DNA of 64,000 bases, taken from Pusillimonas noertemannii. GTDB taxonomy: Bacteria; Pseudomonadota; Gammaproteobacteria; Burkholderiales; Burkholderiaceae_B. Below are positions 1 to 64,000 of the stretch, one piece after another (position 1 is the stretch's first letter; each line of letters starts with the position of its first letter). Both the position numbers and the translations under genes were made by a program. The stretch is taken from contig NZ_QEKO01000001.1 of assembly GCF_003096595.1 (NCBI RefSeq), forward strand, positions 868,001 to 932,000, given 5' to 3'. The notes under the pieces were generated by a model that was not told where the DNA came from, searched no databases, and was given only the letters and a program-made list of their open reading frames with translations.

Positions 1-459
1 CAGACATGGCAGAAAAAATTACAGAAAGGCGGTCTGATCGATTCCGCAGCCGTCTCGCGGGAAGAAGCCGTCGAGCGGGCCCAGGCTGCGGGGCTTACCG
101 CCTATGTGATCGATTGCGATCGGGCGCGCAGCCGTTCGGCTGTGTTGCGGGCGGTGGTCAAGGCGGTCGATTTTCCCGAGTTCTTCGGGGGCAACCTCGA
201 CGCCCTGTACGATTGCATCTGTGACACGGTGCTCGACCAGAAAACAGGCCTGTTCCTGTGGTTCGACAAGCTGCATTCGGGCGATCCGGCCCTGACCGAA
301 GACGCCGAGGCCATTCTGGCGGTGTGCGACGACGTGGTCGAGTTCGCCCGCAATAACGAGCGCAGCTTTTCGTACGCCGTGGTGCATGCCGGCAAGCATC
401 CCGACCCTGAACCGGGGGTTGCGCCTACGCCTTATTCGGGCGCCCGCGAAGAAGAATAG
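1..459 (+). CDS. Barstar family (barnase inhibitor-like) protein, 5' truncated by window edge
   Basis: The frame is open from the first base, so the start codon lies outside the window and about 152 residues are visible. The central part has the barstar-type sequence VDFPEFFGGNLDALYDCI, followed by a Trp in FLWFD, as in the barstar-related family (RNase inhibitor fold). Family members bind and neutralise barnase-like ribonucleases or are orphan homologues; no cognate RNase gene is visible here. The C-terminus is a Pro/Gly-rich tail ending in acidic residues. The gene converges on rsmE, with a strong hairpin between them. Function beyond family membership is inference. Confidence 0.8.
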   Translation, partial: QTWQKKLQKGGLIDSAAVSREEAVERAQAAGLTAYVIDCDRARSRSAVLRAVVKAVDFPEFFGGNLDALYDCICDTVLDQKTGLFLWFDKLHSGDPALTEDAEAILAVCDDVVEFARNNERSFSYAVVHAGKHPDPEPGVAPTPYSGAREEE

Positions 460-494
460 CCGGCAAGGGTAAGAACACCGGCTTTGCCAGGTGC

Positions 495-522
495 CCAAGC
501 CGCTGCGTGCGCAGCGGCTTGG
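495..522. terminator. Bidirectional hairpin between convergent barstar-like gene and rsmE
   Basis: A perfect 13-bp stem (CCAAGCCGCTGCG at 495-507 and its complement at 510-522) encloses a 2-nt loop. It lies in the short gap between two convergent stop codons. No long T tract follows on the + side, so it may act as a transcription barrier or RNA-stabilising structure in both directions. Confidence 0.65.
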
Positions 523-527
523 CTGTT

Positions 528-1256
528 TCAGTTCCAGCCTTTCAATGCGCTTACGGCGGCGATCAGTGCCAGCCCCGCCGTCTCGGTGCGCAACACCCGC
601 GTCCCGAACCGCACGGGCGCCGCGCCTTGCCGCAGCGCCGCCTGCTGTTCTTCGGGCGACCAGCCGCCTTCGGGCCCCACCAGAAGGGTAATGTCGTTTG
701 CCGCGCCCACGGCCTGGTCCAGCGCCTGAGTGGCTTCCGGATGGCAAAGCAGCACGGGGCCGGCCGTTTCCAGCGAAGCCAGGCAGGCTTCCAGGGCGAG
801 GGGGGCCTCGATGCGCATGATGCGGTTGCGGCCGCATTGCTCGCTGGCCGACTGGGCAATGCGCTGCCAGTGCTGCAGGCGCTTGGCCTGGCGCTGCGGG
901 TTCAACTGAACCACGCTGCGCTGGGCCGCGACCGGAATCAGCCGATGCGCACCCAGTTCCACGGCTTTTTCCACGATCCAGTCCATCTTGTCGCCCGAGG
1001 GTAGGCCCTGCACCAGGGTGATCGTGCCCGCCAGCTCGGCTTCCACGGCGTGGTGGGCGCCCACTTGAGCCTGGGCCGACTTGCCCTGGATGCTTAACAC
1101 GGCCTCGTACTGCCCCCCGCGCCCGTCGAACAGAATGACCGCTGCGCCGTCCTTCAGGCGCAGCACACGCAAGGCGTAGTGCGCAAGCTCGGGGGGCAGC
1201 TCGAGGGCCTGATGCGGCTGCAGGGGAAGAGGGCAGAAGAACCTGGGTCGGGCCAT
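528..1256 (-). CDS. rsmE: 16S rRNA (uracil1498-N3)-methyltransferase RsmE
   Basis: The product is 242 residues, a normal RsmE length, beginning [12 protein letters not shown]. The N-terminal PUA-like part contains [10 protein letters not shown], and the C-terminal SPOUT domain carries [12 protein letters not shown], the knot glycines that bind S-adenosylmethionine, followed by [12 protein letters not shown]. It methylates N3 of U1498 in 16S rRNA. The ATG at 1256 was chosen because the family starts close to it; a longer open frame upstream runs antisense through tkt and is not credible. It is divergent from tkt with about 96 bp between the starts. Confidence 0.95.
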
Positions 1257-1352
1257 GGGCTGGGAAAAATGCAAGATGGTAAAATCAGTGGCTTTGCAAC
1301 GCTTCGCCGGAAAGCGGCCCATACGCGGCCGCCAGGTCTTAGAGAATACCCC

Positions 1353-3398
1353 ATGAGCCCTTCGCCAGCCCAAGACTCCACTTTGGCCAATGCCATCCGT
1401 GCGCTTTCCATGGATGCGGTCCAACAAGCCAATTCCGGCCACCCGGGCGCGCCCATGGGCATGGCCGACATTGCCGAGGCCCTCTGGACCCGCCACCTGC
1501 GCCATAATCCGGCCGATCCGGCCTGGTTCGACCGCGACCGCTTCGTGCTGTCGAACGGCCATGGCTCGATGCTGATCTACGCCTTGCTGCATCTTACCGG
1601 CTACGACCTGCCCATCGGCGAACTCAAGAATTTCCGGCAGTTGCATTCGCGCACACCCGGCCACCCCGAAGTGGGCATCACCGCCGGCGTCGAGACCACC
1701 ACCGGCCCGCTGGGCCAGGGCCTGGCCAACGCGGTCGGCATGGCGCTGGCCGAGGCCCTGCTGGCCCAGGAATTCAACCGCGACGGCCACAAGGTGGTCG
1801 ATCACTTCACCTATGCCTTCGTGGGCGACGGCTGCCTGATGGAGGGCATCTCTCACGAAGCCTGCTCGCTGGCGGGCACGCTGCGCCTGTCCAAGCTCGT
1901 TGTCTTTTACGACGACAACGGCATCTCCATCGACGGCAAGGTCGAAAACTGGTTCCGCGACGACACCCCCGCGCGCTTTGAAAGCTATGGCTGGAACGTG
2001 GTGCGCAACGTCGACGGCCACAACGTGGCCGACGTCGACCAGGCCATCGAGCAGGCCAAGGCCTGGTCCGCGCAGGGCAAGGGCCCCACGCTTATTTGCT
2101 GCCGCACCGTCATCGGCAAGGGCGCGCCCACCATGGCAGGCACCGAGAAAGTGCACGGCGCGCCGCTGGGCGCCGACGAAATCGCCGCCACGCGCGAAGC
2201 GCTGAACTGGCCCCACGAACCTTTCACGGTTCCCGACCACGTCTATCAGCGCTGGAGCGCCCGCAACAAGGGCCTGTTGTGGCAGAACGAATGGCAGGGC
2301 GCCTTCGACGCCTACGCCCAGGCCTATCCGACCGAAGCCGCCGAGCTCAAGCGCCGCATGGCCGGCGAACTTCCCGCCGACTTTGCCGAGAAGGCACGCG
2401 CTTTTGTGCAGGCCACCGCTGAAAAGGCCGAAACCGTCGCCAGCCGCAAGGCCTCGCAGTTTGCCATTGCCGCGTTTGCCGAAATACTGCCCGAGATGGT
2501 GGGCGGCTCGGCCGACCTTACCGGCTCGAACTTCACCGACTGGAAGGGCGTGGCACCCGTGCGCGCCACCGGCGATGGCCTGCAGTTCGGCCGCCACATC
2601 AACTACGGCGTGCGCGAGTTCGGCATGGCGGCCATCATGAACGGCATGGCCCTGCACGGCGGTTACCTTCCTTTCGGCGGCACCTTCCTTACGTTCTCCG
2701 ATTACTCGCGCAATGCGGTGCGCATGGCCGCCCTCATGAAGCAGCGCGTGGTGCACGTGTTCACGCACGATTCCATCGGCCTGGGCGAAGACGGCCCCAC
2801 CCACCAGTCGGTCGAGCACGCCACCAGCCTGCGCCTCATTCCCAATCTGCACGTCTGGCGTCCTTGCGACACCACAGAAACCGCGGTGGCATGGCAGCTG
2901 GCGCTGCAGCGCCCGGCCAGCCTGGGCATGGCGGTCCGCCAGGGCGGCCCCAGCGCCTTGCTGCTGTCGCGCCAGAACCTGCCCTTCGTGCAGCGCGACG
3001 ACGACGGCATCCAGGCCATTGCCCGCGGCGGCTACGTGTTGCGCGATGCCCCGAACGCCAAGGCGGTCATCATCGCCACAGGCTCCGAGGTGGCCCTGGC
3101 CCTGGGCGCACAAGAGCAGCTTGCCGCGCGCGGCATCGCGGTGCGTGTGGTGTCCATGCCCTGCACACAGATCTTCGACGAGCAAGACGCGCAATGGCGC
3201 GACGCCGTGCTGCCCAAGGGCCTGCCGCGCGTTGCCGTCGAGGCCGGCGTTACCACCGCTTGGTACAAGTACGTGGGTCTCGAAGGCGCGGTGGTCGGCC
3301 TCGACACCTATGGCGAATCTGCGCCGGCCGGCGTCCTATTCAAGCATTTCGGCCTTACCGTCGAGCACGTCGCGGCGGCCGTCGAGCAAATTTTGTAA
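1353..3398 (+). CDS. tkt: Transketolase
   Basis: This is a 681-residue thiamine-diphosphate enzyme of the pentose phosphate pathway/Calvin-type interconversions. Visible landmarks are [12 protein letters not shown] near the N-terminus, the ThDP/Mg motif [12 protein letters not shown], and the Pyr-domain segments [15 protein letters not shown] and [14 protein letters not shown]. The start at 1353 gives [21 protein letters not shown], typical of family starts; upstream in-frame codons overlap the rsmE promoter area. It heads a colinear run tkt-gap-pgk, with 15 bp to gap, so the three are probably co-transcribed. Confidence 0.97.
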
Positions 3399-3413
3399 AA
3401 CAGGAGAATCACC

Positions 3414-4427
3414 ATGGCAATTCGCGTAGCGATCAACGGATACGGACGTATCGGGCGCAATGTTCTGCGTGCCCACTATGAAGACGGCAAGAAGCACGAC
3501 ATCGAAATCGTCGCCATCAACGACCTGGGCGACCCCAAGACCAACGCCCACCTCACCCGTTACGACACGGCGCACGGCCGTTTCCCCGGCACGGTCGAAG
3601 TCGACGGCGACTACATGGTCGTCAATGGCGACCGCATTCGCGTGCTGGCCAACCGCAACCCCGCCGAATTGCCCTGGGGCGAGCTCAAGGTAGACGTCGT
3701 GCTCGAGTGCACGGGCTTCTTCACCACCAAGGAAAAGGCCGGCGCCCACATCCAGGGTGGCGCCAAGAAGGTCATCATCTCGGCTCCCGGCGGCAAAGAT
3801 GTGGATGCCACCATCGTGTACGGCGTGAACCACGACGTGCTCAAGGCCAGCGACACCGTTATCTCGAACGCCTCGTGCACCACCAACTGCCTGGCCCCGC
3901 TGGTGCAGCCCCTGCATCAGAAAATCGGCGTCGTCACCGGCCTGATGACCACCATCCACGCCTACACCAACGACCAGGTCCTGACCGACGTCTATCACAG
4001 CGACCTGCGTCGCGCGCGTTCGGCCACTTCCAGCATGATCCCCACCAAGACCGGTGCGGCTTCCGCGGTCGGCCTGGTGCTGCCCGAGCTCAACGGCAAG
4101 CTCGACGGCTACGCCATTCGCGTTCCCACCATCAACGTGTCGCTGGTCGACCTGTCGTTCGTGGCCGCGCGTGAAACCTCGGTCGACGAGGTCAACGCCA
4201 TTCTCAAGGCGGCGGCATCCGAAGGCCCCCTCGAGGGTATTCTGGCCTACACCGACGAACCGCTGGTGTCGGTCGACTTCAACCACTCCACCGCGTCCAG
4301 CACGGTAGACGAAGGCCTGACCAAAGTCTCGGGCAATCTGGTCAAGGTCGGTTCGTGGTACGACAACGAGTGGGGCTTCTCCAACCGCATGCTCGACACC
4401 ACCGTGGCCCTGATGTCGGCCAAGTAA
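3414..4427 (+). CDS. gap: Type I glyceraldehyde-3-phosphate dehydrogenase
   Basis: The product is 337 residues with the N-terminal NAD-binding signature [10 protein letters not shown] and the catalytic cysteine in [10 protein letters not shown], plus [12 protein letters not shown] near the C-terminus. It interconverts glyceraldehyde-3-phosphate and 1,3-bisphosphoglycerate in glycolysis/gluconeogenesis. A good Shine-Dalgarno (AGGAGA) precedes the ATG. It sits 15 bp after tkt and is followed by a hairpin before pgk. Confidence 0.98.
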
Positions 4428-4446
4428 TCCGACGCTGCGGCACTTG

Positions 4447-4471
4447 AAGGGCGGGAATCATTCCCGCCCTT
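4447..4471 (+). terminator. Intergenic hairpin after gap
   Basis: A 10-bp perfect stem, AAGGGCGGGA with TCCCGCCCTT, encloses a 5-nt loop 20 bp past the gap stop. Only a short TTTG follows, so it could attenuate or stabilise the tkt-gap message rather than fully terminate before pgk. Confidence 0.55.
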
Positions 4472-4569
4472 TGAATGTAACTTTGCGGAGCCCGAGGCTT
4501 CCTTGAAACAGCGGCGCAGAGTGCCGGCTTGCACACCGGCGTTATTCGCCTCAACTATGATCCGTTTCC

Positions 4570-5763
4570 ATGTCTTCGATCCAAACTCTTTCTGCCCTGG
4601 CCAAGACCGACGCACTGTCGGGCAAGCGCGTGTTCATCCGCTCCGACCTCAACGTGCCGTTCAACGATGCGGGCGAAATCTCTGAAGACACGCGCATCCG
4701 TGCTTCGATTCCCGCCATCCGCATGGCCCTCGACGCAGGCGCCTCGGTCATGGTTACCTCGCACCTTGGCCGTCCCACCGAAGGCAAGGTCCAGGCGGCC
4801 GACACCCTGGCGCCGGTGGCGGCGCGCCTGAGCGAACTGCTGGGGCAGCCGGTGCGGCTCGTGCAAGACTGGATCGACGGCGTTTCGGTGGATCCGGGCC
4901 AGGTCGTGTTGTTGGAAAACTGCCGCTGCAACGTGGGCGAGAAGAAGAACGACGAGTCGCTTTCGCGCAAGATGGCGGCGTTGTGCGATGTATACGTGAA
5001 CGACGCCTTTGGCACTGCGCACCGCGCCGAAGCCACCACGCACGGCATCGCGCGCTATGCGCCCATCGCCTGCGCCGGCCCCTTGCTCGAGGCCGAGCTC
5101 GACGCCCTGGGCCGCGCCCTGCAAGACCCCAAGCGCCCCATGGTGGCGATCGTGGCCGGCTCCAAGGTGTCGACCAAGCTGTCCATACTGCAATCGCTGG
5201 CCGACAAGGTCGACCAGCTGATCGTGGGCGGCGGCATTGCCAATACCTTCATGCTGGCCCAGGGGCTGTCCATCGGCAAGTCGCTGGCCGAGGCCGAGCA
5301 GGTCGACCAGGCGCGCGCGGTCATCGAGCTGATGAAGCAACGCGGCGCCGATGTGCCCATTCCGGTCGACGTGGTATGCGCCAAGTCTTTCGCGGCCGAC
5401 GCGCCTGCCGTGGTCAAGCCGGCCAATGAAGTGGCCGACGACGACCTCATCCTGGACATCGGCCCCGATACCGCCGCCGCGCTGGCCGAGATGTTGCGCA
5501 AGGCGGGCACCATCGTGTGGAACGGCCCGGTGGGCGTATTTGAGTTCGACGCCTTTGCCGGCGGCACCGAGGCCATCGCCCGCGCCATCGCCGAATCGGA
5601 GGCGTTTTCCATCGCCGGCGGCGGCGATACCCTGGCGGCCATCGCCAAGTACGGCATCGCCGGCAAGGTCGGCTATATTTCAACCGGGGGCGGCGCCTTC
5701 CTCGAGTTCCTCGAAGGCAAGGTGCTGCCCGCCGTCGACATCCTTCAGCAGCGCGCCGCCTGA
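4570..5763 (+). CDS. pgk: Phosphoglycerate kinase
   Basis: The 397-residue product has the PGK N-terminal substrate loop [13 protein letters not shown], the segment SHLGRPTEG, and the C-terminal nucleotide-binding motif [13 protein letters not shown]. It catalyses the reversible transfer between 1,3-bisphosphoglycerate and ADP. The neighbours gap and fba confirm the glycolytic context. In related Burkholderiales a pyruvate kinase gene often follows pgk; here a mog gene occupies that place. Confidence 0.98.
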
Positions 5764-5851
5764 AGCCGCCCGCCTGAAATATCCGCCTTGATCGGGCGCG
5801 CTGGCGGCAGGCATGCCGGCCGCCCGAGCCGACACTATGCAGGAGGTCTCC

Positions 5852-6484
5852 ATGCCTACGAACCCGCGCCTGACGCGCCGTAATCCCGACGAGCTTCTGG
5901 TTGGCCTGGTATCGGTGTCCGACCGCGCATCCAGCGGAGCCTACCAGGACCAGGGCATTCCTTCGCTGCAGTCGTGGCTGGACGAGGCCCTGCTGGGTAC
6001 GGCGCAGTACGCCACCCGCCTCATCGCCGACGAAAAGCCCCTCATCGCCCGCACGCTCATCGAGCTGGTGGACGAGGCGGGCTGCGACCTTGTGCTGACC
6101 ACCGGCGGCACGGGCCCCGCGCGGCGCGACGTCACGCCCGAGGCCACGCTCGAGGTCGCCACCAAAGAGATGCCGGGTTTTGGCGAGCAGATGCGCCAGA
6201 TCAGCCTGCGCTTCGTGCCCACGGCCATACTTTCGCGCCAGGTGGCGGTTGTTCGCGAGACGGCCGGCCATGCCGCCCTGATCATCAACCTGCCGGGCCA
6301 GCCCAAGGCCATCAAGGAAACGCTCGAAGGCCTCAAGGACGCCGATGGCGCGCAGCTTGTGCCGGGCATCTTTGCGGCCGTGCCGTATTGCATCGACCTT
6401 ATCGGCGGCCCTTATATCGAGACGCACGAGCGGATCGTGAAGGCCTTTCGGCCCAAGTCGGCCGTGCGCGCGCCGCGCTCTTAA
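5852..6484 (+). CDS. mog: Molybdopterin adenylyltransferase (MogA)
   Basis: The 210-residue product closely matches the Mog family throughout: LVSVSDRASSGAYQDQGIP at the N-terminus, LTTGGTGPARRDVTPEAT in the molybdopterin-binding site, and PGFGEQMRQISL. It activates molybdopterin by adenylylation before molybdate insertion. The start at 5852 is favoured by the strong AGGAGGT just upstream; in-frame ATGs at 5813 and 5837 have no such site. Its position between pgk and fba is functionally unrelated to its neighbours. Confidence 0.95.
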   Translation: MPTNPRLTRRNPDELLVGLVSVSDRASSGAYQDQGIPSLQSWLDEALLGTAQYATRLIADEKPLIARTLIELVDEAGCDLVLTTGGTGPARRDVTPEATLEVATKEMPGFGEQMRQISLRFVPTAILSRQVAVVRETAGHAALIINLPGQPKAIKETLEGLKDADGAQLVPGIFAAVPYCIDLIGGPYIETHERIVKAFRPKSAVRAPRS

Positions 6485-6671
6485 GCCCCTGGGCGCCGGA
6501 CGGTCGGTGCGCAGGCCGGCAAAGGCGGGGCCAGCCTACGGGCTCCGATGTGTTTACAGGCTTCAAGCCTTTGTCTCCAAACGTTTTCGAGGCGCCGCGC
6601 GGGCCGATGCCCGCCGCCCATTCGGGTAAAATTGCTGCAATCCCCTTTATTCTTGATTTGGAGGTCTTGTC

Positions 6672-7736
6672 ATGGCCCTAGTTTCCATGCGCCAGTTGCT
6701 CGATCATGCCGCCGAGAACGGCTACGGCATCCCGGCATTCAACGTCAACAATCTCGAGCAGGTACAGGCCATCATGGAGGCCGCGCACGAAACCGACAGC
6801 CCGGTCATCATGCAGGCCTCGGCGGGTGCGCGCAAATACGCCGGCGAAGGCTTCCTGAAACAGCTCATCCAGGCCGCGGTCGAAAGCTACCCGCACCTGC
6901 CCGTGGTCATGCACCAAGACCATGGCCAGTCTCCGGCCATATGCCAGGGCGCGATCGACCTGGGCTTTACCAGTGTCATGATGGACGGCTCGCTTGAAGA
7001 AGACGGCAAGTCGATTGCCGACTACGAATACAACGTCGACGTGACCAAGCGCGTGGTCGACATGGCCCACAAGCTGGGCATCACGGTCGAGGGCGAGCTG
7101 GGCTGTCTGGGTTCGCTTGAAACCATGAAGGGCGACAAAGAAGACGGCCACGGCGCCGAGGGCACGCTTACCATGGAGCAGCTGCTTACCGATCCCGAGC
7201 AGGCCGCCGACTTCGTCCGCCAGACCCAGCTCGACGCCCTGGCCATCGCCATCGGCACCAGCCACGGCGCCTACAAGTTCTCGCGCAAGCCCACGGGCGA
7301 CATCCTTTCCATCTCGCGCATCAAAGAGATCCACGCCCGCCTGCCCAACACCCACCTGGTCATGCACGGCAGCTCCAGCGTGCCGCAAGAGCTGCTGGCC
7401 GAAATCCGCCAGTTCGGCGGCGACATGAAAGAAACCTACGGCGTGCCGGTCGAAGAAATCCAAGAGGCCATCAAGTTCGGCGTGCGCAAGGTCAACATCG
7501 ACACCGACATCCGGCTTGCTATGACAGGCGCCATCCGCCGCTTCATGGCCGAGAACCCCTCCAAGTTCGACCCGCGCGAATACCTCAAGCCCGCGCGTCT
7601 GGCCGCCAAGCAGATCTGCCTGCAGCGCTACCAGCAGTTCGGCACCGCCGGCAACGCCAGCAAGATCAAGCCCGTCGCGCTTGACGAAATGGCACGCCGC
7701 TATGCGGCCGGCGAACTGGCCCAGGTGGTGCAGTAA
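6672..7736 (+). CDS. fba: Class II fructose-1,6-bisphosphate aldolase
   Basis: The 354-residue zinc aldolase starts [19 protein letters not shown]. Metal and substrate motifs are visible: [29 protein letters not shown] and [11 protein letters not shown]. It splits fructose-1,6-bisphosphate into the two triose phosphates. A GGAGGT ribosome site precedes the ATG. Its stop codon is directly followed by the purC ATG with no spacer, implying one transcript. Confidence 0.98.
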
Positions 7737-8615
7737 ATGACAGCACTGCATCAATCGCAGATCAAGTCGCTGCCCCTGCTGGCACGCGGCAAGGTGCGCG
7801 ATATGTATGCCGTGGGCGACGACAAGCTGCTCATCGTCGCCTCCGACCGCATTTCCGCCTTCGACGTCATTCTTGACGACCCCATTCCCGGCAAGGGCCA
7901 GGTGCTTACCGAGCTTACCCAGTTCTGGCTTGGCAAGCTGGCCCATGTCGTGCCCAACCATTCCACCGGCATTGCCCCCGAAGACGTGGTGGCGGCCGAC
8001 GAGCGCGACCAGGTGGCGGGTCGCGCCATGGTGGTCAAGCGTCTCAAGCCAGTCATGGTCGAGGCCGTGGCGCGCGGCTACCTGATCGGTTCAGGCTGGA
8101 AAGACTATCAGGCTACCGGCTCGGTCTGCGGCATTTCGCTGCCGGCCGGCCTCAAGCAGGCCAGCCGCCTGCCCGAGCCCATCTTTACGCCGGCGGCCAA
8201 GGCCGAGGTCGGCGCCCACGACGAGAACGTCGATTTCGCCCACGTGGTGGCCGAGGTCGGCCAGGACATGGCCGAGCAGATCCGCAACGTCACGCTGCGG
8301 CTCTATTCCGAAGCGTCCGCCTTCGCTGCGCAAAAAGGCATTATCATCGCCGACACCAAGTTCGAGTTCGGGCTCGATGCCGAAGGCACGTTGCATCTCA
8401 TGGACGAGGTGCTTACGCCCGATTCATCGCGCTTCTGGCCCGCCAGCGAATACGCCGAGGGCATCAGCCCGCCGTCGTTCGACAAGCAGTTCGTGCGCGA
8501 CTGGCTCGAAACCCAGCCCTGGGGCAAGACCCCGCCGGCGCCGCGCCTGCCGGCCGAGGTCATTGAAAAAACCGCCGCCAAGTATCGCGAGGCGGTTACC
8601 CGCCTCACTTCCTGA
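7737..8615 (+). CDS. purC: Phosphoribosylaminoimidazole-succinocarboxamide synthase (SAICAR synthase)
   Basis: The 292-residue product shows the PurC motifs [21 protein letters not shown] near the N-terminus, SDRISAFDV, and the C-terminal [14 protein letters not shown]. It joins CAIR with aspartate in de novo purine synthesis. The length matches the longer eukaryote/beta-type PurC form. Translation probably couples to fba, since TAA is directly followed by ATG. A rho-independent terminator follows before purE. Confidence 0.97.
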
Positions 8616-8630
8616 AACCCACCGCAGCAC

Positions 8631-8651
8631 GCCCGCCAGCCGGGCTTTTTT
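8631..8651 (+). terminator. Rho-independent terminator after purC
   Basis: The stem GCCCG/CGGGC with a 5-nt loop is followed directly by six T residues, 15 bp past the purC stop. Confidence 0.75.
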
Positions 8652-8662
8652 CCGACAGGCTT

Positions 8663-9199
8663 ATGAGCTCTATTGCCGATACGTCCACCGATAAGCAACC
8701 GCTGATCGGCATTATCATGGGTTCGTCCAGCGACTGGGACATCATGAAGCACGCGGCCGACATGCTGAGCGATTTCGGCGTGCCGCACGAAACCCTGGTC
8801 ATCTCGGCGCACCGCATGCCCGCAGACATGGCGCAGTACGGCGCGCAGGCTGTCCGGCGCGGGCTGCGCGGCATCATCGCCGGAGCGGGGGGCGCCGCCC
8901 ATCTGCCGGGCATGATGGCGGCGCTTACGCCGGTGCCCGTCTATGGCGTACCCGTGCCCTCGCGCTATCTGCGGGGCGAGGATTCCCTGCTGTCCATCGT
9001 GCAGATGCCCAAGGGCGTACCGGTTGCCACTTTCGCCATCGGCGAGGCGGGTGCGGCCAACGCCGCGCTGCACGCCATTGCCTGCATGGCGGTTACCGAG
9101 CCCGCGCTGCGCGACAAGCTCGATGCCTTCCGCGCCAGGCAGACCGAGGCCGCGCGCAATATGGTCGTGCCGCCGCCAGGCAATGATCAAACCGCTTAG
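8663..9199 (+). CDS. purE: N5-carboxyaminoimidazole ribonucleotide mutase
   Basis: The 178-residue product has the PurE N-terminal phosphate-binding motif GIIMGSSSDWDIMKHA, the segment SAHRMPADM with the catalytic His, and GAGGAAHLPGM. It converts N5-CAIR to CAIR, using the product of PurK, whose gene follows. It is slightly longer than E. coli PurE because of a short N-terminal extension. Confidence 0.97.
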   Translation: MSSIADTSTDKQPLIGIIMGSSSDWDIMKHAADMLSDFGVPHETLVISAHRMPADMAQYGAQAVRRGLRGIIAGAGGAAHLPGMMAALTPVPVYGVPVPSRYLRGEDSLLSIVQMPKGVPVATFAIGEAGAANAALHAIACMAVTEPALRDKLDAFRARQTEAARNMVVPPPGNDQTA

Positions 9200-9305
9200 G
9201 GCCTGCCTTGCACTTGAACATTATTGCGTTGGGCGGCAACAGGCTCCAGGCCTTACGATGCATTTTCCAGCCGCATTCATTAGCACCGCGCACAACACAT
9301 CCGAC

Positions 9306-10490
9306 ATGAATACACCCTCCGATGTTTCCGTAATTGCACCCGGCAACTGGCTTGGCATGCTGGGCGGCGGGCAATTGGGACGCATGTTCTGCCATGCGGC
9401 GCAAAGCATGGGCTACAAGGTGGCCGTGCTCGATCCGGCGGCAGAGTGTCCGGCCGGTGTGGTGGCCGACCTGCACATACAGGCCGCCTACGACGATGCA
9501 CAGGCGCTGGACCGCCTGGCCGGCCTGTGCGCCGCCGTAACCACCGAGTTCGAGAACGTGCCCGCGCAAAGCCTGGAAAGGCTGGCGCAAAGCGTGCGCG
9601 TCAGCCCCGATTCGCGTTCGGTGGCCATTGCGCAGGACCGCATCGCCGAAAAGTCGTTTCTGGCCCGGGCCGGCGTGCCCGTGGCCCCGCATGCCGCCAT
9701 TGTTCAGCCTGGCGAGCTGGAGCAGGCCGGCAACGAGCTGTTCCCCGGCATCTTGAAATCAGCCCGCCTGGGCTACGACGGCAAGGGACAGGTGCGTGTC
9801 GCCAGCCGCGCCGAGGCCATCGAAGCATGGGAAGCCATGGGCCGCGTGCCCTGCGTGCTCGAGGCCCTGGTGCCGCTTGCCAGTGAGATCTCCGTGGTGG
9901 TGGCGCGCAATGCGCAGGGCCAGTCCGTGGCCTATGCGCCCTCGCTCAACGAGCACCGCGACGGCATTCTTGCCGTTTCCACGGTAGAGCCCCAGGCTCC
10001 CAAGTCGGCGCAGGCTTTTCACCAAGCCGCGGCGCGCATCGCGCAAGACGTCGCCCATGCACTGGATTATGTCGGCGTGCTGTGCGTCGAGTTCTTCGTG
10101 CTGAACGACGGGCGGCTGGTGGCCAATGAAATGGCCCCGCGGCCGCACAACAGCGGGCACTACACTATAGATGCCTGCATCAGCAGCCAATTCGAGCAGC
10201 AGGCCCGCGTCATGGCCGGCCAGCCGCTGGGCGACCCTTCCTGCCTGTGCGCCTCGGTCATGCTCAATGTTCTGGGCGACGTCTGGTTCGACGCGCAGGG
10301 CGAGCTGCGTGAGCCCGACTGGACCCGTGTACTGGGCGTGCCCGGCGCCAAGCTGCATCTGTACGGCAAGGCCGAGGCCCGCCGCGGACGCAAGATGGGC
10401 CATGTCACCGTGCTGGGCGCCACGCTCGGGGCGGCCCGCGAAGGCGCGCGTGAAGCGGCCGCCGCGCTGCGCATCCCCTTCGACGTTTAA
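9306..10490 (+). CDS. purK: N5-carboxyaminoimidazole ribonucleotide synthase (ATP-grasp)
   Basis: The 394-residue ATP-grasp enzyme begins MNTPSDVSVIAPGNWLGM and contains LGGGQLGRMF, then ILKSARLGYDGKGQ in the ATP-grasp region and NEMAPRPHNSGHYT near the metal site. It carboxylates AIR using ATP and bicarbonate. The start at 9306 was preferred because the open frame upstream overlaps purE in another frame. It forms a functional pair with purE. Confidence 0.96.
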   Translation: MNTPSDVSVIAPGNWLGMLGGGQLGRMFCHAAQSMGYKVAVLDPAAECPAGVVADLHIQAAYDDAQALDRLAGLCAAVTTEFENVPAQSLERLAQSVRVSPDSRSVAIAQDRIAEKSFLARAGVPVAPHAAIVQPGELEQAGNELFPGILKSARLGYDGKGQVRVASRAEAIEAWEAMGRVPCVLEALVPLASEISVVVARNAQGQSVAYAPSLNEHRDGILAVSTVEPQAPKSAQAFHQAAARIAQDVAHALDYVGVLCVEFFVLNDGRLVANEMAPRPHNSGHYTIDACISSQFEQQARVMAGQPLGDPSCLCASVMLNVLGDVWFDAQGELREPDWTRVLGVPGAKLHLYGKAEARRGRKMGHVTVLGATLGAAREGAREAAAALRIPFDV

Positions 10491-10669
10491 GGGGTTCCTG
10501 GTTCAAGCGGTTTCAGGCCTGATCCTTCGATACGGTGGCCGGAAAGGCCGCCTTGATCGGGGGCAGGGTCGTGGAGGTGACGATATGGCGTCGGGGGCCA
10601 AAGCCATTTGTGGGATGGTCGTTTATCCGCCGCTTACGGGCGAGTGAATAAGTAGATAAAGACGAGAGC

Positions 10670-11872
10670 ATGAACTTTTTTTTCGACGACGCGATGGAAG
10701 CCGAAATCCGGCGGGCCGCGCAGCGCCTGCTGGAAGGCCGCCTCGTCGCCTTTCCGACCGAAACCGTATATGGCCTGGGTGCCGACGCCGAGAACGTGCA
10801 GGCCATTGCGCGCATCTATGCCGCCAAGGGCCGGCCCGCGAATCATCCCGTCATCGTCCATCTGGCGCCGGGCGCCAGCCTGGAGTATTGGGCTGCCCGG
10901 GTGCCGCCCCAGGCGCAGAAATTGATCGACGCCTTCTGGCCCGGCCCTTTGACCCTCATTCTGCCCAGGGCCGAACGCATTCCCGCCGCCGTGGCGGGCG
11001 GACAGGACAGCATCGGCCTGCGTTGCCCCTCTCATCCTGTCGCCCAGGCCCTGCTGCGCCGCTTCGCCGAACTCAAGGGCGGGCACGGCGGGGTCGCGGC
11101 GCCTTCCGCCAACCAGTTCGGGCAGGTGTCTCCCACCCTGGCCGAGCACGTGCGGGCCGAATTCCCCGGCATGCCTGAAGACGAATTGCTCATCCTCGAA
11201 GGCGGCGCCTCGGAAGTGGGTATTGAATCGACCATACTCGACCTTTCACGCCTGGAGCAGGGCGTGGGCCCCGTCATCTTGCGCCCCGGTCACATCACTG
11301 CAGTTCAGATGGGCGAGGTGCTGGGCCTGGCGCCCGAGAGCCTTATTCCAGGCGAAGCAGGCGAGGGCATGCATGACTCGAGCAGAGTCGAGGTAGCACA
11401 TCAGCGAGGCGGGGGCGGCCTCGTTCAAGAGCCGTTGAGCCAGGCTCGAGCGGGGAGCCAAAGACAGGAGCCGCGACAGGATCAAGTTCAAGACCGGGCG
11501 CAGAGCCAGGCGCCCCGCGTTTCGGGTTCGCTCAAGGCCCATTACGCGCCTCGCACGCCGTTGCAGGTATCGTCGTGGGACGGAATCCAGAAGCTGGCCG
11601 ATGCCGGCCTTCTCCCCGGGCAACGCCTGGCGTGCATCGTGTTCGAGCGACCCGAGGGCAAGCCTTCCTCCGTGCCCGGAATCGATTGGTTCGTGGTGAA
11701 GGCAGAGCCTCACGCCTACGCCCGCGAGCTCTACGCTTTGCTGCGCCGCCTCGATCAGGACGGCTATGCCCGCCTGGTCTTCGAGCAGCCCCCCCGCTCG
11801 GCGCCCTGGCGCGCCGTCAACGACAGGCTGGGCCGCGCCGCAGCGGCCTTCGACGTCAGCCTATCTAAATGA
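10670..11872 (+). CDS. tsaC: L-threonylcarbamoyladenylate synthase, Sua5/YwlC type
   Basis: The 400-residue protein has an N-terminal YrdC domain (VAFPTETVYGLGADA, residues 27-40; SIGLRCPSHP; APSANQFGQVSPT, residues 144-156; VGIESTILDL) and a C-terminal Sua5 domain beginning APRVSGSLKAHYAPRTPL (281-298). It makes threonylcarbamoyl-AMP for the t6A modification of tRNA. The linker between the domains is unusually long: residues about 224-280 form a Gln/Arg/Gly-rich stretch. The domain motifs are intact, so the protein is probably functional despite this. Confidence 0.93.
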   Translation: MNFFFDDAMEAEIRRAAQRLLEGRLVAFPTETVYGLGADAENVQAIARIYAAKGRPANHPVIVHLAPGASLEYWAARVPPQAQKLIDAFWPGPLTLILPRAERIPAAVAGGQDSIGLRCPSHPVAQALLRRFAELKGGHGGVAAPSANQFGQVSPTLAEHVRAEFPGMPEDELLILEGGASEVGIESTILDLSRLEQGVGPVILRPGHITAVQMGEVLGLAPESLIPGEAGEGMHDSSRVEVAHQRGGGGLVQEPLSQARAGSQRQEPRQDQVQDRAQSQAPRVSGSLKAHYAPRTPLQVSSWDGIQKLADAGLLPGQRLACIVFERPEGKPSSVPGIDWFVVKAEPHAYARELYALLRRLDQDGYARLVFEQPPRSAPWRAVNDRLGRAAAAFDVSLSK

Positions 11873-11874
11873 AC

Positions 11875-11915
11875 TGGCCTCAAAAGTTGGATACAGATTC
11901 CAACCTTTGAGGCCA
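11875..11915. terminator. Long hairpin between convergent tsaC and livF
   Basis: A 16-bp stem with a single mismatch (TGGCCTCAAAAGTTGG against the complement of CCAACCTTTGAGGCCA) and a 9-nt loop lies 3 bp after the tsaC stop, between convergent genes. The internal A/T stretches in the stem suit a bidirectional terminator. Confidence 0.65.
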
Positions 11916-11965
11916 GGTTCAAAAACGAGGCGTTGTCACCGAGACATGTCGCGGAAGTAGAGCCG

Positions 11966-12672
<707 letters not shown>

Positions 12673-12676
<4 letters not shown>

Positions 12677-13419
12677 TCGTCGTCTCCGAGATAGGCCGTT
12701 TGCACCAGCGGATTGGCCTTGATGCTGGCCGGATCGCCATGGGCGATGACCGCGCCGTTGACCATGACCGTGATCTCGTCGGAAATGCGAAAGACAGCAT
12801 CCATGTCGTGCTCGACCAGCAGGATGGCGTGCTCGCTTTTGAGCGAGGCCAGCAGGTTGAGCATGCGATCGGTTTCTTCAGAGCCCATGCCGGCCAGCGG
12901 TTCGTCGAGCAGCAGCACGCTGGGGTGGGTGGACAGGCTCATGGCGATTTCAAGCTGGCGCTTGCCGCCGTGCGACAGCAGCCCGGCGATCTGGTCGCCA
13001 AAGCCCGACAGCCCGGCCAGCTCGAGCGCCCGGTCGGCGGCCTCGTTGCTTTTAAGGCAGCGGCTGGTGGGCGTCCAGCTCCAGAAGTGCTGATGGTTGG
13101 CCTGCGCGGTAAGGCGGCAGTTTTCGTGCACGGTGAGGGACGGGAAAATGGTGGTGCGCTGGTAGCTGCGTCCGAGGCCCGCCCGCGCGCGGCGGGGCTG
13201 GGGCCAGTCGGTGATGTTCTGCTGGTTCATGTGGATGGTGCCCTCGTTGGGCGCCAGTTCGCCCGACAGGACGCTGACCAGGGTGGATTTGCCCGCGCCA
13301 TTGGTGCCGATGACGGCATGCACGGCGCCGCGCTTGAGCTCGAGCGAGACGTTGTCGATGGCCGTCAGGCCGCCGAAACGGCGGGTGATGTGCTGGGCCG
13401 ATAATAAAGTTTGCGTCAT
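12673..13419 (-). CDS. Branched-chain-type ABC transporter ATP-binding protein, LivG-like
   Basis: The 248-residue ATPase has Walker A GTNGAGKST, signature LSHGGKRQLEIAMSL and Walker B VLLLDEPLAGM. The signature motif has HGGKR rather than the common GGQQ; this form is usual in one branch of LivG proteins. It sits 10 bp after livM and overlaps livF by 4 bp, so the cassette is translationally coupled. Confidence 0.93.
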
Positions 13420-13429
13420 GGTGCTGCCT

Positions 13430-14428
13430 TTACTGGGCCGAAGCCGGCGAGATGGACTTGGAGCGACGGCGGTTGCGCAATTGTTCGGGCAGGCCCGCCA
13501 GGCCCTGGGGCAGGACGGCGACCAGGGCGATGATGGCCAGGCCGAAGGTCAGGTGCCACCGGCTGGCAAATTCGCCGAACAGGGCGTGCGATTGGAAGAG
13601 CTCTTGCAGCAGGGTCAGCGCCACGGCGCCCAGCACGGCGCCCCACAGGCGGCCCATGCCGCCCAGGATGACCATGAGCAGCACCAGGCCCGATTGCTCC
13701 CAGGCCAGCAGCTCGGGGTTCACGTAGCCGTCTTTGGCGGCATACAAGAAGCCCGCGACGCCGGCCAGGCCGCAGCCGATGACATAGGCGATGAGCTTGT
13801 ACTTGAAGGTGGAGAACCCGGCCGCGCGCATGCGCTGCTCGTTGACCCGTATGCCGGTCAGTGCCGCGCCAAAGCGCGAGCGCATCAGCAGGGCCAGGAA
13901 GGCCCAGGTAAGCAGCAGGCAGGCCAGCGTGAACACATAGAACACGAACTGGTTGTCGATATTGAGCACCACCCAGTCGCCCAGGCGGATTTCGGGCCGG
14001 AAGTACAGATAGATGCCGTCGGTGCCGCCGCCCAGGGCGGTGTCGTGGAATACGTAATAGGCCATCTGGGCAAAGGCCAGGGTGACCATGATGAAGTAGA
14101 TGCCCTTGGTACGCAGCGCCAACGCGCCGGTGACCACCGCATAGCCCATGGCGGCCAGCATGGCGCCGGGCAGCAGCCACAGCATGTTGCCCGCGCCCGA
14201 TTCGGGCGACAGCAGGGTGACGAAATAGGCGGCAATGCCGAAGAACGCCGAGTGCCCCAGGCTGACCAGGCCGGTACAGCCCACCAGCAGCTGGAGGCTG
14301 AGCGCAAACAGGGCGTAGATCATGATCTTGATGACCAGGCCCAGGTAATAGCTGGAGGCGAACGACGGCAAGGACAGCACCAGCGCCAGCAGCACGAGCA
14401 GCAAAACGGCACGAAGAATGAAACGCAT
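13430..14428 (-). CDS. Branched-chain-type ABC transporter permease, LivM-like
   Basis: The 332-residue integral membrane protein has multiple hydrophobic segments and the LivM motifs GLVSLGHSAFFGIAAYF and LTGIRVNEQRMRAAGF (the ATPase-contacting loop). The C-terminal tail is short and basic. It is the inner-membrane partner of the upstream LivH-like permease, 12 bp away. Confidence 0.93.
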   Translation of the reverse strand: MRFILRAVLLLVLLALVLSLPSFASSYYLGLVIKIMIYALFALSLQLLVGCTGLVSLGHSAFFGIAAYFVTLLSPESGAGNMLWLLPGAMLAAMGYAVVTGALALRTKGIYFIMVTLAFAQMAYYVFHDTALGGGTDGIYLYFRPEIRLGDWVVLNIDNQFVFYVFTLACLLLTWAFLALLMRSRFGAALTGIRVNEQRMRAAGFSTFKYKLIAYVIGCGLAGVAGFLYAAKDGYVNPELLAWEQSGLVLLMVILGGMGRLWGAVLGAVALTLLQELFQSHALFGEFASRWHLTFGLAIIALVAVLPQGLAGLPEQLRNRRRSKSISPASAQ

Positions 14429-14440
14429 GATCGGCCTTGA

Positions 14441-15319
14441 TTAGTGTTTAAAGAGCCCTTCGGGCTTGAACAGAAGAATGGCGGCCATGAGCAGGTAGAC
14501 CATGACGCCCGCGGCCGCGGGGAAGAACACTTGCCCGAAGGTATCGACGAAGCCCACCAGCATGGCGGCCAGAAACGCCCCCTTGATGGAGCCGATGCCG
14601 CCGATGACCACCACCACGAAGCAGATGATGAGCACGGCGTTGCCCATGCCCGGGTACACCGAGGACACCGGAGCGGCGATGGCTCCGGCCAGCGCCGCCA
14701 GCGCCACGCCGATGGCGAACACAATGCGGAACAGGCGGTTGATGTCGATGCCCAACGAGTTGATCATTTCGCGGTTGCTGGCGCCGGCGCGGATCATCAT
14801 GCCCAGGCGGGTGCGATTGAGCACCCAGAACATGAGCAGCGCGATCAGGATGCATACCGCCGAGATGAACAGGCGATACACGGGATAGGTCATGACGTCG
14901 CCCAGGGCGACCGAGCCGTTCAGCCACGAAGGCACCGGCACACCGTGCACGTCGTTGCCCACGATGATGCTGCGCAGCTCTTCAAAGACGAGGATGAGGC
15001 CGTAGGTCATGAGCACCTGCTGAAGGTGCTCGCGTGTGTACAGGTAGCTGTAGAAGGCCCATTCGAGGAAGTACCCCAGCACGGTGGCCAGCACCACGCA
15101 CACCAGCACGGTAATGACGAAGCCCCCGCCCAGGTACTGGGCCACGAGCGGCTGCAGCGCGAAGGCCATGTAGGCCCCGATCATGTAGAAGCTGCCATGG
15201 GCCAGGTTGATGATGCCCATGATGCCGAAGATGAGGGTCAGGCCGCTGGCGACGAGAAAAAGCAAAAGGCCGTACTGGACGGCATTGAGGCACTGGATCA
15301 GGAGGATGGCCGGGTCCAC
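14441..15319 (-). CDS. Branched-chain-type ABC transporter permease, LivH-like
   Basis: The 292-residue membrane protein starts MDPAILLIQCLNAVQYGLLL and carries IMGIINLAHGSFYMIGAYMA, the typical LivH N-terminal transmembrane region, and the coupling loop RAGASNREMINSLGID. It follows the periplasmic binding protein gene and precedes livM in the same operon. Confidence 0.93.
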   Translation of the reverse strand: MDPAILLIQCLNAVQYGLLLFLVASGLTLIFGIMGIINLAHGSFYMIGAYMAFALQPLVAQYLGGGFVITVLVCVVLATVLGYFLEWAFYSYLYTREHLQQVLMTYGLILVFEELRSIIVGNDVHGVPVPSWLNGSVALGDVMTYPVYRLFISAVCILIALLMFWVLNRTRLGMMIRAGASNREMINSLGIDINRLFRIVFAIGVALAALAGAIAAPVSSVYPGMGNAVLIICFVVVVIGGIGSIKGAFLAAMLVGFVDTFGQVFFPAAAGVMVYLLMAAILLFKPEGLFKH

Positions 15320-15386
15320 GAATATTCCTTTGGTTCAACGGGTGCACGGGGCAGGCGCGGCGCGCCCGCCCCATGCGGGTACGGAT

Positions 15387-16544
15387 TTACAGCTTGCAGC
15401 CGCGTGCGGGGTCGGCCAGTTTTTCGACGGCGATCTTCACGAACTGGTTCTTGTCGCCTTCGACCTTGCGCAGGTACATGTCTTGCACGGGGTTGCCGGC
15501 CTTGGACAGGGTGAACTCGCCGCGCGGGCTGTCGATCTTGGCGCTGCGGATGGCGGTGCGCATTTCGTCTTTCTTGCTGACGTCGCCGTTGACGGCCTTC
15601 AGGCCGGCGTCGAGCATTTGCGCCGCATCATAGCCCTGCACGGCGTAGACGTCGGGGGGAAGCTGCGGGAAGTTCTTGATGTAGTCTTCGCGGAACTGGT
15701 TGTCGCGAGGCGTATCAAGGCCGTCGGCATAGTGCAGGGTGGTTTGCAGGCCCTGGGCCGATTCGCCCTGTGCTTCGAGCGTGCCGTCGGTGAGGAAGCC
15801 GGCGCCCAGCAGGGGGATGGAATCTTTCAGGCCGGCCGCGGCATAGTCTTGCACGAACTTCACGGCGCCGCCGCCTGCGAAGAAGGTGTAGACCGCGTCG
15901 GGCTTGATCGAGGCGATTTCGGTCAGCAGGGGCTGGAACTCGACGTTGGGGAAGGGCAGGGTCAGGTGCTTGACGACCTTGCCGCCGCCTTTCTCGAACG
16001 ACTCTTTGAAGCCGTCGGTGGACTCTTTGCCCGCGGCGTAGTTCCACGAGATGGTAACGGCCGTTTTGAAGCCTTCGTCGGCAGCGACCACGCCCATGGC
16101 ATAGCCGGGCTGCCAGTTCGAGAACGAAGAGCGGAACACGTTCTTGCTGCACAGGGGGCCGGTGATGGCGTCGGCGCCGGCATTGGGAATGATGAGCGTG
16201 GTGTCGGAGTCGTTGGCTGCCTTGGCCAGGGCCATGGCCACGCCCGAGTGCACGGTGCCGACCAGGATGTCGACGCCGTCGCGCTTGATCAGGCGGTTGG
16301 CGTTTTCAGGGCCCTTCGAGGGGTTGGACTCGTCGTCGACCTTGTAGTATTCGATTTCTTGGCCGGCCAGCTTGCCGCCTTGCTCTTGCACATACAGCTT
16401 GAAGCCGTTCTCGATGGCTTCGCCCAGCTTCGCATACGTGCCGCTATAGGGCAGCATGAAGCCGACCTTGACGGCGGCGAATGCGCTGCCGGCGCTGAAT
16501 GCCAGCACCGTTGCGAGGGCCGTGCGGGTAAGGGTTTTTTTCAT
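15387..16544 (-). CDS. Periplasmic substrate-binding protein of the box-linked ABC importer
   Basis: The 385-residue product has a classical signal peptide (MKKTLTRTALATVLAFSAGS, cleaved after AFA around residue 23) and a type I periplasmic-binding fold related to LivJ/LivK (VKVGFMLPYSGTYAKLGEAI at the mature N-terminus). It should capture the substrate in the periplasm for the LivHMGF-like complex. Its location between livH and the benzoate-activating genes points to benzoate or a substituted benzoate as ligand, which is inference. Confidence 0.93.
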   Translation of the reverse strand: MKKTLTRTALATVLAFSAGSAFAAVKVGFMLPYSGTYAKLGEAIENGFKLYVQEQGGKLAGQEIEYYKVDDESNPSKGPENANRLIKRDGVDILVGTVHSGVAMALAKAANDSDTTLIIPNAGADAITGPLCSKNVFRSSFSNWQPGYAMGVVAADEGFKTAVTISWNYAAGKESTDGFKESFEKGGGKVVKHLTLPFPNVEFQPLLTEIASIKPDAVYTFFAGGGAVKFVQDYAAAGLKDSIPLLGAGFLTDGTLEAQGESAQGLQTTLHYADGLDTPRDNQFREDYIKNFPQLPPDVYAVQGYDAAQMLDAGLKAVNGDVSKKDEMRTAIRSAKIDSPRGEFTLSKAGNPVQDMYLRKVEGDKNQFVKIAVEKLADPARGCKL

Positions 16545-16604
16545 TGCCTACTCCTGTTTTTTATGAAAAGGGGTGACTTCAGGGGATGCGCAAATGGGCG
16601 CGGT

Positions 16605-17420
16605 TCAAGTGAGGCCGTGGAGGAAATCCACGACTTCGCGAATGACTGTTTCTGGTTGGTCTTTGTGAGGGGAATGGCGGCAGCGCTCAATGATACAGAG
16701 CTTTGCATGTGTTGCAATCCGTTTAATCCCTTGGATTTGATCGAGGGTGCCGTACTCGTCGTCGACGCCCTGCAGCGCCAGGATGGGGCAGCGGATCTGG
16801 TCCAGATAGGCCTCGATATTCCACTTGCGGAACTCGGGGTTCAGCCAGATGTCGTTCCAGCCCCAGAACACCGAATCCGTGTCGCTGTGATAGCGCCCCA
16901 GGCGTTGGGGCAGATCGGTGTGCAGATAGGCTTCGCGGGCGGCCTCGATGCTCTTGACGGAGATGTCCTCGACGAAGATGTGCGGAGCGGCCACCGCGAT
17001 GGCCTTCACGGCATCGGGATACATGGCGGCATACAGCAGCGCGATCGAGGCGCCGTCGCTATGGCCGAACAGTATGGGCCTTTCGTCTTGCAGGTCCAGG
17101 GCCTCGAGCAATGCCGGCAAGGCCTCGCGGGCCTGGTCGTGCATATACTCGACGGGCCATTTTTCATCCGGCGGCCGGGGCGTGCTGGCGCCATAGGCAT
17201 AGCGCGAAAAGACCAGGCCGCGGCAGCCGGCGGCCTCGCACAGCTGGGCGGGCCAGTCTTTCCACATCGAGGCCGAGCCCAGGCCTTCGTGCAGGAAGAT
17301 GATCAGGTCGGCGTCCCGTTTTTCGGGCGCGATCAGGTAGTACTCGATGTCGGTTTCGCGGCCCAGCGCGCGTATGCGCGCATGGGTCGTGGCGGCGGCA
17401 AGGGGCGTGCTGTCTGCCAT
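16605..17420 (-). CDS. Alpha/beta hydrolase of the box operon
   Basis: The 271-residue alpha/beta hydrolase has its nucleophile elbow GHSDGAS (Ser121), an oxyanion-region FLHEGLGSASMW, an acid residue probably in GVDDEYGTL, and the His in CRHSPHKDQPE. Similar hydrolases accompany box clusters in other betaproteobacteria, where a thioesterase or lactonase role has been suggested; the substrate is not certain. The start at 17420 lies 1 bp downstream of the bclA stop. A much longer open frame continues upstream antisense-like through bclA and is not used. Confidence 0.88.
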   Translation of the reverse strand: MADSTPLAAATTHARIRALGRETDIEYYLIAPEKRDADLIIFLHEGLGSASMWKDWPAQLCEAAGCRGLVFSRYAYGASTPRPPDEKWPVEYMHDQAREALPALLEALDLQDERPILFGHSDGASIALLYAAMYPDAVKAIAVAAPHIFVEDISVKSIEAAREAYLHTDLPQRLGRYHSDTDSVFWGWNDIWLNPEFRKWNIEAYLDQIRCPILALQGVDDEYGTLDQIQGIKRIATHAKLCIIERCRHSPHKDQPETVIREVVDFLHGLT

Positions 17421-17421
17421 A

Positions 17422-18975
17422 TCAGTGCTTTTCCTGTTCGCGCAGGCGGAAGCGCTGGATCTTGCCGGTTGCCGTCTTGGGCAGTTCGTCGACGAAATGT
17501 ATGGTGCGCGGATACTTGAAGGGAGCCAGCTGGCCCTTGACGAAAGCCTGCAGCTCTTGCTGGATGGCGTCGCAGGCCGAATTGCCCGAACGCAGCACCA
17601 CATAGGCGATGGTCTTGACCAGGCCCTGGCCGTCGGCGGCGCCGATGACGGCCGCCTCGAGCACCGCCGTATGCTGGATGAGGATGTTCTCGACCTCGAT
17701 GGGCGACACATACTGGCCGCTGACCTTGATCATGTCGTCGCTGCGGCCCGAATAGGTGTAATAGCCTTCTTCGTCGCATACGTATTTGTCGCCGCTTTTG
17801 ACCCAGTCGCCCAGGAAGGTAGAGCGGGTCTTGTCGCGGTTGTTCCAATACATGAGGGCGGCGCTGGGGCCCTTTATGTATAGGTCTCCGATGGTGCCGC
17901 AAGGCACGGGACGGCCTTCGTCGTCGCGAAGTTCGACTTCATAGCCGGGAACCGGCTTGCCGGTGGTGCCGTAGCGCAGGTCGTCTTCGCGGTTGGAAAG
18001 AAAGATGTGCAGCATCTCGGTCGAACCGATGCCGTCGAGGATGCGGCAGCCGAATTGCTGGGTGAAACGGTCGCCCAGGTCGCGCGGAAGGGCCTCGCCG
18101 GCCGAGGCGCAGACACGCATGGCCACATCGGCCTTCGAGGGCATGGCGTCGAAGGCCAGCATGCTGGCGTACAGGGTGGGCACGCCACAGAACACGGTGG
18201 GCTTGTGCTCGACCAGGCGCTTGTACACGGCGGCCGGGGTGGGGCGCTCGTCCATCAGCACCACGGTGGCGCCGACCGAAAGCGGGAAGGTCAGGCCATT
18301 GCCCAGGCCATAGGCAAAGAAAAGCTTGGCGGCCGAGAACACGATGTCGTCTTCGCGCACGCCCAGCACCGGCTTGCCGTAGAGCTCGGCCGTGTGCCAC
18401 AGGTTGGCGTGGCTGTGCACCACGCCCTTGGGCTGGCCGGTGGAGCCCGACGAATAAAGCCAGAAGGCGATTTCATCGGCCTTGGTGGCCGCGGGCGGAA
18501 CCTCGGCCGCCTGCTGCAGGCGGCTTTCGAGCTCGATGAGGCCGGCCGCCAGCTTGCCCTCGGGTCGGGCGACCACCACATGCCTGACTTCATGGCGGGC
18601 GATGCCCATGGCCTCTTGGACGGTGCCGAGCAGAGGCTCGGACACGAACACGGCCTGGCAGCGGCTGTGCTCCATCATGTAGGCATAGTCGGCCGCGGGC
18701 AGCAGCGTGTTGACGGCCACCGGCACCACGCCGGCGTGCAGGGCACCCAGGAAGACGACCGGCCAGTCGTTGATGTCGAGCATCGACAGCAAGATGCGTT
18801 CTTCGCGGCGGATGCCCAGTTCTTGCAGCAGGCCCGCGAACTTGGCGACGCGCTGGGCCAGCTCACCGTAGGACAGCGTGCCCTGGCTGTCGACATAGGC
18901 CGTTTTGTCGGCTCGGCCCGCGTTGATTTCGGCGAGGTGTTGGGCGAAGTTGAATTCTGCGGGGCAGGCTTGCAT
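17422..18975 (-). CDS. bclA: Benzoate-CoA ligase
   Basis: The 517-residue adenylate-forming ligase has the P-loop YSSGSTGQPKGVVHSHAN, the adenylate-binding region DGIGSTEMLHIFLSN and the C-terminal catalytic lysine in TATGKIQRFRLRE. The sequence belongs to the benzoate-CoA ligase family and the gene lies beside box genes. It converts benzoate, ATP and CoA into benzoyl-CoA, both the pathway entry compound and the expected inducer of BoxR. It is followed within 1 bp by the alpha/beta hydrolase gene. Confidence 0.95.
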   Translation of the reverse strand: MQACPAEFNFAQHLAEINAGRADKTAYVDSQGTLSYGELAQRVAKFAGLLQELGIRREERILLSMLDINDWPVVFLGALHAGVVPVAVNTLLPAADYAYMMEHSRCQAVFVSEPLLGTVQEAMGIARHEVRHVVVARPEGKLAAGLIELESRLQQAAEVPPAATKADEIAFWLYSSGSTGQPKGVVHSHANLWHTAELYGKPVLGVREDDIVFSAAKLFFAYGLGNGLTFPLSVGATVVLMDERPTPAAVYKRLVEHKPTVFCGVPTLYASMLAFDAMPSKADVAMRVCASAGEALPRDLGDRFTQQFGCRILDGIGSTEMLHIFLSNREDDLRYGTTGKPVPGYEVELRDDEGRPVPCGTIGDLYIKGPSAALMYWNNRDKTRSTFLGDWVKSGDKYVCDEEGYYTYSGRSDDMIKVSGQYVSPIEVENILIQHTAVLEAAVIGAADGQGLVKTIAYVVLRSGNSACDAIQQELQAFVKGQLAPFKYPRTIHFVDELPKTATGKIQRFRLREQEKH

Positions 18976-19083
18976 CAGTGTCTCCAGATCTTGCGTAGGT
19001 ACTGCGGGGCGGCGCCAGGCGTCTTCTCGGTTTGGGTGTATCGGGTGCGGCGTGAGCCACTATCTATATATAAAGAGGCTTAT

Positions 19084-20622
19084 TCAGGAACCCGCCGTCA
19101 GTTGGGCCAGCACCTCGGGCGAGGCCTGTATCGCCGCCAGGCGGTGATAGAAGGCCAGGGCCCGCAAGCCGCCAAGTTCTTGTCCGCCGCCGGCGCGGCC
19201 GGGCCCACCGTGGTTCGATTGGGGCATGGCATTGCCGTGGCCGGTCTGCACCTTGGCGACTTCGCTGTTGATGACATGGACGCGGCCATGGCTTTCAGCC
19301 AGGTTCAGCGCGGCCTGGGCGAGAAAGACGGGGTCTTCTCCGTAAACCGAAGCCACCAGCGAGCCCATGCCGCGCCGGGCCAGTGCGTAGGCGTGCTCGG
19401 GGTCGCGATAGGGCATGATGGTGGCCACGGGGCCGAACACCTCGGTTTCATGGACCAGCGCCTGGCCGTCGGGGTCGCGCGTGCCGAAAAGCATGGGCGC
19501 CACGCAGGCGTGGTCGGCCGATTCGGCCTGGATCGGCGTGTTGCGGCCGTCGAAGATGACGTCGCAGTGGCCGGCCAGAAGCTCGATGCCCTCGAGGACG
19601 GCTTTTTTCTGTTGCGCGCTGACCAGGCTGCCCATGCGCACCGATTCGTTGCGCGGGTCGCCCACCGAAATGGTCTGCAGTTTGTCGGCAATGGCCTTGG
19701 ACACGGCGTCGTAGCTGGCCTGAGGCACCAGGATGCGCCGGATGGCGGTGCATTTCTGGCCCGATTTGATGGTGAGCTCGCGCACCACTTCGCGCACCAA
19801 GAGGTCGGCGCCGCTGCCTTCGGGGTCGAGCAGGGCGCAGTTGACGCTGTCGGTTTCGGCGTTGAAGCGCACGCCGTCATGCTGTATGCGGGGGTGCTGG
19901 CGCAGGGTGGCGGCGGTGTCGGCCGAGCCGGTGAACGAGACCAGGTCGAGGCCGTTCAGGGCGTCCATCAGGCCGTCGGGGCGGCCGCACACGATATTGA
20001 GGCTGCCTTCGGGCAGAATGCCCGCCTCGACCACGTCCTTGACCATTTCGTGGGTCAGCCACGCCGTGGCCGTGGCGGGCTTGGCCACCACCGGCACACC
20101 CGACAGCAAGGCGGGGGCGGCCTTTTCCCACAGCCCCCAGGCCGGGAAGTTGAAGGCGTTGATCAGCAGGGCGACGCCGCGGACGGGAACCTGCACGTGC
20201 TGGCTGGCGAAGGCTTTGTCCTTGGCCAGCGAATCGGCCTCGCCGTCGAGATGTAATTGGCCGTCGGACAGCTTCGAGCCCAGCTTTGCGTAATAAGAGA
20301 GGGTATAGACGCTGCCGTCGACATCGACGGCCGTGTCGTTCTTGACCGTACCCGAGTTCTGCAGCGAGATATCGTAGTATTTGTCGCGGTTGGCCTGCAG
20401 CACCTGCGCCACCTGGGCCAGCAAGTCTGCGCGCTCGGCGTAGCTGAGCTTGCGCAGCGCGGCGCCGCCCTGTTCGCGTGCGAAATCATAGGCTGCGGCC
20501 ATGTCGATGCCTTGGGCGGAAACAGAGGCCAGCGCAGTGCCCAGCACGGGGTCGAACAGAACGGCGCCTTCGCCGGTGCCTTCCTGCCAGCGGCCTTGAA
20601 CATAGTTAGCGAGTTTCTTCAT
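19084..20622 (-). CDS. boxD: 3,4-dehydroadipyl-CoA semialdehyde dehydrogenase (BoxD-type)
   Basis: The 512-residue aldehyde dehydrogenase starts [15 protein letters not shown], with [12 protein letters not shown] in the cofactor-binding region and the catalytic cysteine in [10 protein letters not shown] (about residue 290). This subfamily oxidises the ring-opened semialdehyde made by BoxC to 3,4-dehydroadipyl-CoA with NADP. A MaoC half-domain as in PaaZ is absent, which is normal for BoxD. It is preceded by the DUF4863 gene and followed by bclA after about 108 bp. Confidence 0.93.
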
Positions 20623-20716
20623 AAGTGTCCTGTGCTGTTTGAAGCGAGGCGAACAGAGTCCGCCGAAAAATACGGCCGGTCGTGGCGTGTGTCGCCAACG
20701 CTTTGGGCGGAAGCCC

Positions 20717-21187
20717 TTACTGGCGGGTGAACTCGATCTTGCCTTCGGGCAGCAGATAGAGCACCAGCGCGCGTCCCTGCGTCACGGTGGGGCTGTGGGC
20801 GGAATCGGGTCCGTACACCAGCCAGCCGCCGGGTTGTCCGTCGAAACGCGCCTCGGGCGAGATGGGCATGATGAGGTCGATCTCGCCATTGGGGTGCCGA
20901 TGGTGGGGGCCTGCGAGGTCGTTCATGTCGACGACGTCGACCGAGTAGCCGTGCAGCTCGGCCGACGGCTTGATGACGCGCCCATAGCGCACGCCGCCCC
21001 CTTCGTATTGGCACATCCAGCCTTCTTCCACCCCGCTTCTACAGGTTTCTACAATGCGCTGACAGGCCTCGCCGTTATAGGGAAATTGCTGATTCAGTTT
21101 TTCCTGAAGGGCTTTGTCGAGGGACTGGCTGCCGATAAAATCTGTTACCTGGCGGATAAGCCCCTGAAATGTCTCGATGTTGCTCAT
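20717..21187 (-). CDS. DUF4863 family protein, 4-hydroxylaminobenzoate lyase (PnbB)-like
   Basis: The 156-residue product has the DUF4863 architecture: a helical N-terminus (MSNIETFQGLIRQVTDFIG) and a cupin-like C-terminal half with GPHHRHPNGEIDLIMP, whose histidines could bind metal. The characterised family member PnbB converts 4-hydroxylaminobenzoate. Here it is the first gene of the benzoate operon, so a role with a hydroxylated or misprocessed benzoate intermediate is possible but unproven. The start at 21187 is preferred over the in-frame ATG at 21241, which would add 18 unrelated residues across the promoter. Confidence 0.85.
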   Translation of the reverse strand: MSNIETFQGLIRQVTDFIGSQSLDKALQEKLNQQFPYNGEACQRIVETCRSGVEEGWMCQYEGGGVRYGRVIKPSAELHGYSVDVVDMNDLAGPHHRHPNGEIDLIMPISPEARFDGQPGGWLVYGPDSAHSPTVTQGRALVLYLLPEGKIEFTRQ

Positions 21188-21270
21188 AATACGTCCTTCC
21201 TGGATCGGCGGGGCGCATGGCCACAGGGGCCCCCCAAACACCGATCCCCGATGTGCTTGTCAGGCTGAAA

Positions 21271-21297
21271 ATTATGCCTTTTCTTCTACCGTGTCAA
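21271..21297 (-). promoter_or_regulatory. Probable promoter for the leftward box operon
   Basis: On the minus strand a perfect -35 hexamer TTGACA (21292-21297) is followed by CATAAT (21271-21276) at 15 bp, or by TAATTT at 18 bp. The spacing is imperfect for either -10. It lies immediately beside a TGCA box, so a repressor bound there would block it. Confidence 0.45.
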
Positions 21298-21310
21298 GCA
21301 CTATAATGCA
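21297..21310. promoter_or_regulatory. Candidate BoxR operator between boxR and the leftward operon
   Basis: The pair AGCA-N6-TGCA (21297-21300 and 21307-21310) has the same 10-bp period as the perfect pairs upstream of boxC. It overlaps a TATAAT hexamer (21302-21307) facing boxR and touches the TTGACA of the leftward promoter. BzdR/BoxR-type regulators are known to use TGCA repeats; assignment to this site is inference. Confidence 0.5.
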
Positions 21311-21339
21311 TATCTACGGCTTTCTTAGGGTTTTTCTGG

Positions 21340-22278
21340 GTGAAGAATAAAGCACTAGAAGATAAGGTCGCTACCACGGCGGCCAATACGGAGACAGTGC
21401 GCGATGCCTATCTGGTCGCGTTGGGCGAACGCGTGCGCCGGCTGCGCGCCAGGCGCGGCATGACGCGCAAAGAGCTCGCCCGGGCCGCGGCGGTATCGGA
21501 AAGGCATCTGGCCAATCTCGAGCGCGGCGTAGGCAATGTGTCGATACTGGTGCTGCAAAGCATTGCCGGCGCCTTCAACTGCCCGCTGGCCGAGCTGGTC
21601 GGCGACGTCACCACCTCTACGCCCGAATGGCTGCTTATCCGCGAACTGCTCGAGGGCCGTGGCGAGCCAGAGCTGCAGCTGGCGCGCCAGACGCTGTCCG
21701 AGCTTTTTGCCGGCCAGCCCGAAAGTGCGCCCCGCAACCGCCTGCGCCAGATTGCCCTCATAGGGCTGCGCGGCGCGGGCAAATCCACGCTGGGGCGCAT
21801 GCTGGCGGCCGACATCGGCTATCCTTTCATTGAGCTAAGCAGCGAGATCGAGCGCGTGGCGGGCTGCGGCATACTTGAAATCCACAGCCTGTACGGCGCC
21901 ACCGCCTATCGGCGCTACGAGCGCCGCGCCCTTGAAGAAGCACTGCAACTGTATCCCGACATGGTGCTGGCCACCCCGGGTGGCCTGGTGTCCGAACCTT
22001 CCACCATGAATCTCATGCTGGCCCACTGCTACAGCGTGTGGGTCAAGGCCACGCCCGAAGACCATATGGCACGGGTCATGGCGCAAGGCGATTTCCGTCC
22101 CATGGCCGGCAACAACGAAGCCATGGCCGATCTCAAACGTATTCTTGCCAGCCGCGAGGCTTTTTACTCCAAGGCCGACTTCATCTGCTCGACCAGCAAC
22201 CATTCGCTTTCCGACTCGTTCAACGTGCTGCGCACGCACATTCGGGAGGCGGCCGGCCTGCCCCTGCAGGCCGCCTGA
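21340..22278 (+). CDS. boxR: BoxR/BzdR-type transcriptional regulator (HTH plus shikimate kinase-like domain)
   Basis: The 312-residue protein has an N-terminal XRE-type helix-turn-helix (about residues 25-85, with RKELARAAAVSERHLANLE) and a C-terminal shikimate-kinase-like domain with P-loop GLRGAGKST (142-150). This fusion is diagnostic of BzdR/BoxR regulators, repressors released by benzoyl-CoA. The start codon is GTG. It is divergent from the leftward box operon and directly upstream of boxC, with TGCA operator candidates on both sides, suggesting control of both operons and of itself. Confidence 0.94.
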   Translation: MKNKALEDKVATTAANTETVRDAYLVALGERVRRLRARRGMTRKELARAAAVSERHLANLERGVGNVSILVLQSIAGAFNCPLAELVGDVTTSTPEWLLIRELLEGRGEPELQLARQTLSELFAGQPESAPRNRLRQIALIGLRGAGKSTLGRMLAADIGYPFIELSSEIERVAGCGILEIHSLYGATAYRRYERRALEEALQLYPDMVLATPGGLVSEPSTMNLMLAHCYSVWVKATPEDHMARVMAQGDFRPMAGNNEAMADLKRILASREAFYSKADFICSTSNHSLSDSFNVLRTHIREAAGLPLQAA

Positions 22279-22286
22279 AGTCACTA

Positions 22287-22359
22287 TGCATTTTCTTGCA
22301 TGTTTTGATTGACGCGTAGTCTGACTTGCATTATTATGCATCCACGTTTGAAAGATGCA
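22287..22359. promoter_or_regulatory. Cluster of TGCA boxes (BoxR operator candidate) upstream of boxC
   Basis: Five TGCA sites lie in 73 bp: 22287, 22297, 22327, 22337 and 22356 (first bases). They form two TGCA-N6-TGCA pairs exactly 40 bp apart, plus one extra half-site. The 10-bp and 40-bp periods place all four paired sites on the same helical face, as expected for cooperative binding of a dimeric repressor such as BoxR. Confidence 0.7.
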
Positions 22360-22395
22360 TTATTGTTCGGGCTTCGAAAATATTAGGAGATATCG

Positions 22396-24078
22396 ATGAA
22401 TCAAGTCGCCACCCCCGCGGTCGAGCAAGCCGCTGCCAACCGCGTCGACTTCCGTACCGACCCCAGCCAGTACAAGCACTGGAAACTGGCCTTCGATGGC
22501 CAGGTCGCCACCCTGACCATGGACGTTTCCGAGGAAGGCGGCCTGCGCCCCGGCTACAAGCTCAAGCTGAACTCCTACGACCTGGGTGTCGACATCGAAC
22601 TGCACGACGCGCTGCAGCGCATCCGCTTCGAACATCCCGAAGTGCGCACGGTGGTGGTCACCAGCGGCAAAGACCGCATCTTCTGCTCGGGCGCCAACAT
22701 TTTCATGCTGGGCCTTTCCACTCACGCCTGGAAGGTCAACTTCTGCAAGTTCACCAACGAAACCCGCAACGGCATCGAAGATTCCAGCCGCCACAGCGGC
22801 CTGAAGTTCGTGGCGGCCCTGAACGGCGCATGTGCCGGCGGCGGTTACGAGCTGGCCCTGGCGTGTGATGAAATCCTGCTGGTCGACGACCGCTCGTCGT
22901 CGGTCTCGCTGCCCGAAGTGCCCCTGCTGGGCGTGCTGCCCGGCACCGGCGGTCTTACCCGTGTCACCGACAAGCGCAAAGTGCGCCACGACCGCGCCGA
23001 CATCTTCTGCACCCTGGTCGAGGGCGTGCGCGGCGAGCGTGCCAAGCAATGGCGCCTGGTCGACGACGTCATCAAGCCCGCCCAGTTCGCCGAGGGTGTG
23101 CAAAAGCGCGCCCAGGAACTGGCGTCCGGCAGCGACCGTCCCGCCGACGGCAAGGGTGTTGAACTGACTCCGCTGCAGCGCACCGATTCCGAAGACGGCC
23201 TGGCTTACAAATACGTCGAAGTCCAGATCGACCGCCAGAAACGCATCGCCAACCTGGTGGTGCGCGGACCCGAGTCCGTGCCCGCCGACATCGACGCCAT
23301 CGTGGCCGAGGGCGTTTCGTGGTGGCCCCTGCAAATGGCCCGCGAACTCGACGACGCCATCCTGCAGCTGCGCACCAACGAACTCGATGTGGGCACCTGG
23401 GTGTTCCGCACGCAGGGCGACATCGCCAAGGTGCTCGAAGCCGACGCCACGCTTGAAAAATTCGCCGACCACTGGTTCGTGCGCGAAACCCGCGGCATGC
23501 TGCGCCGCACGCTGGCCCGCCTCGACGTCACTTCGCGTTCGCTGTTCGCCCTGATCGAGCCCGGCTCCTGCTTTGCAGGCACCTTGCTCGAGCTGGCCCT
23601 GGCTTGCGACCGCAGCTACATGCTCGACGACCCCGATGCCGACCAGGCCACCGAGATCGCCGTCAGCCCGCTCAACCTGGGGCCCTATCCCATGGTCAGC
23701 GCCCAGACCCGCATCCAGCGCCGTTTCTACGAAGAAGAGCCCGCCATCAGTGCTGTCGCGGCCACCGTCGGCAAGCGCATCAGCCCGGCCGAAGCCGAAG
23801 AGCTCGGCCTGGTCACCTATGCGCTCGACAGCCTCGACTGGGACGATGAAATCCGCCTGGCCCTCGAAGAGCGCAGCGCGCTGTCGCCCGATTCGCTTAC
23901 CGGCCTCGAAGCCAACTTGCGTTTCGGCGTGGCCGAAACCATGGAAACCCGCATTTTCGGCCGCCTGAGCGCATGGCAGAACTGGATCTTCTACCGCCCC
24001 AACGCCTCTGGCGAAAAGGGGGCGCTCAAGCTGTACGGCAAGGGCGAGAAGGCCAACTTCGACTGGAACCGCGTTTAA
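22396..24078 (+). CDS. boxC: Benzoyl-CoA-dihydrodiol lyase (2,3-epoxybenzoyl-CoA dihydrolase) BoxC
   Basis: The 560-residue protein has tandem crotonase-like segments; the first contains SGKDRIFCSGANIFMLGLST and LNGACAGGGYELALACDEI. BoxC hydrolytically opens 2,3-epoxybenzoyl-CoA, giving 3,4-dehydroadipyl-CoA semialdehyde and formate. The length matches the family. AGGAGA precedes the ATG. It heads the run boxC-boxB-boxA with 35 bp to boxB. Confidence 0.97.
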   Translation: MNQVATPAVEQAAANRVDFRTDPSQYKHWKLAFDGQVATLTMDVSEEGGLRPGYKLKLNSYDLGVDIELHDALQRIRFEHPEVRTVVVTSGKDRIFCSGANIFMLGLSTHAWKVNFCKFTNETRNGIEDSSRHSGLKFVAALNGACAGGGYELALACDEILLVDDRSSSVSLPEVPLLGVLPGTGGLTRVTDKRKVRHDRADIFCTLVEGVRGERAKQWRLVDDVIKPAQFAEGVQKRAQELASGSDRPADGKGVELTPLQRTDSEDGLAYKYVEVQIDRQKRIANLVVRGPESVPADIDAIVAEGVSWWPLQMARELDDAILQLRTNELDVGTWVFRTQGDIAKVLEADATLEKFADHWFVRETRGMLRRTLARLDVTSRSLFALIEPGSCFAGTLLELALACDRSYMLDDPDADQATEIAVSPLNLGPYPMVSAQTRIQRRFYEEEPAISAVAATVGKRISPAEAEELGLVTYALDSLDWDDEIRLALEERSALSPDSLTGLEANLRFGVAETMETRIFGRLSAWQNWIFYRPNASGEKGALKLYGKGEKANFDWNRV

Positions 24079-24113
24079 ACGCAAGATAATCAGATCCATT
24101 AAGGAGCATAGAC

Positions 24114-25541
<1,428 letters not shown>

Positions 25542-25660
25542 CCCAGCATTGCCCTGTTGAATCAGGGCGTCCGCCGGCCCACGCCTTGCGCGGCGGCCGG
25601 CGGGCAATCCATTGGTCGGGCCTGCCTGAAGTGGCGACTCTGGCGATACGGAGACCTAGA

Positions 25661-26932
25661 ATGACAGTCGAAACCCCCAATCGCGTAATCAAACAACATC
25701 TTATCGATCCAGAGATCTGCATCCGTTGCAACACGTGTGAAGAAACCTGCCCGATCGATGCCATTACCCACGACTCCAACAACTACGTCGTGGACGTCGA
25801 CATCTGCAACAGCTGCATGGCTTGCGTGCCGCCCTGTCCAACTGGCGCCATCGACAACTGGCTTCGCGTGGTGGCGACCGACGCCTATTCGCTTGAAGAC
25901 CAGTTCAGCTGGTCAGAGCTGCCCACCGAGCAAGAGCTTCCGGCCGACGCCGTGGAAGCCCCCGCCGGCGAAGCCGCCGAGGCGCCCCAAGGCGTTGCCG
26001 CAGCCGAAGACGATGTGAACGCCGAACTTGAAGGCCTGCCGTCCACAGCGGCCGGGGCCAGCATTCCGCCCTGGTCGGCCGCGCACCCGTACATCAACCT
26101 GTACACGCACAAGAACGTGGCTACCGCCACCGTCGCCGGCAACTATCGCCTTACCGACGAAGATACCGACAACGCCATCCACCACATCGTGCTCGACTTC
26201 GGCGAGCTGCCGTTCCCGGTGCTGGAGGGCCAGTCGATCGCCATCTTCCCGCCGGGTACCGATGAGCAGGGCCGCGCGTATCATGCACGCCAGTACTCCA
26301 TCGCCAGCCCGCGCGACGGCGAGCGTCCCAACTACAACAACCTGTCGCTGACGGTAAAGCGGGTTACCTCCGACTACGACGGCAAGCCGGTGCGCGGTGT
26401 CTGCTCGAACTATCTGTGCGACCTGCAAAAGGGCGACAAGGTCAAGGTAATAGGCCCGTTCGGCAATACTTTCCTGATGCCCAACCTGGCGCATTCGAAC
26501 CTGATCATGATCTGCACCGGCACGGGCTCCGCGCCGATGCGCGCCATGACCGAACGCTGCCGCCGCCTTACCAAGAACAAGGCCTTTAATGGTAAGCTTA
26601 TGCTCTTTTTTGGCGCACGTACCGAGCGCGAGCTGCCTTACTTCGGCCCGCTCATGAACCTGCCCAAAGATTTTATCGACATCAATTTGGCGTTGTCTCG
26701 AGCATCGGACAAACCCAAGCGCTACGTGCAGGACCTGATCCGCGAAAGGGCAGCCGAAGTCCTCGATCTGCTGGACGATGCGAACACATGCATCTACGTT
26801 TGCGGCCTCAAGGGGATGGAAACCGGCGTGATCGAAGCCCTGAAGGACGCCGTCGAGGGCGCGGGGCGCAACTGGCCCGAAGTCCATGCACAGCTTAAGT
26901 CGCAAGGGAGACTGCATTTCGAGACTTACTGA
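25661..26932 (+). CDS. boxA: Benzoyl-CoA 2,3-epoxidase reductase subunit BoxA
   Basis: The 423-residue iron-sulfur flavoprotein has two 4Fe-4S motifs at the N-terminus (Cys20/23/26/30 and Cys49/52/55/59), an Ala/Glu-rich linker (about 80-120), and a ferredoxin-NADP reductase module with [12 protein letters not shown] (flavin binding) and [13 protein letters not shown] (NADPH binding). It passes electrons from NADPH to BoxB. The ATG at 25661 fits the family; the open frame extends 25 codons upstream without support. Confidence 0.96.
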
Positions 26933-26953
26933 CCAATCTTCCGGATTGCGAAC

Positions 26954-27403
26954 ATGAAATTTAGTGAGTTTCGAAACGGCATGATCATTCACCACGAGCC
27001 CGTCGTATTGGGCCAGGAAGAAATGATCGCCTATGCAAAGCAGTACGACCCCCAGTGGTTCCATACCGACGTCGACAAGGCCGAGGCGGGCCGCTGGGGC
27101 GGCCTGATCGGCAGCGGCTGGCTCACCTGCAGCCTGGCCATGCGCATGGCAGTGCAGGCCGCCCTGCACGATTCCGAATCCTTCGGCTCGCCCGGTGTTG
27201 AACGCATCCGCTGGATGCTGCCGGTGCGGCCCGGCGACGCCCTTCGGCTTGAAATCACGGTCGATTCGGTGCGGGTCTCGTCCTCGCGCGAAGACCTGGG
27301 CATCGTCCGCTGGACCTGGCGCATGTACAACCAGCGCGACGAGCAGGTGCTCGAGGTCGAGGCCACGAGCTTGTTCGATCTGGCACAGGGGCAGGCTTCC
27401 TGA
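26954..27403 (+). CDS. MaoC-type enoyl-CoA hydratase-like protein
   Basis: The 149-residue single hot-dog protein has the MaoC hydratase-2 motif around YDPQWFHTDVDKAEAGRWGG, with Asp and His in catalytic positions, followed by LIGSGWLTC. Such enzymes add water to 2-enoyl-CoA. It is 21 bp after boxA and ends the operon at a terminator, so it may hydrate a dehydroadipyl-CoA intermediate after the BoxD step; that role is inference from position. Confidence 0.85.
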   Translation: MKFSEFRNGMIIHHEPVVLGQEEMIAYAKQYDPQWFHTDVDKAEAGRWGGLIGSGWLTCSLAMRMAVQAALHDSESFGSPGVERIRWMLPVRPGDALRLEITVDSVRVSSSREDLGIVRWTWRMYNQRDEQVLEVEATSLFDLAQGQAS

Positions 27404-27434
27404 TCCTGACCGCAGAGTCATGTTGATCTTCTTG

Positions 27435-27458
27435 AAAAAGCGCTTTGGCGCTTTTTTT
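27435..27458 (+). terminator. Rho-independent terminator of the boxCBA-maoC operon
   Basis: The stem AAAAAGCG/CGCTTTTT with a short loop is followed by T residues, 32 bp past the stop of the MaoC gene. Confidence 0.8.
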
Positions 27459-27669
27459 GTCCATGTCGCGTTCCATCGCATTCTGCATGCTGCTGATCGG
27501 CATCGTGCACAATAGCGCCGGCTGCGATGGCAGCCGGATCGTGGCCGAAGACGCGACCGGGCGGGTCATGGATGCCCTGCACGATTCTTTCTTCACTGTC
27601 CGGCGTTGCTGATGCAGGGCTCCCGTAGCGGGGGCTGCCTCGCCTAAGGGTGGAGGCCCGGCGGCCGCG

Positions 27670-28617
27670 CTATTTATCGCATGAGGGGTTTGCGGGCAAG
27701 CCCGCGGGCGGCATCACATGAAGATTCAAGTGCATGAACTTCGCCTCGATCATCTTCAGGAAGAGGCGCGCCGCCTTGGTCAGGGCCCGGCTGCTGGGAT
27801 ACAGCGCATATAGCTGGACAGGCGGCGGTTGCCAGCCCTCGAGCACTCTTACGAGCCTGCCCGATTCCAGGTCGGCGCGGCAAGCGGGCAGCGGCAGCGC
27901 TGCGACGCCCAGGCCCGACAGCGCCGCATGACGCAGGGTGGCCAGTTGGCTGGACGATAGCCGAGGCTTGAACGGGATGCGGCGGATCTGCCCGCCGCGT
28001 TTCAGCTTCCAGCTCCAGCGGGCCGTCTTGTTTCCCAGGCCAAGGCAGGGAAGCCGGGCCAGTTCGTCGGGCGTGGCGGGCATGCGGCCCGCCTTGAAGA
28101 GCGAGGGGCTGGCGACCAGCAGGTAGGGCACCTCGACGAGTTTTCTGGCGACGATGTCGGTGTCGGGCAACACATCAAAAGTGGGGTAGATGATGAGGTC
28201 GGCCGTAACGTGCCTGGGGTCGAGCGTTTCGGTGCTGGTGTCGATGTGCAGCACCACCTCGGGCGACTGGGCGGCGAACTGCGATGCCAGTTGATCGAGT
28301 ACCTCTTCGCCCAGCATGGGTGGGCAAACGATATGCAGGAAGCCGCTGGGCGCGTTGCGCGCGCGGTCGGCCAGCAGGAACAATTGTTCGGTTTCCTGGA
28401 TGATGCGCTCGCATTGCGCCAGACAGTCGGCCCCGAAGTTCGTTAGCACGAAGCGCCGCCCCGTTCTGTGGAACAAGGGGCCGCCCAGGCGTTCTTCCAA
28501 CGCCCGGACGCGTCGCGCAAGCGTTGATTTGGCGATGTTCAGCTTGCGGCCCGCGGCCGAGAAACTGCCGTGTTCATTCACCAGCCTGAAGAGATGGATG
28601 TCGTCCAGATTCTGCAT
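27670..28617 (-). CDS. LysR family transcriptional regulator
   Basis: The 315-residue protein has the LysR winged helix (MQNLDDIHLFRLVNEHGSFS, then AAGRKLNIAKSTLARRVRALE) and a periplasmic-binding-like effector domain. It is divergent from the truncated esterase/MFS locus at 28731, whose intact ancestor it probably regulated. The effector is unknown. The last residues are a Pro/Leu-rich tail ending at TAG. Confidence 0.92.
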   Translation of the reverse strand: MQNLDDIHLFRLVNEHGSFSAAGRKLNIAKSTLARRVRALEERLGGPLFHRTGRRFVLTNFGADCLAQCERIIQETEQLFLLADRARNAPSGFLHIVCPPMLGEEVLDQLASQFAAQSPEVVLHIDTSTETLDPRHVTADLIIYPTFDVLPDTDIVARKLVEVPYLLVASPSLFKAGRMPATPDELARLPCLGLGNKTARWSWKLKRGGQIRRIPFKPRLSSSQLATLRHAALSGLGVAALPLPACRADLESGRLVRVLEGWQPPPVQLYALYPSSRALTKAARLFLKMIEAKFMHLNLHVMPPAGLPANPSCDK

Positions 28618-28730
28618 TTTCCAGCCTGAAAATAAAACGTTGGCGTTTCAATATTAGAGCAGATCAGGCCCCGGGGTGGGGCTAAGATTTTTTCAGTCAT
28701 CGAAGAATCAGAATTTGGCACGGAGGCAGG

Positions 28731-29140
28731 ATGGAGACCAGAGTTATCGATACGCCTTGCGGACCGCTGGAAGGCGCCGTGGCGGATGGGGTTGCACACT
28801 ACGGGGCGGTGCCTTACGCCAGGCCCCCGGTGGGCGACCTGCGCTTTGCCCTGCCTCGGCCTGTCGAGCCCTGGCAAGGCGTACTCGATGCCACGCATGC
28901 GGGGCCGGTTGCGCCGCAACTGCCCTCCCGGCTCGACAAGGTCATGGGTATCTATCCCGCACGGCAGGACGAAGACTGCTTGCGCCTTGAAATCTGGGCG
29001 CCCGAGGGGCCTTCGGAACCCAGGGCGGTCATGGTCTTTGTGCATGGCGGCGGTTTCATGACCGGCGGCGGAGCCTTGCCCTGCTACGATGCGGCGTTGC
29101 TGGCGCGCCGTTTCGGCGTGGTGGTGGTCAATGTCTCAAT
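28731..29140 (+). pseudogene. Carboxylesterase type B, 5' fragment
   Basis: The first about 134 residues of a type B carboxylesterase are clear: DTPCGPLEGAV, then YGAVPYARPPVGDLRFALP, EDCLRLEIWAPE and the oxyanion-hole VFVHGGGFMTGGG. After FGVVVVNV the homology ends; the expected Tyr-Arg and the catalytic serine, acid and histidine are missing. From about 29135-29147 the DNA continues as the 3' part of an MFS transporter in a different frame. The gene is therefore a deletion remnant and cannot encode an active esterase. Confidence 0.85.
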
Positions 29141-29893
29141 CGGCATGGCTGGCAGTTCATATTCTGGGTCGGCGGCATTGTGCCGCTGGTGCTGCTGGTG
29201 CCGCTGGCCTGGGCGCTTTCCATGTCGCGCAATGGCGAGCAAGCCGCTCCCGCCCCCGGCGGGCGCAAGCCCGGCGTCGTCCGGGCGCTGTTCGACGGCG
29301 GCCTGGCCCCGCACACCATTTTGCTGTGGTTGTTTGCCTTCGTCGTCTTCATCAATTCTTACGCATTGATGTTCTGGATTCCCTCGCTGCTGATGAGCTT
29401 TGGCTTCGAAGCCGGACAGACCCCATTGGGCACGGCCGCCCTGGGCGTGGGCGGGCTTGCCGGGAGCCTGTTCATGATGGTGTTCATCTCCAGAACAGGG
29501 GTCAAGCCACTGCTGGCGCTCATGACGCTGCTGGCGGCCGCATGCGTGTGGTTGATCAGCCGGGCGGATATCCAGCAGTCATGGGTGTTGCCCCTGATTG
29601 CCGGCCTTGGGGCGGGTTCCATCGCATGCTGCGTTGGCCAGAGCGTGCTGGCCGTGTCCTTCTACCCGCCCGCCCTGCGCACGGCAGGCGTGGGCTGGGC
29701 CGCAGCGCTGGGCCGCATCGGGTCTATCGTGGGGCCGGCCGTGGGCGGCGCCTTGCTTTCGCTGGGCTGGAACGCCCGCGAAATTGTGCTGACCGCCGTG
29801 ATACCCGCCGCGGTGGCGCTGGTGCTATTGCTGGGCATGGCGCTGAGCGATCGCCGTGCGCGTGGTGCGGTGAAGGAGTCGACAAGCCGGTAG
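29141..29893 (+). pseudogene. MFS transporter (aromatic acid:H+ symporter type), 3' fragment
   Basis: About 250 residues of the C-terminal half of a major facilitator transporter read through GWQFIFWVGGIVPLVLLVPL, then IPSLLMSFGFEAGQTPLGTA and RTAGVGWAAALGRIGSIVGP, with six or so hydrophobic segments. The N-terminal half is gone, replaced by the esterase fragment in another frame. A start at GTG 29180 could still translate a truncated membrane protein but there is no good ribosome site. The style resembles aromatic acid symporters (PcaK/BenK-like), which is a family-level judgement. Confidence 0.8.
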
Positions 29894-29973
29894 TGGCCGG
29901 GCCGATGGAGTAGCGTGCCGGCACATCTGGAACGCCGCATGAGAGGGCTCATCGACTAAGTTGAGGCCGTCTC

Positions 29974-31143
29974 TTACTTATCCGAAGCGAACTTCCACAC
30001 GTGCTTGTCGGTGTCGACGATTAATACTCGGCCAGGAATGTGCGCGTCCCCAGTGTCACGGAACGTGTAGGTTTGAATTCCGCTGAACGTGTCCAGCTTC
30101 ATGAACGCATCCTTGATGATCTCGCGCGCCTCTTTAGCAGGCGTATTGCCGTCAATGTGATTGCGACGCATGATATCGGCATACAGCAAGACTGCGTCAT
30201 AACTCATGGACCAGTTCGCCGAATTGGCCGGCTGGCCCATGGTGCTGTCCGCCTGTTCCAGGAAACGCTTGACGACCGACGCGTTCAACGCATTATCTCC
30301 AGTTGAGCTATCCATGGTCGTGAAGCCAATCGTGTGCCAATTCTTACCGTTGTCGCCGACGGTGTACACGAACGGCCCCGGCCAGATCAGTGAGTTGCCC
30401 AAGACCGGCACGTCTACTTTCTGTACCTTGAACTCTTTGGCGAGCATCAGGGCATTGGGACCCAAGGCAGAAACCAGGATGGCGTCGGGATTCAAGCCCT
30501 TGACCTTGATTGCCACTGGCGACAAGTCAGTGGCTCGTGTGGAAAACTCTACGATTTCCACGACTTCGATACCCGCTTCTTTAGCCAGTTGCTCGTAGGC
30601 TTCCGCGCCAGCTTTACCCGAGGCTTCACGCACATCAGCCACAATCACGACTCGCCGAATGTCGGGATAGATGCGGTGGAAATCCTTAAAGCCGTCGGCG
30701 ATGAATAAGTCGTCGGGTGGCTGCAACCGTATTGTCCAGGGGCGCACTGTGATTCCGGGCTTGCTGGCTGTTGCTGTGATGGCAGGCAAGCCCAGGCGGT
30801 TAGCCAGTGAGCTGACCGTCTCCCACTGGGTTCCGGTCATGGGTCCAACGACGCCCAATATATCTTCCCCCGCAAATTTCCGGAACAATAGAACAGCTTG
30901 TCCGGGATCCATTTGCGCGTCGGCCTCTTCTACTTCGATCAGGCTGCCATTGACACCGCCGGCCGCGTTGACGTCCTCGACCGCGAGCTTGACCATCAGG
31001 CTTTGAGCCTTGCCATAGGCGCCCAAAGGGCCGGTTGTGGCGGTGATGTATCCCAGCTTTACTGGGGGTTTGGCTTGTGCCGTTGCTGCGCCCGGCAGCG
31101 TGACTGCGGCGGCCAGTGAGAGGGCATATATAAGTTTTTTCAT
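29974..31143 (-). CDS. Periplasmic substrate-binding protein of a second branched-chain-type ABC system
   Basis: The 389-residue product has a signal peptide (MKKLIYALSLAAAVTLPGAA, cleavage near residue 22-24) and a LivK-type fold with VKLGYITATTGPLGAYGKAQ at the mature N-terminus. It is the last gene of a leftward set with livF-like and livG-like ATPase genes and a damaged permease locus. It appears intact, but without working permeases its importer cannot be complete. Confidence 0.92.
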   Translation of the reverse strand: MKKLIYALSLAAAVTLPGAATAQAKPPVKLGYITATTGPLGAYGKAQSLMVKLAVEDVNAAGGVNGSLIEVEEADAQMDPGQAVLLFRKFAGEDILGVVGPMTGTQWETVSSLANRLGLPAITATASKPGITVRPWTIRLQPPDDLFIADGFKDFHRIYPDIRRVVIVADVREASGKAGAEAYEQLAKEAGIEVVEIVEFSTRATDLSPVAIKVKGLNPDAILVSALGPNALMLAKEFKVQKVDVPVLGNSLIWPGPFVYTVGDNGKNWHTIGFTTMDSSTGDNALNASVVKRFLEQADSTMGQPANSANWSMSYDAVLLYADIMRRNHIDGNTPAKEAREIIKDAFMKLDTFSGIQTYTFRDTGDAHIPGRVLIVDTDKHVWKFASDK

Positions 31144-31221
31144 TGAACTTGTCTCCGTTATTTAGCGGCCATGACAACGCCGCCGATTTATTGGCATTAA
31201 GGTATACGGCAGCTATACTAC

Positions 31222-31965
31222 TTAGGGTGTCATTCCAACACTCGTTGCTTTTCTGTGCCCCAGATAACCAGCAACCACGGCAGGGTCTTCCGCCATGGCC
31301 GCGGCCTCTCCGGAGGCCGTAAACGCGCCATGACTCAATACATAGGCTCGGTGGGCCAGGCTTAGCGCGCTACGAACGTTCTGCTCGACCAACAGGATCG
31401 TCATACCCGAATCGCGCAGTTCGGCCAGTACCTGGAAGACCTCTTGGGCGAACAGAGGCGATAGGCCCATGGACGGCTCATCGACCAGAAGCAAAGTAGG
31501 GCGATTGATCAGCGCACGTCCGATCGCCAACATTTGTTGCTCGCCGCCCGACAGGTTCCCGGCCAGTTGCTCACGGCGTTCGGCCAGACGTGGAAAACGC
31601 TCGAACACAACCTGGATGGCGTCTTCAAACCCTGTCTGTGTCGGCCGGATCTCCCAGGCAAGCCGCAAATTTTCTTCGACTCGCATATTTTGCAAGGTGC
31701 CCCGGCCTTCGGGGATGTGAAGCATGCCTGACCTCGCCAGTGTATGCGCCGCCGCTGTCCGAATGTCGTGGCCCAGGAACCGGGCGGCACCCGAAGCAAT
31801 AGGCAAGACGCCCGACAAAGCATGCATCAGCGTGGTTTTTCCTGCCCCGTTAGCACCGACGATTGCAACCGTCTCGCCTTGCTCGACGCTTAAGCTAATA
31901 CCACGCAACGCCCGAATCGGTCCGTAAGAAACGTGAAGCTCAGTGGTTTCCAATACGATGCTCAT
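31222..31965 (-). CDS. ABC transporter ATP-binding protein, LivF-like (second system)
   Basis: The 247-residue ATPase has Walker A GANGAGKTT, signature LSGGEQQMLAIGRAL and Walker B LLLVDEPSMGL. It overlaps the upstream livG-like gene by 4 bp. It is intact, unlike the permease genes of the same set. Codon use is less GC-extreme than in the box-linked importer, consistent with acquired DNA. Confidence 0.92.
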   Translation of the reverse strand: MSIVLETTELHVSYGPIRALRGISLSVEQGETVAIVGANGAGKTTLMHALSGVLPIASGAARFLGHDIRTAAAHTLARSGMLHIPEGRGTLQNMRVEENLRLAWEIRPTQTGFEDAIQVVFERFPRLAERREQLAGNLSGGEQQMLAIGRALINRPTLLLVDEPSMGLSPLFAQEVFQVLAELRDSGMTILLVEQNVRSALSLAHRAYVLSHGAFTASGEAAAMAEDPAVVAGYLGHRKATSVGMTP

Positions 31966-32720
31966 GTATCGCTCCCAAGGTAGGCTCGCCGAACATCGGG
32001 GTGCTCGAGAACGGTGTCCGGATCACCCTCGGCAAGTTTTTTCCCGTAGTCCATCGCCACGATCCGATCAGATAGACTTCGGATCAAGCTCATGTCGTGT
32101 TCGATCAGCACAATGGCTTTGACGCTTGTCTGAACCTTATGGATATCGGCCACCAGTTGATCCGTTTCTGTTTCGTTCATCCCTGCAGCGGGCTCATCAA
32201 GCAGAAGCAAAGAGGGATTTCCTGCCAAGGCGCGTGCAATTTCCAGGCGCCGGGCATCGCCGTACGACAAGGCCGATGCAAGCATGTCAGCCTTGTCGCC
32301 CAGCTGCATGAGCTCTATCCAGTGCCTGGCTTCGTCCAGTGCCGTGCGACCACCGATGACCCCCAGGAAGGCGCTAAAGGAGGACCGGACATAGCGCTTG
32401 TTTGCCGCCATGACGTTTTCAAGTACCGTCATGCGCTTGAAAAGGCGGATATTCTGAAAGGTACGACCAATGCCCAGGCGGCCGATACCGTGCAAAGGCA
32501 TATTGGAAATCTCTTGACCCATGAACCGTATCGAACCGGTTGTTGCCCGATAGAAACCGGTAATAGTATTGAGCAGAGCTGTCTTTCCGGCACCGTTAGG
32601 GCCGATCAAACCCAGTATTTCTCCTTCTCGAACTTCGAGATCTATGCCGTCCAGGGCGGTCACCCCGCCAAATACCTTACGCAGGCCAGTAATGGTCAAT
32701 ATAGGTTGGCTGGTAGTCAT
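31962..32720 (-). CDS. ABC transporter ATP-binding protein, LivG-like (second system)
   Basis: The 252-residue ATPase has Walker A GPNGAGKTALLNTITGF (a GKTA variant that keeps the Lys and Thr), signature LSYGDARRLEIARALA and Walker B LLLLDEPAAGM. It overlaps the livM remnant by 4 bp upstream and livF by 4 bp downstream. Confidence 0.92.
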   Translation of the reverse strand: MTTSQPILTITGLRKVFGGVTALDGIDLEVREGEILGLIGPNGAGKTALLNTITGFYRATTGSIRFMGQEISNMPLHGIGRLGIGRTFQNIRLFKRMTVLENVMAANKRYVRSSFSAFLGVIGGRTALDEARHWIELMQLGDKADMLASALSYGDARRLEIARALAGNPSLLLLDEPAAGMNETETDQLVADIHKVQTSVKAIVLIEHDMSLIRSLSDRIVAMDYGKKLAEGDPDTVLEHPDVRRAYLGSDT

Positions 32721-33238
32721 GGCGCGGTTCCAGGCGTGGATTGTTGTTCGAGAGAGCCGGAGGTTGCGGACTTCGTTGGGCGGCGGTAGCGCTCTGTAAC
32801 AGCCCGGAAGGACAGCAAGCCATTAGGCTTGAACAACAGCATGATCAAAACCGCCAGCCCAAACACCGTTGGGCGCCAATCTGCCAGTTCTCGGATGTAT
32901 TCGGGTAGCAAGGTCATGACAACGGCACCTACGACCGGCCCAAGCATATTGTTGACGCCGCCAAGAACCACATAGAGCACGACGTAGATTGACAGCAAGA
33001 CGTCGAAGCTTTCGGGCCTGACGAAGCTCATGTAATGGCCATACAGCGAACCCGCCACGGCAGCAACGGCCGCTCCGAGGGCAAACCCCAGGATCCGGAT
33101 GCCAGTCACGTTGATTCCAAGCGATGCCGCAACCCGCTCGTCTTCCCGCACCGCATCGAAAATTCTCTGCAAGGGACTGATTGTGATCAGAACGAGTAAA
33201 ACCGCAACACAGCCGACGGCAATGGCCACTGCGCGCAT
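32717..33238 (-). pseudogene. LivM-like permease, 3' fragment
   Basis: The reading frame encodes 173 residues matching only the C-terminal half of LivM: the coupling loop FDAVREDERVAASLGIN, then LYGHYMSFVRPESFDVLLS and LGGVNNMLGPVVGAVVMTLL. LivM proteins are normally about 320-330 residues with N-terminal membrane segments that are absent here. Upstream the DNA switches, at about 33236, to livH sequence in another frame. The fragment overlaps livG by 4 bp, showing that the original operon downstream is undisturbed. Confidence 0.85.
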
Positions 33239-33497
33239 CGGAGCTTTGAAACCGCCGGAAGGCCACCAGTTCTGTGAATAGGCCGAGCAACCCGCCTACA
33301 ACCAAGGCCAGCACAAACGCCCAGGGCAATGGCAGATATGTCAGCGAAATCAGCCCGATAAATCCCCCCAGCATGAAGACTTCCGGATGGGTGAAATTAA
33401 GCTTGTCCAGCACACCCACAACCAATGTAAAGCCGATAGCCACCAGAGCGTACATAGCCCCGCTTACGAGCCCGTTCAGTATTTGGCCTGCCAACAT
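33237..33497 (-). pseudogene. LivH-like permease, 5' fragment
   Basis: The first about 87 residues of a LivH permease are recognisable (MLAGQILNGLVSGAMYALVA, then LNFTHPEVFMLGGFIGL and FRRFQSSDA). Normal LivH is about 290 residues. Homology stops at about 33237, and the frame then reads antisense-free but meaningless residues through the livM fragment to a stop at 32823. A single deletion joining livH to livM explains both fragments. Confidence 0.85.
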
Positions 33498-33509
33498 ACT
33501 GTTGTCTCC

Positions 33510-34676
33510 TTAGGTCGCCGTTGCGCCCGAGCCCGCCTTCATTGACTGCAAAGCCGGCAGCACATTCTCGGCGAACAGCTTCATATTGCGTCGTGTGAGA
33601 TCTTCGGGCAACGATCCGAAATGCAGCATGGTCAGCAGATTATCGAAACGCATGCTCTTCCAATATTCTTCGAGGCGCTGGCGAACCGATTCGGGGCTGC
33701 CGCAGATGATCATGCCCATCTCAATAGCCGTTTCGATGGTGAGATCCTGTGAGAGCATTGCCTTGGCGGCCATCACTCTCTTCAAGGAGTCGCGCGACGT
33801 ATATCCGGGAGGTAGCAGCATTTCAAAGGGCATCTTCAGCAAGCGGTTGCGGAACAGCTCGAAGTGGTGCTTGGCCTCGCGGATGGCTTGCCGATCAGTG
33901 TCGGATACATAAATCGGGACCGCCCAGCCCAATTGACTGTCTGCCGCCTCGTAGCCATAGTCAGCCGCCGTGTCCCGATAGGACTGCAAGTATTTTTCTA
34001 CCGTTTTTGCGGGGCTGAATGTCTGTAAATACGTGTAGCGACGATCAGGATGCGACGCCCAGTCGATAGTTTCCTTGCTGCCCTGCGATGGAACCCAGAT
34101 GGGAGGGTGGGGTGTTTGATAAGGACGGGGCCACAGGTTGACGTAATCTACGTTGTAATGGCGTCCGCTGAAGGAAAAAGGCCCCGGCTTGGTCCAAGCT
34201 TGAACAATCAAGTCGTGTGCTTCATGGAAGCGGTCGTGCGAGATGGTTGGGTTTATGCCGAAGGTATGATATTCGGCGCCAATGCCGCGTACGAATCCGC
34301 TGATCAAGCGTCCGCCTGAGATCACATCGACCATGGCGTGTTCCTCAGCCACGGTCATAGGGTGCTCGCGCAGCGGCAAGGCACTGCCCAGAATGGCTAT
34401 CTTCACCCGTTTCGTGCGCCGAGCAAGCGCCGACGCCATGACGATGGGCGAGGGCATAAGGCCATATGCCGTCTGATGGTGTTCGTTTACAGCCACACCG
34501 TCAAAACCCAGTTCTTCCGCGTACTCGAGCTCGTCGAGATAGCGGTTGTACAGTTTGTGTCCTTTTACCGGGTCGTAGAAGCTGTTCGGCAGGTTGACCC
34601 ATACCGTCTCGTATTGTTTTGTCGCCTCGAAGTCCAGGTCGGCGTACCCCATTAGATGGAACAGAATGACATTCAT
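33510..34676 (-). CDS. LLM class flavin-dependent oxidoreductase (bacterial luciferase-like monooxygenase)
   Basis: The 388-residue TIM-barrel protein has luciferase-like features: ELGFDGVAVNEHHQTAYGLM near the N-terminus, then RVKIAILGSALPLREHP and DVISGGRLISGFVRGIGAEY. Such enzymes use reduced FMN supplied by a separate reductase; a candidate FMN reductase gene lies two genes upstream. The substrate is unknown. It is followed 12 bp later by the broken permease genes and preceded by an alpha/beta hydrolase gene 5 bp away. Confidence 0.9.
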   Translation of the reverse strand: MNVILFHLMGYADLDFEATKQYETVWVNLPNSFYDPVKGHKLYNRYLDELEYAEELGFDGVAVNEHHQTAYGLMPSPIVMASALARRTKRVKIAILGSALPLREHPMTVAEEHAMVDVISGGRLISGFVRGIGAEYHTFGINPTISHDRFHEAHDLIVQAWTKPGPFSFSGRHYNVDYVNLWPRPYQTPHPPIWVPSQGSKETIDWASHPDRRYTYLQTFSPAKTVEKYLQSYRDTAADYGYEAADSQLGWAVPIYVSDTDRQAIREAKHHFELFRNRLLKMPFEMLLPPGYTSRDSLKRVMAAKAMLSQDLTIETAIEMGMIICGSPESVRQRLEEYWKSMRFDNLLTMLHFGSLPEDLTRRNMKLFAENVLPALQSMKAGSGATAT

Positions 34677-34681
34677 GACTA

Positions 34682-35464
34682 TTAGGCCTCTTCAATGAAT
34701 TTCTTGACCACCGCACTGAATTCCGACGCGCGCTCAACCTGGGGTAAATGTCCGCAGTTTTCATAGGTTTGCAAACTTGCCTGTGGCAGCAGCTCTGCCA
34801 GCATCCGTCCCACGGCGGGGGGCATGATCTTGTCGTTTTCACCCCATATCAGCTTGACCGGCATGTCGATGCGATGCAGCCACTTGGCCAGGAAGGGGTC
34901 AAACAAGCGAGGCTGCCAGGCCAATTTGGCCACGGTGTGACGGTTTTTCAGCTGGGCGTCCTGCTCTTCAGCCGTGGTGGGCGGCGTCGCGAGCATTTTC
35001 TCGGCTATGGCTTGATCGAAAAAGGTGTTGCGTACCATTTGCTCTGGGCTCCATAAAAAAATGTCTCCGGGCAAAATATTAGGCACCCTGACCCCCGCAG
35101 TGCCGACCAGCACAAGGGATTTGAACCGGGACGGCTCGCGTATGGCCATCTCCATGGCCAGCCAGCCGCCCAGTGAACTACCGATCACATGGACAGTGTC
35201 AAGCTTTTGCTCTTTCAGGAAGTCAAGGTAGAAGTAGGCCAAGTCCTGGATGTTTTCGAGCCAGTCGGGCTCATCGGAGTAACCAAACCCCGGATGCTCG
35301 GGCACCAGCAGATCGAAATCTTTTGCCAGTTCATTCATGAATGGCTGCACTTGCATTGCGCCATTGGCACCGTGTAGATAAAGTACGGCTTGCCCCTTGC
35401 CCCCGCGACGCATGCGGATGCGGCATCCGTTGAGCTGTATGTACGACTCTTCAAATCCCATCAC
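34682..35464 (-). CDS. Alpha/beta fold hydrolase (meta-cleavage-hydrolase-like)
   Basis: The 260-residue protein shows an oxyanion segment LYLHGANGAMQ, nucleophile elbow GSSLGG (Ser97), acid residue in GENDKIMPP and catalytic His in CGHLPQVE. This arrangement resembles C-C bond or ester hydrolases of aromatic catabolism. It lies between the LLM monooxygenase and FMN reductase genes in one leftward operon, so it probably acts on the monooxygenase product. Confidence 0.9.
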   Translation of the reverse strand: MMGFEESYIQLNGCRIRMRRGGKGQAVLYLHGANGAMQVQPFMNELAKDFDLLVPEHPGFGYSDEPDWLENIQDLAYFYLDFLKEQKLDTVHVIGSSLGGWLAMEMAIREPSRFKSLVLVGTAGVRVPNILPGDIFLWSPEQMVRNTFFDQAIAEKMLATPPTTAEEQDAQLKNRHTVAKLAWQPRLFDPFLAKWLHRIDMPVKLIWGENDKIMPPAVGRMLAELLPQASLQTYENCGHLPQVERASEFSAVVKKFIEEA

Positions 35465-35478
35465 ATAACCCCCCTGAT

Positions 35479-36072
35479 TTAATGTTGCAGGCTCAGCCCG
35501 CCCGCCGTGTGTTCGCGCTGAGCAAAGCCGACGACCTGGCTAACCATCATTTGCAACTGTTTTTCAACGTTCTCGTCTTTGATTTCACCTGCCGGCCCGA
35601 ACGGCTTGGCGGCGGAATTGAGTGCTGCGGCGTAAGGCGTGGGCCAGCCCCGCAGCGCATGAATAATGGAACGTAGGGTGAAGAGTGTGGAACCCATCGC
35701 CTGAGCGCCATCCGCGCAGACAATACAACCCACCGCTCGGCCGTCGAGATAGGGGCGCTCGTCGGCACGCATGTCCTCGGTGTAGTCGATGGCATTCTTC
35801 AACATGCCCGAAATCGACCCGTGATAGCTGGGCGAAGAGATAAGCACCCCGTCGGCCTGACGTAGCGCCGCTACCAACTGGCCGGCTTTCTCGGAGCGTG
35901 CAGTTGCTCCAGGTTCATACGCATCCATCAGCAACGCAGCGCCCGAAAGTATTTGGGTTCTGGCGCCCATTTCGCGAGCCATTTTCAGTGCCGCGGCAAG
36001 CGCCATCTCGGAGGTCGAGCCGGGGCGCATGGTTCCGCCAATTCCTACGATAAGCGGCGCTTCTTTGTCCAT
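35479..36072 (-). CDS. NAD(P)H-dependent FMN reductase
   Basis: The 197-residue flavodoxin-like protein has the flavin-binding start VGIGGTMRPGSTSEMAL and the segment ISSPSYHGSISGMLKNAIDY, typical of the SsuE/NADPH-dependent FMN reductase family. It likely supplies FMNH2 to the LLM enzyme encoded downstream. The start at 36072 is chosen because AAAGGA lies just upstream; the in-frame ATG at 36096 has no visible ribosome site. It is the first gene of the leftward operon. Confidence 0.88.
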   Translation of the reverse strand: MDKEAPLIVGIGGTMRPGSTSEMALAAALKMAREMGARTQILSGAALLMDAYEPGATARSEKAGQLVAALRQADGVLISSPSYHGSISGMLKNAIDYTEDMRADERPYLDGRAVGCIVCADGAQAMGSTLFTLRSIIHALRGWPTPYAAALNSAAKPFGPAGEIKDENVEKQLQMMVSQVVGFAQREHTAGGLSLQH

Positions 36073-36349
36073 GACCAAATCCTTTTTTTCATGCAAAGCT
36101 GACGCAACTCTCGTAAGAAAAGAACTGCGTCTGGTGTATGTTCTTTGGCCAATGCGGCCGCAAGTTTTAAGTGATACGAAGTACTGGCTCCTCTTGTTGA
36201 GGAGAACGAACTAAGGTTGTCTCTGAATCTAATTTCTTAACGTGTGCATGACTGAAAACGTGATGGGAGGTGGTGCTGTAAGCCCCAGAATCTCCCGATC
36301 CGGGTTTTTCGACTTTAAAAATATGCATGCATTGTTTTGAATAATATCT

Positions 36350-36406
36350 ATGCTTATTTTTCCTGTCAACAGGTTTGGCCTGTTATCATCGTGCAAAAAT
36401 AAGCAT
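36350..36406. repeat. 12-bp perfect inverted repeat with nested palindromes
   Basis: ATGCTTATTTTT (36350-36361) is repeated as its exact complement AAAAATAAGCAT (36395-36406). Between the arms lie two overlapping palindromes, CCTGT-CA-ACAGG (36362-36373) and AACAGG-N5-CCTGTT (36369-36385). This could be a regulatory site or a stem-loop about 280 bp upstream of the flavin operon. Confidence 0.75.
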
Positions 36407-36780
36407 TCATATTTTGGGTGTGCACCTAAGTGCGCCCAAGGCCTGACAACCCACCCAGGATCGTGCTTTCTGCTCGTATAGAGCGATTGGCGGCTTCAAC
36501 TTGTTGCGTTAGGACTTGGTTTCACGCCGCTACGGGAGCGGGTCATTCATACGCTCACACAGATCATAGATGCGCGTGATTGCCTGCTGTTGCAAAGATG
36601 TAGGAATACACGTACGGGGGATGTCGCGGCCGCCGGAATGTAAGCCTACAATTACGAACGCACAAACGTAGTACTGTGCATAATCGCTCCAATAGTGGTT
36701 CGTCTAGGGGATGCATGGAATCGGCACTTTCATAGCTTCGTACGAGTGAGATTGCCTAATGACGAGTCACGTTTTGACGC

Positions 36781-36802
36781 GATGCAATTCAATAGCTGCA
36801 TC
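36781..36802. promoter_or_regulatory. Candidate MarR operator GATGCA-N10-TGCATC
   Basis: A perfect 6-bp inverted repeat with a 10-bp spacer lies 40 bp before the marR start codon, a usual place for an autoregulatory MarR operator. Assignment is inference. Confidence 0.45.
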
Positions 36803-36841
36803 CATACGGTTGAAAATGCCGAATAGAGGGACCCCAAAGAA

Positions 36842-37333
36842 ATGAAACTAAACTCCTTTGCCGACTTGCACAGCTTTCCCGGTTACCTGATGAGGCGCGC
36901 GGGTCAATTCGTCACGGCAACGTTCAATGCGGAACTGGGGGGCATGGGCATTACTTCAGGACAATTGGCGGTCGTTCTTGCCGCGTATATCAAGCCGGGT
37001 ATGCAACAACACGAGCTTGCTGACTCGCTCAATTGGGATGCGGCTACCGTCGGGGGGATGATCAGACGGCTTGAAGCGCGAGGCTTGCTCGAGGGGCGTA
37101 GAAGCCCCCGCTCCCGTAGGGGGAAAGAGATCTTTTTGACAGAGGCTGGCAAAGAGTTTTACACACACATCGAACCGCACGTTGCCACGGTTCAAAAGAA
37201 TGTGCTTAAGGCTCTCTCGCCCGATGAGCGAAAGCAGGTTCTTTATCTGCTTAGCAAAATGATGGGTGAAACAAACAATCATTTCCCGCCCAAGAGCCAA
37301 ACTGGAAAAGCTCAGGTGAAGAATCGGAGTTGA
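36842..37333 (+). CDS. MarR family transcriptional regulator
   Basis: The 163-residue protein has the MarR winged-helix fold: GITSGQLAVVLAAYIKPGMQ, then LADSLNWDAATVGGMIRRLE as the recognition helix region and a basic wing RRSPRSRRGKE. It is encoded divergently from the flavin monooxygenase operon across a 769-bp gap and is its likely regulator. The ligand is unknown; MarR proteins near aromatic catabolic genes often sense aromatic acids or their CoA thioesters. Confidence 0.92.
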   Translation: MKLNSFADLHSFPGYLMRRAGQFVTATFNAELGGMGITSGQLAVVLAAYIKPGMQQHELADSLNWDAATVGGMIRRLEARGLLEGRRSPRSRRGKEIFLTEAGKEFYTHIEPHVATVQKNVLKALSPDERKQVLYLLSKMMGETNNHFPPKSQTGKAQVKNRS

Positions 37334-37544
37334 GCCGGCCAGATACGCTTCCTGGCGGTGAATCCAGCATCGCCTTTAAATTGCGTGGTTCCTCGGTTGG
37401 TAAGTGTAAGAGTCAAAGTGCCCACGCCGCCTGCGAGTGGCTGTTTCACCTGAGAACCCGGCGGCGGCCTCTGGACGGGTGGCGGCCAGCACCTCTGCGT
37501 AGGCAATTGACGAGGGTTCACATTGGCTTCGGGGCCATTGGCGA

Positions 37545-37576
37545 ACAAAAAAGCCCGGGCAAAAAAGCCCGGGCTC
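37545..37576 (-). terminator. Rho-independent terminator after gcdH
   Basis: On the minus strand the perfect stem AGCCCGGGC/GCCCGGGCT encloses six T and is followed by a second T6 run, 23 bp past the gcdH stop. Confidence 0.85.
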
Positions 37577-37598
37577 GTCCTGGTAGCGCAGTAGAAAC

Positions 37599-38786
37599 TC
37601 AGCAGAACGCCTGAATACCCGTTTGCGCGCGGCCCAGAATAAGGGCGTGCACGTCGTGGGTGCCTTCGTAGGTGTTGACCACCTCGAGGTTGACCAGGTG
37701 GCGGGCCACGCCGAACTCGTCGGAGATACCGTTGCCGCCCAGCATGTCGCGCGCCATGCGGGCGATGTCGAGCGACTTGCCGCAAGAATTGCGCTTCATG
37801 ATGGAGGTGATTTCGACCGCGGCCGTGCCTTCGTCCTTCATGCGGCCCAGGCGCAGGCAGCCCTGCAGGCCCAGGGTGATTTCGGTCTGCATGTCGGCCA
37901 GCTTCTTCTGGATGAGCTGGTTGGCGGCCAGGGGGCGGCCGAACTGCTTGCGATCGAGGGTGTACTGGCGGGCGGTGTGCCAGCAGTCTTCGGCGGCGCC
38001 CAGGGCGCCCCAGGCGATGCCGTAGCGGGCCGAGTTCAGGCAGGTGAAGGGGCCGCGCAGGCCGCTTACGCCGGGCATCATGGCGTCGGCGGGCACTTCG
38101 ACCTCGTCCATGACGATTTCGCCGGTGATGGAGGCGCGCAGGCCGACCTTGCCGTGAATGGCGGGGGCGCTGAGGCCCTTCAGGCCTTTTTCAAGGATGA
38201 AGCCGCGGATCTTGCCGTTGTCGTCGCCGCCGACCACCTTGGCCCACACCACGAAGACGTCGGCGATGGGAGAGTTGGTGATCCACATTTTGTTGCCGGT
38301 GAGCTTGTAGCCGCTGTCGGTCTTGACGGCGCGGGTTTCCATGCTGCCCGGGTCGGAGCCGTGGTTGGGCTCGGTCAGGCCGAAGCAGCCTATCCATTCG
38401 CCGCTGGCCAGCTTGGGCAGGTATTTCTGCTTTTGCTCTTCGGTGCCGAATTCGTTGATGGGCACCATTACCAGCGAGGACTGCACGCTCATCATCGAGC
38501 GGTAGCCGGAGTCGATGCGCTCGACCTCGCGGGCGATCAGGCCGTAGCAGACGTAGTTCAGGCCCGCGCCGCCGTACTGTTCAGGAATGGTGGGGCCCAG
38601 CAGGCCAAGCTCGCCCATCTCGGAAAAGATGGCGGCGTCGGTTTTTTCGTTGCGGAACGCCTCGAGCACGCGGGGCGCCAGTTTGTCTTGGGCGTAGGCG
38701 CGGGCGGCCTCGCGCACCATGCGCTCGTCTTCGGTCAGTTGCGAGTCGAGTAGAAGGGGGTCTTCCCAGTTGAAGGAGGCCGACAT
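37599..38786 (-). CDS. gcdH: Glutaryl-CoA dehydrogenase
   Basis: The 395-residue acyl-CoA dehydrogenase has [17 protein letters not shown] (FAD-binding signature), [16 protein letters not shown], and the catalytic glutamate in [15 protein letters not shown]. It oxidises and decarboxylates glutaryl-CoA to crotonyl-CoA in lysine, tryptophan and some aromatic degradation routes. It is divergent from a LysR gene of the type commonly paired with gcdH. No glutarate CoA-transferase gene is next to it. Confidence 0.95.
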
Positions 38787-38846
38787 AGTTTGCTCCGGTG
38801 TTCAATAAGTTTAGGTTTAAACTATCATAATGTGATTTAACCGCAC

Positions 38847-38882
38847 AGTGCAATTGATAAAAAAGCACAATATAGTGCAATT
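38847..38882. promoter_or_regulatory. Repeated operator-like motif in the gcdH/LysR divergent promoter
   Basis: AGTGCAATT occurs twice in the same orientation (38847-38855 and 38874-38882), and the second overlaps the near-palindrome GCAC-AATATA-GTGC (38865-38878). The layout resembles a LysR regulatory and activation site pair between gcdH and its divergent regulator gene. Confidence 0.6.
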
Positions 38883-38998
38883 TATGAACGTAAACAGTCA
38901 TGCGGGCAGCCGATGGGGCAATTGTTGCAGCCCAGGCGCTTGCCGGCAATCCTCACAACTGCGGGGATTGCCTGACCTGGCACGCGGAGCACTGGAAA

Positions 38999-39898
38999 AT
39001 GAGGCATGGAATCCCCAATCTTGGCGCCTTGCAGGCATTCGAGGCTACGGCCCGGCTGGGCTCGTTCTCGCGCGCGGCCGAAGAGCTTTCCCTGACGCAC
39101 AGCGCGGTCTTCAGGCAGGTGGCCAGCCTTGAAGAGCGCCTTGGCGTGCAATTGTTCACCCGGGTGCGGCGGCGCATCGCCCTGACCGATGCGGGCGCCG
39201 AGTACGCGGCGCGCGTGCGGCATCATCTCGATCAGCTCGAGAAAGACACCTTCGGCCTGATCTCGCGCGCCGGCCTGGGGCGCAGCCTGCACATAGCGGT
39301 GCTGCCCACCCTGGCCACCACCTGGCTGGTGCCGCGCCTGCCCGGCTTCCGGCGCGGCCACGAAGACGTGTCGGTCAGCCTTTCGGTGCGCACCCGGCCC
39401 TTTCAATTCAACGACCATCCCTTCGATGCCGCGGTGTACCACGCCTTGCAGATTTGGCCGGGCACCATAGGCTTCAAGCTGTTCGACGAAAAGGAACTGG
39501 TGCCGGTATGCACGCCGGCCGTGCGGCAGGCCATTGCCGACCACCCCGAGGGCATGGGGGGCGTCTCGCATCTGCACATGATGTCGCGTCCGGATGTGTG
39601 GCGCCAATGGTACCGCGAGCAGGGGCGCGATTGCCCGCCTTCGGTGGGGACGGGGCCCCGCTATGAACTGTTCACCATGCTGCTGGCTGCCGCCCAGGCG
39701 GGCATGGGCGTGGCGCTGGTGCCGGGCTTCCTGGCCAGGCAGGCGCTGGCCGCCGGCGAGCTGACGACCGCCGGCGAGGGCGTGCTGCCGGTGGCCGAGG
39801 CTTACTATTTCAGCTACCCCGCGCAGGACCATCCTTCCGAGGCGCTGCAGGCTTTCGAGGCCTGGCTGCGCGCCGAGGCGAGCGGGACGGAGCAGTAG
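38999..39898 (+). CDS. LysR family regulator, GcdR-like
   Basis: The 299-residue protein starts MRHGIPNLGALQAFEATARL with the helix-turn-helix RAAEELSLTHSAVFRQVASL, followed by an effector domain. It is divergent from gcdH, the usual arrangement of the glutarate regulator GcdR. An in-frame GTG/ATG region farther upstream would add about 33 residues with no LysR homology, so 38999 is preferred. Confidence 0.9.
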   Translation: MRHGIPNLGALQAFEATARLGSFSRAAEELSLTHSAVFRQVASLEERLGVQLFTRVRRRIALTDAGAEYAARVRHHLDQLEKDTFGLISRAGLGRSLHIAVLPTLATTWLVPRLPGFRRGHEDVSVSLSVRTRPFQFNDHPFDAAVYHALQIWPGTIGFKLFDEKELVPVCTPAVRQAIADHPEGMGGVSHLHMMSRPDVWRQWYREQGRDCPPSVGTGPRYELFTMLLAAAQAGMGVALVPGFLARQALAAGELTTAGEGVLPVAEAYYFSYPAQDHPSEALQAFEAWLRAEASGTEQ

Positions 39899-39965
39899 TC
39901 CGGACGCTGAAAACACCAACTAAGTATTTGAAACGCCGGTAGATTGGGCCAGAGCTCGAGCTCGG

Positions 39966-39992
39966 GATCAACGGATTAAAAGTCCGCTGCTC
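39966..39992 (-). pseudogene. tRNA-Lys(UUU)-like anticodon-arm fragment
   Basis: Read on the minus strand, GAGCAGCGGACTTTTAATCC and the next seven bases match the anticodon arm of bacterial tRNA-Lys with the TTT anticodon. The flanks do not form an acceptor stem, and the following bases (CCCGAGCTCGAGCTC) only vaguely resemble a T arm. It is probably a decayed tRNA or an integration-site remnant, not a working gene. Confidence 0.45.
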
Positions 39993-40034
39993 AATCGAAT
40001 TCTACGCTGAGGCCGATGCGGGATGGCTGGCCGC

Positions 40035-40883
40035 CTATTTGAAGACGACGGTGCGGCTGCCGTTGAGCAGGATGCGGTGCTCGACGTGGTTGCGTACGGC
40101 GCGGGCCAGCACAAGGGATTCCACGTCGCTGCCCACCTGGGTAAGCTGATGGGCGCTCATCGAGTGGTCCACGCGCTCGATGTCCTGTTCGATGATGGGG
40201 CCTTCGTCCAGGTCGGACGTTACGTAGTGGGCCGTGGCGCCGATAATCTTGACCCCGCGGGCGTGAGCCTGGTGATAGGGCCGGGCGCCCTTGAAGCTGG
40301 GCAGGAAGCTGTGGTGGATGTTGATGGCCCGGCCCGACAGCGCGGCGCACATTTCGGCCGAAAGAATCTGCATGTAGCGCGCCAGCACCACTAGGTCGAC
40401 CTGGTTATGCTCGACCAGGTCGAGTATCTGCTGCTCTTGCTGGGGCCGGGTCTGGGGCGTAACGGGCAGGTGGTGGAAGGGAATTCCATACGAAGCCGCC
40501 ATGCCCGAATAGTCGTTGTGATTCGAGGCGATGGCGGCGATCTCGACCGGCAGCTGGCCGCTGTGCGTGCGGAACAGCAGGTCGTTCAGGCAGTGTCCCT
40601 GGCGGCTTACCAGAATGAGCAGTCTGGCCTTGCGGTTGGCGTCATGGATGCGGGCGTCCATGCTGAAGCGCTCGGCCACGGGGGCAAAGCTTTCTTGCAG
40701 CGATTCGACGTTGGCGGGCAGGGGCAGCTTGAAGTGGACGCGAAGAAAAAAGCGTTCTTCCTCGATGTCGCCGAACTGCTGGGCGTCGACGATGTTGCCA
40801 TGCAGGCTCAGCAGCCAGCCGGTAACGCTATGCACGATGCCGATGCGGTCGGGACAGGAAAGGGTAAGAATGAAGTCGTTCAT
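40035..40883 (-). CDS. purU: Formyltetrahydrofolate deformylase
   Basis: The 282-residue protein has an N-terminal ACT domain (ILTLSCPDRIGIVHSVTGWL) and a formyltransferase-like catalytic domain with SNHNDY, INIHHSFLPSFKGARPYHQA and GATAHYVTSDLDEGPIIEQD, which carry the catalytic Asn, His and Asp. It releases formate from 10-formyl-THF, balancing one-carbon pools. It is separate from the purCEK locus. Confidence 0.96.
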   Translation of the reverse strand: MNDFILTLSCPDRIGIVHSVTGWLLSLHGNIVDAQQFGDIEEERFFLRVHFKLPLPANVESLQESFAPVAERFSMDARIHDANRKARLLILVSRQGHCLNDLLFRTHSGQLPVEIAAIASNHNDYSGMAASYGIPFHHLPVTPQTRPQQEQQILDLVEHNQVDLVVLARYMQILSAEMCAALSGRAINIHHSFLPSFKGARPYHQAHARGVKIIGATAHYVTSDLDEGPIIEQDIERVDHSMSAHQLTQVGSDVESLVLARAVRNHVEHRILLNGSRTVVFK

Positions 40884-40904
40884 GGTTCAGCAGGGTATGG
40901 GGCG

Positions 40905-42020
40905 TCAGGCGCCCGAAGCAAGGGCCTGCCTTGCGGCCCGGGCGATGGCCAGGCTGGCGGTCAGACCAGGGGATTCTATACCGAAGAGGTTGACGAGGCG
41001 GGCGACACCGTGCGTGGCTGGGCCGGCAATGATGAAGTCGGCGGCCGGCTGGCCGGCACAGGTGATTTTCGGGCGTATGCCAGTGTAGCCCGGCTGCAGG
41101 GCCTTGTCAGGCAGGCGGGGCCAATATTGGCGTATGGCTTGCTCGAAAAGCGGCGCGCGGCCCGGGTCGAACGAGTGGTCGGACCGCTCCACCCATTGCA
41201 CATCCGGTCCGAAGCGCGCCTGGCCGCCAAGGTCGAGCGTCAGGTGCACGCCCAGGCCCGCGGCATCGGGCAGCGGGTAGATCAGGCGCGAGAAGGGCGC
41301 CCGGCCGGCAAGCGTGAAATAGCTGCCCTTGCAATAGTAGGCCCGGGGAATCGCCCCAGCCGGCTGGCCGGCCAGCCGGCGCGCCACATCGGGGGCCGAC
41401 AGGCCGGTGGCGTTGACGACGCTGCGCGAAGTGATGCGGGCGGGGTCCTTGCCGCCGAACTGCAGCACGAAATGGCCCGCGTCGGAAACATGACCTTCGA
41501 TGAAGGGCGTGTTGAAAACGAACTGTGCGCCGTGATTCGACGCGTCGGCCTGAAGCGCCTGCATCAGGCCGTGGCTGTCCACGATGCCGGTCGAGGGCGA
41601 CGCCAGCACCGCCACGCAGCGCAACTCGGGTTCCTGCGCCCGGGCTTGCTCTTGCGTCAGCCAGTGCAAGTCGTGCACGCCGTTGCATTGTCCCTGTCGT
41701 TCAATGGCCCGTAGGGCGGGAAGCTGTTCCCCTTGGGTGGCGACTATCCATTTGCCGATGCGACGATGGGCGACGCCGCGCTCGGCGCAATAGTCGTACA
41801 GCAGGTTCTTGCCCTGCACGCACAGGCGCGCCTTCAGACTGCCTTCGGGATAGTAGAGGCCGGCGTGGATCACTTCCGAATTGCGCGAGCTGATGCCGGT
41901 GCCCGGCATGGCCTCGGCCTCGGCAAGCAAGATGTCCAGCCCGTTCATGGCCAGTTCGCGCGCGCAGGCCAGGCCGATCACGCCGGCGCCCAGCACCACG
42001 CAGTCGACGTCCGCGGTCAT
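40905..42020 (-). CDS. FAD-dependent oxidoreductase, L-2-hydroxyglutarate oxidase (LhgO)-like
   Basis: The 371-residue DAO-superfamily protein has the Rossmann motif [17 protein letters not shown] and the segments [20 protein letters not shown] and [17 protein letters not shown], typical of the L-2-hydroxyglutarate dehydrogenase group. Family members oxidise L-2-hydroxyglutarate to 2-oxoglutarate and pass electrons to quinone. It is shorter than E. coli LhgO (about 420). Exact substrate is not proven. The next gene downstream, purU, follows after about 21 bp. Confidence 0.85.
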
Positions 42021-42041
42021 GATCTGGGTGAGCGTTCCAGC

Positions 42042-42566
42042 TCAGTCGCCGGACAGCGGTTCATGCGAGGGAGTCAGGTCGAAGTCGCCGGCGTGGTACA
42101 CCAGCGGCTGGTGAAAGGAGCGCTCGCAGCGCTCGACCTGCCCGATGAAGATAATATGGTCACCGGCTTCATGCCGGCACAGGTTGTAGCACTCGAACCA
42201 GGCGGCGCAGTCGGGGTCGCTCAGCATCACTGCGCCGTTGGGCGAACGGCCCACCTCTATGCCTTCGAAGCGCTGTTCTTGCGAGCCGGTGGCGAACCGC
42301 CTGGCCAGGTGCAGCTGCTGGGCCGACAGCACGTGTATCACATAGCGCTCGGCTTTCTCGAAATGCGGCAGCGACGCGGCTTTTTTCGACAGCGTCCACG
42401 ACACCAGCGGCGGCTCGAGCGAGACGGAATTGAACGAGCTGATGGTCAGCCCTATGGGCTGCGGCCCGTCGTGGCTTTGCGTGGTGATCAGGGTGACGCC
42501 CGTGGCGAAGCGGCCTAGGGCTGATCGAAAAAAAGCGGCGTCGAAGTCGGGTGCGTTGGCGGTCAT
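42042..42566 (-). CDS. Flavin reductase-like FMN-binding protein
   Basis: The 174-residue protein has the split-barrel flavin reductase signature: FRSALGRFATGVTLITTQSH, then GLTISSFNSVSLEPPLVSWT. It uses NAD(P)H to reduce FMN/FAD for partner oxygenases, or acts on its own. It lies between pdxH and the FAD oxidoreductase gene in the same orientation, 21 bp from each, suggesting co-transcription. Confidence 0.9.
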   Translation of the reverse strand: MTANAPDFDAAFFRSALGRFATGVTLITTQSHDGPQPIGLTISSFNSVSLEPPLVSWTLSKKAASLPHFEKAERYVIHVLSAQQLHLARRFATGSQEQRFEGIEVGRSPNGAVMLSDPDCAAWFECYNLCRHEAGDHIIFIGQVERCERSFHQPLVYHAGDFDLTPSHEPLSGD

Positions 42567-42587
42567 GTAAACGATTCGGCGATGGGG

Positions 42588-43220
42588 TCAGGGAGCCAGG
42601 CGCGACACCTGCCAGTGGCCTTGCCCGTCGCGTTCGTAGACGAGCCTGTCGTGCAGGCGCGAGGGCCGGCCCTGCCAGAACTCGACGCGCTCGGGAAGCA
42701 GGCGATAGCCGCCCCAATGCGGAGGCCGGGCGGGCTGTTCGCCCAGCGTCTCGGTCAGCTGGCGCGTGCGTGCCTCGAGCTCTTCGCGGGTGATGGGCTG
42801 GCTTTGCGGCGAGACCCAGGCGCCGATGCGCGAGCCCAGCGGCCGGCTTTCGTAGTAGCGGTCGGATTCTTGCGGGTCGACCTTCTCGACGCGGCCCTCG
42901 ATGCGGACCTGGCGCTCGAGCACGGGCCAGAAGAAGAGCAGACTGGCATAGGGCTGTGCGGCCAGCTCGCCGCCCTTGCGCGATTGATAGTTGGTAAAGA
43001 AGACCAGGCCTCTTTCATCGATGCCCTTGAGCAGCACGATGCGGGCCGAGGGCCGGCCCTGGGCATCGGCGGTGGCCAACGTCATGGCATTGGGTTCGAC
43101 CGCGCCGGCCTTGACGGCCTCGTCGAACCAGTTGGAAAACTGCTGCAGCGGGGAGGCTGCCAGCGAAGACTCCAGCAGCACGCTTTTTTCGTATACCTGG
43201 CGCAAATCGGCAATGGACAT
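42588..43220 (-). CDS. pdxH: Pyridoxamine 5'-phosphate oxidase
   Basis: The 210-residue FMN enzyme has [34 protein letters not shown] and the C-terminal [24 protein letters not shown] and the terminal basic region typical of PdxH. It oxidises PNP/PMP to pyridoxal phosphate. The ATG at 43220 gives the family-normal [13 protein letters not shown]; the upstream ATG at 43259 adds an unsupported extension. Confidence 0.95.
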
Positions 43221-43314
43221 GGATGGCTTGCAGGGCAAATGGCTTGGGCGATGAAACAACCATTCTAACGCTTGCGGCGGGTTTCAACCTGCCAGGCCCG
43301 CTCGGCTTGCCCTG

Positions 43315-43965
43315 CTAGTGCTGCGGGCCGGAGAGTGTCTTGAGTTCACGCACGATGATTTTCAGCTTGTGGTCGTGGATGCCGGCCGTTTCGAGGGCCT
43401 GGGCGGTTTCCAGAACGTATTCCGAGCACGGGCCGTAAGAGCCGTGGGCATCGCGCACGATGGCAATGAGCTGTTCGCGCGTAAGGTCGCGGACATAGGC
43501 GTCCTTGCTGCGATCCATGACGAAGGCCAGCGCCTGGATCCTGCCGGCGTCGGTGGCGCAGGCCAGCCATTTGGGCAGGTAGGCGCCGCTGGGCATTTCG
43601 CGTTTCCAAAGCTCGTTGAAGATGGCGGGCACGTCGGCGGCCGCGATGCGGTACACCATGCCGCGGCAGGAGCCACCGGCATCCAGGCCGAAGACGAGGC
43701 CCGGCCGCTCGGGGGTGCCCCGGTTGACGCGCGACCACAGGCATAGGGACCGATGGTAGCCGCGCAGCAGGGCATGCCGGCGCTCGACGAAGTCGAATTC
43801 GGGGCGCCATATCAGCGAGCCGTAGCCGTACACCCACAGGTCGTCGCGTTGATTCCAGTGCGCCAGCGCCGTGTCCAGCGAGGCTTGGCGCTGTTCTTCG
43901 GTCAGCAGGCGGAAGCTGGCGCCGGATGCGGCAAACAGGGACTCGAGGGAATCGGAAGCGGTCAC
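43315..43965 (-). CDS. Gamma-glutamylcyclotransferase, ChaC-like
   Basis: The family core is clear: LWVYGYGSLIWRPEFDFVER (the YGSL pocket), then GLVFGLDAGGSCRGMVYRI and YGPCSEYVLETAQAL. ChaC proteins degrade glutathione to 5-oxoproline and Cys-Gly. The start is uncertain: GTG at 43965 gives 216 residues, while an ATG at 44133 would add 56 low-complexity residues encoded by degenerate repeats. The shorter form is preferred by family length. Confidence 0.85.
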   Translation of the reverse strand: MTASDSLESLFAASGASFRLLTEEQRQASLDTALAHWNQRDDLWVYGYGSLIWRPEFDFVERRHALLRGYHRSLCLWSRVNRGTPERPGLVFGLDAGGSCRGMVYRIAAADVPAIFNELWKREMPSGAYLPKWLACATDAGRIQALAFVMDRSKDAYVRDLTREQLIAIVRDAHGSYGPCSEYVLETAQALETAGIHDHKLKIIVRELKTLSGPQH

Positions 43966-44041
43966 GGCGAAAACAGGGTCCTGTGGCGGATGGGTAGTGG
44001 CCGCGCGGCAAAGAGAGGCTTTGCGGCATGGTCTAATATCC

Positions 44042-44130
44042 GTTGATTCAACGGGGCATGCTGATTTGGCAGCCCGTGCTGGTTCAACGAGGCAAGCTGG
44101 CTCGGCATAGGCTGATTCAATGCCATGCCG
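44042..44130. repeat. Degenerate ~18-bp tandem repeats upstream of the ChaC-like gene
   Basis: About five units related to TGATTCAACGGGGCATGC (for example TGGTTCAACGAGGCAAGC) follow one another with 15-18 bp periods. The repeats cover the possible upstream start of the cyclotransferase gene, so slippage could change its N-terminus or leader. Confidence 0.55.
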
Positions 44131-44190
44131 CAATTTTATACTTTCGGCGCGGCGCTTTCTTCCTCGCCGGCGCTTGTAACGGCTTTGGAT

Positions 44191-44268
44191 GTGGCCGGCT
44201 AGGTGCGGCCGGCTAGGTGTGGCCGGCCAGCGAGGTGCGGCTCGCTAGGTGCGGCCGACGAGGCGCGG
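44191..44268. repeat. Degenerate 14-bp tandem repeats upstream of tcdA
   Basis: Units of the form GTGCGGCCGGCTAG start at 44191, 44203, 44217, 44235 and 44249, with lengths 12-18 bp, ending with a partial copy. They lie in the promoter region, 25 bp before the tcdA start. Confidence 0.65.
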
Positions 44269-44292
44269 TGGCAAGAACTCACACATTGATAT

Positions 44293-45171
44293 ATGGATAC
44301 ACCTGAAGACAATGGGGCAGCCGTATCCTTGGCTGAAGGCTGGGCGGATACGGACGAGATGGTCGACGTTGAACGCCGCTTCGGCGGCCTGGAACGCCTG
44401 TACGGCCCTGAAACGCTGAAGCGGCTGGTGGGCGCCCATGTGGCGGTTGCCGGCATAGGCGGGGTGGGGTCGTGGTGTGCCGAGGCGCTGGCGCGCTCGG
44501 GCGTGGGCCAGCTTACGCTCATCGACATGGACCATGTGGCCGAGTCGAACGTGAACCGGCAACTGCATGCGCTCAGCGAGACGCTGGGGCAATCGAAGGT
44601 CAATGCGATGGCGGCGCGCGTGCGGGGCATCAACCCGCACTGCCGGCTGCATCTTGTCGACGACTTCGTGACGCCGGAGAATGTGGCGGAGGTGCTGGCG
44701 GGGGATGTCGATGTTCTGGTGGACTGCACGGACCAGGCGACTGCCAAGATTGCGATGATGCTGGAGGCCCGGCGGCGCAAGCTGGCGATTGTCGTCTGCG
44801 GCGGTGCGGGTGGCAAGACGAATGTGCTGGCGCTGCGCGCGGGCGATCTTTCGGCGGCGCTGAACGATGCGCTGCTGGCGAAGCTGCGCAATACGTTGCG
44901 GCGGCATCATGGCTATCCGAAGGGTTCTGATGCCAACGGCAAGGCGCTGAAGCGGGTTCCCCGCATGGGGGTGCGGGCGCTATGGTTCGACCAGCCGGCG
45001 ATCCTGCCGGAGCAGTGGCTCGATCCTCAGCCTCGGGAGCTGGGCGGGGTGGGGCTGCAGGGGCTTTCCTGCGCGGGCTATGGTTCGGCGGTGGCGGTGA
45101 CGGCGTCGATGGGGATGGCGGCGGCGGCTGATGCGATTCACTGGATAGGGAAGGGGAAGTTTGCTGCTTGA
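44293..45171 (+). CDS. tcdA: tRNA threonylcarbamoyladenosine dehydratase TcdA (CsdL/YgdL)
   Basis: The 292-residue E1-like protein has a Rossmann ATP-binding loop VAGIGGVGSWCAEALARSGV, the metal/ATP segment LIDMDHVAESNVNRQ, LVDCTDQATAKIAMM and the C-terminal region GVGLQGLSCAGYGSAVAVTA. It cyclises t6A37 in tRNA to ct6A. It acts downstream of the TsaC made at the other end of the window. The C-terminal Cys-containing region matches the family. Confidence 0.93.
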   Translation: MDTPEDNGAAVSLAEGWADTDEMVDVERRFGGLERLYGPETLKRLVGAHVAVAGIGGVGSWCAEALARSGVGQLTLIDMDHVAESNVNRQLHALSETLGQSKVNAMAARVRGINPHCRLHLVDDFVTPENVAEVLAGDVDVLVDCTDQATAKIAMMLEARRRKLAIVVCGGAGGKTNVLALRAGDLSAALNDALLAKLRNTLRRHHGYPKGSDANGKALKRVPRMGVRALWFDQPAILPEQWLDPQPRELGGVGLQGLSCAGYGSAVAVTASMGMAAAADAIHWIGKGKFAA

Positions 45172-45240
45172 GTTGGCTTTCTTTGGATCAAGCCTTTCTT
45201 TGAGCCAAGCGGCGGTCTTTGGGTCTTTAAGCCGGCGCGC

Positions 45241-45449
45241 TGCGGGGTAAGTATTTTGGGCGCCGGAGAGCTTCGGCCCGGCTTTGCCGGGCTGCCCTCC
45301 CGTCACCTTGTTTTTGGGGCGCTCGCGAACTCGCGGGCGGCGGACCAGTGGTCCGCCAAGCTTGCCCGCTCAAACATGCGCTCGCTTGCCTCCCCAAAAA
45401 CAAGGCGCCGCTCGGCTTGCTCAACGTCGCCCAAAATACTTACCCCGCA
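45241..45449. repeat. Nested inverted-repeat element (22-bp outer arms, cruciform-like)
   Basis: Outer arms of 22 bp (45241-45262 and 45428-45449) are perfect complements. Inside them a 14-bp pair, CCTTGTTTTTGGGG (45306-45319) and its complement (45392-45405), encloses GCGGGC/GCCCGC and a central perfect palindrome GGCGGACCA-G-TGGTCCGCC (45339-45357). A further hairpin GCCCGG-CTTTG-CCGGGC lies in the left half. The 22-bp ends resemble terminal inverted repeats of a small non-autonomous element, but no target duplication is obvious. Confidence 0.85.
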
Positions 45450-45850
45450 TCACGCCTCATAGAGTCTTGGTTTGGGGCACCCTGGGTTTGTTGGCTTGAT
45501 GCACCGTATTTTTTCTGCGGTAGGTGGGCGGCATCCTGCTTGCGCGACAGATAGGTGGCATTTCTACGAATACTGGGTGTTCTGCCACAGGCATGCGGCA
45601 TTACGACCGGGCAGTATTTTTAGCAGCCAAGCCATCACATTCCCCCGGACTCAAGGTTTTCCCCAGCCCGAGCCTCGCAAGAGGGGCGTTTATCTACCCC
45701 AATGCAGTTCCTGTGATGTGGGGTGTGGCTGGGCCGGGCGTTGGCGGTCGAGCCAGGCGCCGCAGAACGGAGGGCGAAGGCCCGGAGGATGCGGACAGGC
45801 GGGCCCGAAGGGCCGACCGGCTCCGACCGGAACAGACATACCCCGCAGCG

Positions 45851-46029
45851 CAGGAACGGGTTTAGAACAAACATCGCTACAACCAAGAGACAGCGCAGGA
45901 ACGGATCAAGAACAAACGCCCCCGCAACCAAGAGACAGTGCAGAAAGGTGCAAGAGCAAACACCGTCGCAGCCCATATGCAACGCAGGAGCGGGGCGAAG
46001 AACAAGTGCTCTTGCCGCCACGTACAGCA
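45851..46029. repeat. 45-bp degenerate minisatellite next to the uvrA 3' end
   Basis: Units begin at 45851, 45896, 45941 and 45985 with CAGGAACGG-like starts and lengths of 45, 45, 44 and about 45 bp. The first two are about 80 percent alike and the later ones more diverged. Because 45 is a multiple of three, open frames on both strands show 15-residue periodicity without being genes. Confidence 0.8.
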
Positions 46030-46050
46030 ACCGCCGCAAGAGCAAGAAAT

Positions 46051-51879
<5,829 letters not shown>

Positions 51880-51947
51880 GACAATATGGTAAGCCTTCTG
51901 CCCGCGCGCTGCTGTCGGGGCAACGCGCTTGCGGTGTGCGGAGCGTT

Positions 51948-51976
51948 TTGAGGAAAGCCTGGATTCACGGTAGAAT
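51948..51976 (+). promoter_or_regulatory. Sigma-70-type promoter for the 42-residue protein gene
   Basis: TTGAGG (51948-51953) and TAGAAT (51971-51976) are separated by exactly 17 bp, 37 bp upstream of the small gene start at 52013. Confidence 0.65.
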
Positions 51977-52012
51977 GGGGGGTTTTCAGTCTTTATTTTA
52001 CGTGGAGCCATC

Positions 52013-52141
52013 ATGGCAGAAATCAAGCGGAACCGCCGCAACACGCTCGAGCGCCGGTGCCTTGGCAAGGCTTTCAAGCGCCTTTTCGTGAATTCGCCCA
52101 AGGGCGTCTTCAAGATGCTGGAAAAGGTCAAGCGCGCCTAA
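52013..52141 (+). CDS. Small basic protein of unknown function (42 residues)
   Basis: The open frame begins MAEIKRNRRNTLERRCLGKA and ends in a helix-like lysine-rich stretch KMLEKVKRA. Fifteen of 42 residues are Lys, Arg or His, giving a strongly positive charge, with no hydrophobic membrane span. A promoter 37 bp upstream, a GTGGAG ribosome site and a strong terminator downstream support a real single-gene unit between uvrA (divergent) and the glycosyltransferase. I do not recognise a family; a nucleic-acid or ribosome-associated role would be a guess. Confidence 0.7.
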   Translation: MAEIKRNRRNTLERRCLGKAFKRLFVNSPKGVFKMLEKVKRA

Positions 52142-52236
52142 ACAACAATAGACCCAGCAATAAGCCCAGCAGGCCTTTTGCCGACCAGCGTGGCTGCCTT
52201 CGGGCGGCCTCGCCTGTGTCTTCATGTTGCAAAGGC

Positions 52237-52272
52237 AAAAAACCATGAGTTTTTCACTCATGGTTTTTTTTT
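52237..52272 (+). terminator. Rho-independent terminator after the small basic protein gene
   Basis: The stem AAAACCATGAG/CTCATGGTTTT with a short loop is followed by a run of T, about 95 bp after the 42-codon gene. Confidence 0.85.
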
Positions 52273-52344
52273 GGCCTATGATGGAGTCGAGTGCCTGAAA
52301 CTGAGCGGGCACGAACGCATGAACGACAAATAACGAAAACAACT

Positions 52345-53316
52345 ATGTCTTATCGGCGCCATCTTTTCACCGTCCTGACCCCTACCTACAACCGTGCCCA
52401 CACGCTGGCGCGCGTATACGAGTCGCTGGCCGAGCAGACCTTCCAGGATTTCGAGTGGCTGGTGGTCGACGATGGCTCCACCGACAATACCCGCGAGCTC
52501 GTCCTGGGCTGGCAGCAGCAGGCCAGTTTTCCCATTCGCTACGAATGGCAGCACAACGCCCATAAAAAAACCGCTTTCAACCGCGGCGTGCGTGAAGCGC
52601 GCGGCGAACTCATCGTGGCGCTCGACAGCGACGACCGCCTCGACATGAATGCGCTTTATGTCATGGCCCAGGCATGGAGCGCCATGGACCCTTCCGAACG
52701 GTCGGCCTTCGTGGCCATAACGGGGCTGTGCGCGCGCCCCGACGGTCACATCGTGGGCGACATGTTCCCTGCCGACGTCTTTGACACCACGGCCATCGAC
52801 ATGTCGTTCAAGCACCATGTCAAGGGCGAAAAATTCGGCTGTATGCGCACCGACGTGCTGCGGCGCTTTCCCTTTCCCGAAGATGTTCCCGGCTTTGTGC
52901 CGGAAAGCCTGGTCTGGCGCGCCATGGCGCGTGCCGGCTACCTGACCCGCTTCGTCAACCAGGTGTTTCGCGTTTATTACGAAAGCGGCGGCGCCAGCGG
53001 CGACACGCTCACGCGTCACAGCCGTGAAACAGGCGGGGCGCCCCATGCCCAGGGGCTCTGGCTGCTGGCACGCGACACCGTGGTCGAATGCCTGCCGTGG
53101 TTCCGTTACCGGCCGCAAGAATTCTTCGCCGCCGCCGCCCGCTACACGCGTTTTGCATTGCACATGAGGCGCAATGGCCAGGCAGCGCCGCGCGGCCGCA
53201 AGCTGAATGGCTTGCGCAGCAAGCTGCTGGTGGCGTTGATGTGGCCCGTGGGGGCGGTCCTTTTCCTGCGAGACATCCGCGCGTCGCGCCCCCGTCCGTT
53301 GGGTGCGCACGGCTAA
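52345..53316 (+). CDS. Family 2 glycosyltransferase
   Basis: The 323-residue GT-A enzyme has FTVLTPTYNRAHTLARVYES at the N-terminus, the nucleotide-binding VVDDGSTDNT and the metal-binding ALDSDDRLD. A GT2 fold with a long C-terminal portion is clear, but donor and acceptor are not. An in-frame ATG at 52291 would add 18 residues overlapping the terminator region, so 52345 is preferred. It stands alone, with no other surface-polysaccharide genes nearby. Confidence 0.9.
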   Translation: MSYRRHLFTVLTPTYNRAHTLARVYESLAEQTFQDFEWLVVDDGSTDNTRELVLGWQQQASFPIRYEWQHNAHKKTAFNRGVREARGELIVALDSDDRLDMNALYVMAQAWSAMDPSERSAFVAITGLCARPDGHIVGDMFPADVFDTTAIDMSFKHHVKGEKFGCMRTDVLRRFPFPEDVPGFVPESLVWRAMARAGYLTRFVNQVFRVYYESGGASGDTLTRHSRETGGAPHAQGLWLLARDTVVECLPWFRYRPQEFFAAAARYTRFALHMRRNGQAAPRGRKLNGLRSKLLVALMWPVGAVLFLRDIRASRPRPLGAHG

Positions 53317-53358
53317 GGCTCAGGGCCGGTGCGGCTGCCCGTTTAGTGTTGACAGGCC

Positions 53359-53850
53359 CTAATGCAAAGTCGCTGACGGAGGGGCCCCGTTTTCGTCGTC
53401 CGGGCCGTCGTCCGGCTCATCGTCGTCGGGGGGCGGCGGTTCGCTGCCCAGGGCGAACGGAAGCAGGCTGCCCAGGTCGTCGCTCCAGGCCACTTCGTCG
53501 CCTTCTTCGTCGACCTTGATGAAGCGCACGCCTTCGAGATCAGACAGTTGCACCGCCCACAGGTATTCGCATTCGTAGACTTCGCCCTCGGCGATCTGCA
53601 GGCCGCCCTGATGCCCGACGATGCGCGCGCCGGTGCCGCCAACCTGCACGGTGACCAGGTCGCTGGCATCTTCGCCGGATTCGAGGGGAACCGCAAAAAG
53701 GGCCCATTCGAACCCGGTCTCGGCCGCGTCGACGATTTCGGCCAGCACGGGCTTGCCCATGTAGGCGGTAAGGGCGTCGGCCGTGCGGCCAAGCATATCG
53801 ATCTCTTCGGCGGTGAATACGAGCGGCGTGTCTTGATCGGATGTCGGCAT
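53359..53850 (-). CDS. Acidic protein of unknown function
   Basis: The 163-residue product starts MPTSDQDTPLVFTAEEIDML and ends in a Pro/Asp-rich tail (PPPPDDDEPDDGPDDENG). It is strongly acidic, has no membrane span or signal peptide, and no motif I recognise. It is convergent with the glycosyltransferase gene, and divergent from ettA. The start at 53850 is chosen because the open frame upstream continues antisense into ettA with no support. Confidence 0.7.
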   Translation of the reverse strand: MPTSDQDTPLVFTAEEIDMLGRTADALTAYMGKPVLAEIVDAAETGFEWALFAVPLESGEDASDLVTVQVGGTGARIVGHQGGLQIAEGEVYECEYLWAVQLSDLEGVRFIKVDEEGDEVAWSDDLGSLLPFALGSEPPPPDDDEPDDGPDDENGAPPSATLH

Positions 53851-53907
53851 GGCGAATATAAAAAGCCCGAAGGGCTGGGCGGGGCAAAGGGGAATGGCGG
53901 CGTCGCA

Positions 53908-53943
53908 CGCGGACGCACGAACCATCGCGGACGCACGAACCAT
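53908..53943. repeat. Perfect 18-bp tandem duplication
   Basis: CGCGGACGCACGAACCAT occurs twice in direct succession (53908-53925 and 53926-53943) in the non-coding stretch between the acidic-protein gene and ettA. Confidence 0.85.
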
Positions 53944-54023
53944 TTTAGTCCATGCCGGCCCGGCGCGGTGGTGTACCACCCGCGGCATCGACAGAGCGGC
54001 TACGTGCCGGGACCGGTTTGCAC

Positions 54024-54061
54024 GGCCCCACCTCGGCGGCCCCACCTGGGCGGCCCCACTT
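54024..54061. repeat. 14-bp tandem repeat before ettA
   Basis: GGCCCCACCTCGGC and GGCCCCACCTGGGC are followed by a partial third copy, within 100 bp upstream of the ettA start. Confidence 0.8.
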
Positions 54062-54120
54062 ATTTTCCGCGCTCGGCCTACAATCGGATTTTTCCAAGCA
54101 TCTCCACTGAAACGGAAGTC

Positions 54121-55794
54121 ATGGCCCAATACGTCTACACAATGAATCGGGTCGGCAAGATCGTGCCCCCCAAGCGGCAGATCCTGCGCGACATCTCCTT
54201 GTCCTTTTTTCCCGGCGCCAAGATCGGCGTGCTGGGCCTGAACGGCGCCGGCAAGTCGACCCTGCTGCGCATCATGGCCGGCGTCGACCGCGAGATCGAG
54301 GGCGAGGCCATCCCCATGCCCGGGCTCAAGATCGGCTACCTGCAGCAAGAACCCGTGCTCAACCCCGAGCACACCGTGCGCGAATCGGTCGAAGAAGGCC
54401 TGGGCGAGCTTTTCTCGGCCCGCAAGCGGCTGGATGAAGTCTATGCCGCCTACGCCGAGCCGGATGCCGATTTCGATGCCCTGGCCGCCGAACAGGCCGA
54501 ACTCGAAGCCGTCATCGCGGCGGCCGCCTCGAGCGGCTCCGACGACATCGAGCATCAGATGGAAATCGCCGCCGATGCGCTGCGCCTGTCTCCCTGGGAC
54601 GCCGTGGTCGGCAAGCTTTCCGGCGGCGAGAAGCGCCGGGTGGCGCTATGTCGCCTGCTGCTGTCCAAGCCCGACATGCTGCTGCTTGACGAGCCCACCA
54701 ACCACCTGGACGCGGAAAGCGTCGAGTGGCTGGAGCTTTTCCTGCGCAAGTTCCCCGGTACGGTCGTTGCTGTTACCCACGATCGCTATTTCCTCGACAA
54801 CGCCGCCGACTGGATACTGGAGCTGGATCGCGGCCACGGCATCCCCTGGAAGGGCAACTACAGCTCCTGGCTCGAGCAGAAGGACGAGCGCCTCAAGCAG
54901 GAAGAGGCGGCCGAGTCCGCGCGCCAGCGCACCATCAAGAAAGAGCTCGAGTGGGTCAGGCAGAACCCCAAGGGCCGGCAGGCCAAGGCCAAGGCCAGGC
55001 TGGCCCGTTTCGAAGAGCTGTCCTCGCACGACTACCAGAAGCGCAACGAAACCCAAGAGATCTTCATCCCCGTGGCCGAGCGCCTGGGCAACGAGGTGAT
55101 CGAGTTCGAGGGCGTGTCCAAGGGCTTTGGCGATCGGCTGCTGATCGACGATCTCAGCTTCAAGGTGCCGGCGGGTGCTATCGTGGGCATCATCGGGGCC
55201 AACGGCGCCGGGAAATCCACGCTATTCCGCATGATCGCGGGCAAGGACCAGCCCGATTCCGGCCAGGTAAAAATAGGCCAGACAGTACAGCTGGCCTATG
55301 TGGACCAGTCGCGTGAAGCCCTGCCCGATGAAAAAACCGTATTCGAGGCCCTGTCCGACGGCGCCGACCTCATCACCATCGGCAAGTTCGAGATGTCCTC
55401 GCGCGCCTACCTGGGGCGCTTCAACTTCAAGGGAAGCGACCAGAACAAGCGGGTGGGCAATCTTTCGGGCGGTGAGCGCGGCCGCTTCCACCTGGCCAAG
55501 ACCCTGATCTCGGGCGGCAACGTGCTGCTGCTCGACGAACCGTCCAACGATCTCGACGTCGAAACCTTGCGCGCGCTTGAAGACGCCCTGCTCGAGTTCG
55601 CCGGCACTGTCCTCGTCATCAGCCACGACCGGTGGTTCCTCGATCGCATCGCCACCCACATCATGGCTTTCGAAGGCGATTCCCAGGTGGTGTTCTTCGA
55701 TGGCAACTACCAGGAATACGAGGCCGACAAGCGGCAGCGCCTGGGTGAAGAAGCCGCCAAGCCGCGCCGGCTGCGCTACAAGCCGCTGAAATAA
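54121..55794 (+). CDS. ettA: Energy-dependent translational throttle protein EttA (ABC-F ATPase)
   Basis: The 557-residue soluble ABC-F protein starts MAQYVYTMNRVGKIVPPKRQ. It has two ABC domains with Walker A GLNGAGKST and GANGAGKST, signatures LSGGEKRRVALC and LSGGERGRFHLA, and Walker B LLLDEPTNHLD, joined by a basic linker. EttA binds the ribosomal E site and couples initiation of elongation to ATP level. No transmembrane segments are present. A terminator follows. Confidence 0.96.
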   Translation: MAQYVYTMNRVGKIVPPKRQILRDISLSFFPGAKIGVLGLNGAGKSTLLRIMAGVDREIEGEAIPMPGLKIGYLQQEPVLNPEHTVRESVEEGLGELFSARKRLDEVYAAYAEPDADFDALAAEQAELEAVIAAAASSGSDDIEHQMEIAADALRLSPWDAVVGKLSGGEKRRVALCRLLLSKPDMLLLDEPTNHLDAESVEWLELFLRKFPGTVVAVTHDRYFLDNAADWILELDRGHGIPWKGNYSSWLEQKDERLKQEEAAESARQRTIKKELEWVRQNPKGRQAKAKARLARFEELSSHDYQKRNETQEIFIPVAERLGNEVIEFEGVSKGFGDRLLIDDLSFKVPAGAIVGIIGANGAGKSTLFRMIAGKDQPDSGQVKIGQTVQLAYVDQSREALPDEKTVFEALSDGADLITIGKFEMSSRAYLGRFNFKGSDQNKRVGNLSGGERGRFHLAKTLISGGNVLLLDEPSNDLDVETLRALEDALLEFAGTVLVISHDRWFLDRIATHIMAFEGDSQVVFFDGNYQEYEADKRQRLGEEAAKPRRLRYKPLK

Positions 55795-55856
55795 AAGTAA
55801 TCAAGGGGGTCTGTTGGTTTTTTCGGCCACTTTGTTACATTCATTCAGCAAGTTGT

Positions 55857-55893
55857 AAAAATAGCCCCGCCGTCATTGGCGGGGCTATTTTTT
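55857..55893 (+). terminator. Rho-independent terminator after ettA
   Basis: The stem AATAGCCCCGCC/GGCGGGGCTATT with a short loop and a T run lies about 60 bp past the ettA stop. Confidence 0.85.
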
Positions 55894-56090
55894 ACCGATG
55901 CGGCCTATTTTCGATCTCCAGGCCAAGAGCGGGCCTGGCCGCGGTGTTGGGCCGATTACTTGCTTATAGAATCGTGGGGTGCCACAAGCGGCCTCTGATA
56001 CAGCTTTTTCTCACGTTAACAATTGCCCTTTTCAGGGCCAGGCAAACCGGTTATCGTGAATTCAATACTGTCAAAAGTCGGGAGTACACA

Positions 56091-56318
56091 ATGAAAACGC
56101 AACGTCTTGCCAAGTGCTTTGCCATCGCCATGCTTGCCGCCGCCACGGCGGGCTGTTCTTCTTGGGACAACATGAGCGGCCGTCAAAAAAGCGCGGTTAC
56201 GGGCGCTGGCTTGGGTGGAGTGGCCGGCGCGGTCATTTCAAGCGGCGGTGTGCTGGGTACGGTCGGCGGCGCAGCCATCGGCGGCGTCATTGGCGACCAG
56301 GTCGGCAAGAACCGCTGA
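56091..56318 (+). CDS. Small lipoprotein with glycine-zipper segment
   Basis: The 75-residue product has a lipoprotein signal peptide (MKTQRLAKCFAIAMLAAATA) with lipobox ATAGC and acylated Cys22. The mature part contains glycine-rich GAGLGGVAGAVIS and GGAAIGGVIGDQVG, a glycine zipper that can insert into membranes, as in OsmB/SmpA-like small proteins. It is likely outer-membrane anchored. The ATG at 56091 was chosen because it starts the signal peptide. It is convergent with minE. Confidence 0.85.
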   Translation: MKTQRLAKCFAIAMLAAATAGCSSWDNMSGRQKSAVTGAGLGGVAGAVISSGGVLGTVGGAAIGGVIGDQVGKNR

Positions 56319-56470
56319 TCGCGTCGCGGGTCTTTCCCGGTGGCTCGCACCGAGCCGCCGGGCTCATGCATGGCCTGCGTGCCGGTCCTTACGGGCCGCC
56401 ACGCAGGCCTGATTGTTTTTATGTCCCATGGGGCGGCAAGGCTCTTCGAGACCGCTGGTGCCGCCGCCAC

Positions 56471-56498
56471 AATAAAAAGCCAGCCGTCATGGCTGGCC
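56471..56498 (-). terminator. Rho-independent terminator of the min operon
   Basis: On the minus strand GCCAGCC-ATGAC-GGCTGGC is followed by TTTTTATT, 23 bp downstream of the minE stop. Confidence 0.8.
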
Positions 56499-56520
56499 TT
56501 GCCCTGCAGCCGGATGAGGC

Positions 56521-56793
56521 TTAAGGTGCGGTGGCTTCGGCGCCGGGCTGCGGCATCTCGATCTTGACTTCGAGCACCTCGAGCGACTCTTGCCGGTCGA
56601 GATTGACCTTGATGTCTTCGGGATTGATCTTGACGTAGCGCGAAATGACCTCGACCAGCTCTTTTTGCAGCTGCGGCAGGTAGTCGGGGCCTGAGCCGGT
56701 GCCGCGCTCATTGATCAGGATGAGCTGCAGGCGGTCTTTGGCGACGCTGGCGGAAGTCTTTTTTTGTCCGAGTAGAAATGACAGGAACGACAT
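56521..56793 (-). CDS. minE: Cell division topological specificity factor MinE
   Basis: The 90-residue protein starts [20 protein letters not shown] (membrane-targeting and MinD-contact helix) and continues [11 protein letters not shown] and [16 protein letters not shown], the dimer beta/helix region. MinE releases MinD from the membrane and restricts MinCD to the cell poles. The ATG at 56793 lies 1 bp after the minD stop. It ends in an Ala/Pro-rich tail. Confidence 0.95.
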
Positions 56794-56794
56794 A

Positions 56795-57610
56795 TCACTT
56801 GCCTCCGAAAAGGCGCTTGAACAGGCCGGGTTTTTCGTAATCGACGAAGCGCAGGGCTTTTTCTTCGCCAAGGTAGCGCGCGACCACGTCTTGGTAAGCT
56901 GCGGCGACGTCGCTGTCTCGGATGTGGATGGCGGGAACGCCCTGGTTGGACGCCTGCAGCACCGATTCGGATTCGGGAATGACGCCGATGAGCTTGATGC
57001 GCAGGATGTCTTCGATATCTTGCAGAGATAGCATCTCGCCGTCGGCCACGCGCTTGGGATGGTAGCGGGTAAGCAAGAGGTATTCCTTGATGGGCTCTTC
57101 GCTGTTGACCGCGCGGTGAGATTTGGCCGCCAGTATGCCCAGAATGCGGTCAGAGTCGCGTACCGACGAGACTTCCGGGTTGGTGACGACGATGGCGTCG
57201 TCGGCAAAGTACGAGGCCATGAGGGCGCCGGTCTCGATGCCGGCCGGCGAGTCGCACACAATGTACTCGAAGCCCATTTCCTTGAGGTCGTTGAGGGTTT
57301 TCTCGACGCCTTCCTTGGTCAGGGCCTCTTTGTCGCGCGTTTGCGAGGCGGGCAGAATATAGAGGTTCTCGAGTTGTTTGTCGCGGATCAGGGCCTGGTT
57401 CAGCGTGGCTTCACCCTGGATGACGTTGACGAAATCGTAAACGACCCGGCGCTCGCAACCCATGATCAGGTCGAGGTTACGCAGGCCCACGTCGAAATCG
57501 ATGACGACGGTCTTGTGGCCACGCATGGCCAGACCGGATGAAAAACTGGCGCTGGTGGTGGTTTTGCCCACGCCGCCTTTGCCGGAAGTCACCACAACGA
57601 TGCGTGTCAT
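56795..57610 (-). CDS. minD: Septum site-determining ATPase MinD
   Basis: The 271-residue ParA-type ATPase has the deviant Walker [33 protein letters not shown], and a C-terminal amphipathic helix ([12 protein letters not shown]) for membrane binding. It oscillates with MinE and recruits MinC to the membrane. It sits between minC and minE in a single leftward operon. Confidence 0.97.
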
Positions 57611-57715
57611 GACGATTGAGTTCCTCTAGATATAAATCACGTAATCGTAAAGCAAAACTTTGCTCGATTGCCGCGACTTGACGTTAATTGAATAAAGGCT
57701 TGGCAACAAATGTTG

Positions 57716-58513
57716 TCATTGCGTTTTTGTGTTCAACGCCGTGATCTGCAATGTTTCGCCGTCGAGCTGCACGATGGCGGCCTGGTTGTGCAGCTCGGTT
57801 TCGAGCTTGGTTTCAATGACCCGGTACACGCCGGCGATGGCGACCAGCTCGGGGTCGAGCTGGGTGGCGAAGATGCGGGCGCTGGTGTCGCCGCGCGCAC
57901 CGGCCATGGCCTTGCCGCGCAAGGGGCCGTAGACATGGATATTGCCGTCGGCGATAACCTCGGCGCCCTGGCTTACGACGCCGATGACGATCAGGTCGGT
58001 GTCGCGCGCATAAATGCGCTGGCCCGACCGCAGCTGGCGGTTGATCACCATGGCTGCGGGGGCCACTGCCGGCGTGGCGGGCTCTGGGGCGGCGGGTGCG
58101 CCGGGCTCGGCCTGCGGCGCCGCGGCTGCGGGCGCCACCACGGGCACTTCCGCTTCGGGGGCGGGCTTGCTGGCAGGGCGCGCGGGCGGGCTGGACAGGT
58201 CGACCTCGGTCAGCCCGCAGGCGCGGGCCGCCTCGAGCAGCGCACCTTGCGCGACGACCCCGATGGGATACAGCCGGTGCTCGCGCAGCGATTGCAGCAA
58301 CACAGGCCAGTCGACCGGGGTTTCGAGGCCAGACGCGTCGATGACGACCGGCTCGTTCTCGAAGAAAGAGCCCGCGTCATGCATGCGCTGGTCGAGCGCG
58401 GCCTGTAGCTGGCTTGCGTCGCTGCTGTGCAGCACGACCCGTACGGCATAGAGCGCCGCGCTTTTGAAATCGAGCGCGGCGGCCCCCTTGTGTTTGGTGG
58501 TGGATTTACTCAC
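57716..58513 (-). CDS. minC: Septum site-determining protein MinC
   Basis: The 265-residue protein has an N-terminal FtsZ-inhibiting domain, an Ala/Pro-rich linker (about 125-160) and a C-terminal beta-helix domain with [17 protein letters not shown] and [19 protein letters not shown], the MinD-binding part. The linker is longer and more Ala/Pro-rich than in E. coli, as usual in beta-proteobacteria. It heads minC-minD-minE. Confidence 0.95.
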
Positions 58514-58631
58514 TGCCCTTGCTTACCCAAAGAAACCATGCCCGACAAAATACCAGAAGTCGGGCCTAAAACCGAGTGTTTTTGTGAACGGGGGCTGCTT
58601 GCGCGTGCCCGCGGCCATTGTGTTGGCCCCT

Positions 58632-60386
58632 TCATATCCACGCGTCGCGCAGCGTGGTGCTGCGGTTGAGCACCGGGCGCTCGGCCGTGGAATCGAAACG
58701 GTCGGCCACGAAATAGCCCAGCCTTTCGAACTGCCAGAAGTGTTCGGGGTGCGCCTGGGTGCCGGGCTCGAGCCAGGCCTGGACGGTCTGGAAAGAGTGG
58801 GGGTTGAGGGCGTCGAGGTAGTTCTTGTCGCCGCTGTCGGGGTGCGGGTCGGCGAACAGGCGGTCGTACAGCCTGACCTCGGCGGCGACGGCGTGTGCCG
58901 CGCTGACCCAGGTGATGTTGCCCTTGACCTTGACCGAGTCGGCGCCCGGCGTGCCGCTTTTGGTTTCGGGCAGGTATTCGGCGTGCACTTCCACCACGCG
59001 CCCGGAGTCGTCCTTGACGCAGCCGGTGCAGCGCACGATGTAGCCGTACTTGAGCCGCACTGTATTGCCTGGAAAAAGCCTGAAGTATTTCTTGGGCGGT
59101 TCTTCGCGGAAATCGTCGCGCTCGATCCAGAGCTCGCGCGAGAAGGGGAATTCGCGCATGCCGAGTTCGGGTTCGTGCGGGTTGCGCGGCGCGTGGCACA
59201 GCTCGCTTTGGCCCTCGGGGTAGTTGGTGATGACCAGCTTGAGCGGGTCGAGCACGGCCACGCGTCGTTCGGCACGCGGGTCGAGGTCGTCGCGCAGGGC
59301 CTGCTCGAGCAGGCTGTAGCCGATGCGCGAATCGGCCTTGGAAACGCCCAGGCGCTCACAGAACAGGCGGATGGATTCGGGCGTATAGCCGCGCCGGCGC
59401 AGGCCGGCCAATGTGGGCATGCGGGGGTCGTCCCAGCCGGCCACATGGCCGCCGCGCACCAGTTCGAGCAGCTTGCGCTTGCTGGTGACGACGTAGCTGA
59501 GGTTCAGGCGGGCGAATTCGATCTGCTGCGGCAGCGGACGCCGCAGGCGGCCCAGGCCGGCCAGTTTTTCAAGTATCCACTCGTAGAAGGGGCGCTGGTC
59601 TTCGAATTCGAGGGTGCAGAAGCTGTGCGTGATGCCCTCGAGCGCGTCTTCGACGGGGTGGGCCCAGGTGTACATGGGGTAGATGCACCATTCGCTGCCC
59701 GTGCGATGGTGCGGCACATGGCGTATGCGATACAGCACGGGATCGCGCATGTTCATATTGGGCGAGGCCATGTCGATTTTGGCGCGCAGCGCCATGCTGC
59801 CGTCGGGGTGCTTGCCGGCGCGCATGGCTTCGAGCAGGGCCAGCGATTCGGCCGCCGGGCGGTTGCGCCAGGGCGAATCGCTGCCTTTTTCGGTAAGCGT
59901 ACCCCGGGTTTCACGCATCTGCTCTGGCGATTGCTCGTCGACATAGGCGTCGCCCGATTCGATCAGGGCGCGCGCAAATTCGTACATGAAGCCGAAATAG
60001 TCGCTGGCGTAATACAGGTTTTCTTCGCCTTGGTGCTTCCAGTCGAAGCCCAGCCACTTGACCGCCTCGATGATGGCCTTGACGTATTCGTCTTCTTCCT
60101 TTTCGGGGTTGGTGTCGTCGAACCGCAGGTGACAGGCGCCCTGGTAGTCGCGGGCCAGGCCGAAGTTCAGGCAGATGCTTTTGGCGTGGCCTATGTGCAG
60201 GTAGCCGTTGGGTTCGGGCGGGAACCGCGTGCGGATGCGCGCCCTGTCGACCTCGCCGCCCTGTTGCACGTCGGCGGGCCCGGGGCGCCCGGCCCAGAGC
60301 TTGTTGTCGTAGCGGCCCTCGGCAAGGTCGCGCTCGATGATCGTGCGAAGAAAATTGGAGGTGGATGGGGTGGAAGCAGCGGTCAT
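58632..60386 (-). CDS. glnS: Glutaminyl-tRNA synthetase
   Basis: The 584-residue class I synthetase has the HIGH-type motif PNGYLHIGHAKSI, the KMSKS-type VTSKRKLLELV, and catalytic-domain segments RFDDTNPEKEEDEYVK and SPWRNRPAAESLALLEA. It charges tRNA-Gln directly, so the organism need not rely only on the GatCAB route for glutaminyl-tRNA. It is upstream of, and divergent from, the cydA-like gene. Confidence 0.97.
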   Translation of the reverse strand: MTAASTPSTSNFLRTIIERDLAEGRYDNKLWAGRPGPADVQQGGEVDRARIRTRFPPEPNGYLHIGHAKSICLNFGLARDYQGACHLRFDDTNPEKEEDEYVKAIIEAVKWLGFDWKHQGEENLYYASDYFGFMYEFARALIESGDAYVDEQSPEQMRETRGTLTEKGSDSPWRNRPAAESLALLEAMRAGKHPDGSMALRAKIDMASPNMNMRDPVLYRIRHVPHHRTGSEWCIYPMYTWAHPVEDALEGITHSFCTLEFEDQRPFYEWILEKLAGLGRLRRPLPQQIEFARLNLSYVVTSKRKLLELVRGGHVAGWDDPRMPTLAGLRRRGYTPESIRLFCERLGVSKADSRIGYSLLEQALRDDLDPRAERRVAVLDPLKLVITNYPEGQSELCHAPRNPHEPELGMREFPFSRELWIERDDFREEPPKKYFRLFPGNTVRLKYGYIVRCTGCVKDDSGRVVEVHAEYLPETKSGTPGADSVKVKGNITWVSAAHAVAAEVRLYDRLFADPHPDSGDKNYLDALNPHSFQTVQAWLEPGTQAHPEHFWQFERLGYFVADRFDSTAERPVLNRSTTLRDAWI

Positions 60387-60497
60387 TGCGGAAAGCGGAA
60401 TGGAAAAACATGCGAAGTAAGCATTTTGCCACGTTCACATATATTTGCCCGCGCGTGCGCCCAAAATCCGTGTTCAGGCTCTAAACTAGCGGGCATT

Positions 60498-61835
60498 ATG
60501 AATACGACCGTCTGGCTTTCTCAGATCCAGTCTCTCGTCAGCCTGGGGTTCATGTCGCTGTTTCTGCTCATCGAGCTGGGCCTGGCCTGGGTGCTGCTGT
60601 TCTTCAGGCTGGCCGACCGGTACTCGCCCGGCAATGCCTGGATGCTTGCCTATCGGTTCTGGGTGCGCGTCTATGCGCTGGCGGCGATTCTGGCCCTGGC
60701 GGCCGGCATCCCGGTGCTCATCGAGCTGGGCAGCCTCTGGCCAGGCCTGCTCGATCGCATCGGCGACGTGGCCGGCCCCTTGCTGGCGGCCGCCATCCTG
60801 ACCACCTTCATCGTCAAGTCGTGCTTCATGAGCGCCATGCTGTTCGGCCAGCGCAGCCTGTCCGACACCGCATACACGGCCGTGGTGTTCATGGTGGCGG
60901 CCGGCACCACGCTTTCCGTCCTGTGGGTCCTGGCGCTGGTGGGCTGGATGCAGACTCCGGCGGGCACGGGCTTCTTGAACGGAGAGTATTTCGTCACCGA
61001 CTGGTATCAGGTGGTCTTCAATCCCTCTGTGGGCTGGCTGTTCCTGCTGCTGGCGGCGGCGTCGGGCATGGCCGTGGCCTTCATGCTGTTGGGCGTGATC
61101 GCGGGCCGGGCGTCGTCGCTGCCGGCCGACGACAGCGGCCGCCAGGTCTTCCGTGCCGGCGCAGTCATCGGGCTGGCGGCCGTGCTCTTGTATGGCGTGG
61201 CCATCACGGGCTACGGCCGCATGGTTGCCACCTACCAGCCGGCCAAGGCGGCGGCCACGGCGGCCTACTGGCAAAGCGGGCAGCAGCCCGATCTGGTGCT
61301 GTTCGGGTGGCCTGACGAGCAGCGCGAGTCCACGCGTGCCGTGCTGGCCTGGCCTCATGCCGGTGGAAAATGGCTGGGTTTCGACGAAGACGGGAGCCTG
61401 ATCGGGCTCGACCATTTTTCGGGCATGCAGCCGCCCGTGGCGCTTACCTTCTGGTCATTCCGGGTGGCGCTGGCGGTGGCGCTGGCCATGCTCGTCGCCG
61501 CCTGCGGAGCATTGTGGTGCATGCGGCGCAAATATATTGAACACGGCGACCTGCCGGCCGGCTGGAGGCGCTTCTTCTCCTGCATGACCTTTCTCGGCTG
61601 GCTGGCCGGGCCCGCCCTGCTGTGCCACGTGCTGGCGGGGCAGGCACCCTTCATCATCAGCCAGACCGTCACTTTCATGGAAGTCGCCGGCTCCACCCGG
61701 CCCTCCCACCTGGTCATGGGCATTGCAGCCCACCTGGCTGTGTACAGTGCGTTGCTTCTGGGCTTCATCCATTTGCTGCGGCACGGCGTGCAGTACGGCG
61801 TGGTGCCGGTGGCCCGCAGAAGGGGTAGGGCGTGA
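60498..61835 (+). CDS. CydA-like subunit I, lacking canonical heme-ligand residues
   Basis: The 445-residue membrane protein aligns well with cytochrome bd subunit I: LSQIQSLVSLGFMSLFLLIELG at the N-terminus, GTTLSVLWVLALVGWMQTP, then QPAKAAATAAYWQS and LFGWPDEQ. However, residues that ligate hemes in E. coli CydA are replaced: His19 by Met19, His186 by Leu185, Met393 by Ala324. Glu99 and Glu107 are Ala99 and Lys107, and the GRQPW motif is degraded to GQAPF. The long Q loop is also reduced. It overlaps the cydB-like gene by 4 bp (GTGA). It cannot be a normal heme-bd oxidase; it may be a specialised CydAB paralogue. Confidence 0.85.
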   Translation: MNTTVWLSQIQSLVSLGFMSLFLLIELGLAWVLLFFRLADRYSPGNAWMLAYRFWVRVYALAAILALAAGIPVLIELGSLWPGLLDRIGDVAGPLLAAAILTTFIVKSCFMSAMLFGQRSLSDTAYTAVVFMVAAGTTLSVLWVLALVGWMQTPAGTGFLNGEYFVTDWYQVVFNPSVGWLFLLLAAASGMAVAFMLLGVIAGRASSLPADDSGRQVFRAGAVIGLAAVLLYGVAITGYGRMVATYQPAKAAATAAYWQSGQQPDLVLFGWPDEQRESTRAVLAWPHAGGKWLGFDEDGSLIGLDHFSGMQPPVALTFWSFRVALAVALAMLVAACGALWCMRRKYIEHGDLPAGWRRFFSCMTFLGWLAGPALLCHVLAGQAPFIISQTVTFMEVAGSTRPSHLVMGIAAHLAVYSALLLGFIHLLRHGVQYGVVPVARRRGRA

Positions 61836-62893
61836 TAGTCGATACGCTGGTCGAACTGCTGGGGTTCAGCGCTGAAGATCCGGCGTTCTGGATGCCCCTG
61901 GTTTTCATGGGCCTGCTGTTCGCCATCGTGGTGGCGGCCACGCTTCTCGACGGCTTCGACATCGGCGTGGGCTGCCTCGCCCTGGTGGCGCCCCGCGAGC
62001 TTCGTCCACGCATGCTGTCCCTGTTGAGTCCATGGCGCGACGCCAACGAGTTCTGGCTGTTCCTGGGGCTGGGCGTATTCGTCGCGGCCTTTCCCAATGC
62101 ATGGGGCAGCATCATGGGCCAGCTTTACCTGCCGCTTTGCCTGCTGGCGCTGGGCGTGCTGCTTCGGTCGGTTTCATTCGAATTCCGTCTGCGCGCGCCG
62201 CTCAATCTGCAGCAGCGCTGGATACTGGGCTTCGGCCTGGGCTCGCTGGCCACCGCCGCGGCCCATGGCTTGTTGCTTGCGCGGCTGGTCGTCGGCTATC
62301 GAAGCGGCGGCGGCTACCTGGCCTTCGGCCTGTTCGTGGCGCTGTGCTGCGTGGCGGCCTACTGCCTGCTGGGCGCCGCGTGGCTGATCATGCGCGAGCA
62401 GGGGCCGCTGAGGTTGCGCGCGGTATTCTGGGGCCGCCGTGCGGTCAGGTGGGCGGCAGCGGGTGCGGTCGCCGTGTCGGTGGTGCTGGCCTTCGCCAAC
62501 ACAGGCGTGTTCCTCAAATGGAGCGACGGGCCGCAATGGTCGCTGGTGGCCTGCCTGTGGATCGTGCTGCTGGTCTGCTTCGTGGTCATCGAGATCACCC
62601 TGCAGCGCATGGTCACCCACAGCGACGGCACGACCATGCTGCCGTTCCTGGCCACGCTGCTGGCCTTCCTGGTGATTCTCGGTGGCCTGTTCTACAGCTT
62701 CTTCCCCTATCTGGTGCTCGACAATATCACCATCTGGGACGCCTCGGCCTCGGTAAGCTCGCTGGGGCTGGTGCTGGCCGCCTCCATCGTGGCCCTGCCC
62801 GTGGCGCTCATCTTCAACATCTGGGTGTACTGGCGCATGTTCGGCCTGTCGCGCGCCCCGGTGCCGCCGGGCTTGAACAGAACCGGCCGCTGA
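61832..62893 (+). CDS. CydB-like subunit II
   Basis: The 353-residue membrane protein has the CydB-type segments LLDGFDIGVGCLALVAP, SPWRDANEFWLFLGLGVFVA (a variant of the WDGNEVWL region with Ala for Gly) and IWDASASVSSLGLVLAAS. About nine hydrophobic spans are visible. The start is GTG, overlapping the cydA-like gene. Its presence next to a heme-ligand-less subunit I suggests the heterodimer is retained for a function other than heme-based oxygen reduction. It converges with a sensor kinase gene only 8 bp away. Confidence 0.88.
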   Translation: MIVDTLVELLGFSAEDPAFWMPLVFMGLLFAIVVAATLLDGFDIGVGCLALVAPRELRPRMLSLLSPWRDANEFWLFLGLGVFVAAFPNAWGSIMGQLYLPLCLLALGVLLRSVSFEFRLRAPLNLQQRWILGFGLGSLATAAAHGLLLARLVVGYRSGGGYLAFGLFVALCCVAAYCLLGAAWLIMREQGPLRLRAVFWGRRAVRWAAAGAVAVSVVLAFANTGVFLKWSDGPQWSLVACLWIVLLVCFVVIEITLQRMVTHSDGTTMLPFLATLLAFLVILGGLFYSFFPYLVLDNITIWDASASVSSLGLVLAASIVALPVALIFNIWVYWRMFGLSRAPVPPGLNRTGR

Positions 62894-62901
62894 CATTGCC
62901 C

Positions 62902-64000
62902 TTACGTGTCGTGCAGCCCTGTGGCTGGCTCACCGGCTGGCGACGACAAAGGCAGCCGCACCGTTACCTTCAGGCCGCCCGACTTGGCCTCGTCCAGCGA
63001 CAGGCTGCCGCCGTGGGCCCGTGCGATTGAGTTGCACAGCGCCAGGCCCAGGCCCACCGACCCGGTCAGGGTGCGGGCGTCGTCCAGGCGCGAAAAGGGA
63101 CGCAGCGCCTCGACGCGCCGCTCTTTTGAAATGCCCGGGCCATGATCGGAAATCGTCATGACGGCATGCGTCGCGGTGGCCGACAGGCCGATGTCGATGG
63201 GCGGAGACGCATAGTTCAGCGCGTTGGTGATCAGGTTGTCCAGCAGCCTGCCCAGGGCGAACCCGTCGGCGCGGAGCATGACGCCGCGCGGCAGAGGCTC
63301 GAGCAGCTTCACGTCGCTGCCTGCGCTTTTCCAGGTGCCGACGTGCTCTTGCAGCCAGTCGCCCAGGTCAAGCCGGGTGAAGCGGTAATTGGCGGGATCG
63401 GTGCCGCGCACGAAGCCGATGAACTGGTCGACCATGCGCTGCATGTCCTGCAGGTCGTGGCGCAGGCCCTCTTTGAGCGCCGCCTCGTCCATCATTTCGA
63501 TGCGCAGCCACATGCGCGAGAGCGGGCCCTTGAGATCGTGGGGCAGGCCCGCCAGCAGGGTGCGGCGCACCGCATCCGATTCGTTCAGGGCGTCGAGCAT
63601 TGCATTAAAGCGTTCGCCCAGGGCGCGCGTTTCGCTCGGGCCCGCCGGCACCACCCTTTGGGGCTGGCCCGCGGCAAGCTGGTCGGCCGCCTTGGCCAGG
63701 CGGGTAAGGGGGCGGGTAATGTGCCAGGAGAAGGCGGCCGAGATCAGCAGGATGATGCCCATGCCGGCCAGCCATATCGCGACCAGGGGCGTCGCCACCG
63801 GCGGCGCCAGCCTGTCCAGCGGGATGACCAGCCATTCACGGGTGGCCATGGCGGTGGCGTCGCCTTCGTCGGGTTGAAGCGAGATGTAGATGCGTGGCGT
63901 GGGGCCGCGCGACAGGGCGACGTGCGTGCCGTCGTCCAGGCGCACGTTGAGCGCGTCGACGAGCTTGCGCAGGTCGTGCCTGAGGTCGTCATGCCTGGGA
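62902..64000 (-). CDS. Sensor histidine kinase (EnvZ-like), 5' end beyond window
   Basis: The frame stays open to the window edge, so the N-terminus is missing; at least 366 residues are visible. They include part of a periplasmic region, one transmembrane segment (VAIWLAGMGIILLISAAFSW), a HAMP-like ITRPLTRLAKAADQLAAGQP, the phosphoacceptor box LPHDLKGPLSRMWLR, the N box LITNALNYA and the G boxes DHGPGIS and GLGLALC. It resembles EnvZ/RisS-type kinases; the response regulator gene would lie beyond the window. Confidence 0.9.
   Translation of the reverse strand, partial: PRHDDLRHDLRKLVDALNVRLDDGTHVALSRGPTPRIYISLQPDEGDATAMATREWLVIPLDRLAPPVATPLVAIWLAGMGIILLISAAFSWHITRPLTRLAKAADQLAAGQPQRVVPAGPSETRALGERFNAMLDALNESDAVRRTLLAGLPHDLKGPLSRMWLRIEMMDEAALKEGLRHDLQDMQRMVDQFIGFVRGTDPANYRFTRLDLGDWLQEHVGTWKSAGSDVKLLEPLPRGVMLRADGFALGRLLDNLITNALNYASPPIDIGLSATATHAVMTISDHGPGISKERRVEALRPFSRLDDARTLTGSVGLGLALCNSIARAHGGSLSLDEAKSGGLKVTVRLPLSSPAGEPATGLHDT

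Follow-up and report, generated by a model that had tools for sequence, protein, structure and literature searches.

The locus studied here is a pair of overlapping genes near the end of the window, by which we mean the whole 64,000-nucleotide stretch of Pusillimonas noertemannii DNA that was analysed. The pair and its surroundings are made up of the following features.

58632 to 60386, minus strand: glnS, the divergent flank, outside the system (neighbour comparison)
60482 to 60487, plus strand: -10-like hexamer TAAACT, with 10 nt between it and the ATG of the next gene
60498 to 61835, plus strand: CydA-like subunit I without heme ligands (ORF of 445 aa)
61832 to 62893, plus strand: CydB-like subunit II (ORF of 353 aa, GTG start)
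62902 to 63945, minus strand: EnvZ-like sensor kinase, the convergent flank, outside the system, 8 bases from the stop of subunit II, its frame open beyond 63945

The subunit I and subunit II genes overlap by 4 bases, an arrangement found in nearly all pairs of the clade described below. Subunit I matches PF01654 (Cyt_bd_oxida_I) over residues 7-434 with 268 bits (Pfam cut-off 26.2), and subunit II matches PF02322 (Cyt_bd_oxida_II) over residues 21-336 with 190 bits (cut-off 35.6). Both proteins are therefore full-length members of their families, in agreement with an initial annotation that described a CydAB-like pair of retained overall architecture; the conserved motifs of subunit II are present, as it also stated. 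The NCBIfam cydA-type model gives subunit I only 81 bits, under its cut-off of 968 bits, and the cydB equivalog model gives subunit II 74.9 bits, under its cut-off of 117.3 bits. A second CydA is encoded on contig 4 of the same genome (locus L001). It is canonical, scores 564 bits and keeps all ligands.

Structure prediction from the clade alignments agrees with these assignments. For the AlphaFold model of subunit I (pLDDT 87.3) the best match is 7ose_A, the bd-II subunit I of E. coli, with a Z score of 46.6 and 2.2 A over 429 residues. That of subunit II (pLDDT 84.9) is closest to 9fka_B from M. tuberculosis (Z 33.2, 2.6 A over 311 residues) and scores Z 32.6 against 6rx4_B, subunit II of E. 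coli bd-I. In the predicted models the bd fold is intact in both subunits. According to sequence and predicted fold, the pair is a member of the bd superfamily by descent that lacks the residues by which an oxidase would be recognised.

Residues were numbered on E. coli CydA from NC_000913.3 in a gapped alignment. At the positions of E. coli H19, E99, E107, H186, M393 and E445 the window protein has M19, A99, K107, L184, A324 and L379, and all six heme-contact residues are absent. Met19 for His19, Ala99/Lys107 for Glu99/Glu107 and Ala324 for Met393 had already been noticed in the initial annotation and are confirmed by the alignment. The replacement of His186 by leucine was also correctly seen, and only its position changes, from L185 to L184. 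The earlier list of lost residues was right but incomplete, as it overlooked E445 to L379, R448 to Q382 and the change of the quinol-site residue E257 to A255. R391 (R322 in the window protein) and K252 (K250) are unchanged.

We take the heme d histidine to be E. coli H19 and the heme b595 glutamate to be E445. The heme b558 ligands H186 and M393 have become L184 and A324, the high-spin heme site H19/E99/E445 has become M19, A99 and L379, and the proton donor E107 is a lysine. From the quinol-site couple K252 and E257, the lysine is kept and the glutamate is lost. The available text of a review gives a histidine and a methionine as the ligands of heme b558, a conserved histidine as the ligand of heme d and a strictly conserved glutamate as that of heme b595, in all structures except that of Geobacillus (PMC8951039). 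By that text, the earlier statement that His19 binds heme b595 is dated.

Further copies with the same substitutions, which had been suggested as a check, were looked for and found: the ligand-less pair forms a whole clade spread across one family (Alcaligenaceae by name), to which it is restricted within the searches made. Many relatives were present among 61 near genomes. Clade genera among the best 80 of 248 matches in GTDB species genomes include Pusillimonas, Candidimonas, Pollutimonas, Achromobacter, Bordetella and Alcaligenes, all of which belong to Alcaligenaceae in the NCBI taxonomy. A clade profile matched 163 of 268 family genomes, in 30 of 43 genera, at E 1e-135 or better, a cut-off that is leaky both ways, admitting canonical CIO copies (second matches in G431 and G433) and missing a true member (G028). 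The genus g27 lies near this cut-off; six of its genomes were read, and K107 is present in all.

Beyond the family, an order-level search of 399 genomes gave more than 550 bits only in family f1, in 8 of its 13 genomes drawn. The next group reached at most 431 bits, and the 22 loci read from it were all canonical. At the class level (369 genomes), E 1e-125 was reached by the genome of origin only, and the top match in a plasmid search had 36% identity. In a phylum sample of 299 genomes, PF01654 was present in at least 160, and at least seven of them (G1035, G1047, G1190, G1251, G1212, G1125 and G1253) had a best match weaker than E 1e-140. Ligand-less members outside the family are possible, for example among these weak matches.

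The clade alignment holds 104 distinct subunit I rows (an alternative count of 108 includes duplicates), once L029 (a fragment), L079 (a truncated start), rows shorter than 420 aa and exact duplicates had been dropped. It holds 103 subunit II rows, L214 being additionally dropped for its broken frame. None of the six ligands remains in 91 of the 104 rows; M393 alone is left in 7, H19 alone in 3, H19 with E445 in 2, and H19 with M393 and E445 in 1. E99, E107 and H186 are lost in every row, and likewise in four further loci that came after these counts. E257 is lost in 104/104 as well. H19 is kept in 6/104, E445 in 3/104 and M393 in 8/104, while R391 is kept throughout (104/104) and K252 is present as K or R in 98/104. 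Canonical control rows have six of six ligands in 31/31 cases, and CIO-type CydA loci from other Burkholderiales keep every ligand in 22/22.

In a tree of 73 rows, midpoint-rooted for drawing only, a long branch (0.69) with 100/100 support separates the clade from the rest. Ligand loss occurs in none of the 40 non-clade rows. The rows that keep H19, namely L220-L224 from genus g27 and L232 from genome G010, some of them also with E445, D445 or M393, branch near the base of the clade, a base that is itself poorly fixed. Some early-branching members keep R448 too, and M393 alone persists in scattered later branches. Since early branches retain some ligands, the loss was probably stepwise, and E99, E107, H186 and E257 had probably gone before H19 and E445. 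Judging from the residues retained (H19 with or without E445, D445 or M393), heme could survive in the early-branching members.

Conserved alternative His or Met ligands at the heme sites had been raised as a finding that would count against a heme-free complex. They were sought in the alignments by listing the His, Met, Cys, Tyr and Lys residues that are conserved across the clade. No conserved His or Met occupies the six old ligand positions in the 104 rows, where K107 is the only clade-conserved residue of the five kinds. Outside these positions, two such residues are common in the clade: C109 (95/104 rows, rare or absent in canonical rows) and H429 (94/104, and 10/31 canonical rows), which are possible candidate ligands away from the six sites. 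Y164, also away from the six sites, is clade-enriched (103/104), and position 126 is His in 102/104 rows and Tyr in the window protein. Y52, M114 and Y416 were discarded as clade-special ligands because they are conserved in canonical rows as well.

The clade has also gained residues of its own. K107 (K in 102/104, R in 2/104), P72, V130, Y164 and F423 are clade-specific and near-invariant in subunit I, as are R69 (E. coli W57) and R206, each in 103/103 rows, together with W207, W243, F328 and N329, in subunit II. The window subunit II keeps D40, D43, D70, N72, R112 and E117 (E. coli D105). In the available text of PMC13189123, the E. coli proton path comprises K53, K57, E107 and E74 of CydA and D58 and D105 of CydB. 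Its entry is kept or conservatively changed in the clade, with R53 and R57 of subunit I in 104/104 rows and D70 and E117 of subunit II in 103/103. E74 is S or A in 30/31 canonical rows and K53 is likewise variable there, so that the weight of this comparison rests on K57, D58, D105 and E107 only. Most clade rows have lost S140 and D239, both of which are invariant among the canonical rows.

The pair is under purifying selection. Among the ten pairs compared, Ka/Ks ranged from 0.040 to 0.178 in subunit I and from 0.009 to 0.122 in subunit II; both subunits of the canonical pair gave 0.053 in a comparison of two genomes. The balance of conservation between the subunits is reversed. In the ligand-less pair, identity is higher for subunit II than for subunit I in 28/28 genome pairs (means 64.8 and 54.4%), whereas in the family's own canonical pair, from the same genomes, subunit II is the more alike in 14/28, and in 12 canonical CIO-type pairs in 1/66 comparisons. 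This is how a subunit I freed from heme binding would be expected to look, with function leaning on subunit II.

The position of the pair in the genome is conserved. Neighbours were compared in 81 loci (80 named loci and the window). The nearest shared upstream gene is glnS, on the opposite strand, in 79/81, the other two being contig ends, and minC and minD lie beyond it. The first shared gene on the downstream side is the convergent kinase in 46/81, recQ on the minus strand in 25/81 and another gene in 9, and in 1 locus the contig ends there. No glnS was present in the stretch read around canonical pairs, either from other Burkholderiales (0/12) or from this family (0/8). No operon partner was found among the shared neighbours of the 81 loci, which together with the conserved place beside glnS describes an isolated two-gene unit held in position. 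Pfam searches of 13 representatives of neighbour clusters gave a kinase, a regulator, RecQ, an ABC-F-like ATPase, an isochorismatase, RuvB, a ClC channel, EamA and TctC, with four unmatched; none of the nine matched representatives contains an iron-sulfur or other redox domain. The gene neighbours give no hint of a substrate.

In 70/80 clade upstream regions a hexamer of the form TANACT or TANATT is separated from the ATG by exactly 10 nt, and a Shine-Dalgarno-like 4-mer at -18 to -4 occurs in 0/80. The hexamer spacing, counted without a shuffled control, and the missing Shine-Dalgarno sequence suggest a leaderless transcript. FNR-, Fur-, ArcA- and NsrR-like sites were found in 1, 2, 1 and 0 of 79 upstream regions; a single shuffle for each motif gave 2, 1, 2 and 0, so these scans offer no regulatory clue. 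The 10-mer ATTTTGCCAC occurs in 66/79 upstream regions. It lies closer to glnS, whose promoter it probably is, and it was set aside as a regulatory clue for the pair.

One probable member of the clade has been studied under another description. The Bordetella copy is very probably cydAB3 (BB4012-4011; bp3224-3225), which we infer from matching features and not from a named record. In locus L214 a clade subunit I of 446 aa stands beside glnS and subunit II is split into two frames; this locus is presumably the copy of B. pertussis 18323. The deletion expected from 446 aa and a 4-base overlap is 2372 bp, and the published one is 2373 bp.

According to the available text of PMC11257404, B. bronchiseptica cydAB3 is a predicted high-affinity bd oxidase, and in air a strain lacking cyd3 matches the wild type in growth. 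Attempts to make strains that depend on a single oxidase failed for cyd3, whose transcript is low, and equally for cco, cio, ctaD2 and cyo2. A strain deprived of five oxidase loci, cyd3 being one of them, showed poor growth in 5% CO2, to which no cause was assigned. The same text reports cydB3 as broken in strain 18323 and six others of 14 B. pertussis strains, the locus being intact in 50%. The sole-oxidase failure agrees with a pseudo-oxidase, but it is confounded by the low transcript and by the four other failing loci. Elsewhere, bp3224-3225 is called a second bd oxidase, unexpressed in the laboratory (PMC12914433, in the part available), and BP3224 is listed with a C/G homopolymer tract (PMC1891110, likewise in part). 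The accessible portions of these three papers do not mention the missing ligands of the Bordetella pair, and those of PMC13367067, PMC13038864 and PMC7163038 added no ligand information. In its available text, a survey of bd oxidases in proteobacteria from 2015 describes the heme ligands as invariant (PMC5322542). No published report of a ligand-less clade was found in the accessible text of the open papers; the 2021 superfamily paper lay outside this search.

We propose that the pair is a heme-less pseudo-oxidase on the bd fold, an explanation to which, taken as a whole, we give a little better than even credence. The case that it is not an oxidase is strong. A specialised, heme-free complex, as first suggested for the window pair, is very probable: all six ligands are missing from 91/104 rows, and those positions hold no conserved His or Met. 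The accompanying suggestion of a regulator or transporter of quinol, sulfide or oxygen signals stays speculative. As the ligands for three hemes and the quinol-site glutamate are absent, neither electron entry nor oxygen reduction would be expected. The pair resembles oxidases with a short Q-loop (CIO-type) and has kept the two-subunit bd fold. Electron entry would have been lost with H186, E257 and mostly M393; the two glutamates of the oxygen-reduction site, E99 and E107, are gone, and so are, in most members, the high-spin heme ligands H19 and E445. In the main group heme would stay unbound, and, as in CydB, side chains, lipid or quinone may take up the space of the old hemes.

The charged residues at the cytoplasmic entry of the former proton path (R53 and R57 of subunit I, D70 and E117 of subunit II) are kept. 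Instead of feeding heme d, this entry may now end at the buried new Lys107, with the new Arg at position 69 of subunit II, whose nearness to K107 is putative. The complex might then let protons or a small anion through, as a gate or as a proton-coupled carrier; this is a guess from the pattern of residues, and a tentative one. The fuller version, a heme-free and redox-free transporter or ion gate with the proton wire rebuilt around K107 of subunit I and R69 of subunit II and the weight on subunit II, is also rather unlikely taken by itself. We nevertheless rank the gate or carrier above the alternatives, which are a sensor that binds quinone, a reduced cytochrome, a partner of canonical bd and a relic.

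The old heme sites might hold quinone or lipid, which would make the pair a heme-free quinone-binding complex acting, with a putative partner, as a sensor or membrane anchor like NrfD/ActC/PsrC. The available text of PMC8951039 offers a precedent, as E. coli CydB has ubiquinone-8 at heme positions and the mycobacterial protein has aromatic side chains. Retention of R391 (104/104) and of K or R at K252 (98/104) fits such a complex, as do the next best folds after the bd chains: subunits of alternative complex III, at up to Z 20.7 with subunit I and 15.5 with subunit II, and, for subunit II, a polysulfide reductase with menaquinone (Z 15.2). Such Z scores for helical bundles may, though, reflect a common arrangement alone. 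The complete loss of the quinol-site E257 (104/104) and the absence of redox domains from the 13 neighbour-cluster representatives (four without a Pfam match) speak against it, and we regard it as doubtful. A reduced cytochrome, retaining one heme through K107, M19, C109, H429 or other residues and working as a slow oxidase or electron carrier, is improbable. Lysine is able to ligate heme in other proteins and K107 is near-invariant, and early branches keep H19, some with E445 or D445, and R448. However, 98/104 rows have L, M, V, F or I at position 19 and 97/104 a non-acidic residue at position 379, and H186 and E257 are lost in 104/104 and M393 in 96/104.

Another CydA gene, or at least a piece of one, is carried by 34 of the 36 clade genomes searched, as would suit an inactive partner or decoy of canonical cytochrome bd serving as assembly factor or negative regulator. 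Yet the pair supplies its own subunit II, and it is present in two genomes, G008 and G903 (both 99% complete), that have no other CydA match at E 1e-10; thus it does not always depend on one, and we consider this role very unlikely. Least credible is a decaying relic gene. The subunit II of L214 in two frames would suit it, as would the finding that only 50% of 14 B. pertussis strains have the locus intact (PMC11257404, available text), but low Ka/Ks in ten pairs, full-length ORFs, the 4-base overlap shared by nearly all pairs, the constant spacing of the -10-like element and invariant novel residues argue against decay.

Genes counted as terminal oxidases in the family of Bordetella and Achromobacter are very likely not oxidases, and oxidase inventories and predictions of high-affinity bd enzymes in this family need correction. 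The clade presents a respiratory enzyme without its cofactor sites, whose fold and one subunit are still strongly selected, together with apparent surviving intermediates. What the cytochrome bd scaffold can do free of heme, and what subunit II contributes to it, become directly testable.

The pair can be compared with several known systems. NrfD/ActC/PsrC membrane proteins bind quinone without heme and share a likeness of fold (Z 15-21), but the iron-sulfur partner gene was not found among the shared neighbours of the 81 loci. Archaeal CydAA' (Murali 2021) likewise belongs to the bd superfamily and contains a CydA paralogue that has moved away from the canonical form; it is reportedly made of two paired CydA paralogues and is said to reduce oxygen, whereas the partner in the window is CydB-like (PF02322). 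With E. coli bd-I and bd-II (CydAB, AppCB) the pair shares the fold (Z 32.6 to 6rx4_B and 46.6 to 7ose_A), but it has neither the ligands nor the long Q-loop, and the 8 bases to the next stop after the window subunit II leave no room for cydX. Bordetella cydAB3, which the literature counts among high-affinity bd oxidases, is very probably a member of the clade itself. Of the canonical sequences, the CIO-type CioAB/CydAB of Burkholderiales score best against the clade profile, at up to 457 bits, and share with the clade its length (445 aa for the window subunit I), the short Q-loop, the gene order, the Pfam families, R391 and K252. In contrast to them, the clade has lost all heme ligands (in its main group) and E257, has gained K107 in subunit I and R69 and R206 in subunit II, and has a subunit II that is more alike among its members than subunit I.

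The position adjoining Lys107 in subunit I, residue 109, is Cys in 95 of the 104 distinct clade sequences, whereas none of the 31 canonical sequences carries it. Early-branching members of the clade, L232 (G010:C1:3524815-3526152) and the loci L220-L224 of genus g27, combine Lys107 with a retained His19, and some of them also keep Glu445 or Asp445, Arg448 or Met393. These loci are possibly living intermediates of a ligand loss that proceeded in steps.

Upstream of the subunit I gene we found the following motif:

60482-60497, + strand: -10-like hexamer and spacer to the ATG

The end of this hexamer lies exactly 10 nt from the ATG in 70 of 80 upstream regions of clade loci, and no Shine-Dalgarno-like 4-mer was found in those 80 regions. 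The fixed distance, together with the lack of such a 4-mer, suggests that the transcript of the subunit I/II pair is leaderless.

In L214 (G875) a break near codon 91 divides the frame of subunit II in two. Subunit I of L030/L233 (G028:C10) has 426 aa, with about 20 residues missing from a loop region and Ala at the Lys252 position. BP3224 of B. pertussis has been listed among genes with a homopolymer tract (PMC1891110).

Two genomes, G431 (locus L170) and G433 (L171), encode both the ligand-less pair and a canonical CIO-type CydA (~457 bits); longer canonical CydA forms are present too. According to a published study, a B. bronchiseptica strain jointly lacking five oxidase loci, one of them cyd3 (Bordetella cydAB3, very probably a clade member), grew poorly in 5% CO2 (PMC11257404).

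Behind bd chains, the predicted models of both subunits find their best fold matches in subunits of alternative complex III; the subunit II model also matches polysulfide reductase with menaquinone at this level.
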